From: a virus
Virus record (IMG/VR): IMGVR_UViG_3300020400_000014
Coordinates: 1-37,336 of that record
DNA length: 37,336 bases
Direction: 5' to 3' (one strand)
The stretch's first letter is position 1. Every line of letters starts with the position of its first letter. Below are positions 1-37,336 of the stretch, in pieces. Below the pieces are notes generated by a model. It was not told the DNA's origin. It saw only the letters and a list, made by a program, of their open reading frames with translations, and made no database searches. The position numbers were made by a program, and so were the translations under genes.

Positions 1-10
1 TTTCCTTTCT
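1..10 (-). promoter_or_regulatory. Shine-Dalgarno of a minus-strand gene that starts off the left edge
   Basis: Read on the minus strand, the first ten bases are AGAAAGGAAA, the same ribosome-binding pattern used before 2097, 4254 and 4694. It points out of the window, so a minus-strand start codon should lie within a few bases beyond position 1. The open minus-strand gene at the right edge (36887-37336) lacks exactly such a start. This is therefore probably its ribosome binding site, if the ends join. Confidence 0.5.
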
Positions 11-37
11 TTTTTTTTGTTTTTTCCTTATAGTCAA

Positions 38-66
38 ATTATACGATTTGTAGCCAATAAAAGCAA
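38..66 (-). promoter_or_regulatory. Minus-strand promoter, TATAAT -10
   Basis: On the minus strand a perfect -10 box TATAAT (43-38) follows a weak -35 TTGCTT (66-61) with a 17-base spacer. The predicted start lies near 30, about 20 bases before the Shine-Dalgarno at 10-1. It would drive the minus-strand gene crossing the edge. GACTATAAG (35-27) follows the -10 directly; the same 9-mer recurs in two other intergenic regions and may be an operator. Only the -10 is strong. Confidence 0.45.
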
Positions 67-120
67 GTACTATACAAACTATTATTTGGCAGTTTTCTGC
101 GGTCTATAGAGCTTATTTTT

Positions 121-148
121 TTGACAACTAGCATTTTGTTAATATTTT
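121..148 (+). promoter_or_regulatory. Possible plus-strand promoter for the recombination operon
   Basis: A perfect -35 TTGACA (121-126) is followed after 16 bases by TATTTT (143-148), a modest -10; a second AT box, TATAAA, lies at 151-156. It sits divergent from the minus-strand promoter at 38-66 and upstream of the small membrane genes and the 575 operon. The bases TTGACAA also belong to the recurring TTGTCAA motif, so repressor and polymerase sites may overlap here. Confidence 0.3.
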
Positions 149-307
149 ATTATAAATGTTGCGATTTTTGACTATTGTTATCACTATGACGAATCACAAA
201 TATTTTTTGAGTCTTTTGCAACATTACTCCAATACAACTACTCAATTGTGTTTGAGGTTCGTCTGCCTAATAACATTAGATTTAATTTCCTTTATTATAG
301 CAAGAGT

Positions 308-358
308 ACGAGTCCTGCATGGTCTAATGGATAAGGCAATTCACTGTGCAGGACTCGT
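308..358. repeat. Long perfect hairpin with tRNA D-arm-like loop
   Basis: ACGAGTCCTGCA (308-319) is perfectly complementary to 347-358. As RNA the stem extends inward to 323/343 with two G-U pairs, giving 16 pairs around a 19-base loop. Read as a tRNA fragment, 312-318 and 348-354 form a 7-bp acceptor-like stem, and 321-338 (GGTC, a loop with TAATGGATAA, then GGC) looks like a D arm. Anticodon and T arms and a CCA end are missing, so it is not a tRNA gene. The ATG at 327 lies in the loop. It could be a tRNA-derived attachment remnant, a structured RNA or a translational control element. Confidence 0.6.
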
Positions 359-458
359 CAAAAGATATTTCACATTGCTTGGTTGGGTTGTCATATCAGC
401 AATAATTTTAACAGTAACAACAATAGGGTTAATTATATGGGTAAATTTACTTGGTTAG
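327..458 (+). CDS. Possible 43-aa single-pass membrane protein
   Basis: From ATG 327 the frame encodes a short basic/polar N-terminus, then one long hydrophobic stretch (about residues 17-40), and stops at 458. No clear Shine-Dalgarno precedes it and the start codon lies in the loop of the 308-358 hairpin, which could hide it from ribosomes. It overlaps the next small gene by 22 bases in another frame. Function is unknown; tiny membrane proteins at this place could act on the host envelope or in lysis timing, but nothing shows this. Chance coding in AT-rich DNA is a real alternative. Confidence 0.3.
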   Translation: MDKAIHCAGLVKRYFTLLGWVVISAIILTVTTIGLIIWVNLLG

Positions 459-574
459 AAATAATTGAGATTACAATTAAGATGCTATTTTGCATTGCAA
501 TACTACCTGCTAGTTATTTCTTTTTGATTATGATGATTGAAATACAAAATGTCATGGTAGGTGCAATTGTATAA
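437..574 (+). CDS. Possible 45-aa membrane protein
   Basis: ATG 437 begins a 45-residue product with a short polar start (MGKFTWLE) and a hydrophobic core over roughly residues 12-33. It ends in TAA immediately before the ATG of the nuclease at 575, a zero-base junction typical of co-translated phage genes. The upstream in-frame ATG at 383 gives an asparagine-rich extension with no ribosome binding site and is less likely. Function unknown. Confidence 0.4.
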   Translation: MGKFTWLEIIEITIKMLFCIAILPASYFFLIMMIEIQNVMVGAIV

Positions 575-1561
575 ATGGAATCATTTGTAGAATTAAAATC
601 TAAAATAAATATTAATAGAGACAAAGAGCAAAAAAAAGTTGTTGACGCTCTCAATGCTAAAAAAAATTTTAAGGTTGGCGAGGAATGGTTAAAGCATGGC
701 ATTGAATGGCAATCAAACTCATCAGCAGGACTACCCAACTTTTTATATGGCTTTCAATATTTATTACACCCTGAATTAAAAAAATTTTTAATGCACTCAG
801 CTAATATAAAGATGGGTCAATGGATAGGTGAATTTGTAGAGCATTTATGGTTAAGCAAAATATCTATGAATGATGCCTTAGTATTTATAAAAGATATGGC
901 AAAAAGATATACACCAAATGAATTTGCAACTGCTGATAATGAAAAGATGGATAAGTTTATTGAGTATGTAGAAAAATATATTAATGAAATAATTTACCAT
1001 ATTAAAGAAGTAGCAGGTGATAACAAGGTAGTATTTGAACACCCAGTAAATTTATATTTACATGGATTAAATGTACCGATTACTGGTTGGTTAGATGTAG
1101 CAATATTCGATAAAGATGACGAAACAAAGTTGGTTGCTTGGATAGAAAACAAGACGAGTTACCCTAAACCTAAAGGGCATTATAAAAAAAATACAGGTAA
1201 CAATAAGGTTGGTGATAGACGATGGGAAAGTCCGAGTTTCCCCCTCACTCCATCAGTCCGTTACGAACCCCAAATGTCTATTTACTATAAGGCAACCAAC
1301 ATTTTAGGTCATCAGATACATTGCACCCCAAATGGTACACAACTGTTTAGACCTGAAGAACATGAGACACTACAAAAAGAACACTTAGAGGGTGTTTTAA
1401 AAGGTATCTATCAAAAATTAATGGTCAGGCAAAATCTTTTAAAACTTTGTAACGATGCAGAAACTTTTATGAGATTAAGTGAGCCTGATTTTAAATACTG
1501 GAAAATTCAAGACTGGAATCCTGAATACAAACAATTACTGAGAGGTGTATATGACTACTGA
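575..1561 (+). CDS. PD-(D/E)XK nuclease, RecB/Cas4 type (recombination exonuclease)
   Basis: This 328-aa protein has the signatures of the RecB-like PD-(D/E)XK nucleases: Asp174 in GWLDVAI, then Glu191-Asn-Lys193 (the E-x-K motif), then Gln233-x3-Tyr237 (the QxxxY motif). A GEFVEH stretch near 85-90 fits the N-terminal helix motif. Such enzymes degrade DNA ends with a bound divalent metal to expose single strands. The next gene is an Erf-type annealing protein whose start overlaps this stop, so the two probably form a lambda Exo/Beta-like pair acting in the cytoplasm on phage DNA. The residues are visible; the pairing and substrate are inferred from family and position. Confidence 0.75.
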   Translation: MESFVELKSKININRDKEQKKVVDALNAKKNFKVGEEWLKHGIEWQSNSSAGLPNFLYGFQYLLHPELKKFLMHSANIKMGQWIGEFVEHLWLSKISMNDALVFIKDMAKRYTPNEFATADNEKMDKFIEYVEKYINEIIYHIKEVAGDNKVVFEHPVNLYLHGLNVPITGWLDVAIFDKDDETKLVAWIENKTSYPKPKGHYKKNTGNNKVGDRRWESPSFPLTPSVRYEPQMSIYYKATNILGHQIHCTPNGTQLFRPEEHETLQKEHLEGVLKGIYQKLMVRQNLLKLCNDAETFMRLSEPDFKYWKIQDWNPEYKQLLRGVYDY

Positions 1562-2081
1562 AAAAAAACCAAAAACTAAAGCAGAGCCAAAAGTTGACAA
1601 CAAAATGTTGCTCAACTTTAAAATGTTACAAGCTCAAAGCGAAATTGAGGCAGAAAAAAGCAGAGTGGCAAACTATAATGCTTACGAGTATGACAAGCTG
1701 ATACCTAATATAATTAAGGTAACGAGCAGACTAAATTTAAGAATAAAGCCAACTTTTGATATGTCATTTAATGAGGGCAAACCAGTTATTAGTTGTAAGG
1801 TTGATGTCATAAATTTAGATGTTCTTATTACAAAGAAAACCAACGAAGGTGAGCAAACATTTTATGAGAGTGAGGTTCATGGCGTTTATACAGTTGTTGG
1901 TGATTTAAGTAGAAATCCAAAGATAGAGTGCGGTCAGCTTTATACTTATGCTTATAAAAATGCACTATTAAAAATATTTAATATTAATGAGGGTAATGTT
2001 GACCCTGATACTCAAACCATACAAAAGTTACAAAACAACAATGGTTTGAACATTAATGACAATGCAATTCCAAACTTATAA
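1551..2081 (+). CDS. Erf-type single-strand annealing recombinase
   Basis: The 176-aa product matches the Erf superfamily pattern. An N-terminal helix holds YDKLIPNI, a central strand region contains DVLITKK, and CGQLYTYAYKNALLKIF (about residues 130-146) corresponds to the family's conserved G-x3-TYA-x(2-3)-AL block. Erf proteins coat and anneal complementary single strands, for example to circularise or repair phage DNA. Start: ATG 1551 is preceded by AGAGG at 1541-1545. An upstream GTG at 1545 overlaps that ribosome binding site and is unlikely. The gene overlaps the nuclease stop by 11 bases, so the two are translated together. The lysine-rich head (residues 1-20) and loose tail look disordered. 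Confidence 0.75.
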   Translation: MTTEKKPKTKAEPKVDNKMLLNFKMLQAQSEIEAEKSRVANYNAYEYDKLIPNIIKVTSRLNLRIKPTFDMSFNEGKPVISCKVDVINLDVLITKKTNEGEQTFYESEVHGVYTVVGDLSRNPKIECGQLYTYAYKNALLKIFNINEGNVDPDTQTIQKLQNNNGLNINDNAIPNL

Positions 2082-2096
2082 AGAAAGGATTTTATC

Positions 2097-2402
2097 ATGA
2101 GCGATTGGGATAATATAAAACAAGGTCAGACTTTTAAGTTTGCAAAGAATGACCGCAAAGCACAAGCCTTAACTGAGGGTAAGGACAATGCTGATAAGTA
2201 CCCTGACTACACCACTATCTTTCAGGGCGAGCCAACAACTAATGTCAAGATGCCAATAGACTTATTAGAACACATGAAGAATGATGATGGTTGGTGTCAG
2301 ATGTCCATTAGGATAGATAGAGATACACAAGAGATAAGCCTGAATGTTAAAGGTAAGTATGTCTCTCAAAAGAAACAGAGTGAGGACAAGCCACCCTTTT
2401 AA
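2097..2402 (+). CDS. Small protein with SSB-like acidic C-terminal tip
   Basis: A 101-aa protein with a strong ribosome binding site (AAAGGA, 7 bases before ATG). It ends SEDKPPF, close to the acidic tip (DDDIPF-like) by which bacterial SSB proteins recruit partners. The middle part (about 45-90) is rich in predicted strands, compatible with a compact OB-like fold, but I cannot assign a family. Directly following nuclease and annealing genes, a phage single-strand binding protein is the natural guess. Its stop TAA overlaps the ATG of the next gene. An alternative is an unrelated modulator that mimics the SSB tail. Confidence 0.45.
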   Translation: MSDWDNIKQGQTFKFAKNDRKAQALTEGKDNADKYPDYTTIFQGEPTTNVKMPIDLLEHMKNDDGWCQMSIRIDRDTQEISLNVKGKYVSQKKQSEDKPPF

Positions 2403-2692
2403 TGATGTACGCATTAGACATATTAAATAAAGCAGGCAACCTTATTACTGGGGATAGAAAAGAGACTCATGGTGAGTTTGTTTTAAATCATCTCAACATT
2501 GCGAAACTATGGTCAGCTTATCTTGATATAGACATCACGCCTAATCATGTGCTGACCATGATGAGTCTGCTAAAAATAGCCAGAACAAAATCAGGTAAGT
2601 ATGACCCTGATAATAGCATTGATGCTATTGGCTATCTTGCATTAGATGGTCAACTAAGAAGTAAATTAAATGATGAGAAGACTAGGAAATGA
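2402..2692 (+). CDS. DUF6378-type phage protein
   Basis: The 96-aa sequence matches a widespread phage family (DUF6378) by its ordered landmarks. These are GDRKETHGEF near residue 17, IAKLWSAYL near 33, TPNHVLTMMSLLKIARTKS near 46, and a final DNSIDAIGYLAL near 69. The all-helical pattern with conserved His/Asp/Glu recalls small nucleotide-pyrophosphohydrolase-like folds, but no activity is established. ATGATG doublets at 2402/2405 leave the start ambiguous by one codon. The start overlaps the preceding stop (TAATG), so it is coupled to the recombination operon. Confidence 0.65.
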   Translation: MMYALDILNKAGNLITGDRKETHGEFVLNHLNIAKLWSAYLDIDITPNHVLTMMSLLKIARTKSGKYDPDNSIDAIGYLALDGQLRSKLNDEKTRK

Positions 2693-3036
2693 GATTGATG
2701 GGTCGTACTCAGAGGTTTGTTATTGATGATTACAGAGCATTTGCATTAATAGGATTTGAGGCAAATGAGACTGGTGTCATTGCCAGACACTTTAGGATAT
2801 TTTTGAAACCTTATGAGCAAAGGTTAGATAAAGAGATTAAATCTCATTGCATAAGTATTACTAGAAATTTAGAAGATGGTCATAGCTTTGATGATATAGC
2901 AGAGGACTTAACAAAAGAAAGCATTGTAGGTGCAGTTGTTCACTACATAAAAAGCAACTTAGTTGAAATAATTGCGAATGTTCAAACTGATAAAACAGTT
3001 AAGCTAAACACTGACCCATATAGGAAAATTAAATGA
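2689..3036 (+). CDS. Hypothetical protein in the recombination operon
   Basis: A 115-aa soluble protein, mostly helical in appearance, with no motif I recognise. Its ATGA overlaps the stop of the DUF6378 gene and its own end overlaps the next start, so it is firmly in the operon. An internal ATG at 2698 is an alternative start. The charged middle (about 40-75) and lack of cysteines or a signal peptide suggest a cytoplasmic role. No function is proposed. Confidence 0.6.
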   Translation: MRLMGRTQRFVIDDYRAFALIGFEANETGVIARHFRIFLKPYEQRLDKEIKSHCISITRNLEDGHSFDDIAEDLTKESIVGAVVHYIKSNLVEIIANVQTDKTVKLNTDPYRKIK

Positions 3037-3425
3037 TAATAGATAAAATTAAAATTTTTATAAAAAGTTTGTTTATAAGGCATGAGGTAATTGACCACCC
3101 AAAGCAAACTTTTACAGAAAATGAAAAAAGATTAAATAAAAAGTATTGGTACTTATATCCTCACTGGCGATTTGTTACTGACTTATTTTTTGATATGAAA
3201 CAGTATGATTCTGTTGATGCGAAGGAATTACATCAGGCATGGAAAGCTACTGGTGTTAATGGCAAAAGACAAAAAGTTTTTATATATAATGGATTCACAT
3301 GGACAAGAGTTGCAATAAAGACTTACAGTCGCAGTAGAAAATCATCAGCTTGGGAAGTATATTTTGAGTGTAAAGAAACTGGCGAGCAGATATATCAGTC
3401 AATGTCACCATATATGAGGTATTAG
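3033..3425 (+). CDS. Hypothetical basic, aromatic-rich protein
   Basis: A 130-aa protein rich in Lys/Arg, Tyr and Trp, including YWYLYPHWRF near residues 38-47 and a basic RSRKSS near 103. It begins with an amphipathic basic helix. Composition is compatible with nucleic-acid binding but no family is recognisable. Start overlaps the previous stop by 4 bases (ATGA); the next gene begins 3 bases after its stop. Confidence 0.6.
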   Translation: MIIDKIKIFIKSLFIRHEVIDHPKQTFTENEKRLNKKYWYLYPHWRFVTDLFFDMKQYDSVDAKELHQAWKATGVNGKRQKVFIYNGFTWTRVAIKTYSRSRKSSAWEVYFECKETGEQIYQSMSPYMRY

Positions 3426-3428
3426 AAT

Positions 3429-3713
3429 ATGACACATATAAGAAAAGGTTTTTCGTTAAAACCTGACGAATTTGCAAAATTGCAAAACACAATTAATAAA
3501 TGTAGAAAGTTAAGAAATGCACCTATTAAAAAAAAACAAGATGAGGCACTTGCTCTAATAGAGGATAGCAATTTAGACATTGATGTAAGAAAAAGACACT
3601 TGTTTACTGAAAAAGATATTTTATTTGAGTCTATGAAAATTTATTTAAAGCACTTAGAGGACAACGCAAGCACCATGCCTACCAAGAAATACGCTATGTA
3701 CGATGACAATTAA
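3429..3713 (+). CDS. Hypothetical charged helical protein
   Basis: A 94-aa highly charged protein, probably helical throughout, with a Lys run at about 34-37 and no cysteine pairs, membrane segment or known motif. It starts 3 bases after its neighbour and GAGG lies 10 bases upstream of ATG. Its last 11 bases overlap the start of the 54-aa zinc-binding protein in another frame. Function unknown. Confidence 0.55.
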   Translation: MTHIRKGFSLKPDEFAKLQNTINKCRKLRNAPIKKKQDEALALIEDSNLDIDVRKRHLFTEKDILFESMKIYLKHLEDNASTMPTKKYAMYDDN

Positions 3714-3867
3714 TGTAGAAAAAATATGTCTCAGGTGCAAAAAACCATTTACTGTCTATAGCAAACAACAACTACAAAAGAAATATTGCGGTGTAGGTAT
3801 TTGCGGTGATTCTGTTAGATGGAAAAAACACATAGCTAAACAAAAAAATAACTTGATAAATTTTTGA
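3703..3867 (+). CDS. 54-aa zinc-ribbon-like protein
   Basis: ATG 3703 opens a 54-residue frame that overlaps the upstream gene by 11 bases and ends at TGA 3867. It has two cysteine pairs, Cys9-x2-Cys12 (ICLRCKKPF) and Cys29-x4-Cys34 (KKYCGVGICGDS), in a basic Lys-rich frame. This is the classic plan of a small zinc ribbon/knuckle, likely binding nucleic acid or a protein partner. Its stop lies inside the left arm of the inverted repeat at 3861-3914. As last gene of the operon, next to control sites, it could be a small regulator. Confidence 0.55.
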   Translation: MTINVEKICLRCKKPFTVYSKQQLQKKYCGVGICGDSVRWKKHIAKQKNNLINF

Positions 3868-3914
3868 CTCCATGTCAAAAATTATATGGCTACTTGTCAA
3901 AACGGAGTCAAAAA
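3861..3914. repeat. 11-bp inverted repeat around a control site
   Basis: TTTTTGACTCC (3861-3871) and GGAGTCAAAAA (3904-3914) are perfect inverted copies separated by 32 bases. No T-run follows the right arm, so it is a poor intrinsic terminator in either direction. Both arms contain the TGACT/AGTCA half-site that recurs in the other control regions, and the right arm is part of the 19-bp repeat at 3894-3912. A dimeric repressor site, possibly looped, is the better guess. Confidence 0.5.
3894..3912 (+). repeat. 19-bp control repeat, copy A
   Basis: TTGTCAAAACGGAGTCAAA, differing at two positions from the identical copies at 4118-4136 and 31923-31941 (minus strand). It contains TTGTCAA and GAGTCAAA boxes. 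It reads in the direction of the downstream integrase operon, as the other copies do for their own units. Likely a protein binding site. Confidence 0.5.
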
Positions 3915-3964
3915 AAAATTTAGAGATGTTGAAAAATTACCGAAAAGAGCGAAAAACATTAACC

Positions 3965-4005
3965 TTTTGTAATCTTTTGCAACTCTTTTGAAACTCTATT
4001 ATAAA
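3965..4005 (+). promoter_or_regulatory. Promoter with three helically phased TTTTGNAA repeats
   Basis: TTTTGTAA (3965), TTTTGCAA (3975) and TTTTGAAA (3986) start 10 and 11 bases apart, one DNA turn each. The middle copy includes a -35 (TTGCAA, 3977-3982), followed after 17 bases by TATAAA (4000-4005). The predicted start near 4012 would transcribe 4254-6234, including integrase. Phased direct repeats over a -35 suggest an activator or cooperative repressor contacting one DNA face. Confidence 0.5.
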
Positions 4006-4117
4006 CTTAAACTATTGTTTTATTTATAATTTTTGGCGTTTTGTAGTCATTAGTGATATGCAAACGACTCAACAAAATACAGTAAAAACCTACCATTTTA
4101 GCCATTTTTTTCATGCT

Positions 4118-4136
4118 TTGTCAAAAAAGAGTCAAA
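4118..4136 (+). repeat. 19-bp control repeat, copy B
   Basis: TTGTCAAAAAAGAGTCAAA here is identical to the minus-strand copy at 31923-31941. More GTCAAA half-sites follow at once (AGTCAAAGTCAAAA, then CTGTCAAAAG). It lies about 100 bases downstream of the predicted transcription start and 118 bases before the 4254 start codon, so it would act on the transcript leader or as an operator in it. Confidence 0.6.
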
Positions 4137-4253
4137 GTCAAAATACTGTCAAAAGTTTAGTATTGCCACTATTGACTATCTGTAGCCAATACACTATATT
4201 AATAGTAGCCAATGACAATAAAGTTGTTGGCGGTAAAAAAAGGAAAAAAAAAT

Positions 4254-4670
4254 ATGAATGACATAATAAATCGAAATAGAAAATTAGTTGAATTTACTAA
4301 AGTTGATAATTTAGACGATGCTCTAAATTTACAAAAACAAATTAAAGGTCATCACGAGTACGAGGGCTATTGCAAAGATAACTACGATTTTGCAAGTAAA
4401 GAATATGGCTTTATGGTTTCTAACGATGGCGATATTTTCTATGTATATGACACTAATGAATCAACAAGAGGTCGTAAAACTTTTGGTGAAAAACTTTTAC
4501 ACAAAGTAAGTGCAACAAAATGTTTACACAATGGTTCTTTTTATTGGTGTGTTATTGATAAAACAGACAATAAAATTTGTTTTGCTGATGTTCCTTTAAA
4601 AAGAGACGATAATACTAGAAAAGCATCAGTAGGTTCAAACTTTATCTTAACAACAGAGAGGGTGGCGTAA
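4254..4670 (+). CDS. Hypothetical protein, first gene of the integrase operon
   Basis: A 138-aa soluble protein with no recognised family. Tyr/Phe-rich strands in the middle (about 48-70) and three cysteines in the second half (TKCLHNGSFYWCV near residues 97-109, then ICFAD). Start: ATG 4254 follows AAAGGAAA at ideal distance; the in-frame ATG at 4212 has no ribosome binding site. Its stop codon sits in the loop of a strong hairpin (4660-4677). Position ahead of integrase suggests a lysogeny or excision accessory role, but that is only context. Confidence 0.55.
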   Translation: MNDIINRNRKLVEFTKVDNLDDALNLQKQIKGHHEYEGYCKDNYDFASKEYGFMVSNDGDIFYVYDTNESTRGRKTFGEKLLHKVSATKCLHNGSFYWCVIDKTDNKICFADVPLKRDDNTRKASVGSNFILTTERVA

Positions 4671-4677
4671 GCCACCC
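4660..4677 (+). repeat. Intercistronic hairpin, GGGTGGC/GCCACCC
   Basis: A perfect 7-bp GC stem with a GTAA tetraloop (GNRA type) covers the stop codon of the 4254 gene (TAA 4668-4670). It is followed by a ribosome binding site, not a T-run, so it is not a normal terminator. It may stabilise mRNA, set translation ratios or attenuate transcription into integrase. Similar GGTGG/CCACC hairpins occur at 24897-24917 and 33682-33702. Confidence 0.6.
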
Positions 4678-4693
4678 CCAGAAAGGAAAAAAA

Positions 4694-4936
4694 ATGAAAA
4701 AAATAAAACTTAGTGAATTAAAAGGTACTGAAGAATATGACTACATTAAGCATCTTGAAGAAAGAATTGAAGATGCTGAGTGGGTAATTAATAAATTTAA
4801 AGAAACTGGTAAACACTTTCCATCTGGATTTACAAGCGATGGCAAACCACAAACTTGTGTTGATGTAGCAAAAAAACAACTTCAGACTTTACCAAAAACA
4901 CTTAAACAATACAAAGAAACTCTAGGGGTAGAATAA
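4694..4936 (+). CDS. Hypothetical 80-aa protein upstream of integrase
   Basis: A small, charged, helical protein with a possible coiled coil at about residues 14-40 and one cysteine near 55. AAAGGA precedes the ATG, and the stop TAA overlaps the integrase start (TAATG). This coupling and the small size are typical of excisionases (Xis/RDF), and a recombination directionality factor should exist somewhere. However, no winged-helix motif is clear, so this stays a guess. Confidence 0.5.
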   Translation: MKKIKLSELKGTEEYDYIKHLEERIEDAEWVINKFKETGKHFPSGFTSDGKPQTCVDVAKKQLQTLPKTLKQYKETLGVE

Positions 4937-6234
4937 TGCAAAAACATGATAAAGATTGGCAAACTCAATACTGTAATCTAGGTGGTGTTGTTAAGACTGC
5001 ACCTGATGGTAGATGGTTTGCAGAACATAGAAACATAAAGCAAAAGCGTGTTAGGTTTTATGTAAATTCAAAAGATAAATTAGTTAAGAGGTTGGCAAGT
5101 GTTGTCAATAACCATCTAAAAGGCATTGATATTATGTATAGTGATGAGCAAAATGCAACACTTACAAAAGCATTATTGATGCTTGAGACAAAAGTTAAAG
5201 AAGAAATATTTAGTGGTAGCAATATAAGATGCAATCCTAAAACACTGCAAAGAAAGCTAAATGATATTACTAAATTACTTAAATTTTTAGAATTGTCTGA
5301 AAGTTTGACTAATAAATATGTAAGAAATTATGATTGGACTGATGCTGACAATCTAGTGACTATAATAGATAAAGGTTGCGGTAAAGAATCGCCTCACACT
5401 AGGTCAAGATACTTTTCATTATGCCAAGATGCTTTTGACGATTGTATTTTAAAAGGTTTTGTTAGCAGTAATGTCAATGTTTTGACTGAGTACAGACAGG
5501 CTAAATCTAACAAAAAGTTTACTAGGTCATTTAACAAGCGTAAGCAGGACATCAAAGAGTTGATGAGGCGTTGGGATATATCAGATATGAAAAGGTTTAT
5601 TGACTCAATCAAAGACCCTGTAGAAAAGCGTATAGCAAGATTAATGGCATATACTGGTATGAGAGTAAGTGAGATTATGGCGTTGCGTAAGTCTGACTTA
5701 AAAATTAAGAGCAATGAGTCTAGTTATGTAGAAGTTGTTGGTCAGCTTGATAATCAAGGGAAATGGAAAAAAGGCACTAAGACTGATGCAGGTTTTCTTA
5801 GACAAGTTGATATTGGTCAAGGTTTAGCAACAGACCTAAAAGATTATATAGATAACTTTTTGTATAAATTTAAAGATAATGGTGAGTTAATTGGCTATGA
5901 TGATGGTGAGCCTGTATATGGTGGGGATTTGTTGTTTCCTTATGTACGCAATCATTATGCTGATGGTTACTCTTATATGACGCTTGTAAAGCGATTTAAG
6001 AAACATTTTAAGGGTGAGTTTACATTACCAGACCAATTAAAGTTTCATTTCTTTAGGCACTGGCTAATTACGATGTGGGCTAGACATGACATATACAATG
6101 TCAATCAAGCGGTATCTATGGTGGGTCATGAGACTATCCAAACTACTCAAAATATCTACACTAGCATATCAAACACTAGGCATTATGAGAAAATAGATAG
6201 TAAATACGATTGGATAGACAATAAGCTATTTTAA
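4936..6234 (+). CDS. int: Tyrosine-type site-specific integrase
   Basis: This 432-aa protein catalyses integration and excision of the prophage. The catalytic set of tyrosine recombinases is complete: Arg243 (TGMRVSE), a beta-hairpin Lys near 280-282 (KKGTKTDAG), His371-x2-Arg374 (HFFRHW), His398 (VGHE) and nucleophile Tyr408, ten residues later. An N-terminal arm-binding region (1-60) and a helical core-binding domain (about 65-190) precede the catalytic domain. Its start overlaps the previous stop. Its last 4 bases overlap the convergent minus-strand gene with no terminator between. Cognate attP cannot be set without the host site; the control region at 3868-4253 or the hairpin at 308-358 are candidates. 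Confidence 0.95.
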   Translation: MQKHDKDWQTQYCNLGGVVKTAPDGRWFAEHRNIKQKRVRFYVNSKDKLVKRLASVVNNHLKGIDIMYSDEQNATLTKALLMLETKVKEEIFSGSNIRCNPKTLQRKLNDITKLLKFLELSESLTNKYVRNYDWTDADNLVTIIDKGCGKESPHTRSRYFSLCQDAFDDCILKGFVSSNVNVLTEYRQAKSNKKFTRSFNKRKQDIKELMRRWDISDMKRFIDSIKDPVEKRIARLMAYTGMRVSEIMALRKSDLKIKSNESSYVEVVGQLDNQGKWKKGTKTDAGFLRQVDIGQGLATDLKDYIDNFLYKFKDNGELIGYDDGEPVYGGDLLFPYVRNHYADGYSYMTLVKRFKKHFKGEFTLPDQLKFHFFRHWLITMWARHDIYNVNQAVSMVGHETIQTTQNIYTSISNTRHYEKIDSKYDWIDNKLF

Positions 6235-6455
6235 ATATCTTTCCATAAATCGTCTAAAGGGTTATCAGGCAGATTAAGGTTTTTCTTTTTTTTACCTTCT
6301 TCTGCCTCTTGCTCTTTTTTGCACTGCTGCTCAAAACATTTATGAGATGCAGAGTGATGTATGTATTCTTTCTTAATCTCAGGAAACCAAGTCTCTTTCA
6401 TAATGAATCCATCTGAGCGGTATACTGGCTTGGAGCAAATGATACAATCACCCAT
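6231..6455 (-). CDS. Small zinc-binding protein at the end of the late strand
   Basis: A 74-aa protein with Cys4-x2-Cys7 (CIICSKPV) and, after a WFPEIKKEY stretch, a His-rich/Cys segment (HHSASHKCFEQQC). This is a plausible four-ligand zinc site, followed by a Lys/Glu-rich tail ending LDDLWKDI. Start: ATG 6455 follows AAGGGTAG. A longer reading from 6554 overlaps the holin gene by 41 bases without a ribosome binding site, so I prefer the short form. It is the last gene of the minus-strand series, converging on integrase. It could be an HNH-like fragment or a lysis accessory; function unknown. Confidence 0.55.
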   Translation of the reverse strand: MGDCIICSKPVYRSDGFIMKETWFPEIKKEYIHHSASHKCFEQQCKKEQEAEEGKKKKNLNLPDNPLDDLWKDI

Positions 6456-6513
6456 AATATCGCTACCCTTATGTTTCTTTGTATATGGGTGGTACTTTGA
6501 CCGCCTAGTCAAA

Positions 6514-6927
6514 TTACTTTTTGCCCTTAATGTTGTTAAGAGTAGATAATCCAAAACTTCCTGAGTAGACTATTAAGACTGCCCACCAAAACTCCGTAGG
6601 TGCATTACGCAATATTTCCATGCCTTTTTCCATGTATGGTTGTGTAAAAGGCAAAAACATAGCAATGAATATTGCAGTTATTTTAATAGTTAAGATTTCG
6701 TCTTTAATTGAGTGTTGTTGTTGCCTTACTTGCTCAATAGATACATTTTGCTCCGCCTCTATTTCTTTGGCTCTAATTATCTTTTTCTTCTCTATGCTAT
6801 GTTCTATGCCACCGACTATTTTATCGCTCGCAATTTTTACTAAAGGATTACTAATAAGTGGCTTTGCAATACCTAATAATGGTTTTGCAACACCTATAAG
6901 TTTTGGAAGTAACATTAATGGATTCAT
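6514..6927 (-). CDS. Holin, gene-transfer-agent 3TM type
   Basis: The 137-aa protein resembles the GTA_holin_3TM family. It has a hydrophobic N-terminal segment (about 1-30), then a charged coiled region (45-70). An HSIKDEILTIKITAIFIAMFL block (about 72-92) corresponds to the family's conserved KDE-x-LT start of a membrane helix, and a final helix (about 112-130) ends in SFGLSTLNN. Holins pierce the inner membrane at a set time to release or activate the endolysin. The M15 endolysin lies just upstream, separated by one small gene, with 4-base overlaps. The family is known mainly from alphaproteobacterial phages and GTAs. Confidence 0.75.
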   Translation of the reverse strand: MNPLMLLPKLIGVAKPLLGIAKPLISNPLVKIASDKIVGGIEHSIEKKKIIRAKEIEAEQNVSIEQVRQQQHSIKDEILTIKITAIFIAMFLPFTQPYMEKGMEILRNAPTEFWWAVLIVYSGSFGLSTLNNIKGKK

Positions 6928-7157
6928 ACTGTATCGCCCTCTAAGATTTCACACTGGAAATCTATTTTGATTAAATTTTCTGGTTGGTTTTCAAAAACAT
7001 GAATCAAGTCATGTTTAAGCTCTATGCGTTTATCTATTAAAAAATCCTCGCAACTGTTTTGATTGTTAAATGTAACTACTTGATAATGTGACTCGTAGTT
7101 TGGCGAGTTGCTAAAACTTAGCATAACCGAAACTACCCAGATATTTAGTAACTCCAT
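6924..7157 (-). CDS. Small exported or membrane-anchored protein in the lysis cassette
   Basis: A 77-aa protein with a hydrophobic N-terminus (about 3-16) and two cysteines in a polar body (SCEDFLIDKRIE near 34-45 and QCEIL near 68). The plan, hydrophobic head then two cysteines around a charged helix, recalls the protein at 15648-15899; the two may be distant relatives. Lying between endolysin and holin it could be a spanin-like or periplasmic component, but no lipobox is evident. Overlaps neighbours by 13 and 4 bases. Confidence 0.5.
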   Translation of the reverse strand: MELLNIWVVSVMLSFSNSPNYESHYQVVTFNNQNSCEDFLIDKRIELKHDLIHVFENQPENLIKIDFQCEILEGDTV

Positions 7158-7603
7158 ATTGTAGGTCTAGTAAATCCATCTTGTGCAAGACAAGTATCAA
7201 GATGTATGAATCTAGAATTACCTTTCTGGTTTATGCCTATTCCTGTAAATACCCCCATGTCCATAGCGGTTTTTAACAATATATAGGCTCTTTCTCTATC
7301 TAATCCTAAGTCTATACTTTTGCCTGTGCTATGCCCACCTGCTTTGCCAGTGGTTTCTATCTTTTTTCTCTCAATGGGGTGGCAGTTTTCTAAATCATTA
7401 GGGTCGCCATGTCTGTAGTAACTGGTTACAGGAAATCCAAAACCGCATTTTTCCCTCAAAGTTACTAATGAGTCCATAAATCTTTCATCATAACCAAGAA
7501 TGTTGCTATGCTTGCAGACCATTTCTTTGATTGTGAAATATGGATAATCCCACTTATCAACAAATGATATTGGGTCTTTTATAGTAATCAAATCATCGTT
7601 CAT
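7145..7603 (-). CDS. Endolysin, peptidase M15 type
   Basis: A 152-aa zinc peptidase of the M15_3/D,D- or L,D-carboxypeptidase type that cuts peptide cross-links of peptidoglycan. The metal/catalytic signature is visible: His91 and Asp98 in GGHSTGKSIDLGL, and His134-x-Asp136 in RFIHLDT. The N-terminal FTIKEMVCKHSN matches the usual start of this family (FT-x-x-E-x-x-C-x-H). No signal peptide, so it depends on the holin for access to the wall. The gene overlaps its upstream neighbour by 4 bases and sits in the lysis cassette. Confidence 0.88.
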   Translation of the reverse strand: MNDDLITIKDPISFVDKWDYPYFTIKEMVCKHSNILGYDERFMDSLVTLREKCGFGFPVTSYYRHGDPNDLENCHPIERKKIETTGKAGGHSTGKSIDLGLDRERAYILLKTAMDMGVFTGIGINQKGNSRFIHLDTCLAQDGFTRPTIWSY

Positions 7604-7932
7604 TGTGTTTCTTTCTTTTTTACTTCTCTAACAGTGCCATCTTCCATGACATATATTAGTTCTATTCCTAATTTTTTTTGTTTAGCACTAGCAACTCTGT
7701 GAATAAGTCTCATACCACCATTGCCAGATTTATTGTTTCGATTGTATAGCCATCTTGTACCGCCATACTTGATGTCATATTTTTTGACATCACCTGTTTT
7801 AGTATCAAGTGTCATAAAATCACACAACCCAACACCCCTCAGACATGGGAACACTAAAATATTTTTTTTCTTCGCAAAGTACCCAAAGACCATTTGCTCT
7901 GCCCAGAGTCCTTTGTTTGCATTTGTAGTCAA
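7600..7932 (-). CDS. Putative PD-(D/E)XK nuclease-fold protein
   Basis: A 110-aa protein beginning with a helix containing Glu12 (KGLWAEQMVFGYF), then strands with Asp38 (GVGLCDFM) and Asp53-Ile-Lys55 (KYDIKYG). The E...D...D-x-K order fits small resolvase/restriction-type nucleases. The C-terminal SAKQKKLGIELIYV is a typical closing strand. Such phage enzymes often process branched DNA before packaging, but its place in the lysis cassette is odd. Start codon appears to be TTG (7932) with AAAGG about 9 bases before it. Assignment rests on pattern only. Confidence 0.5.
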   Translation of the reverse strand: MTTNANKGLWAEQMVFGYFAKKKNILVFPCLRGVGLCDFMTLDTKTGDVKKYDIKYGGTRWLYNRNNKSGNGGMRLIHRVASAKQKKLGIELIYVMEDGTVREVKKKETQ

Positions 7933-8043
7933 TTTGGCAAACCTTTGTCATTTAATTTTTATTAAAAGTAATTATGTAGTGATGTATGAAATCACCTATA
8001 TTAAGAATGTTTACAGTACTAAGTTGTTTTTATGTTTTCTTAA

Positions 8044-8283
8044 TTATTTCATACCTAAATAGTTAAGTACAAAAGTCTGAGCCTCATCTACAAACATTAA
8101 GATTATTAAAATACCTATACCTAATGACCATTTCCATAATAATTTTAGGCTTGACTCAGTGTGAGCCAGATGGTTTGACCTAATAACGCTTAAATCTTTT
8201 TCTATTAGTTTTTGACTTGTTTTTAGTTCGTGAACATCATGCTCAATATGGTCTAACTTTTCTAATATTTTTTTTTGGGTCAT
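8044..8283 (-). CDS. Coiled-coil protein with C-terminal membrane anchor (XhlA-like)
   Basis: A 79-aa protein with an N-terminal coiled coil (about 5-45, heptad-like DHIEHDVHELKTS) and one membrane helix (about 51-70), ending with a short tail. This resembles haemolysin XhlA-like lysis proteins, which associate with the membrane and help holin/endolysin function. It starts 4 bases inside the end of the collar fibre gene, so it is translated with it. A role in virion attachment cannot be excluded. Confidence 0.55.
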   Translation of the reverse strand: MTQKKILEKLDHIEHDVHELKTSQKLIEKDLSVIRSNHLAHTESSLKLLWKWSLGIGILIILMFVDEAQTFVLNYLGMK

Positions 8284-9380
8284 GTTTTAATTATGTAGCT
8301 CAAAGCAATGTATGGATTAATGATTGATGTACTATTGCCTGTAAATACAGGCGTATTAATAGAACCTGATGGCGTAACACTGTTACCACTAAATGAGCCA
8401 GATGCACCATGATTGTGACCGCCAGAACCACCAACAGATTGAGATGGTGATTGGTTAGCTTGACCCGATACACCAACAAGGTTATAGTCATTGTTACCCA
8501 GACCACCATTTGATTTACTTGTCATGGTCAATGCACTGTTATCTTGTACCAAGTTAGGAAAACCGTTACCACTACTTGATACAAAGTGCGAGTGGCTTGG
8601 TATCTGAGACAAAGTAAGAGTATGGTTGCTGACTGATACAGAAACAGAACCGCTTGGTGTAAATGAGTTACCACTAAATGACAATGCTGAGTTAGTACCT
8701 GATGGTGTTATGCTTGATGCTCCGCCTGTAGTTGCAAGACCATAAGTGCTACCTTTACCGATTACAAATTTATCTTTTAGGTCAGGCAAGTAAAATTGCG
8801 TAGATGTTGCAGTGCCATAAGTGTTGCCAAGTGCAGAAAATAAAGCAGAGTAAGTAACTTTATTAACTAAGCTACCATCTGCTAGTAAAAAACCACTTGG
8901 TATAGATGATTGTGTCCATAAAATAATGCCACCAGTAGGTATATTTGTAGGCATTGATGAGTTTGTAGCTGATGTTATACCTAATGCCACCATTGTAATA
9001 GTGCCACTGCCTATTGAGCCAGAGTCCCATGAAATCGTAATTGTAGTTGTAGGTGATACAAAATTAGATGATGCTATTGTGCCATATAAAGTTGTACCAG
9101 TGCCATCTATTAATTTAATTCTTCTACCTGAATGATATGCGTCAATAACATTAGCATTGATACCAATTTCAGTGCCACTAATTCTAGTTGGTGTTATTGC
9201 AGTCTCGCCATCGCCAAATTCTATCCACTCAGCGTTTAAATACCAATCCTTAGTGTCTTTAGCCATCTGTCTCATAGTGTCATTGACTTGTGATGGACTC
9301 ATGCCTTCAGATGCAGTGCCAGTTGCAAAGACTGTGCCATTTAAAGATGCGTTAGTTCTGTAATTTTTTATTCCAGTCAT
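8280..9380 (-). CDS. Tail fibre/collar protein 1 (phage tail collar domain)
   Basis: A 366-aa virion protein. Residues about 150-215 hold a tail collar domain: a GGIILW opening, SGFLLADGS, then TYSALFSALGNTYGT and FYLPDLKDKF. The rest is Ser/Gly/Thr-rich with repeated SGNS(F/V)TPSGS units, ending in NPYIALSYIIKT. An N-terminal MSPSQVNDTMRQM block probably joins it to the particle. Such proteins form receptor-binding fibres. It is a clear paralogue of the next gene upstream; the variable central loops (about 255-320) are where the two differ most. Confidence 0.85.
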   Translation of the reverse strand: MTGIKNYRTNASLNGTVFATGTASEGMSPSQVNDTMRQMAKDTKDWYLNAEWIEFGDGETAITPTRISGTEIGINANVIDAYHSGRRIKLIDGTGTTLYGTIASSNFVSPTTTITISWDSGSIGSGTITMVALGITSATNSSMPTNIPTGGIILWTQSSIPSGFLLADGSLVNKVTYSALFSALGNTYGTATSTQFYLPDLKDKFVIGKGSTYGLATTGGASSITPSGTNSALSFSGNSFTPSGSVSVSVSNHTLTLSQIPSHSHFVSSSGNGFPNLVQDNSALTMTSKSNGGLGNNDYNLVGVSGQANQSPSQSVGGSGGHNHGASGSFSGNSVTPSGSINTPVFTGNSTSIINPYIALSYIIKT

Positions 9381-9382
9381 AT

Positions 9383-10489
9383 TTAAAATTTAATTATGTA
9401 ATTTAAGGATAAGTATGGATTTGTAATGTCAACTGATGCACCGCTAAATGACGATGCAACAGACCCAGATGGTGTTACTGCATTACCACTAAATGAACCA
9501 GAGCCAGAAAATCCATGTGAGTGTGCAGAGCCACCACCAGTAAAAGATGTCAAGGCAGAATAATTGAGACTGGTTTGTGCGTTTGCAAACCTGACATTGA
9601 CACCAGTTCTAGTTGAACCTCTACCATAAGTTGTGCCAAAACTTCTATTACCACCAGTTCCAGTACCCTCGTCTAATATATTACCTACTTCGTGCCTGTG
9701 TGATGGAAGTTGAGACTCAGTAAGTGTATGGTTAGCAACTGTTCCTGATACTGACACTGAACCGCTTGGTGTAAGTGAGTTACCAGTAAAACTTGATGAT
9801 ATTGTTCCTGTTGGAATCTGGGCAAAAGCACCACCACTTGTACCTAAATTAAATGAGCTAGACTTGCCTAAAGAAAACTTGCCTCTAAGGTCTGGTAATA
9901 CAAATTGAGTAGCATTGCCAGTTCCATAAGTTGTGCCAATCACACCAAATAAGTCACCATAAGTTGTCTTTGACACTAATGACCCATCACATATTAAGAA
10001 CCCTTGAGGTGCGGTTGCACCTGCATAAGATACAATAGATGCGACTGGCATTGCACTTGGCATTGATGTGTTTTGACTGCTTACAATCCCAAACTTCACG
10101 CTAACTGGTGAGCCAGACCCTAAAGTAGCACCGCCATCAAACTCTAATGTGAGGTTTGTATTTGGGCTTGAAAATGTACTTGCAGTAACACGCCCATATA
10201 ATGTGTTGCCAGAGCCATCTAGTATCTTTACTCGTCTGTTTGCATGAAACTGAGTTACAACATTTGCAGGTATGCTAAGTGAGTTGTCACCAGTCCTAGT
10301 GTAAGTTACAACTCCATTACCGCTACCATATTCAATCCACTCACCCTCATTGTACCACTCTCTGACACATTGCATTAAGGCTCTGATACCATCATTAATT
10401 TGTGATGGACTCATGTTCTCTATAGCAGTACCAGATGGTAGTCTGTTTCCGTTGTCTGATGCTACTGTACTAAAACTTGAAACTGGCAT
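9383..10489 (-). CDS. Tail fibre/collar protein 2, paralogue of the previous gene
   Basis: A 368-aa protein with the same architecture as 8280-9380: N-terminal MSPSQINDGIRAL, a collar domain near 150-215 (QGFLICDGSLV, FVLPDLRGKF) and SGNS-type repeats. A His-containing loop follows (ESQLPSHRHEVGN near 265) and the end is NPYLSLNYIIKF. The two genes lie 2 bases apart in the same direction, a tandem duplication. Probable role: alternative or hetero-oligomeric receptor-binding fibre. No reverse transcriptase or template repeat is present, so this is not a diversity-generating system. Confidence 0.85.
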   Translation of the reverse strand: MPVSSFSTVASDNGNRLPSGTAIENMSPSQINDGIRALMQCVREWYNEGEWIEYGSGNGVVTYTRTGDNSLSIPANVVTQFHANRRVKILDGSGNTLYGRVTASTFSSPNTNLTLEFDGGATLGSGSPVSVKFGIVSSQNTSMPSAMPVASIVSYAGATAPQGFLICDGSLVSKTTYGDLFGVIGTTYGTGNATQFVLPDLRGKFSLGKSSSFNLGTSGGAFAQIPTGTISSSFTGNSLTPSGSVSVSGTVANHTLTESQLPSHRHEVGNILDEGTGTGGNRSFGTTYGRGSTRTGVNVRFANAQTSLNYSALTSFTGGGSAHSHGFSGSGSFSGNAVTPSGSVASSFSGASVDITNPYLSLNYIIKF

Positions 10490-10492
10490 ATA

Positions 10493-12142
10493 TTAATCCC
10501 CCATCAAAAGACCACGCAAATAATTACTTGCATCTCTTGTCATTTGAACAGTTTGATTTGGTCTTTGATTATATAAATCTGTAAAAGTTTGAGGTTGATT
10601 AGCAACCCTGTCAATAACTCCACCTTGTCTTGCTACATTTAATCCAAGACTATTATTGCGTATTCCTGTTAAAATTGGGTCTAAAAATCTATCAACTACA
10701 CCTGCACCTTGAGCTATACCTGATATTATTCTAGGTGAACCACCTCCCATAAGTGCTAGACCCCTTGCAGGATTATAAAAACTACCTAAAGAACCTGCCA
10801 TACCAGTTAGACCAGTTGGCAAAAAAGGATTTGCACTAAGACCTGCAACTTTTTCAGTTAAATTAGCACCAGTCATACTATCTAATGTTTTTAATGCGTC
10901 AGCTTTACCACGAAAAGTATTCGTGTTTGTATTCTGTTTCATTGTTTGTGATAATTTAGTAAGAATTGCGTTATAGTTTGGGTCATTAGGTTTAAATGAT
11001 AGCTCTTTACTTAACATTCTTTGTAAATCGTTTGCCTCTTGATATGCGTTCATAACTGGTACATAGTCAGGTGCTTTATTGTTAATTATATCAACAATAG
11101 CACCTTTCATTAACTTGTATGGATTTGCTTGGTCGGTAGTTTGTAAATTAATACCTGTTGGCATTTCATTACTTATGTTTCTTTTTAATCTATCAAGACC
11201 TGCTAAATTGTGTTGAGTTTTGTCTGCTTGAAATGCAAGCACTTTCTTTTTTATTTTTTCAACACTTTTAAGTGCAAGGTCTGAAAAATCATCATTCTTT
11301 TTTATTATATCTAACAATCTTTGACCAACCTCTGAGGGCATAATATTATGGTCAGCAAGGTTTAAAGACTTTTTATCTTTAGCGTAAACCTCTTTCATTT
11401 TTTTGTTTGTTTCTTGTAACGCTGATATTGCGTCATTTACTAATGTTTCAGCGTCAAGTCTACCTTTTCTAGCGTCTGTAAAATCTTTTTTCTTTTGACG
11501 ATTTGCCTCAGTTGCATTATCTAATTTGCCAATTCCATAACTTGTGCTTATCATGCCCCCAGTACCAGTTGTTTTATCAAAAAATCCAGTTGCAATTTTT
11601 TGAGAAGTATTTTTAACACCTTGACCTAATGCTATAGTTGCACTTATTGGGTCAGTTACAGTAGCACCTTTAGTTGCTATATTAGCCATTGCACCGCCTT
11701 TCGGTGCTAACATTGCACCGCCAGAAAATAAAATACTTATATCAGCTACAACACCAACTGGGTCATTTTTAAATGACTCTTTTACATTATTTACGCCACC
11801 ATATCTTTCTTTAAAATATTTTCCTACTGCATTTGCTACTTCTTGTTTTCTTTTGCCTTCTGTATTATCACCAATGATATTTCCATTTCTGTCATAAATT
11901 TTTCCATCTGCACCTGTCATGTTTAAGACAATGCCCGTTGCTAAATCTTCTATAGAATCGGCAGTTCCAATTGGGTCTTTAAAAATTTGTATAGTATCAT
12001 TAATCAATTTCTTACCGCTTGGTATTATGTTGTTTGCAGTAGTAGCAAGGTAGTCAAGTGTTGATTGCGTAACACTTTTATCAAATGCACTCTGATTTAC
12101 TGCGTTATCAATGGCTTTTGCAAATTCTTCATCAGTCATCAA
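10493..12142 (-). CDS. Large internal virion / DNA ejection protein
   Basis: A 549-aa protein, mostly helical and lysine-rich. Gly/Ala/Met-rich hydrophobic stretches lie near 135-160 (SILFSGGAMLAP) and near 430-480 (TGLTGMAGSL). This mix is typical of podovirus ejection proteins that are stored in the capsid and form a conduit through the envelope. It lies in a run of such genes after the neck proteins. ATGATG at 12142/12139 leaves the start open by one codon; the second ATG overlaps the upstream stop. No enzyme motif seen. Confidence 0.6.
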   Translation of the reverse strand: MMTDEEFAKAIDNAVNQSAFDKSVTQSTLDYLATTANNIIPSGKKLINDTIQIFKDPIGTADSIEDLATGIVLNMTGADGKIYDRNGNIIGDNTEGKRKQEVANAVGKYFKERYGGVNNVKESFKNDPVGVVADISILFSGGAMLAPKGGAMANIATKGATVTDPISATIALGQGVKNTSQKIATGFFDKTTGTGGMISTSYGIGKLDNATEANRQKKKDFTDARKGRLDAETLVNDAISALQETNKKMKEVYAKDKKSLNLADHNIMPSEVGQRLLDIIKKNDDFSDLALKSVEKIKKKVLAFQADKTQHNLAGLDRLKRNISNEMPTGINLQTTDQANPYKLMKGAIVDIINNKAPDYVPVMNAYQEANDLQRMLSKELSFKPNDPNYNAILTKLSQTMKQNTNTNTFRGKADALKTLDSMTGANLTEKVAGLSANPFLPTGLTGMAGSLGSFYNPARGLALMGGGSPRIISGIAQGAGVVDRFLDPILTGIRNNSLGLNVARQGGVIDRVANQPQTFTDLYNQRPNQTVQMTRDASNYLRGLLMGD

Positions 12143-13404
12143 TTATCACCTTTTTTTAAAATTTTTTTTATTTGTTCTTGATTTTGTTGTATGAATTTTT
12201 GCTCTGATTCAGATGCATTTGGTATATATTCAATTAGCTCTTTATCAGTCATAGTTTCGTAATCAGATACATCAAATATATCACTTACCATTGCATCACT
12301 AATTTTTGTTAAATCTGATTCTGAAACCAATAGATTACCCTCTGCATCTTCAAGGTCTGATACATTGTAATCCATCGCTTTCAAGTCTTGGTTATAATCG
12401 TAACCTTTTAATGTGCCAGCAGGTTTAAAATTATCATCACCTAATTTTCCAATTACAGAGTCAAAGTATTCTTTCTTTTTCATTCTATTTACAACTCTAC
12501 CAACTGTTGCATCTCTCAAACGCTTTACTCTTTTTAAATTTATTTCTTCACTCAATAGTGGATTGTAAGCCGCCTCGATAAGTTTTTGACCCTCTCTTTC
12601 AGAAAACTGACCACCAAGAGTTTCTTTTAAAGATTGCATAACAACTCCACGCAATGTATCAAAATTATTTTGTGCCTCTGGAAAAGATATACCTCTTACT
12701 GTATCGCCCACTAAACCAATAGCAGTGCCAGTCATGTCAGTGCCACCCTTAATTGCGTTCTCTAAATTATTTATAACAAAATTATATGAGTCTAAATTTG
12801 CAAGTTCTTTTTGTAATTTATTGTCACCCATAAATTTAGAAAATTCTTTTACAAATAAATTATCTTCTTCTTCTTGTGCTTTTGTTTTTGTATAGCCTAG
12901 TGGCATACCTTGTTCGCCTGATAATTTAGCTTGTGAAATTTTATATTGTAATTCAGGACTTAAATTTTTTGTTTCATAAAAAAACTTTTCAAATTCAGGA
13001 TTGTCTTTTGACATCATAAAATTTTTCTGAGCAGTTGTTGTTTCCATGTTTTTAAGGGTTGTTTGCACAAAACCTTTTGGGTCTAAAACTGCTAATACTT
13101 GTTGATGCTCTGGCAAACCTGCTAAAAACTCTTTAATTTTTTCTTTTTTTAACGCATCATCTGGATTCTGTTGTCTTATTAAATCTTGCTCGGTAATTGT
13201 ATTGCCATAAGTCATTTGCCCTGCATTATTGGCAACTGTTGTATTTTGTGGATTAGGAATTGTAATTTGGTTTGTCATTGCAGGTGACATCGGTGGCAAC
13301 TGTAAATTAGGCATTTGCATATTTGCAAATGGGTTTGTAAATCCACCTATTTGATTTTTTAAAGCAACATTTTGTGCATAAAGATTTGTGTCAAGTATTC
13401 CCAT
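12139..13404 (-). CDS. Internal virion protein
   Basis: A 421-aa protein with a Pro/Asn/Met-rich flexible N-terminus (about 20-60) and a long helical, charged body with an acidic C-terminal third. A TGTAIGLVGDTVRGI stretch near 225-240 is the only hydrophobic segment. A GGQFSEREGQKLIEAAYNP block (about 265-283) recalls proteins found in the ejection clusters of marine podoviruses. No catalytic motif. One base separates it from the next gene. Confidence 0.55.
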   Translation of the reverse strand: MGILDTNLYAQNVALKNQIGGFTNPFANMQMPNLQLPPMSPAMTNQITIPNPQNTTVANNAGQMTYGNTITEQDLIRQQNPDDALKKEKIKEFLAGLPEHQQVLAVLDPKGFVQTTLKNMETTTAQKNFMMSKDNPEFEKFFYETKNLSPELQYKISQAKLSGEQGMPLGYTKTKAQEEEDNLFVKEFSKFMGDNKLQKELANLDSYNFVINNLENAIKGGTDMTGTAIGLVGDTVRGISFPEAQNNFDTLRGVVMQSLKETLGGQFSEREGQKLIEAAYNPLLSEEINLKRVKRLRDATVGRVVNRMKKKEYFDSVIGKLGDDNFKPAGTLKGYDYNQDLKAMDYNVSDLEDAEGNLLVSESDLTKISDAMVSDIFDVSDYETMTDKELIEYIPNASESEQKFIQQNQEQIKKILKKGDN

Positions 13405-13839
13405 TTATATAAGTCCTTTCAAGTTTGGATTAAATCTCAGCATATTATTTAAAAAAGGTGCGTTTCTATTTCCCATTTGTAAGGGTGTAAATCTACCAAC
13501 GCTTGCTTGTTGAGGTTTATAAAAATTTATACCGCCTGCAAGTCCTCTATTAGCCATGCCTTTATTGCCTGCATCGCCTGACATCATACTTCTTACTGGC
13601 ACATTTTCATAAATTGCTTTGCCATCTACATCAAGTGCAGGCGAACCATCAGAATTAAGTAAAGGTTTTAATTCATAGTTTGTTATCTGACCGCCTCGAA
13701 ATATATCATGTATGCTTTTTTGACCACCACTAGCAAACCTGCCAGTATAATTTCGTATGACATAGTTTTTATCTACATTGTTGTTTTGATTTAACTCATT
13801 CAAAACAATATTAGTCATAGTGTCTAATTCATTTGCCAT
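13405..13839 (-). CDS. Hypothetical virion-associated protein
   Basis: A 144-aa protein with an acidic helical start and a Gly/Asn/Met-rich second half (GNKGMANRGLAGG near 90-102), no cysteines, and an aromatic-poor basic tail. Its place between two internal virion genes, with 0-4 base gaps, makes a structural or ejection-related role likely. I do not recognise the family. Confidence 0.5.
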   Translation of the reverse strand: MANELDTMTNIVLNELNQNNNVDKNYVIRNYTGRFASGGQKSIHDIFRGGQITNYELKPLLNSDGSPALDVDGKAIYENVPVRSMMSGDAGNKGMANRGLAGGINFYKPQQASVGRFTPLQMGNRNAPFLNNMLRFNPNLKGLI

Positions 13840-13843
13840 AATT

Positions 13844-14836
13844 TTATCCTATTCCAAACCCAAACCCACTGCTTTTGCCTGATTGAGTTCCACTAGATAT
13901 TGTTGTAGGGAAACCAAAAGCAAATGGACTTATAATGTTTGCGTATTGTTGTAAGTTAGCAAGTGGTGAACCTGCCCCATAAACACTAGCCATCAAGTCA
14001 AGTTCGTTAATTCTGTCTTGCCTCATATTTGGCATACCTGCGAACCCATAAGATGTGTCAAGTGTATCGCCTGCTAGATTAGTTAGATTACTAATAGCAT
14101 CATCAAAACCAAGTAATGCGTTTGTTTGTGCGTTATATACATTGCTACTTGCATCACCGAGTAGTCCTGCAAGACCCATACCTGCATTATATTGATTTGT
14201 TCCTAAATCTCTTAGTGCATCTGCCTCGATGCCTCTTTCTAATCTTGCATCAGCTAATAATTGAGGTATTGCTACTTCGCCAAATGCACTGCCAAAAGTG
14301 TCACCAAATGCACCACTATTGACATCAAACCTGCCCATTCCTGCTAATTCATTCATTGCTAAATTTTTAGCTTGGTTTGCAGTGTTTCTCATAAAGTCAT
14401 CTTGAAACTGGTTGTAAGGTTGACTCATTTGACTGTAAAAATCAGTGCCACCGCCTTGAGCGAGTGCATCAACAACACTTGAACCAGACTGGGATTGATT
14501 GAATAAATTTGTTAAATAATCCGCACCTACCCCTGTCGGTTGTCCTGCAATAGCAGATTGAAAACTGCTAAGTGCGTCAGTGCTTGTTGGTGTTAAATTG
14601 TTAAATAAATTTGCACCTTGACTTTCTAGTGCAAGCATTTGATTTGTAGGGTCTGCAAATAAATCATTGCTATAATCAAAACCACCTAAAAAATCTGGTT
14701 GCCCTTGATTGTATAGATTACCTGCTTGATTTATTATTTCACCTATTGCACCCTCAGTAGGTGCGTATGGACTCACCTCACTTGTTCCTGAAGTTTGCGA
14801 TTTTTGTTTGTTTCTTCCAAAACCTATACTAGCCAT
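13844..14836 (-). CDS. Internal virion protein, Asn/Gly/Ala-rich
   Basis: A 330-aa protein of low complexity with many small residues, Asn and Gln. YNQGQPDF and QPYNQF motifs occur in the first half, a helical Ala/Leu/Gln-rich middle spans about 150-260, and the end is glycine-rich FGFGIG. This is the usual look of phage internal or ejection proteins that must unfold to pass the neck channel. One base from its upstream neighbour. Assignment from composition and context only. Confidence 0.55.
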   Translation of the reverse strand: MASIGFGRNKQKSQTSGTSEVSPYAPTEGAIGEIINQAGNLYNQGQPDFLGGFDYSNDLFADPTNQMLALESQGANLFNNLTPTSTDALSSFQSAIAGQPTGVGADYLTNLFNQSQSGSSVVDALAQGGGTDFYSQMSQPYNQFQDDFMRNTANQAKNLAMNELAGMGRFDVNSGAFGDTFGSAFGEVAIPQLLADARLERGIEADALRDLGTNQYNAGMGLAGLLGDASSNVYNAQTNALLGFDDAISNLTNLAGDTLDTSYGFAGMPNMRQDRINELDLMASVYGAGSPLANLQQYANIISPFAFGFPTTISSGTQSGKSSGFGFGIG

Positions 14837-15280
14837 TTATTTATCACCTCTCTTAAGTTCTTTTTCTAGTAATACATGAGTTTCTTTATACCCATGAGAT
14901 TTATAAATTTTCGTCCAACCTTTTCTTGCAAGTGCTAAACCTCTATCACAATCATTTTTGATTGCGTAATCTTCCAAAGTTTGAACCACTTTGTATTGCC
15001 AAAGTTGACGATTTTTGCCAGTCATAATGATAACTGAACAAAACTTAGATAATGGTCGCTCTACTATTTCAGTAATAACAAAACCATAATGTTCTTTTTT
15101 GTCTCTATCCCAAATAAGCCATAATTGAAAGCAACCACTAAGCAGTTCTTTCATCAGTTCTTTCTCATCATATCCATTGCGTGCTTTTGCTAAAACTTTT
15201 TGCACCTCTCGGATAATCATAGGGTACACAGCAGAAATTTTGTCAGTAGGAATAAAAACAATATCTATGTTATTAGCCAT
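14837..15280 (-). CDS. GNAT-fold protein, T7 gp13-like
   Basis: A 147-aa protein with the layout of the small GNAT-like proteins of podovirus virion clusters. It has an N-terminal helix, strands with CFQLWLIWDRDKKEHYGFVITE (split here: CFQLWLIWD near 50-58, HYGFVITE near 64-71), and a final KIYKSHGYKETHVLLEKEL block. The last block is the part most like acetyltransferases and T7 gp13. Whether it binds acetyl-CoA is unclear: the typical Q/R-x-x-G-x-G/A loop is not evident. A role in particle assembly is as likely as catalysis. Start overlaps the upstream stop by 16 bases. Confidence 0.6.
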   Translation of the reverse strand: MANNIDIVFIPTDKISAVYPMIIREVQKVLAKARNGYDEKELMKELLSGCFQLWLIWDRDKKEHYGFVITEIVERPLSKFCSVIIMTGKNRQLWQYKVVQTLEDYAIKNDCDRGLALARKGWTKIYKSHGYKETHVLLEKELKRGDK

Positions 15281-15648
15281 ACATTAGAACCATTATAAAT
15301 TACTCTAACCACTCCAAAATCTGTTGTTATTTGTGTGTTTGCATTTCCTTGCACTGTATTGCCAGTGTTGGCAATGACTGAAATATTGTTTGACGATGCA
15401 CTACCGCTACTGTCTTTAATAATATAGTTTGTTCCTATTGGAGGTGATTTAGGTAGTAATAGTCCTACTGCATTAGCAACATTGACATCTACAAATAAAT
15501 CATCAATCAATAAATCGTAAGTGGTTGTTGTAACCTTACGATAAGGGATATTTACTCTATTAACTATATCATTTATAGCTTGTTGAGCTTGCTTATTAAA
15601 ATATTCTTGGTTAGTGCCACTGGTACGCCTAACATACTCAATAGCCAT
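15265..15648 (-). CDS. Beta-rich tail/virion protein
   Basis: A 127-aa protein with a helical first third, then beta-strand repeats rich in Asn, Thr, Ser and Val (NISVIANTGNTV, TQITTDFGVVRVI), closing with YNGSNVWLIT. That ending is frequent in phage fibre and baseplate-like proteins. It overlaps both neighbours slightly. Probable minor structural component near the neck or fibres; no specific role visible. Confidence 0.55.
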   Translation of the reverse strand: MAIEYVRRTSGTNQEYFNKQAQQAINDIVNRVNIPYRKVTTTTYDLLIDDLFVDVNVANAVGLLLPKSPPIGTNYIIKDSSGSASSNNISVIANTGNTVQGNANTQITTDFGVVRVIYNGSNVWLIT

Positions 15649-15899
15649 TATTCAATAATCCTTTTTATTCTTACTCTACAAGTATCAGGAGTCACACAAT
15701 CAGTATAAAGTTCAGCAGATACAGATTGACAACTAACCATTATTCCTTTTCTTTCATCTATCCGTTTTGCAACCTTACGCTTTTCTTCTAAACACTTACT
15801 GAGCGATGTCTCGCCATTTTCATTATACATCGGTGTATGCTCTATTATTTTACCATCAGCAGTTGTAATTAACATTATTGCAAATACCATCTCAATCAT
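15648..15899 (-). CDS. Small exported or membrane-anchored protein
   Basis: An 83-aa protein with a hydrophobic N-terminus (about 4-15) then a polar body with four cysteines: Cys35 in KCLEEKR, one in MVSCQSV, then CVTPDTC. The even number in a probably exported protein suggests disulphides. AAGAGG lies 11 bases before ATG 15899, so I prefer it to ATG 15908, which is only 2 bases from that site. Resembles 6924-7157 in plan. Could be an outer-face or periplasmic factor; no known family. Confidence 0.5.
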   Translation of the reverse strand: MIEMVFAIMLITTADGKIIEHTPMYNENGETSLSKCLEEKRKVAKRIDERKGIMVSCQSVSAELYTDCVTPDTCRVRIKRIIE

Positions 15900-16296
15900 A
15901 AATACCATTGCCTCTTAACTTATCTGTCAATTCTTCAAGGTCTAAAACCCTTTCCTCAATGAAATCAACTTGTAGTTGTGCTTTGCCAATTAAAGGTAGT
16001 TGTTTATCAACATTAGATTGCAACGCCTCTAACCGAGTAGCGGTAAACTCTAATAATAAAAATGCCTCTTTTAACTGACTATCAATTTCTGTAACTGGTA
16101 TTGTATCAATGTGTTCATTAATTAATTCTATGTCATTTAAAATTAATGCTTGGCTTGTCTCTAATGCAGTAATTTTGTTTGTTAGAGTATTAAAAGTAAA
16201 TACTGCTGATGCAACCAATCCAATTATCCCTAAAAGGTTAAAAATTGGCATGGAAATACTACGATTACTGCTTACCTCTATTGGTTTCTCTGACAT
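15892..16296 (-). CDS. Membrane-anchored coiled-coil protein
   Basis: A 134-aa protein with a polar head (1-15), one membrane helix (about 17-38, FNLLGIIGLVASAVF), then a long acidic coiled coil (about 40-130). The topology suggests a rod outside or inside the inner membrane. Such genes are common beside neck and ejection genes of marine podoviruses, without known function. Spanin-like envelope disruption is a possible reading. Its start overlaps the stop of the stabilisation protein gene by one base. Confidence 0.55.
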   Translation of the reverse strand: MSEKPIEVSSNRSISMPIFNLLGIIGLVASAVFTFNTLTNKITALETSQALILNDIELINEHIDTIPVTEIDSQLKEAFLLLEFTATRLEALQSNVDKQLPLIGKAQLQVDFIEERVLDLEELTDKLRGNGIYD

Positions 16297-17978
16297 TATT
16301 GAACCCCATCAACAGTTGCCTCAAGCTCTACACCCATTGCATCGCTAAATGTTGCTTTAGTTGGCACTTTAATAGTTATTTTATGGTACTTTCCACTTTG
16401 TCTAAATGTTGCTACTCCATTGTCATTGCAGGTAGTAAAACCAGTTTGTTTTACAATACCGCCTGCTCGTTCTCTACTGATAACATTTATCTGAGCAGGT
16501 TTATAACCACTGTAAGTTACATTGCTAATAGTGTTTGCTGACGCTACTACTATTTGTAATAGAGTGTCATTTATTACTTGAGCAACAGTAAATTTAATTT
16601 GATTAAATTGGCTTTGGTCATCAGTAACAATTATAACATCACCACTTGCAATCTCAGTTGTGAAAGCAGTACCAGTACCATTGACTGTTGAGTCTGTAAT
16701 ACTAATTCTGCCAGTTTTAAGTGTAGGTTCTACATCTATTACTGGTCTGATTTCGCTTAAAAATGTTCTTTTGCCCTCTGCATATTCTTGCTCGCCTATG
16801 GTAATCGTTGCCTCTAAAACATCGCCAGAAAATGTAGCAAACTTATTAGTATTATCAAAAGCACTAAAAAACAATGTACCACCTTGATACACTCTAGAGT
16901 CAAAACTGTCTGTAAATCCTGTATCAATATTTGTTGAAATATTATCAAGTTGCTCAAGTGTTGTACCAGTAGTAAATGCTGAACCAACAAACTGAGTTGC
17001 TATATTTATAGTACTGAACCTGTCTGCTGAATAATTATAAACTAATATTTTGTCAGGATTACCACTACTTGAGTTTGTGCTTGGATAAGACCAAAAAATT
17101 AATTTATTTAATGGGTCGTGTCCACTTGTAATTCTAAGTAGATTGCTTGGGTCAACATCACCATCAAAAAAGTCATCAATCTTGTTCTCACCTATTAATT
17201 TAGTTGTTTCACCATCTGTTACTGCGAAACCATCTTGTGATAAGAAATAAGATTTATTACCAACTGTTACTAATGACCCATGTGCAATGCAACCTCTTTC
17301 TTGCTCAATCGTTCTTAATTGAAAGATGCTAGAACCGCCAACAAAGTTAAGTTGAAATATTTTATTTAAACCAAATATAATACCAAACTCGCCACCAACT
17401 AATCCTGTAATCTCAGCAGTATCAAATAATGTTTCAAAATCTGCTTGGTCAGTTCCAACAGTCCAACTTGCGTGATTACCTATAGCTGACCACTGCACTC
17501 TGTTTCTGTTTGTAGGTTGCCATGCAGTTACTAAAAAGTTTCTAACTACCGCACTATGCCAAAATGTAGGCGGTGAACCACCTAAGTTTGCAAAAGTACT
17601 ACTGTTGTCTAATTGCCATACCTGCGGTGCATTTGCACCATTAGATGCAACAACAAAGTTTCCAAATTGTGTAAATTGCCAATCATTTTCAGCAGGCGTT
17701 GTATATGTTGTGCCACCACCTACATCAGTAAAAGTATTGGATTGAAACCTATATAGTTTAGTCTCGTCACCTGCAAAACTGGTTATGTTACCTGACGATG
17801 ACCTAAATGACCCAAAACCCTGACACCTATTAGTAAGTGCATTTATGCTGACGCTTGCGATATTCCTAACAGGTTTGTAACTTTTAAATGCAGGTATAAC
17901 ATTGTTTGCATCTACAAGCCCCTCATTTCTGTAGTCTGGCAAGTCAGGCAAAAAATCAAGAAATGGTTTATAAGCCAT
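16296..17978 (-). CDS. P22 gp10-like packaged-DNA stabilisation (neck hub) protein
   Basis: A 560-aa beta-rich protein. The sequence shows repeated short strands and Trp-containing turns (NDWQFTQFGNFVVASNG near 100, RVQWSAIGNHASW near 160, YFLSQDGFAVTDG near 245), as expected for a propeller-like hub that caps the neck after packaging. The opening FLDFLPDLPDY and the position right after the gp4-like adaptor fit P22 gp10 and its relatives in marine podoviruses. It would keep packaged DNA in place and carry the tail needle or fibres. Assignment by length, order and pattern. Confidence 0.7.
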   Translation of the reverse strand: MAYKPFLDFLPDLPDYRNEGLVDANNVIPAFKSYKPVRNIASVSINALTNRCQGFGSFRSSSGNITSFAGDETKLYRFQSNTFTDVGGGTTYTTPAENDWQFTQFGNFVVASNGANAPQVWQLDNSSTFANLGGSPPTFWHSAVVRNFLVTAWQPTNRNRVQWSAIGNHASWTVGTDQADFETLFDTAEITGLVGGEFGIIFGLNKIFQLNFVGGSSIFQLRTIEQERGCIAHGSLVTVGNKSYFLSQDGFAVTDGETTKLIGENKIDDFFDGDVDPSNLLRITSGHDPLNKLIFWSYPSTNSSSGNPDKILVYNYSADRFSTINIATQFVGSAFTTGTTLEQLDNISTNIDTGFTDSFDSRVYQGGTLFFSAFDNTNKFATFSGDVLEATITIGEQEYAEGKRTFLSEIRPVIDVEPTLKTGRISITDSTVNGTGTAFTTEIASGDVIIVTDDQSQFNQIKFTVAQVINDTLLQIVVASANTISNVTYSGYKPAQINVISRERAGGIVKQTGFTTCNDNGVATFRQSGKYHKITIKVPTKATFSDAMGVELEATVDGVQ

Positions 17979-17980
17979 GA

Positions 17981-18619
17981 TTACTCTGTACTTGTTGTGC
18001 CACGCATAATAAGTGGTACATCTTGATTGTACTTAGATGTATCGTTAAGACTTACTACTCTTTCAATGGCGTTGTTGTAAAAATTAAGCCACTCTTTCAC
18101 TATGTTTTGGTCAATACCCCTAATAAATGTATTAGCAAAATATAATGACCCAAATAGATAACAGTCTGAATGATTGTTTAGTATGTCATTAGTGTCAGCG
18201 TCATTAGTCAATGCGTCAAATTTTTTATAGTAATACATTCTAATACTATAAGTGCCATCAGGTATTGGATAAAAATGTATCTTATCATTGAGGATTGTGT
18301 AAGCTACTGGTTGACCAACTACGCTACTACCATACATATCAAATGCCTGATTAGGCGTAACATACTGTAATGACACTTTAGGTGATGCGTTTATGTAAAC
18401 TGCATTTGCACCCAAAAATCCTGTTGGTAGCAATTCAGTTTCAGCATCAGCATCAAAGTCAAGAAAGTTTATCATCTTGTTAAATCCTGCTGATACAAAC
18501 TTTGCGTTAAAATCATTCTCTGCAAGTTTTATAAAGTCAGGTATATCGTTTACTAGGTCTGTTCTACCTAACCAGTTTGCAAGTGCAGTTTTTAAGTTTG
18601 CATAATTATTTAGTGCCAT
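17981..18619 (-). CDS. Head-to-tail adaptor (P22 gp4-like / SU10 adaptor family)
   Basis: A 212-aa protein starting MALNNYANLKTALANWLGR, then DIPDFIKLAENDFN, the conserved helical opening of podovirus adaptor proteins. A middle part with YVTPNQAFDMYG and a strand-rich HFYPIPDGTYSIRMYYYKKF follows, then a helical end. About twelve copies would sit under the portal and bridge to the hub encoded next. Gaps to both neighbours are 0-2 bases. Confidence 0.75.
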   Translation of the reverse strand: MALNNYANLKTALANWLGRTDLVNDIPDFIKLAENDFNAKFVSAGFNKMINFLDFDADAETELLPTGFLGANAVYINASPKVSLQYVTPNQAFDMYGSSVVGQPVAYTILNDKIHFYPIPDGTYSIRMYYYKKFDALTNDADTNDILNNHSDCYLFGSLYFANTFIRGIDQNIVKEWLNFYNNAIERVVSLNDTSKYNQDVPLIMRGTTSTE

Positions 18620-18952
18620 TTAAAATGTTCCCTCTGAAGTTTTTAAATACGCCCATTCTGGCGAATTTAGTTTTTTTCTTAAATATTCTGTTTGTTCTAA
18701 TGGTGGTAATTGAGTGAATAAAAACCCATCTTGTGCCAACCACTCGTAGATTACAACTAATGGTATAGATGCAACTTTGCGAGCATCTTTGCTTGCATTG
18801 TAACCAGTAAAATTATTTCTTTCTTCTTTGTTTTTCTTTAGTATAGGTTCTACATCTTGTGTATAAGATGTTGTCCACTTTTGACTTTGCTCATCAAACT
18901 TATGTTCAGTGGCGATTACCCCATCGTATGTTTTGTCTATTGTCTTTGCCAT
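18620..18952 (-). CDS. Conserved small phage protein (head/neck cluster)
   Basis: A 110-aa protein whose blocks QDVEPILKKNKEERN (about 31-45), ARKVASIPLVVIYEWL (57-72) and YLRKKLNSPEWAYLKTSEG (90-108) match a family widespread in T7-like and marine podoviruses. Its function is not established; it is usually found near head-completion genes. No membrane segment or catalytic motif. It is the last gene before the COQ4-like cassette, with a 9-base gap. Confidence 0.6.
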   Translation of the reverse strand: MAKTIDKTYDGVIATEHKFDEQSQKWTTSYTQDVEPILKKNKEERNNFTGYNASKDARKVASIPLVVIYEWLAQDGFLFTQLPPLEQTEYLRKKLNSPEWAYLKTSEGTF

Positions 18953-18961
18953 TTAATAAAA

Positions 18962-19588
18962 TTATTGCTCACCTTTATAATTGTGTTTAATGTAACTTTT
19001 CGCCACTAACCAAAGTTGCGGTTTTTCTGTCATATTTAGTTCTTTTAAAACTTGTTCAGTTGGTTTTGTAAATTTCTCTTTCCAGTCAACTTCCATAAAC
19101 CACTGTGTGCCTTTACTTAGATTATGTGACTCTAATAATAGTTTTATCCAATACCTACTTTTAAATAATCCATTTTTTTTAAAAAATTCATTAAGAATAG
19201 TAAAAATCCACATACCTATTATTGAAAACCTAAACTCATGTCTCATACCAAATGTAAACATAAGACCCTCGCCTGCAAGTGATGTATCATATCCTGTAAT
19301 GAAATGTTGCAAGTCATGTACTACACACCAGTCTTGTTTATATCTTTTAACTTTTTCAGTATCTTTTTTATTTTTATATAAGTTATATAAATCAACAATA
19401 GTACTGTTGTCATAGTTCATGTATTTATAAAAATCTTTTCCAAATGAACCATCTGGCAGTTTTTTTAAATCATCATTAATTAAGTTATACAAATTGTATT
19501 TAGGTTTGTATTTTTTTATAAAACGCTTTTCAAAATCAAATTTTTGAAAATTGGTTAATAATTTGTGTGCGGTATAATTACCAATCAT
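18962..19588 (-). CDS. COQ4-family protein
   Basis: This 208-aa protein carries the diagnostic metal motif of COQ4 proteins, HD-x2-H-x11-E: His91-Asp92, His95 and Glu107, within VVHDLQHFITGYDTSLAGE. Upstream LPDGSFGKDFYKYM (44-57) and a RYKQDW just before the HD also match the family; the usual length (about 200-260 aa) agrees. COQ4 acts in ubiquinone synthesis at the membrane, and recent work links it to oxidative removal of the C1 carboxyl group. Here it lies among virion genes, in a coupled, AT-richer cassette, so it may be an auxiliary metabolic gene affecting host respiration. Fold assignment is firm; activity is inference. No other ubiquinone gene is present. Confidence 0.82.
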   Translation of the reverse strand: MIGNYTAHKLLTNFQKFDFEKRFIKKYKPKYNLYNLINDDLKKLPDGSFGKDFYKYMNYDNSTIVDLYNLYKNKKDTEKVKRYKQDWCVVHDLQHFITGYDTSLAGEGLMFTFGMRHEFRFSIIGMWIFTILNEFFKKNGLFKSRYWIKLLLESHNLSKGTQWFMEVDWKEKFTKPTEQVLKELNMTEKPQLWLVAKSYIKHNYKGEQ

Positions 19589-20322
19589 TTATAATAGATT
19601 ATAACTTTGTTTGCTTTATCACTTATATTTTTTAGTTTTACAGATGGACTTTCTAATTTTTTATATTCATATTTGTTAAATGGCATTGTATGTCCATCAT
19701 TTGCTGAACCAAGTAATGTTGTTTCAATTACAGAGTCTTGAGTTGTAATTACATATGCAGTTTCACAATCTGGTCTTTCAACATCTATAGTTTCATTTGG
19801 TGCAACATCTATATGTTTCATGCCCCAATTTACACTAGCATTTTTTTGCATAATGCACATAATCTCTGCATCAGTGCTTTCAGCAACAATATGTAGGTTT
19901 GATGTATCTAACATATAGCTTAGAGGAAATGTTGCCCAATCTTTGTTCTCACCTGTAAGTGTAATTCTTGTAACTAGTTTACTGTTCTCTAAATCTTTTT
20001 CACATTCCCAAGTTTCAGGGCAGTCCTCAAGATATTGTATAAAAGCGTCAACATCTTTTTCTTCTATGTTATCTTCTTCTATCCATTCATAAGTTACAGA
20101 AACAGACCCATTAACAAGAATATAATTTTGTTGATTTTGTTTTATTTTTTTAGAGTATTCATGGGTTGTTTTTATTTTTGCAGGGTCAAGTTCCATCTTT
20201 CCAATTCTGCCTATTTCCATTCCAACTTCTATGTTTTTATAATCAGGAAAAGCTAACTGTAAATTTCCCTCTAATGTTGCTAATTTTGTATCATCAAACT
20301 TATAAGTAAATATTACATTCAT
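19585..20322 (-). CDS. Unknown protein in the COQ4 cassette
   Basis: A 245-aa acidic protein without signal peptide or membrane helix. The C-terminal half is strand-rich (AEIMCIMQKN, MKHIDVAPNETIDVERPD, ETAYVITTQDSVIETT), which might be a cupin-like or jelly-roll domain, but metal ligands are not obvious. The N-terminal half contains a helical VDAFIQYLEDCPETWECEK segment with two cysteines. Stop and start overlap the COQ4-like gene (ATGA) and the next gene likewise. The strict coupling suggests the product works with COQ4 or belongs to the same acquired unit. Confidence 0.55.
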   Translation of the reverse strand: MNVIFTYKFDDTKLATLEGNLQLAFPDYKNIEVGMEIGRIGKMELDPAKIKTTHEYSKKIKQNQQNYILVNGSVSVTYEWIEEDNIEEKDVDAFIQYLEDCPETWECEKDLENSKLVTRITLTGENKDWATFPLSYMLDTSNLHIVAESTDAEIMCIMQKNASVNWGMKHIDVAPNETIDVERPDCETAYVITTQDSVIETTLLGSANDGHTMPFNKYEYKKLESPSVKLKNISDKANKVIIYYK

Positions 20323-20678
20323 ATAGACTCTACCTCTGTGTTATTTTTTTCTTTTACAATATTCCATTGTGGGTTGTCTTTTTGTTTTACTTCAAATGTT
20401 TCTGGGTCAACATAAAAACCATCAGGATTATAACCTAGCTCTCTTAACCATTCATTTTGTATTCTTATTTCAGCTTCTTGGTGCATACTTTCCCATTGTT
20501 GATGCCCATTTCTTAAAACAAAGTTTTTATAAGAACCATTAAAATTTTCTGGTATAAAATCTGTTTGCATTAAATCATCTCGCCTAATAATGCCATTTTC
20601 AATATGCTCACACCCTTTAGGCAATGCACATTTTAATACTTTTTTATATTTTAAAATCATTTTTGTGTTTCCATTCAA
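20319..20678 (-). CDS. Unknown protein in the COQ4 cassette
   Basis: A 119-aa soluble protein. Landmarks: LKCALPKGCEH (about 15-25, two cysteines), a Trp/His segment RNGHQQWESMHQEAEIRIQNEWLREL split over residues 56-82, and a C-terminal YNPDGFYVDPETFEVK. The residues WLRELGYNPDGFY-x-D recall helical assembly or scaffold proteins, but I cannot assign it. Start ambiguous: ATG 20678, or ATG 20660 with GGAAA upstream. The second is somewhat better placed for a ribosome. Confidence 0.5.
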   Translation of the reverse strand: MNGNTKMILKYKKVLKCALPKGCEHIENGIIRRDDLMQTDFIPENFNGSYKNFVLRNGHQQWESMHQEAEIRIQNEWLRELGYNPDGFYVDPETFEVKQKDNPQWNIVKEKNNTEVESI

Positions 20679-20684
20679 TTTTTT

Positions 20685-20774
20685 TTAATTTGAAATTACT
20701 ATAGACAACATAAAAGTAAAAACACATGACCAAACAATTATTGTTATAATTAATTCTAAAATGTGTAATTTCAT
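20685..20774 (-). CDS. 29-aa single-helix membrane peptide
   Basis: ATG 20774 overlaps the TAA of the upstream structural gene (TAATG on the minus strand). The frame encodes 29 residues: MKLHILE, then an almost unbroken hydrophobic helix, ending at TAA 20685. Such a coupled start and a clean membrane helix argue for a real microprotein, though short open frames are frequent in AT-rich DNA. It opens the COQ4 cassette. It might anchor or regulate a partner in the membrane; no evidence beyond topology. Confidence 0.4.
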   Translation of the reverse strand: MKLHILELIITIIVWSCVFTFMLSIVISN

Positions 20775-21433
20775 TAACCAATTACAATACTTGTGTTTGA
20801 ATTAAGCCTACCTAATGCCCAGTTATCAAATGTGGTGCTAAGACTAGCAGAGTTATTCCTGCTTATACCGCCCCAAGTTAAAAATTTATCTGTTGAGCTT
20901 GGTGCTGTAAAATTCTGTCCACTTGCTGTATTACTAGCGTTATTCCAAGCCTGAAAACCAAGACCTTGAAAAGTTGCACCAGAATAATTTTGAAATAAAT
21001 ATTGTGCAATACCATTTATATTAAATTCAAATACCCAAGCGGAAAAAACAGCATTATTTCCCCCTTTAATTTTATTTGATGCTGTAATTGTAGCTGAAAA
21101 CCCACCTGCAACTACTGATGTATCTGATGCAGTTGGTGTTACTGAACCAGAAAAATTTGTAGAATAGCCAAGCATTGTAAACTGACTTTTTGCTACACCT
21201 TGTGTAAATTGTTTCATGTTTATGTTATGAGTTAAATCAAGTGGTGCTGTAGCTGATGTACCATAAAAATCTTGAACATCTATAGTACCACTTGTTGGTA
21301 TAGATGAAGTATTACTATGATTAGGTACTAAACCTCCACCTCTGTAATATTCATTAATTCCAATAGGATTACTGCCTCCAAACTCACCTTGTATTGATTG
21401 CAGGCTAATTGCTCCACTACTAGGTAAGGTCAT
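20774..21433 (-). CDS. Fibre-like structural protein
   Basis: A 219-aa protein opening with LPSSGAISLQSIQGEFGGSNPI, a phrase frequent in marine phage fibre proteins (given here in two parts: SGAISLQSI about 5-13, EFGGSNPI about 17-24). IPTSGTIDVQDFYG (about 45-58) repeats the same idea. The remaining part is Ser/Thr/Asn-rich beta structure, ending SNTSIVIG. Probably a minor fibre or tip protein working with the S74 fibre, whose gene ends 2 bases upstream. Confidence 0.65.
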   Translation of the reverse strand: MTLPSSGAISLQSIQGEFGGSNPIGINEYYRGGGLVPNHSNTSSIPTSGTIDVQDFYGTSATAPLDLTHNINMKQFTQGVAKSQFTMLGYSTNFSGSVTPTASDTSVVAGGFSATITASNKIKGGNNAVFSAWVFEFNINGIAQYLFQNYSGATFQGLGFQAWNNASNTASGQNFTAPSSTDKFLTWGGISRNNSASLSTTFDNWALGRLNSNTSIVIG

Positions 21434-21435
21434 GT

Positions 21436-23967
21436 CTAATTTTCCTCAACTTCAGTTATCAACCTATTGACAATTAATTCTAATTTTTCGTTTCTATCTT
21501 TTAATTCTTTGATTGCTTCAATAAGTAAACCAACAGTATTTTGATATTTCATTGTATGCATATCTTCTAAGGCATCTGGGTTCATGTCTGACTTTAAATT
21601 TTGTATAGCTACCAACTCAGGCACGATTTCTTTTACCTCTTGAGCAATAACACCAATCTCTCTAGCTTTTGTTTCTTTTCTTGTGTACTCAACACCTCTA
21701 AGTTTAGAAACTTTGTCTAGTGCATTGTCGATTGTTTTAATATCTTCTTTTATACGAATGTCTGAGAAAGCTGTACAGTTAGCGTTAAAAGTACCATTTC
21801 CAGAGCTATCAAGGACAAATACATTAGAACCAGACGCATTTCTGCAAATAAAGTTTGTGGTAAATTGATGATACATATTATTACTATGATGTTCTATTTT
21901 ACCAGCTACTTCACCTGACCATGTACCACCATTAATAATTTCTAATCTTTTGTCAGCTTCAACTTGAACCCCTTGAGATGTAGTAGAAAACATTTTAGCA
22001 TTATTGTGATAAAGCTCTACTGCACCATCATTAATAAATTTTGCTTGAAACTCTGAACCATGTTTTATGTGTAAATCAGCAGCATGGTTGTCAATAATAT
22101 TATTTGTACCATCATGTTTTATTTGAAGGTCTGTGCCTGCTCCAACTGCAAGTATTCCATTGTCTTGATTGAGCCAACAATTTCCAGTTACTTGTACACC
22201 TGACGCATAAGTTTCTAATTTGTTTGCACCATCATGAAAAAGTTGTACTGTTCCACCATCTATACAATTAATATAAGTTTTATCGTTTGTTGCATTGTTC
22301 AGTATTAAATTCGTTGCTCTAATATCTAATCTGTTAGCCCCTGTTTCTTTAATTATAGAGCTGTTATCTGATGAGTCGTGAAATATTTCAAAATCGTTTC
22401 CATCTCCGAGTCTTATTTTAACATCATCATTAAAATCTACGCCTGTTGCTCCACCTACAGGTGTTGGGATTGTTGGTGTTCCTGATAAGTCTGAATATGC
22501 ACCTGAAGTTGCGACTGTTGCTAAAGTTGGTGAACCAGATAAATCACCGTAAGCACCTGTTGTTGCTACAGTTGCTAAGTTGCCAACTGCTGTATTTAAA
22601 GCACCAATATCAACTCCATCGACTGTACCTGAGACAACTATGTTGCCAGTAACATCAACACCAGTTGCACTTGTTTCAAAAACTTTTGTATTATTTTCAA
22701 ACAACTCTACACTACCGCCATCTTCAGCGTTAATCATAGTTTTATCGTTTGCACTGTTTTTGACAACAAAGTCTGATGCTCTTATTTCTAAATCGCTAGT
22801 GCCACCCTCTGCAAATATTGTTTTGTTAGTTGAAGACTCATGCTTAATACTAAAATCACCACTACCGCTTGCTCCACCAAATGATAGTAATACATCATCA
22901 TTAAGATGTAATTCGCCAGTAAATGTACCGCCTGATTGTAAAACAGATGGTATCGTTGCTGAACCACCTAGTGCAACTGATTGACCATTAATTGTTATAG
23001 TGTTTGTTGGTATAGTTGTTGTAATAGCAAAGTCACCAGATGAGTCCATGTTTGCAGTTCCAGTGACCGCACCTGATAAAGTTACAGTACTTGTTTGGTT
23101 GTCAAAACTATCAGTGCCATCATGTACCAATATTTGTCCTGCTGATGGTGACGATATGTTTGAGTCCCCTGCCTCTGCAAGAGTATCAATGCCTGATATT
23201 TGAGCATCAACATAAGTTTTAATTGCTTTACTTGACGCTAATTCATTGTCTGACCCACTTACTGAAGTAATATCGGTATCAACTATATTTGAAATTGATA
23301 CATAAGGAATATTACTGATAGTGTTTGCATTGCCATCAATAGTTTTATTACTAAGATTACTGGTGCTTGCAGGTGTTAAATAATTACTATCGTTTGTCCA
23401 TTGAGAAATATTACCTGATTTATTTGTGAAAGTGTTTGTTGATGATGCGGTGGTATATCCTGAGTCATTTGTCCATTGTGATATGTCACCTGATTTATTT
23501 GTGAAAGTTGCAGTATCGCTTGCATAGTTGGTGAGTTCAGTTTGCACATAGGCGGTAGTTGCTATCCTAGTGCTATTGTTGTCAGCAGTTTGAGTAGTTG
23601 CGGTTGCATTGCCAGTAAACGCAGGACTGGCTAAACCTGCCTTATTATCCAGTTGTGTTTGTATATCTGATGTAACACCATTAAGGTGTCCAAGTTCAGC
23701 GTCAGTTACGCTACCATTTAATACAATATCAATTTTATCATTAGGGTCATCATATGTTACTGTTACGCCTGAATGTGAGCCTGCGGTAAACATTGCACCA
23801 ACAGTATCACGCTGACCCTCTGGGTTTATTCCAAAAAAAGTTGATAATTCACTAATAGGTGCTTTTTTTGTATGGGTTGCTGATGTATCTGATATAACAA
23901 TTTCGTCATCGTTTGCTATATCAGATGCGGTCATCGCATTTAATTCACTAATTTTTTTATCAGTCAT
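21436..23967 (-). CDS. Tail fibre with C-terminal S74 self-cleaving chaperone
   Basis: An 843-aa fibre. The N-terminal about 60 residues (KISELNAMTASDIANDDEI) form the usual particle-attachment segment. The shaft has repeats of two kinds: FTNKSGxISQWTNDS near 155-195, and long beta units with DLEIRASD/RLDIRATN/DLHIKHGS and FETSATGVDVTG-like ends between about 350 and 690. The last about 115 residues are an intramolecular chaperone of the S74 family. SDIRIKEDI holds the catalytic Ser-Asp/Lys region, followed by IGVIAQEV and a closing coiled coil. The chaperone trimerises the fibre and cuts itself off. This is the main receptor-binding candidate. Confidence 0.88.
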   Translation of the reverse strand: MTDKKISELNAMTASDIANDDEIVISDTSATHTKKAPISELSTFFGINPEGQRDTVGAMFTAGSHSGVTVTYDDPNDKIDIVLNGSVTDAELGHLNGVTSDIQTQLDNKAGLASPAFTGNATATTQTADNNSTRIATTAYVQTELTNYASDTATFTNKSGDISQWTNDSGYTTASSTNTFTNKSGNISQWTNDSNYLTPASTSNLSNKTIDGNANTISNIPYVSISNIVDTDITSVSGSDNELASSKAIKTYVDAQISGIDTLAEAGDSNISSPSAGQILVHDGTDSFDNQTSTVTLSGAVTGTANMDSSGDFAITTTIPTNTITINGQSVALGGSATIPSVLQSGGTFTGELHLNDDVLLSFGGASGSGDFSIKHESSTNKTIFAEGGTSDLEIRASDFVVKNSANDKTMINAEDGGSVELFENNTKVFETSATGVDVTGNIVVSGTVDGVDIGALNTAVGNLATVATTGAYGDLSGSPTLATVATSGAYSDLSGTPTIPTPVGGATGVDFNDDVKIRLGDGNDFEIFHDSSDNSSIIKETGANRLDIRATNLILNNATNDKTYINCIDGGTVQLFHDGANKLETYASGVQVTGNCWLNQDNGILAVGAGTDLQIKHDGTNNIIDNHAADLHIKHGSEFQAKFINDGAVELYHNNAKMFSTTSQGVQVEADKRLEIINGGTWSGEVAGKIEHHSNNMYHQFTTNFICRNASGSNVFVLDSSGNGTFNANCTAFSDIRIKEDIKTIDNALDKVSKLRGVEYTRKETKAREIGVIAQEVKEIVPELVAIQNLKSDMNPDALEDMHTMKYQNTVGLLIEAIKELKDRNEKLELIVNRLITEVEEN

Positions 23968-24099
23968 TTATAATCCCTTGTTTAATCTTTTATGTTTATT
24001 CATAGATGATGTTTTCAATTTTGTTTTGTTTGGGTTTCCAATAGATGTTCGTTTATGTACTGGCTCATGAGGCGTAAAAGTCTTAGTTCTTTTCGCCAT
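23968..24099 (-). CDS. 43-aa basic protein between fibre and decoration genes
   Basis: ATG 24099 overlaps the TAA of the upstream gene (TAATG) and the frame ends at TAA 23968, one base before the fibre gene start. The product is very basic (MAKRTKTFTPHEPVHKR, SIGNPNKTK, NKHKRLNKGL) with no hydrophobic segment. It fills an otherwise empty gap exactly. Together with the three basic miniproteins at 31084-31504 it belongs to a set typical of marine phages, perhaps packaged with DNA. Function unknown. Confidence 0.6.
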   Translation of the reverse strand: MAKRTKTFTPHEPVHKRTSIGNPNKTKLKTSSMNKHKRLNKGL

Positions 24100-24317
24100 T
24101 AACCAATAATAGGTTCTTCAGTGTTAATTGCTACAGTTCTAGCCTCTGCAAGTTTGAGGTTGTCACCATCATTATTATTGCCTGTTAGCAATATGAAATG
24201 ACCGCCACCACTTCCATCATCATACTTAATACCAAAACCAGATATGTCAGTTCGTCTGTCTCTATATCTTTTTGGTGAGCGTATGTTTTTTCTTTGTGTT
24301 AATCTTCCGCCTAACAT
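24099..24317 (-). CDS. Small hypothetical virion-region protein
   Basis: A 72-aa protein with a basic first half (LTQRKNIRSPKRYRDRRTD) and a Gly/Asp-rich middle (DDGSGGGHFILLTGNNND). Overlaps neighbours on both sides by one base. Likely expressed with the capsid genes; could be a minor head component. No family recognised. Confidence 0.5.
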   Translation of the reverse strand: MLGGRLTQRKNIRSPKRYRDRRTDISGFGIKYDDGSGGGHFILLTGNNNDGDNLKLAEARTVAINTEEPIIG

Positions 24318-24610
24318 TATCTTATTGCGTCAGCTATATGTAAGTTACCAGTAGAACCACTTAATGATTTTACTGCAATTTTAGAGCCTACAGGTATCAC
24401 TAGGTATTCAATCGTAAATGCAGGTAAGACCGCACTTGAGTTTGTTGCAGTAGGATTTAAGTCTATTTCAATTAAGCAATCACAAGTTGGTATGACCCTG
24501 TAGTGATTAAGTGAGTTTGTCAGTGCATTAGACTGAGCAGATGTTGAACCAATTGCTACTGTTTGATTATTTGCTAAACCAAATGCAGTAGGATAACCAT
24601 ATTTTGCCAT
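24317..24610 (-). CDS. Decoration-like small beta protein 1
   Basis: A 97-aa strand-rich protein that is clearly homologous to the next gene: both share TSAQS, a central C/V-D-C/S segment, NPTAT, then LPAFTIEYLVI/IPAKTEFYLGV and a final KIAVKSLSG/KVAVRTSTG. Abundant small beta proteins just after the capsid gene are often head decoration (cement) proteins. Coupled to its paralogue by a one-base overlap. Role inferred from position and fold type. Confidence 0.6.
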   Translation of the reverse strand: MAKYGYPTAFGLANNQTVAIGSTSAQSNALTNSLNHYRVIPTCDCLIEIDLNPTATNSSAVLPAFTIEYLVIPVGSKIAVKSLSGSTGNLHIADAIR

Positions 24611-24879
24611 TATTTACTTACCCCTGTTATAAAGGCTAAACCACTACCTGTTGAAGTTCTTACTGCTACTTTTTCTGTAGGTTTAACACCTAAATAAAAT
24701 TCAGTTTTAGCAGGTATAAAAGCGTCACTGGTTGTTGCAGTAGGATTAGCACCAATTACAAAATGACTATCAACTGTAGTTACCAGTCTGATTGCAAAGA
24801 TGCCATCGCCTAATTCAGATGATTGAGCCGATGTTGCTGATGTTGTTACTTTTTCTGTAGATATATCTCTATATTCCAT
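24610..24879 (-). CDS. Decoration-like small beta protein 2 (paralogue)
   Basis: An 89-aa paralogue of 24317-24610 with the conserved TSAQSSELGDGIFAIRL, NPTATTSDAFIPAKT and KVAVRTSTGSG blocks. GAGAGG lies upstream of its ATG, just after the capsid-gene hairpin, so it starts a new translation unit. Tandem duplication suggests the two subunits occupy different positions on the head or form a heteromer. Confidence 0.6.
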   Translation of the reverse strand: MEYRDISTEKVTTSATSAQSSELGDGIFAIRLVTTVDSHFVIGANPTATTSDAFIPAKTEFYLGVKPTEKVAVRTSTGSGLAFITGVSK

Positions 24880-24893
24880 AAATTCCTCTCAGT

Positions 24894-24920
24894 GCATGGG
24901 GTGGATTTACCACCCCACGC
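24894..24920 (-). terminator. Strong hairpin after the capsid gene
   Basis: TGGGGTGG (24897-24904) pairs perfectly with CCACCCCA (24910-24917) around ATTTA; after one A-C mismatch two more G-C pairs extend it. It lies 16 bases after the capsid stop and before the ribosome binding site of the next gene. No T-run follows on the minus strand, so it is at most a weak attenuator. More likely it protects the capsid mRNA 3' end and lowers expression of later genes. Confidence 0.5.
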
Positions 24921-24935
24921 TTAGTTTAATTACGA

Positions 24936-25895
24936 TTAAGATAAATCGTATATTCCACCATTACCTGCCTCGTTCTTGGCACATAATGACCACTCAGTTG
25001 TGAGTAGGTACTGTCTGTTATCGCCAGTTTTTGCCAACTCATCTACTTTGTATGGTCTTAGTTCTGCCATTTCCCAAAGGCTATGGTCGATTACTAGAGC
25101 GTCACGACTCCGCATATGCCTCGCTGGTACGACATTGTAAGTTGAGAAATCCCCAACATAAACATCGACTGCACCAACAATAGTTTTGTCAGGAGTCTGT
25201 ACTTGCTTAGTAGCACCACCAGTAAATGATGTTGAGATAACCTGCTTATTGGCACTTCCAACATAGATGGTATCTGCCGAGCCACCATTATCCCATACTG
25301 ATTTACTTACTGCTTTAAGCAATGTCTCAGATAATGGTCTAAGGTTTCCACTAGATGCGTCAGTTCTAGTAGCACTTCCATCAAGAGATGATGGGTCAGC
25401 ACCGCCATTACCTGCACTTGTGTTAGTTCCTAACCAAGTATTGATACCTGCTGATTGTCTAGCAGTTGTAGCGTTACCTGCATTTTTCGCACCATTTTGA
25501 AATATTGAAGTTTCAATATCGTTTTTCAAAACTTTTGCGTTCTTCGCTAGTAGGTATGCAGACATAGTAGCTAGACCTGCTGAGTCTACTGAGTCTTGTG
25601 TACCTGATACTGCGAATGATTTTGCAGATATTTGCGTGTTGTTGTTTAATCGAGTTACATCTGATTGAGCAGTTGCAGAGTAAACTTCACCCTCTAATTG
25701 TGCATTGTTAGCAACAGGACTAGCGAGTGAATCCTTTAACCATTCAACTTTAGTAGATGATGTACCGATTTTTTTGATACTTGACATAAAAGGTGTCTCG
25801 AAAGGGCTGATATTGCTGATGATATCCCCTAAATTTTCACGAGTAGTTTTGCCAGAAGTATCAAATGATGTTTTACTGTTTGATAATAAAGCCAT
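24936..25895 (-). CDS. Major capsid protein, SU10/HK97-fold type
   Basis: A 319-aa capsid protein of the SU10_MCP family. The opening TTRENLGDIISNISPFETPFMSSI, here cited by its parts ENLGDIISNI (about 20-29) and PFETPFMS (about 31-38), is diagnostic. So is EWLKDSLA, then a Ser/Thr/Asn-rich E-loop region, and the end TTEWSLCAKNEAGNGGIYDL. It forms the icosahedral shell through the HK97 fold. The scaffold gene lies directly upstream, as usual. A strong hairpin follows the gene. Confidence 0.9.
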   Translation of the reverse strand: MALLSNSKTSFDTSGKTTRENLGDIISNISPFETPFMSSIKKIGTSSTKVEWLKDSLASPVANNAQLEGEVYSATAQSDVTRLNNNTQISAKSFAVSGTQDSVDSAGLATMSAYLLAKNAKVLKNDIETSIFQNGAKNAGNATTARQSAGINTWLGTNTSAGNGGADPSSLDGSATRTDASSGNLRPLSETLLKAVSKSVWDNGGSADTIYVGSANKQVISTSFTGGATKQVQTPDKTIVGAVDVYVGDFSTYNVVPARHMRSRDALVIDHSLWEMAELRPYKVDELAKTGDNRQYLLTTEWSLCAKNEAGNGGIYDLS

Positions 25896-25924
25896 CGTTC
25901 TACCTTTCTTAAGTTAAGTTATTA

Positions 25925-26950
25925 TTAGTTTTCAAAAATAGACTTAAGAAGTTCAGTTGCATCATCGGTTCTACCAGTTTTTTTCAATCGTGCCATTTTA
26001 TCAGAAGCAAGTCGTTTTTGTTTTGCCTCTTTACTTTGGACTACGCCACCTTTTACAACTTTTGGTACATTTTGTACTTTGCGTTGTGCAAGTGGTCTTT
26101 TGCTCATCATCTTATCGTACTCAACCGCCATATTAATAATCTTTACGATACGATGGTCATATATCTGACTTATTTCTGTATCTGTAAATTTATTACGAGC
26201 TAACAATGATTTAATTTCTGCATTTTTTTTAGATGCAGTCTCAGGGTTTCTCATTTCTGGCAGTTCAAGCAACATTTTTTGTTTTTCCAAAGCAATATGT
26301 TTTTCTAATTCAACATTTTGTTGCCTTGTAATTTCTGCTTGTTGCTTACTCAGTGCCTCTTTTTTTTGATTTAAAAAGAACAACTGTCTTTGAGCCTCTA
26401 CTGGGTCTGTTGCCATTAGTTCTTCAATTTGTTTGGCATCTAATCCCAATTGTTGTTGAGCAAGATTGATAGCTTGGTTTGCAGTGTTTAAGCGATTATT
26501 TATTTCCTCATTTTTTTTCTGAGTTTCTTCTTGAAACGCCTGCTTTTCGATAGATAAACTTTCAGTCTTACGCCTATAATCTGAATCTCGCTGATACCCT
26601 GCAACTAACTCGTCTTGATTGACCTCATATTCTTCGCCATTAACCTTGACCTTAAAGGTTGGTAATGCTTGAACATCTTGGGTTTCTTCGACTGGTTGTT
26701 GTTCAATATCATCGTATACCTCTTGAGCATGAGATTCAAGGTCAGCATCAGTTACTACATCGTCATTGAAAGCATCAGGTTGTTCTTCAACTTGACCTGT
26801 TTCTTCCTCAGATACATTAACTTGCTTAACCTGCTCAACAGGCTTTTTGCTACTCTCATCACTTGTTAAGTCAGTGATTGCCTCACCCTCACCTAACAAA
26901 CCAACTATTGCATCAGTAGCTTGAGTTGTGCTTAGACTATTCTCACTCAT
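25925..26950 (-). CDS. Capsid scaffolding protein
   Basis: A 341-aa protein with an acidic, disordered N-terminal third (about 1-95). A short globular element follows: FKVKVNGEEYEVNQDELV (about 97-114) and GYQRDSDYRRKT, common in podovirus scaffolds. Next comes a Gln/Glu/Lys-rich coiled coil (about 130-240) and a basic C-terminus (from about 285) that should bind the capsid protein. Scaffolds direct procapsid assembly and leave before packaging. Position between portal and capsid genes is canonical. Confidence 0.85.
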   Translation of the reverse strand: MSENSLSTTQATDAIVGLLGEGEAITDLTSDESSKKPVEQVKQVNVSEEETGQVEEQPDAFNDDVVTDADLESHAQEVYDDIEQQPVEETQDVQALPTFKVKVNGEEYEVNQDELVAGYQRDSDYRRKTESLSIEKQAFQEETQKKNEEINNRLNTANQAINLAQQQLGLDAKQIEELMATDPVEAQRQLFFLNQKKEALSKQQAEITRQQNVELEKHIALEKQKMLLELPEMRNPETASKKNAEIKSLLARNKFTDTEISQIYDHRIVKIINMAVEYDKMMSKRPLAQRKVQNVPKVVKGGVVQSKEAKQKRLASDKMARLKKTGRTDDATELLKSIFEN

Positions 26951-26973
26951 GAGTATGTCCTTTCATATTCAAT

Positions 26974-26991
26974 ATCACATTATTGTGATAA
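26974..26991 (-). repeat. Intercistronic hairpin before the scaffold gene
   Basis: TATCACA (26974-26980) and TGTGATA (26985-26991) are perfect inverted copies with a 4-base loop. It lies in the 78-base gap before the scaffold start (26950), upstream of its GAAAGGA ribosome binding site. The minus strand shows no T-run after it. It may be an mRNA processing or stability element, or an operator-like palindrome. Confidence 0.45.
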
Positions 26992-27028
26992 AGATTCGAG
27001 AGTTCCAAATGGTTGACCCTCAGAATAT

Positions 27029-27298
27029 CTAAAACTTCTTTAAATTTTTTAATGTTTGTTTTGCTAACTGCCCTGTAGTTACATATTCCTCAAGATGTTT
27101 CTCAAACTGATTGATAGTGTGATAGAGTTCATAGCATTTACGCCTTGCCTCATCATCTTGTAGTTTTGTGTTTAACATCTCAGTTGTGTAAAGTTCTTTA
27201 AGTTCTTTAAACGCTTTCTGTAATGTTTCGTTTTGCAACAGGGTTTCAGTTGCTTGTCCTACACTAACCTCTTTGTGTAGTTTATCCTCATCGTGCAT
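27029..27298 (-). CDS. Small coiled-coil protein between portal and scaffold
   Basis: An 89-aa helical protein with the pattern A-x2-LLQNETLQKAFKELKELY (residues about 17-36), DEARRKCYELYHTINQFEKHL (about 48-68), and a basic tail. Similar short proteins occur at this place in many podoviruses, where a helper of portal or terminase docking has been suggested without proof. It ends 78 bases before the scaffold start and starts 3 bases after the portal stop. Confidence 0.55.
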   Translation of the reverse strand: MHDEDKLHKEVSVGQATETLLQNETLQKAFKELKELYTTEMLNTKLQDDEARRKCYELYHTINQFEKHLEEYVTTGQLAKQTLKNLKKF

Positions 27299-27301
27299 AA
27301 A

Positions 27302-29527
27302 TTATTTAGGTATATTAAATCGTGCTTGCGGTATTGTTTTTGGTAACTCAGTATTAACTTGAGTTTGCGGTTCAACTTGCGGTTTCTCTATACTTAATGC
27401 TTTCATCATTTCTCGCATTTCTTCCACTGCAAGTTTTGTCCTAGACTTAATTTCTTCTTGGTTAATATCTTTATTGCTTTGTATTTCCATTGATGCGATG
27501 TCTGCCTCAAACTTCAATAATGCTTTTTGGAAGTCTAATGCCAACTTATCTCTCTGGAATTTAAGGTCAGCTTGCTTACGCTGATTTTCACCTTGTATTT
27601 GTGCAAGACTAACTTTTTCAAACTCAGTTGGTGGTTTAGGTTGTGGTTGTGGTAATTCCTGAGTTGATGGGTCAAGAAAGAATTGGTCTGCATCTTGCAT
27701 ACCTGCGGTCTCAACCATGCGTTGTAAAGTTGTATATATCTTATCAAGATTAACTAATGGATAAGATGGGTTGCCTTGTAGTTTCAATGCTTGTATCTGA
27801 CGCTCAAGGATATTGTTTAGGAAAAGCATTTTCCTGTCCTCACTACCACTGCCTAATCCGCTAGAAATAGTTACATCACATCTATCACGCCACTCATAAG
27901 GTTTGTAAGGTATAAACTCGTTTCTAATCATGACAACATCTTCTTTGTCTTGGTGTTTCACAACCATTTCAAAAATCTTACGACCTAAATCTTTTATTCC
28001 TGTATTTGCAAATGTTCTTGCAAAAAACTCAATACGAGATTGTGCTGAGTTCATGACCTGATTAAGACCAGTAGATGTCTGAGAGTTTAACGCATCAGCA
28101 TTAAGACCCATTGATGTTTTTGATACGCCAGTTCTTTGTTCTTTTAAATCATCGTAATATTTTAAAATAGGAAAAGCGATGTCATTAATAGGTTGTGCAG
28201 GCAATGACGATACCGCCTCACTTGGCGAACCTTTTACTCTGACAATCATGTTAGGTCTGTTTGTTAAAATATCAGATATGTTTGTTAGGCTATCATTTAC
28301 AATCAATCTGTTGTTTGACAATCCATAAATATTGTCATTGATAGACCTCATGATGAAAGATTTTACAGTTTGCACATCTTCGACCATCTCAGCTATAGAC
28401 CTACCATAGAACCTGTGAGGCATAATGATTGGTGTTAGAGATACAAATGGCATCGTATCAAATGGCTCATCGTCAAGTATCATGTTAGCGTTCTCGCCTG
28501 CAACAGTTACTTTGCGTAGTTCAGATACACCTTTACCCTCGTAATCACATTTGACATAACACTCATAAATACACACCTCTTGTGTTGAATAATCTATATT
28601 GTTTTTTGTGCTATTTTTATCAATATCGTCATGCCTTGCTTGTTCCTCACTATCATAATCAGAGTCATAAGCACTTGGTATCGTATCTACTAAGTCTCTA
28701 TCAAAACCCATTTCAATGAGTTCGCCTCTAGTCTTTTTAACTTTTTGTGCAACAAAGTTTGCACTGTTAATCGTTTTAGCTCTAGACTCAATAATAAATT
28801 CTTCAGGTGGTATGCCCTCTATCTTGACTTGACCTTTTTCTTCTTTCTTGTGTATGACAACATCGTGCATCATGGGTGCAGGTACTTGTTGCATACCAAC
28901 ATCAATTATTTGTCCATCAGGTGCAACTTGAGGTGGTACTGGTAGCTCCATCATATTGTTTTCATCAACAATAATACCCTCTGGTATTGCTTTTTCGTCT
29001 ACTCGCTCTGTATGTTCGATAACTTCTACACCATCGTCAGCAAGTAACATGGTAAATTGCTTATCGTCTAAGTTCTCATAAGACTCTCTTACTACCTTGT
29101 CTGTCTTTTCCCAGAATACTTTTACAAAACCATTTTTTTCAATCAGTGAGTCCTTTATCATATTGTGCAGTAGTACCCAACCATCATTTTTCTTATAAAA
29201 AATATGATTGATGTAATCAGATGCCTGCTTCGCAACTTCTATGTCCTCTGCACCTACTGGTTCTGCTCTAAATATCTGATTGCTTGCAGTAAAGATTTTC
29301 ATAAGTTGTGCCATAAGGCTCTCAACTGCATCAGCAGTATCACTGCTAATAACCTGACTACGACCCTCAATCTCATTGCCCATTTCAGAGCCTAGATAAT
29401 ATTCTACTGCTCTTTCACGCTCTTGTGATAGTGTACCGCCATAGTAAGCCTCACTGCTTTGTATATGATTGCCTACCAATGCTTTTAATTCATCTTCGGT
29501 AATCTTTTTATTCTTTCGTCTTGCCAT
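27302..29527 (-). CDS. Portal protein, P22-like
   Basis: A 741-aa protein of the size and plan of P22-type portals (about 700-750 aa). N-terminal helical part with RERAVEYYLG near 37-46 and SRQVISSD-like SQVISSDTADAVESL near 57-71; central wing with GIPPEEFIIESRAKTI near 240-255; crown/barrel side with a long Gln/Lys-rich C-terminal helix (from about 645). Twelve subunits form the ring through which DNA enters and leaves. terL lies immediately upstream (3-base gap). An odd acidic insert around 285-305 (DSDYDSEEQARHDDID) may be an exposed loop. Confidence 0.88.
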   Translation of the reverse strand: MARRKNKKITEDELKALVGNHIQSSEAYYGGTLSQERERAVEYYLGSEMGNEIEGRSQVISSDTADAVESLMAQLMKIFTASNQIFRAEPVGAEDIEVAKQASDYINHIFYKKNDGWVLLHNMIKDSLIEKNGFVKVFWEKTDKVVRESYENLDDKQFTMLLADDGVEVIEHTERVDEKAIPEGIIVDENNMMELPVPPQVAPDGQIIDVGMQQVPAPMMHDVVIHKKEEKGQVKIEGIPPEEFIIESRAKTINSANFVAQKVKKTRGELIEMGFDRDLVDTIPSAYDSDYDSEEQARHDDIDKNSTKNNIDYSTQEVCIYECYVKCDYEGKGVSELRKVTVAGENANMILDDEPFDTMPFVSLTPIIMPHRFYGRSIAEMVEDVQTVKSFIMRSINDNIYGLSNNRLIVNDSLTNISDILTNRPNMIVRVKGSPSEAVSSLPAQPINDIAFPILKYYDDLKEQRTGVSKTSMGLNADALNSQTSTGLNQVMNSAQSRIEFFARTFANTGIKDLGRKIFEMVVKHQDKEDVVMIRNEFIPYKPYEWRDRCDVTISSGLGSGSEDRKMLFLNNILERQIQALKLQGNPSYPLVNLDKIYTTLQRMVETAGMQDADQFFLDPSTQELPQPQPKPPTEFEKVSLAQIQGENQRKQADLKFQRDKLALDFQKALLKFEADIASMEIQSNKDINQEEIKSRTKLAVEEMREMMKALSIEKPQVEPQTQVNTELPKTIPQARFNIPK

Positions 29528-29530
29528 AAA

Positions 29531-30832
29531 TTAAACTATTCCTGCTGAGTTATATTCTAAAGGTTGTGACCAGTCACTTGTACGCATATTGCCTACCGCT
29601 AAACCAGTTCTTAGTGCATCTGCACAATGACTATGCTCGTTATGTAATGGTCTATCTCTGTATATGTTATGCCTGCTATCGTAAACTTTGGTGTAACCCT
29701 TTAAATGATTTATACCTAAAGCACACATTCGCTCATCGAACCAAAAATTATCAAACTGGTGTCTGACTTGTGCTATACCATCTGATATGGGTATCTTTGG
29801 TGCGATGTCTATATTGTTGATGCCTAACTCGTTTAATATTTGTAATCGAGACACACCTAAACTTAAATCTCTGACTTTGATGTCATGAGGCATTACAACC
29901 CTATTAATGTTGTATTGCTTTCTTTGCAAAAGGTCTGCTAGATATTGCAAACCCTCACCGCTATATTCTTCATACTCTACAAATCTATATTCTTGTCCAT
30001 GTCTCTGAACATACCATAGACTTGTCATGTCATTGATGCCTATATCTGCATAGACCTCAGTTTCTAAATTTACATCTTCATCAATCTTTGTGATACGACC
30101 CTCATCGTATGCTTTTTGCACATAACCGCCATAATATGAGCCAGTGATGTTTGCACTAAACGATACATTAAACTCTTGCTCATAAGCGTCATTACCCATG
30201 ACCTTTTTTGCTTGTTCTAACTCGTCCAGTGGTACGACTTTAGTTTCTGTAACTGGTAGCAACAATCCTGCCCAGTCCTCGCCACTATCCTCACTGATTG
30301 CGTGCTGATATATCTTATAAAAATAATTTTGTAACTTGGGTGTACCAATAAAAACACATCTGGTCTTTTCACCCATTAAATCGTTTCTATCAACTAATGC
30401 AGGTCTGATAATCTGGTTAAATAATTCTTCATTAACCATTTGTGTCTCATCAATGCAACAAAAGTCAATGGCACGCCCTCTTAGACGCTCACCACCATCA
30501 TTTGCACCGACTAACTGCATACGACTACCATTAGAAAACTCACAACTAAGGTCTGTCTTATTGAAAACAACATTAGGTATGTTCTTTGTCATGGTTTGCC
30601 AATAATCAAAATGGATAGCTTTACCCATGCTGATTGTTGGAGTCACAATATACCCACGCCAGTTAGGTTTTTTGGTTTTCAATGCCTCTCGTATCATGTG
30701 CATTGTAAGAGCCAATGATTTACCAAACCTACGATGACAAACTGCAACTACAAATCGGTGCTTGTCTATTAATTCGTGTAATACTTTTTGGTAAGGTCTA
30801 GGCTTATAAGGTATTATAATTTGTTTTGCCAT
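29531..30832 (-). CDS. terL: Terminase large subunit
   Basis: A 433-aa packaging motor. ATPase domain: Walker A-like CHRRFGKS (32-39), motif IVTPTISMG near 62-70, Walker B FCCIDE (124-129, with Asp128-Glu129) and a GTP coupling motif (FIGTP near 161-165). Nuclease domain: EVYADIGINDMTS near 260-272 gives the first catalytic Asp, and a C-terminal HCADALRTGLAV contributes the last Asp. It cuts concatemeric DNA and pumps it into the procapsid through the portal. The partner terS is not adjacent but at 32091-32492, beyond five small genes and a control region. Confidence 0.95.
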   Translation of the reverse strand: MAKQIIIPYKPRPYQKVLHELIDKHRFVVAVCHRRFGKSLALTMHMIREALKTKKPNWRGYIVTPTISMGKAIHFDYWQTMTKNIPNVVFNKTDLSCEFSNGSRMQLVGANDGGERLRGRAIDFCCIDETQMVNEELFNQIIRPALVDRNDLMGEKTRCVFIGTPKLQNYFYKIYQHAISEDSGEDWAGLLLPVTETKVVPLDELEQAKKVMGNDAYEQEFNVSFSANITGSYYGGYVQKAYDEGRITKIDEDVNLETEVYADIGINDMTSLWYVQRHGQEYRFVEYEEYSGEGLQYLADLLQRKQYNINRVVMPHDIKVRDLSLGVSRLQILNELGINNIDIAPKIPISDGIAQVRHQFDNFWFDERMCALGINHLKGYTKVYDSRHNIYRDRPLHNEHSHCADALRTGLAVGNMRTSDWSQPLEYNSAGIV

Positions 30833-31084
30833 TTACCATGCTTTACAACTCCAATACCTAGCAGAGAGTTTACTCAAACCCCCTTTGTCACAACCATGTC
30901 TTGCTCTAAACGATTTTCTACGCGATGGTATGTTTTTTTTAATTTTCATATTTGCATCACCAAATCGTATCATCTTTACCTTGCCTTTTTCTCTTGCAAG
31001 GACTACTGATTTTTTACCACCCTTGACTGAGCGTTTAGGTTTGTTATATCCGCTAAATCGCTCACCTCTATAGGTGATAGCCAT
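30833..31084 (-). CDS. Small basic conserved phage protein
   Basis: An 83-aa very basic protein with blocks KPKRSVKGGKKSVVLAREKG (about 15-34), KMIRFGDANM (37-46), and RRKSFRARHGCDKG followed by SARYWSCKAW at the end. This pattern is common next to terminase/portal genes of podoviruses; its role in the virion is not established. Two cysteines (in HGCDK and WSCKAW) could bind metal. One base separates it from terL, and its ATG overlaps the stop of the 31-aa gene. Confidence 0.7.
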   Translation of the reverse strand: MAITYRGERFSGYNKPKRSVKGGKKSVVLAREKGKVKMIRFGDANMKIKKNIPSRRKSFRARHGCDKGGLSKLSARYWSCKAW

Positions 31085-31179
31085 TATTTTTTCTTACCTT
31101 TTTTCTTTTTCTTCTTTTTGTTCTTTTTCATAGGTGGTCTACCTTTCATAGACCCATATGTTCCTTTACCCATTGGCAT
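31084..31179 (-). CDS. 31-aa lysine-rich miniprotein
   Basis: ATG 31179 to TAA 31084 encodes MPMGKGTYGSMKGRPP followed by an almost pure lysine tail. The MPMGKGTYGS start is a recurrent phrase in marine phages beside the terminase. GAAAGGAAAG lies upstream, and the stop overlaps the next ATG (TAATG). The extreme charge suggests nucleic-acid contact, perhaps DNA condensation or packaging. Function unproven. Confidence 0.65.
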   Translation of the reverse strand: MPMGKGTYGSMKGRPPMKKNKKKKKKKGKKK

Positions 31180-31182
31180 AAT

Positions 31183-31341
31183 TTACTTTCCTTTCTTTCT
31201 TTTCTTTTTTGCTTTGTTTTTTTTACTATTTGGAAAACCTGCTTTCATGTCTCTGTAAGCAGATGGACTTATAGTACTTTTTTTCTTACTCCGAGAAATC
31301 CCTTTTTTTCGTCTTCTATTAATGTTGCGATAAAGTGACAT
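31183..31341 (-). CDS. 52-aa basic miniprotein
   Basis: ATG 31341 to TAA 31183: MSLYRNINRRRKKGISRSK, then STISPSAYRDMKAGFPNS and a Lys-rich end. The NINxRKKxGxSRxKxxSTIS plan is common in marine phages near terminase. AAAGAAAGGAAAAT precedes the start. It sits 3 bases from the 31-aa gene and 1 base from the 53-aa gene, forming a string of basic miniproteins. Role unknown; a packaged or DNA-binding peptide is plausible. Confidence 0.65.
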   Translation of the reverse strand: MSLYRNINRRRKKGISRSKKKSTISPSAYRDMKAGFPNSKKNKAKKKRKKGK

Positions 31342-31342
31342 A

Positions 31343-31504
31343 TTATTTTCCTTTCTTTCTCATGGCTATTTTGTGCGATTCAGTAAATGTCTTGCCTGCC
31401 ATCATGTGCTTTTTCATTTCAGCAATGTGCTTGTTTGTATGCCCATGATTCTTTTTGTGACGAGCCAGTGCATCTTTTTGTCTTTTAGTAAGTGTTTTTT
31501 TCAT
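31343..31504 (-). CDS. 53-aa His/Lys-rich miniprotein
   Basis: ATG 31504 to TAA 31343: MKKTLTKRQKDALARHKKNHG, then HTNKHIAEMKKHMMAGKTF and TESHKIAMRKKGK. A well-known marine phage miniprotein pattern (LTKRQKDxLxxH...HxxxMxxxMxxGxTFxxxHxxAM). Six to seven histidines in helical spacing could bind metal or act in a pH-dependent way. It follows the 70-aa gene by 4 bases. Confidence 0.7.
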   Translation of the reverse strand: MKKTLTKRQKDALARHKKNHGHTNKHIAEMKKHMMAGKTFTESHKIAMRKKGK

Positions 31505-31508
31505 AATT

Positions 31509-31721
31509 TTAATGGATTGTTTTTGAATTGTTTTGGACTGTAATCTTGTCAGTGAGTTTTTTCTTAAACAGGATTAGTTTTTTATTTCTTATGGTGTTGT
31601 CTAATAAGTCTGCAAACTCTTGTCTTTCGATGTCAGATACAAACCCCCCAACTGTAAGCATTACGAGGTCGGACTCATCGTCTATCAATATGTTGAACAA
31701 GTATTCCGATGTAGAAAACAT
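31509..31721 (-). CDS. Hypothetical 70-aa protein, first gene of the late block
   Basis: A small protein with a hydrophobic/acidic N-terminal half (EYLFNILIDDESDLVMLTVGG, about 6-26) and a basic second half (NKKLILFKKKLTD). AGAGG lies about 10 bases before ATG 31721. It opens the transcription unit downstream of the 369-base control region, tightly followed by the miniproteins. Family unknown to me. Confidence 0.5.
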   Translation of the reverse strand: MFSTSEYLFNILIDDESDLVMLTVGGFVSDIERQEFADLLDNTIRNKKLILFKKKLTDKITVQNNSKTIH

Positions 31722-32090
31722 AATAAAAAAGCCTCTCTATGTGTGTGTTTAAGTACCAATGTCAGTGTCTAGCAGTAAAAATTTTTTAGGGTGGCGGTAA
31801 AATCAAAAAACCCCCAAAAACTGCGAAAAATTGACAGAAAAATACCCAAAATGGGTCAAAATTTAGGTGTAGTATTTGTAATGAGTCATGAACCTTACAT
31901 ATACTGCCAAAATCTGTAGATTTTTGACTCTTTTTTGACAACTGCCTATAAATTTTTACAGATTTACAACAAAAAATGGCGGAAAACTGCGAAAAAATAC
32001 AAAAAAAGAACAAAAGTAGAACATTTATACGAGACTTTGGTCTAAAAATGCGTTTGCGTCACACAAGATTTGCAAGCTAAGTTATTGATT
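31722..32090. other. Repeat-rich control region between terS and the late operon
   Basis: No credible gene; a minus-strand frame at 31786-32013 consists of repeat sequence and lacks a ribosome binding site. Contents: AAAACTGCGAAAAA twice (31817-31830, 31983-31996) and the exact 19-bp repeat copy C (31923-31941, minus). A palindromic AAAATCT-GT-AGATTTT (31909-31924) overlaps it, and a short ACCC/GGGT hairpin lies near 31845-31856. GCAGTTTTC-like boxes are shared with 88-102. It probably carries the late promoter, though I see no clean -35/-10 pair, and it separates terS from terL. Confidence 0.5.
31923..31941 (-). repeat. 19-bp control repeat, copy C
   Basis: On the minus strand this is TTGTCAAAAAAGAGTCAAA, identical to 4118-4136 on the plus strand. 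It lies about 200 bases upstream of the first late gene (start 31721) and points in the direction of late transcription, as copies A and B point toward integrase. An exact 19-mer in two distant non-coding regions suggests one protein controlling both units. Confidence 0.6.
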
Positions 32091-32492
32091 TTACTCTTGC
32101 CATTTAAATACAATCGGCTCATCTTTCTTACCAGAAACTTGTAATTGTGTGCTAGTTCCATACTGTTTTGGCAACATTTTAGATAAATTCCACTGTATTT
32201 GTTGTTGTTTTAGCTTAACTGCATTAACCCTTGCAATGCTTACACCTTTTGGGTCTACACTATCAGAAACCAATTTATTCAATTCCTCGTCTAATTCTGC
32301 AAGTTGTAGGTCACATGATGCTACCTTTGCCTGATGATACCTATTCATTAACTCAGGGTCTTTCGCTAAGTAATTACACCAAGTCTGAAATGTAATAGGT
32401 GGTTCAATCAATCTGATTGCCTCTTTAATCGTCTTACTCTCAAGTATATGTTGTATGATAATATCTGTATTCTTCTTGGTAAGTTTAGGCAT
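32091..32492 (-). CDS. terS: Terminase small subunit, Sf6 type
   Basis: A 133-aa helical protein with the plan of Sf6-like small terminases. An N-terminal HTH region (residues about 1-50; TFQTWCNYLAKDPELMNRYHQAK near 34-56) is followed by DLQLAELDEEL and ARVNAVKLKQQQIQWNLSKMLPKQYG (cited in part: QWNLSKMLPKQYG near 99-111). The last is the conserved W-x3-K-x-PK-x-YG of the family, then a short strand tail. It recognises the pac site and feeds DNA to TerL. Its ATG overlaps the stop of a 39-aa membrane peptide. Confidence 0.8.
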   Translation of the reverse strand: MPKLTKKNTDIIIQHILESKTIKEAIRLIEPPITFQTWCNYLAKDPELMNRYHQAKVASCDLQLAELDEELNKLVSDSVDPKGVSIARVNAVKLKQQQIQWNLSKMLPKQYGTSTQLQVSGKKDEPIVFKWQE

Positions 32493-32611
32493 TAAGTAAC
32501 TAAAAATATCAAGACAACAATAATGGCAATACCAATAATAGCCTGATATTTGCGGTCTAACTCTTGAAATCTATACTGTATGTAGCTTGTGATTCGTTTT
32601 AGTTTGTCCAT
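32492..32611 (-). CDS. 39-aa membrane peptide coupled to terS
   Basis: ATG 32611 to TAA 32492 gives 39 residues: a charged amphipathic head (MDKLKRITSYIQYRFQELD) and one membrane helix (about 24-38, AIIGIAIIVVLIFLV). Its TAA overlaps the terS ATG (TAATG). No strong ribosome binding site. A tail-anchored type of topology; could be lysis- or immunity-related. Function unknown. Confidence 0.5.
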   Translation of the reverse strand: MDKLKRITSYIQYRFQELDRKYQAIIGIAIIVVLIFLVT

Positions 32612-32639
32612 AATGTATTGAAATATTTAATGAAAGTAA

Positions 32640-32660
32640 GCAATAGATGGAATCTATCGC
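32640..32660 (-). terminator. Hairpin after the leaderless-type gene
   Basis: The bases 32640-32660 form a 9-pair stem with a 3-base loop: GCGATAGAT / ATCTATTGC on the minus strand, one G-T pair. It lies 10 bases after the stop at 32670 and is followed by a moderately T-rich stretch, so it could be a weak terminator or a processing site before the membrane peptide/terS pair. Confidence 0.35.
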
Positions 32661-32669
32661 TAATTATAA

Positions 32670-32894
32670 CTACATATTGTCAAAATTGACTACATTTGTC
32701 AATATGTTGTGTTTTTCTGAGCCAATCTTTTTCCATATCTTTACCATCAAAGTTAAATCATTGAGCAATGCCTCAAGTATTTCAATATCATTTTCTTTTA
32801 ATGCACAAGTGATGTCTTGATTCAAGTCATCTAACTTATCTCTAACTAATTGCTTTACTCTTTGTTGTTCTAATATTGATAGTTCATTTGTCAT
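32670..32894 (-). CDS. Small helical protein, probably from a leaderless mRNA
   Basis: A 74-aa helical acidic protein starting MTNELSILEQQRVKQLVRDKLDD, cited as ELSILEQQRVKQLV (4-17), with likely two or three helices; no known family. A longer frame exists from TTG 32930, but that codon is the -35 box of a strong promoter. The predicted transcript starts at or next to ATG 32894, so I choose this start. A small regulator or anti-host protein is possible; no motif decides. Confidence 0.55.
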   Translation of the reverse strand: MTNELSILEQQRVKQLVRDKLDDLNQDITCALKENDIEILEALLNDLTLMVKIWKKIGSEKHNILTNVVNFDNM

Positions 32895-32901
32895 GATATT
32901 G

Positions 32902-32930
32902 ATTATCATTATCAAAGGGCTACTTGTCAA
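32902..32930 (-). promoter_or_regulatory. Strong consensus promoter, leaderless start
   Basis: On the minus strand TTGACA (32930-32925), a 17-base spacer and GATAAT (32907-32902) make a near-consensus sigma70 promoter, the best in the window. The expected start point is about 7 bases further, at the A of ATG 32894, leaving no leader. TTGACAAGTAGCC at the -35 is repeated exactly (13 bases) at 3900-3888, and GACTATAAG lies 4 bases upstream of it, so it is probably repressor-controlled. Confidence 0.6.
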
Positions 32931-32970
32931 CTACTTATAGTCATAAATGACAATCAATTGCTAATAGTTT

Positions 32971-33399
32971 TTAGTTGTGTATAGATTGAGTGTATAAATA
33001 TTCTTTTATAGACCCTTGTTTGTTTATTTTGTTTTGCAGGTCAATCAATATACCAAGATATTTGTTCCTAATAGACTCATGACTAACACCATATAGCTTA
33101 CCAAGTTTCCTGTAAGAATTGCCCTGATGCCTTATATAGACCAATTTTCTATCATCTGATGGTAAGGTCAAGCCTAACTGGGTTGCTATCCAGTATTGGT
33201 CATAATCTTTGCTTAAAAGCACTGTTTTAGCCTTTTCTTTGTTCTTCCACTGTTTTTTATTAACCTTATCGCTAAATTCTTCTGGGTATTCCCATTTCAT
33301 CATTTGCATTTTTAACTTTGGTGGTTTGACTGATGGTAAATGCTTATCTACATACCAAAAATCATCAAATAATTGCACTAAATCATCAAGATTCACCAT
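32971..33399 (-). CDS. Sigma4/ArpU-like helix-turn-helix regulator
   Basis: A 142-aa protein with a C-terminal helix-turn-helix (about 93-122: NSYRKLGKLYGVSHESIRNKYL, shown as SYRKLGKLYGVSHESIR) of the type found in sigma70 region 4 and in phage late regulators. The N-terminal half is basic and Trp/Lys-rich. It lies just before the strong promoter and terS, so late-gene activation is a reasonable role. AAAAGG precedes its ATG. It might instead be an additional small-terminase-like DNA binder. Confidence 0.6.
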   Translation of the reverse strand: MVNLDDLVQLFDDFWYVDKHLPSVKPPKLKMQMMKWEYPEEFSDKVNKKQWKNKEKAKTVLLSKDYDQYWIATQLGLTLPSDDRKLVYIRHQGNSYRKLGKLYGVSHESIRNKYLGILIDLQNKINKQGSIKEYLYTQSIHN

Positions 33400-33634
33400 T
33401 CATATACCTTTTAATGACATCTAATTGCTTAGTTGGTTCTACATAAGTGCTTGCTTTTCTTATGGCTTGTTCATACCGCCTATTTTTTTGGTTCTTTTCT
33501 ATTGCCCTGATGTAGTTTGGTTTCTTATGTTTGCTCACTCGGTTAATTAAATTCGATAAGTCCTCTACTGAATACTTTTTCTTATCAATGGTTAGTTCCC
33601 TTAAATCAAATTCTTTCAGTTCACTAGCTTTCAT
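33386..33634 (-). CDS. Hypothetical basic helical protein
   Basis: An 82-aa basic protein, helical in appearance, with LRELTIDKKKYSVEDLSNLINR near 11-32 (cited in part: KKKYSVEDLSNLINR) and a Lys/Arg-rich end. It overlaps the regulator downstream by 14 bases, so they are co-translated. No recognised domain; DNA binding possible from charge. Confidence 0.5.
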   Translation of the reverse strand: MKASELKEFDLRELTIDKKKYSVEDLSNLINRVSKHKKPNYIRAIEKNQKNRRYEQAIRKASTYVEPTKQLDVIKRYMNGES

Positions 33635-33658
33635 AAATATTTATTTCTTATTTTAGTA

Positions 33659-33682
33659 TATTAATAGTTTAAGTATTAATAG
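33659..33682. repeat. Direct repeat TATTAATAG x2
   Basis: TATTAATAG occurs at 33659-33667 and 33674-33682, a 15-base period, in the 90-base gap upstream of the 33634 start. It lies next to the hairpin and palindrome at 33682-33723. It could be a binding site for a regulator of the genes downstream, or AT-rich promoter DNA; no clean -35/-10 pair is evident. Confidence 0.35.
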
Positions 33683-33723
33683 GTGGACTCATACGCCCCA
33701 CCCCTGCGGACATATATGTCCGC
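33682..33723 (-). terminator. GC-rich tandem hairpins with an 18-bp perfect palindrome
   Basis: GCGGACATATATGTCCGC (33706-33723) is a perfect 18-bp palindrome directly after the stop of the winged-helix gene (33725). It is followed on the minus strand by GGTGG/CCACC (33702-33698 with 33686-33682, 11-base loop). The GC island stands out in AT-rich DNA. No T-run follows, so either a factor-dependent terminator, an mRNA end protector, or a protein site for a symmetric dimer. Confidence 0.5.
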
Positions 33724-33724
33724 C

Positions 33725-34126
33725 TCACTCATTGTTTACGACCATCTTGAGTTGTGTTTTTTCTTCTCTCTTTTTCATGTATTGTTTAGATAGTTTCATT
33801 GTGCCTTTTTTACGCCATAGTCTCTTAAGGTTCTCATCATCTAAGTAGTAATGATTGCAGACACCCTTTTTCTTTTCTACTTGTTCCCACTCGATAAGTA
33901 GCCATGCCCTTAGTTCAGTTAGTAATCGTCTTATATGCCTCTTTGATATACGCATCTTTTTAGCCATGTAATCTTGACTAGGGTGTATTCCATCTTTGTT
34001 AAACTGGTAGAAACCAAGCAACAGTATGTATAAAAGTTTAGCTTGCGGTGATACCTCGTAGTCAAATATCTTATATGAGAGCTTAGTAAATCGCTTAGTG
34101 GGTTTTAAGATGTCATCATTACTCAT
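33725..34126 (-). CDS. Winged-helix protein, replication-initiator-like (HTH_36)
   Basis: A 133-aa protein with the helix-turn-helix plan of phage replication or regulatory proteins of the HTH_36 group. It shows FTKLSYKIFDYEVSPQAKLLY (about 10-30, cited as SPQAKLLYILL), HPSQDYMAKKMRISKRHIRRLLTEL (cited as YMAKKMRISKRHIRRLL) and LLIEWEQ as the wing. A Lys/Arg-rich C-terminus follows. In the absence of a polymerase or helicase it is the best candidate to mark the phage origin or recruit the host replisome; a transcription regulator is the alternative. ATG 34126 overlaps the stop of the 55-aa gene; a longer frame to 34228 runs antiparallel to sense and is spurious. Confidence 0.55.
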   Translation of the reverse strand: MSNDDILKPTKRFTKLSYKIFDYEVSPQAKLLYILLLGFYQFNKDGIHPSQDYMAKKMRISKRHIRRLLTELRAWLLIEWEQVEKKKGVCNHYYLDDENLKRLWRKKGTMKLSKQYMKKREEKTQLKMVVNNE

Positions 34127-34286
34127 CATCATCACCATCAAGCTCATGTAAAAACCATAAGTCACTGACCTGAGTCCGTATGGTTTCCCATTCCTCGTGC
34201 CACCAATTGTATTGAATAAGAGTATCAATTTTGTAAAGCACTGTTATTTGCAAGGCTATAACTACAATCAGTAAAAATTTATTCAA
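34119..34286 (-). CDS. 55-aa membrane protein with acidic tail
   Basis: TTG 34286 follows GAGG at a 6-base spacing, and the frame ends at TAA 34119, overlapping both neighbours. The product has a short start (MNKF), one membrane helix (about 4-17, LLIVVIALQITVL), an amphipathic Trp-rich segment (YNWWHEEWETIR) and an acidic end (HELDGDDDE). It fills the gap between methylase and winged-helix genes exactly, replacing an extension of the latter. Possible roles: envelope-targeted superinfection factor or small lysis modulator; none proven. Confidence 0.55.
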   Translation of the reverse strand: MNKFLLIVVIALQITVLYKIDTLIQYNWWHEEWETIRTQVSDLWFLHELDGDDDE

Positions 34287-34917
34287 AATCCACCTCAATA
34301 ACTATCTCACTGTCCTCATCATTAAACTTCTCAACCTCATTGCCCCAATAATCCCACCCAGTGTCTAAGCTCTGTCTGGCAAATAGTTCAATGCGAGGCA
34401 CATTGCCCATAAGCTCGACTATGCGTTTTTTTACTTCATCTGGTTTGCGTGAGTGTTCTCGTCTTGGTGCAATAACAAGTTGCTCTACATTCATGTTTAC
34501 TCTTTTTGGCTTACCCCTTGTAAACAACAAACACATCTCAGGGTTTTTGCGAGTCCAATAGCCTAAACCTTTGAAATAACCAGATGTAGTTCTGTTTTGT
34601 TTTACCCATGTAAACGCAACAGTTTTATATTGAAATGACCAAGCATGAGCCAAATTTATAGCGTCAATGAGCATTGGGTCAGTTACCCATAAAAACAAAA
34701 CACAATCTTTATCAGCTATGTCATTAACTGGTATTGTTGCCAACTCATCTATTGGACTTGTATTGTAGTGTCTCTCAGCACTCCGCCCTTTGCCTTTATC
34801 ACTGTAAGTTTTAAATCGCCAATTTGGGTCTGCATAAATTACTTTGTATTTTTTGTCAGGCAACGGTGCGTAATCAAATGTTTCATTACCACTCATAAAA
34901 TCAATAACCTTACCCAT
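34279..34917 (-). CDS. MT-A70-type adenine methyltransferase with DPNW motif
   Basis: A 212-aa enzyme of the MT-A70 family, expected to transfer methyl from S-adenosylmethionine to N6 of adenine. Catalytic motif at 30-33 is Asp-Pro-Asn-Trp (YADPNWRF) where the family norm is DPPW. Downstream RSAERHYNTSP, FLWVTDPML, FTWVKQN, NPEMCLLFTRG and HSRKPDEVKKRIVELMG are in the normal order, with GWDYWGNE at the end. Start: ATG 34917 shares its A with the stop of the nuclease gene (TGATG). A longer frame from 34956 would overlap that gene by 40 bases. May protect phage DNA from restriction or act with the adjacent nuclease. Confidence 0.85.
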   Translation of the reverse strand: MGKVIDFMSGNETFDYAPLPDKKYKVIYADPNWRFKTYSDKGKGRSAERHYNTSPIDELATIPVNDIADKDCVLFLWVTDPMLIDAINLAHAWSFQYKTVAFTWVKQNRTTSGYFKGLGYWTRKNPEMCLLFTRGKPKRVNMNVEQLVIAPRREHSRKPDEVKKRIVELMGNVPRIELFARQSLDTGWDYWGNEVEKFNDEDSEIVIEVDFE

Positions 34918-35369
34918 CAATTCATTTTCATTAGCGTTGGTACAATCTGAATACAATATGGTGCGAGCTTATCTAATGGCACTAAGCACCCAGTCATGTC
35001 CATTTCAAATTCACCCTGATTTACACTGTAAGTTTCTGGCTTTATATGGTTCATGATGATACACTCAAATAATCTGCTGAGTGTTATGCAGTGCAATTTT
35101 TCGCCAGTATCAATGTAATAATAGTCTGCTTTACTAGATAAAATACCTGATGAGTTGTCATTAGATTTAAGTTCAATAAATACATTGCCAGTATCTTTTG
35201 CTTTTTTATCGTACTTACATTCAACTTTCATGCCAGTTTCAGCAATAAATATATCGTAGTCAGCAAAGGCAGAGCCAATGCGAGTGGCAGTGGGATAGCG
35301 TCTTTGTATGAATTTGCATAACCTTTGCTCAAACTCAGACCCTATTTCTAAATCTTTTTTAAATGTCAT
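34917..35369 (-). CDS. PD-(D/E)XK endonuclease-like protein
   Basis: A 150-aa protein with the nuclease core G-S-A-F-A-D37-Y-D39, then Glu50-Cys-Lys52 (KVECKYD) and the helix/strand TGNVFIE, followed by SGILSSKADYYYI. This is a common phage family of restriction-like fold. The Cys between Glu and Lys is unusual but compatible. It could resolve branched DNA, or cut unmodified DNA in partnership with the methylase, with which it shares one base. Upstream it overlaps the peptidase gene by 4 bases. Confidence 0.65.
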   Translation of the reverse strand: MTFKKDLEIGSEFEQRLCKFIQRRYPTATRIGSAFADYDIFIAETGMKVECKYDKKAKDTGNVFIELKSNDNSSGILSSKADYYYIDTGEKLHCITLSRLFECIIMNHIKPETYSVNQGEFEMDMTGCLVPLDKLAPYCIQIVPTLMKMN

Positions 35370-35779
35370 TTTATTTTTGATATTAATTTTTTAAACAAAG
35401 GCAGATTGTCTTTAAAAACCTCATAAAATATCGTGTATAGTTCCTGCGGATTATTTACAAAAAAGGCGTAAATTGACTGCTCAAATTGAGCAACCACTCT
35501 TTCCTCGTCATTATCTTTAGATAATGGTTGACCCTCACCATTGAGTTGATTTTGTCTGGTAAGCACATGAAGAATCTCATGCAGAATAGTTTGTCCAGTT
35601 TGCTCATCAGTTAAATCGTCTTGTACCTCAATCGTTTCAGTTTTATGGTCATACTGCCCATAACTATCTAAGTTGCTATCCTGCCTAAATTTAGGTTTAA
35701 CAAACTTAATTAGTAATTTACTTACTGAGCCAACTCTAACAAACCTATCTTTTCGCCTGTCCATTGAAATCACTTTCAT
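35366..35779 (-). CDS. ImmA/IrrE-like zinc metallopeptidase
   Basis: A 137-aa protein with HExxH at His67-Glu68-x2-His71 (TILHEILHVL) and a downstream acidic DEERVV (91-96) giving the third ligand, as in ImmA. ImmA-type proteases cleave the ImmR repressor on DNA damage in mobile elements such as ICEBs1. The gene overlaps the HTH repressor gene upstream by 35 bases, the standard ImmR-ImmA order. So it is likely the antirepressor that triggers induction. ATG 35779 or ATG 35764 may be the true start. A SprT-like role is a weaker alternative. Confidence 0.7.
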   Translation of the reverse strand: MKVISMDRRKDRFVRVGSVSKLLIKFVKPKFRQDSNLDSYGQYDHKTETIEVQDDLTDEQTGQTILHEILHVLTRQNQLNGEGQPLSKDNDEERVVAQFEQSIYAFFVNNPQELYTIFYEVFKDNLPLFKKLISKIK

Positions 35780-35954
35780 TAACTTTATTGTTTGTGTATT
35801 TTGCTATGCGTTCAATAGACTGCATATTTGGCTTACGATGACCTAATGCCCACCGCCTCACTGTTTGTCTTGGATTTTGACCAGTGACACCTATGTTTTC
35901 AGCAATTTCTTGATATGTTATGTTGTTTTCTTTTTTGTACTGTAAAAGATTCAT
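35745..35954 (-). CDS. XRE-family (Cro/CI-like) repressor
   Basis: A 69-aa protein with a canonical helix-turn-helix: YQEIAENIGVTGQNPRQTVRRW (about 14-35, cited as YQEIAENIGVTGQ and PRQTVRRW) followed by GHRKPNMQSIERIAKYTN, the usual end of an HTH_3 domain. It is short, essentially one DNA-binding domain with a small tail, so cleavage by the peptidase would have to occur in or near the domain. Inverted repeats at 35969-35988 and 36004-36019 lie just upstream and are probable autoregulatory operators. Likely the lysogeny repressor, or its Cro counterpart. Confidence 0.75.
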   Translation of the reverse strand: MNLLQYKKENNITYQEIAENIGVTGQNPRQTVRRWALGHRKPNMQSIERIAKYTNNKVNESDFNGQAKR

Positions 35955-35968
35955 TTTGCCATGTAGCC

Positions 35969-36019
35969 TGACTCTACTATTTAAGTCAAGATATGTTTAC
36001 TTATAGTCTAATATGACTA
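35969..36019. promoter_or_regulatory. Operator-like inverted repeats upstream of the repressor
   Basis: TGACT-N10-AGTCA (35969-35988) and TAGTC-N6-GACTA (36004-36019) lie between the repressor gene and its upstream neighbour. CTTATAGTC (36000-36008) overlaps the second. The half-site AGTC(A) also occurs in the 19-bp repeats and at the left end, so these are candidate sites of the encoded repressor. A -35-like TTGACT (35989-35984, minus) overlaps the first repeat. Confidence 0.55.
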
Positions 36020-36098
36020 CTTTATAAGCCTTAAAACCCAGTAAATTAGCCATAAAATTTTCTGGACAAAGATAAACCAAAAGGTATTAAAGTTTAAT

Positions 36099-36605
36099 TT
36101 ACTTGCCCCTTTGTCCTGCTTTTCTAAATCCACCTTTTCTTTCAGTATAATCTACATTTCGTGTAGTTAATCCAAAAGGAATAAACTCACCCTTTGGTAA
36201 ACAAAATAACCAATACTGATTAGCGGTGTCTAAGAGTCTTTTTTCAGCAGGGTAAATTTGTATTGCCTCAATGTCCTCACCAACCAATTCATTTTTGATT
36301 TGTTGAAAATCACGCCAATCGTTACAAATATCTTTATCGTGTCTTTTGATAGATATGTAAGTACACTTGCCTAACATTTCCTTGCTTAAGACCATATCAT
36401 CTGCATCATGACCCCTATAAACATCAACAATATAAATATCATTATGGTATTTATCGCCTTTTAGAGATTTTTCATACAAGGCTTTTGCTTGTTTGTGTGA
36501 AATTATCTCACCGCAATCATTTGCAAGTTTTTTAAAATAATTTATGCGTTCTTTAATTGGTAAATCACACAAATTATCTTTAGGTAGTTGAGTAAATTTA
36601 TTCAT
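36099..36605 (-). CDS. DUF7694-like phage protein
   Basis: A 168-aa protein whose central part matches a widespread phage family of unknown function: ISIKRHDKDICNDWRDFQQIKNELVGED (cited as SIKRHDKDICNDWRDFQ, about 84-100, and IKNELVGED), then EAIQIYPAEKRLLDTANQYW and FCLPKGEFIPFGL. The N-terminus is helical and charged, the C-terminus basic (RKGGFRKAGQRGK). AAAGAGG precedes the ATG. It lies 145 bases upstream of the repressor in the same direction. Role unknown; early expression likely. Confidence 0.6.
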   Translation of the reverse strand: MNKFTQLPKDNLCDLPIKERINYFKKLANDCGEIISHKQAKALYEKSLKGDKYHNDIYIVDVYRGHDADDMVLSKEMLGKCTYISIKRHDKDICNDWRDFQQIKNELVGEDIEAIQIYPAEKRLLDTANQYWLFCLPKGEFIPFGLTTRNVDYTERKGGFRKAGQRGK

Positions 36606-36606
36606 G

Positions 36607-36885
36607 TTATTTAACCTCTTTCAGTTTTTTATATAGTGCATCGTGTTCTTCACTGGTTAATGAATCACCATTACCGATAGAATCCGTTGCATCTGTGCTA
36701 GTGACTAACAACCGCAACAAATTTATTAGTTTTTGTGTTTGTCTAGGTTCTTTGCCATTTACCTTTATGAAAAAATTATCAAGTGTTTTTATTTCACTAT
36801 GACTCTCACAAGGCTCGTCAGCATTTCTATTCATATGTATATCAAATAAAAATGCTTTTTCTTTTTCATTTAAGATTATTTTCAT
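36607..36885 (-). CDS. Hypothetical early protein
   Basis: A 92-aa acidic-to-neutral helical protein with a basic segment (KEPRQTQKLINLLRLL, about 45-60). AAGGAAAG lies 9 bases before ATG 36885. It is 1 base from both neighbours, so part of the early minus-strand operon. No recognised domain. Confidence 0.5.
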   Translation of the reverse strand: MKIILNEKEKAFLFDIHMNRNADEPCESHSEIKTLDNFFIKVNGKEPRQTQKLINLLRLLVTSTDATDSIGNGDSLTSEEHDALYKKLKEVK

Positions 36886-36886
36886 A

Positions 36887-37336
36887 TTATTTAACTTTCC
36901 TTATGTGTCTTTGAGTTGTGCAGACTTGCCACTTGCTAAATGAGTGACCAGTGTTTTCATTAATCACTTTACTAGCAACTTTACCTACATCAGAGTAAAC
37001 AGTCTGCTGATTAAAATTTTCTCTGATATATTTTATCAATGCACCCTTAGTCATCTTACTATCTTTAGTAATAACCTCAGATAACATTTCTAAAACTCGT
37101 TGTTTGGTTTGTTCTCGATTGAGTCCTGTAGTCTCTTTTTCACCTGCAACAAATTGTGATAAATCTATTTTGTTGTTTGCAATAAGTTCATTAAAAGATT
37201 CTTCAGTCCAACCACTGCACATTGATACTTGGTCAATGTTAGCCAACCAAAAAGTTAGTTTATCTTTATCAGTTACATTGCACCTAAGTTTAGCAACTAA
37301 GTTTTCTACATCACTAAACTTAGGTCTTATGTATCT
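36887..37336 (-). CDS. Edge gene, start missing; unknown early protein
   Basis: The frame is open on the minus strand from 36887 to the window edge (at least 149 residues) with no ATG or GTG before Met near 37234; the first near-start codon is TTG 37246. The upstream 30 codons (RYIRPKFSDVENLVAKL...) look like coding sequence, so the true start lies beyond the edge. The protein is helical, with KMTKGALIKYIRENFNQQTV near the end (cited as GALIKYIRENF) that could be a helix-turn-helix, and a basic tail. First gene of the early operon, probably served by the promoter at 38-66 and ribosome site at 1-10. Confidence 0.6.
   Translation of the reverse strand, partial: RYIRPKFSDVENLVAKLRCNVTDKDKLTFWLANIDQVSMCSGWTEESFNELIANNKIDLSQFVAGEKETTGLNREQTKQRVLEMLSEVITKDSKMTKGALIKYIRENFNQQTVYSDVGKVASKVINENTGHSFSKWQVCTTQRHIRKVK

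Follow-up and report, generated by a model that had tools for sequence, protein, structure and literature searches.

Among the systems closest to the one considered here are the lipid desaturases of cyanophages and marine phages (Roitman et al. 2018, cited in PMC8228385 and PMC11480375). Another is formed by the host-recognition, or metaviromic, islands of marine phages, in which a tail fibre is accompanied by small accessory genes that include those of Fe(II)-dependent oxygenases (PMC3909814), and a third is ubiG, which has been reported as a viral auxiliary metabolic gene in the Baltic Sea (PMC9301287). The Coq4 family itself is represented by human and yeast COQ4 and by two Nostoc proteins of solved structure, Alr8543 (PDB 6e12) and that of Nostoc punctiforme (PDB 3msq). 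COQ4 and Alr8543 share the metal motif HDxxH-x(10-13)-E, and Coq4 homologues hold lipid between hydrophobic helices (both PMC9774615); the 6e12 structure has oleic acid and Mg bound.

The gene described here is a phage-borne member of the Coq4 family, and it resembles each of these systems in one respect and departs from it in another. It shares with the desaturases the character of a phage-borne, putatively lipid-active enzyme, but the desaturases have another fold and another chemistry, and they are already described in phages. As in the metaviromic islands, it accompanies a tail fibre and small accessory genes, although neither Coq4 nor its partner of about 230 aa is named in the passages and gene table consulted in PMC3909814. 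As with ubiG, a protein of the ubiquinone pathway is found in aquatic viruses, but UbiG is a methyltransferase and is unrelated to Coq4.

The window, by which we mean the whole stretch of DNA analysed, comprises 37,336 nucleotides (positions 1 to 37,336 of the IMG/VR virus record IMGVR_UViG_3300020400_000014) and derives from a phage whose portal, capsid and adaptor proteins are of the SU10 type. Loci compared with it are given L numbers. Its relevant features are the following:

1545-2081, plus strand: ERF recombinase
4936-6234, plus strand: tyrosine integrase
17981-18619, minus strand: SU10-type adaptor protein (PF24175, E 9.8e-27)
18620-18952, minus strand: SU10-like backbone protein of the virion region, 110 aa (phrog_3982; homologue gp58 in HTVC106P)
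18962-19588, minus strand: Coq4-family protein, 208 aa, ATG start (PF05019, E 4.4e-9)
19585-20322, minus strand: partner protein, 245 aa, of the ~230-aa family; shares 4 bases (ATGA) with the start of Coq4
20319-20678, minus strand: cassette protein, 119 aa, TTG start; gene order conserved in L003-L010 and L018
20644-20697, minus strand: 2OG-Fe(II) oxygenase gene remnant, last ~17 codons and stop, from DNA alignment with L003 and L009
20774-21433, minus strand: "GGSNP...EYYRGG" tail-associated protein, 219 aa (phrog_30374); conserved cassette member
21436-23967, minus strand: tail fibre, 843 aa, with a C-terminal S74 endosialidase-type chaperone (PF13884, E 7.8e-18; many tail-fibre PHROGs)
24936-25895, minus strand: SU10-type major capsid protein (PF17236, E 4.2e-80)

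The presence of an integrase and an ERF recombinase indicates that this phage is probably temperate, and a tRNA-like attP search for its host gave a chance-level match only. The closest cultured portal to that of the window belongs to the SAR11 phage HTVC106P (43.5%), which has no counterpart of the window block 18962-23967 between gp58 and the capsid gene. A reading made earlier from the sequence alone, hereafter the sequence-only reading, had placed the Coq4-like gene in a virion gene block, and rightly, as the gene sits between that of the SU10-type adaptor and those of the tail fibre and major capsid protein.

The window protein is established as a member of the Coq4 family by its sequence and its predicted fold, and several results carry this assignment. 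In the Pfam profile search, its match to PF05019 (Coq4) scored 36.4 bits (E 4.4e-9), the cut-off being 22.9; the scores were between 43 and 47 bits in L007, L008, L009, L018 and the T7-like L035 (46-47 bits in the first three), and further viral records also passed the cut-off. With L007 as the query, phmmer against the PDB retrieved the Nostoc homologue 3msq (E 1e-9, residues 34-187). The metal-site motif HDxxHx11E is exact in the 208-aa ORF (H91, D92, H95 and E107, beginning HDLQH, with 11 residues from H95 to E107), and the stretch LPDGSFG occupies residues 44-50. All four motif residues are kept in the IMG/VR orthologues, which are 82-99% identical to the window protein, and the motif is also intact in homologue sets retrieved independently of it, which is the fair test of its conservation. 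The sequence-only reading had called a COQ4-type protein from the exact motif and the upstream LPDGSFG, and proposed that a profile search, a predicted structure and the state of the metal ligands in other viral copies would bear on this; the residues were verified at the positions it gave, and the call proved correct.

As regards the structure, an AlphaFold2 model built from a 36-row alignment had a pLDDT of 77 and a pTM of 0.77; an initial model from seven near-identical sequences (pLDDT 42) was set aside. Foldseek against the PDB returned 3msq and 6e12, both Coq4 homologues, as the sole matches above noise, each with a probability of 1.0. The predicted helical fold is therefore that of Coq4, with moderate TM-scores of 0.50-0.58 overall (about 0.57 for 3msq and 0.50-0.53 for 6e12) and a high rmsd of 5.9-8.4 A, and since the alignment contained Nostoc rows, this likeness depends in part on that of the sequences. 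Among the predicted viral protein structures of BFVD, nothing resembled the model.

The likeness to cellular Coq4 proteins lies in the profile, the metal ligands of the motif and the predicted helical fold; phage and cellular proteins also have G50, F113 and W169 in common. The phage copies have a shorter N-terminus and are 15-18% identical to the Nostoc members in the alignment, and they carry D66, Y100, E118, E153, D168 and W193 as phage-specific invariant residues. In a cellular set that is mostly cyanobacterial, Q117 is present in 41 of 41 proteins, but the phage clade has lost it; the phage-invariant E118, E153 and D168 are not conserved in the cellular set. Around the metal site the phage clade thus departs from the cellular-type conservation that would mark a ubiquinone COQ4. 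The genomic setting also differs, being a tail-fibre locus rather than coenzyme Q synthesis. In a tree that included no alphaproteobacterial Coq4 and in which several long branches meet, cyanobacterial Coq4 fell outside a single clade of the phage cassette copies (SH-aLRT 93), and a jumbo-phage Coq4 grouped with a Cupriavidus protein. By this grouping, the jumbo-phage copy is a separate, independent acquisition.

With a degenerate DNA pattern built on the motif, 36 stretches were retrieved from IMG/VR, all of them Coq4-like by profile; motif conservation among these proves nothing, since the pattern itself includes the motif. The phage proteins are mostly 25-31% identical across groups, and their carriers are several unrelated groups of mostly marine bacterial viruses. 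The cyanophage mark psbA was absent from all 27 records tested. Convincing matches were lacking when four phage Coq4 queries were run by tblastn against 50,697 cultured-phage records, scans of PHROGs yielded no Coq4 copy, a close-relative scan of bacterial genomes yielded none either, and the open literature searched holds no mention of a phage Coq4. The suspicion that the gene was undescribed in phages is thus supported within cultured-phage records, PHROGs, BFVD and the open literature.

A few copies differ in setting or in form. L043 (3631-4326, on a 360 kb contig) and L073 (498-1193) carry Coq4 outside the cassette described below and are probably from a jumbo phage. A Coq4 homologue on a Cupriavidus campinensis plasmid (L081, 2003-2833) has 12 rather than 11 residues from the second His to the Glu, and no gene is annotated at its position in the plasmid table. 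Genomes of Bacteroidota (L075-L080), a phylum generally held to use menaquinone, contain short Coq4-like ORFs (about 150-175 aa) that match the C-terminal part of the profile alone.

In the window, the Coq4 gene ends a cassette that runs from the S74 tail fibre through the 219-aa GGSNP-EYY protein, the 119-aa protein and the 245-aa protein. The last three genes are joined by successive 4-base overlaps, which suggests translational coupling. A gene of the ~230-aa family stands upstream of Coq4 in 33 of the 36 motif stretches (32 directly, and one more judged by its sister locus L119), usually overlapping it or within a few bases, with a distance of 628 bases in L074; the exceptions are one jumbo-phage sequence (two contigs) and L050. 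This partner family has no Pfam or PDB relative; an Imm6 immunity identity for the 245-aa protein was rejected, as the Pfam match was below the cut-off and concerned one member only.

Six longer orthologous loci (L003 and L006-L010) have an additional gene between those for the 219-aa and 119-aa proteins, which in L003, L007, L008 and L009 appears to encode a 2OG-Fe(II) oxygenase (PF13640 for L003 and L007). Compared with the intact gene of L003 and L009, the remnant in the window marks a clean deletion. Between the GGSNP and 119-aa genes of the window there is also a possible 29-aa membrane peptide (20685-20774, minus strand), MKLHILELIITIIVWSCVFTFMLSIVISN, the DNA of which is mostly present in L003 and L009 too.

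The same cassette occurs in L018, a phage contig with a different terminase and a distant SU10-type portal that was binned in a Flavobacteriales MAG; as this label stems from the binning, it is not taken as the host. It occurs as well in the T7-like L035, with a terminase 72% identical to that of Pelagivirus HTVC031P, and its position is conserved in unrelated phages (the window, L018, L035, L044, L061 and L065). In cultured Pelagivirus genomes, lectin- or laminin-like genes and hypothetical ones fill the position between tail fibre and terminase. Directly downstream of Coq4 in L044 (5109-5861), L070, L072 and L053 lies a gene for an NGRCGSTYLYL protein, sulfotransferase-like by eye.

The occupancy of the slot was assessed independently of Coq4 in a scan of IMG/VR with a motif from the ~230-aa family, which gave 15 stretches. 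The gene that follows is Coq4 in 12 of them, with the motif intact wherever its region is present; two of these assignments rely on a start that is cut short or on a sister locus. In the remaining three (L116, L117 and L121) it is fatty-acid desaturase-like, one case being assigned on the basis of 13 residues where the contig ends. A profile search confirmed PF00487 in L121 and L117: the former has two tandem desaturase genes in the Coq4 slot (4535-6027; 64 and 59 bits) and the latter a single fatty-acid desaturase (1-652), and phmmer matched the slot desaturases to acyl-CoA desaturases (E 0.001). On both flanks of the slot, each gene of L121 has its homologue in L042 and L045, which bear Coq4. 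We discarded the notion that a ~230-aa gene belongs with a single type of enzyme, for L117, with a desaturase, and L048, with Coq4, share a 61% identical ~230-aa protein. A swap in three contigs does not prove that Coq4 and the desaturases have a common class of substrate.

Selection sets the Coq4 gene apart from its neighbours. Over five comparisons, dN/dS was 0.07-0.11 for Coq4, 0.13-0.51 for the 245-aa gene and 0.35-0.62 for the 219-aa gene, so that Coq4 is under strong purifying selection and no other cassette gene is as constrained. Between the window and L018, Coq4 is 72% identical and the 245-aa protein 37%. Between the window and L009, dS is about 1-3 for backbone genes but 0.17-0.51 for cassette genes, which indicates that the cassette was swapped between phages more recently than the backbones split.

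On these grounds, the reading that we favour, and to which we give about an even chance, is that the gene encodes a Coq4-family enzyme, probably metal-dependent and lipid-active, which mostly marine phages carry as an exchangeable "moron" within their island of tail-fibre (host-recognition) genes. The retention of the metal ligands suggests that the phage protein is probably still an enzyme, and the membrane lipid desaturases that otherwise occupy the slot, together with the lipid bound by solved Coq4 homologues, make a lipid substrate the best inference. The protein would be made with the tail-fibre genes from the translationally coupled cassette, presumably late in infection, and would act catalytically, most likely on a lipid of the infected cell such as a prenyl lipid, a quinone precursor or another envelope lipid. 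The membrane or envelope would thereby be altered in the late phase, or re-adsorption blocked, and the benefit to the phage would concern the host envelope. Against this count the 2OG-Fe(II) oxygenases, which are able to act on proteins and are also in the cassette, the small number of contigs (three) with the desaturase swap, the moderate TM-scores to solved Coq4, and the fact that the enzyme gene can part from the ~230-aa gene, as in L117 and L048. A narrower version, in which the slot serves exchangeable lipid enzymes coupled to the fibre, host envelope lipids are changed to suit or block its receptor binding (as in superinfection exclusion) and the Coq4 substrate is not a ubiquinone precursor, seems to us possible but doubtful.

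The sequence-only reading had proposed that the phage may alter host respiration or quinone supply, and a true COQ4 auxiliary metabolic gene, catalysing the C1 oxidative decarboxylation of ubiquinone precursors to sustain host ubiquinone and respiration during infection, would fit the family membership and the retained ligands, the activity of human COQ4 as a C1 oxidative decarboxylase (PMC11495197) and the report of another ubiquinone gene, ubiG, in Baltic viruses (PMC9301287). The terminase of L035 relates it to Pelagivirus, and its host is therefore probably SAR11. SAR11 probably respires with ubiquinone. We nevertheless consider such a role unlikely: no further ubiquinone gene was found among the 27 larger window ORFs scanned with Pfam, the gene sits in a tail-fibre island of several phage types, desaturases can replace it there, and residues typical of cells, Q117 among them, are lost while the invariant E118, E153 and D168 specific to the phages have been gained. 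Moreover, Coq4-family members are frequent in cyanobacteria, with 35 positive genomes out of 146, and these bacteria make plastoquinone and not ubiquinone. The close linkage of the gene to the tail-fibre cassette across phage types, with its 4-base overlaps, would also suit a metal enzyme or chaperone for the assembly or maturation of the tail fibre or the GGSNP protein, comparable with the island's 2OG-Fe(II) oxygenases, and Fe(II) oxygenases do stand among the host-recognition genes of marine phage islands (PMC3909814). Coq4 proteins are, however, lipid-associated, the membrane desaturases that replace them are not known to act on proteins, and Coq4 is far more conserved than its neighbours, as the comparison with L018 illustrates, and we regard this role as rather improbable. 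The virion gene neighbourhood, and the way in which Coq4 homologues hold lipid (PMC9774615), could finally point to a virion protein without catalytic activity, structural or lipid-binding, in which the Coq4 fold is put to another use, for instance contact with the host membrane. This we hold to be very improbable, as the four metal ligands are kept across phages only about 25% identical and the low dN/dS is unlike that of host-contact proteins. The alternative of a reused fold raised in the sequence-only reading accordingly stands in part: the residues around the metal site do differ from those of cellular Coq4, but the kept ligands speak for a protein that is probably still an enzyme.

The chemistry of Coq4 was unclear until recently and its bacterial members are largely unstudied, so that a phage subfamily with intact metal ligands, under stronger constraint than most tail and capsid genes of the same phages, offers a tractable route to other roles of this fold. 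Its exchange for desaturases points towards lipid modification within a host-recognition module, and links auxiliary metabolic genes with receptor binding, two fields that are usually treated separately. The carriers probably include phages of SAR11, which is among the most abundant marine bacteria.
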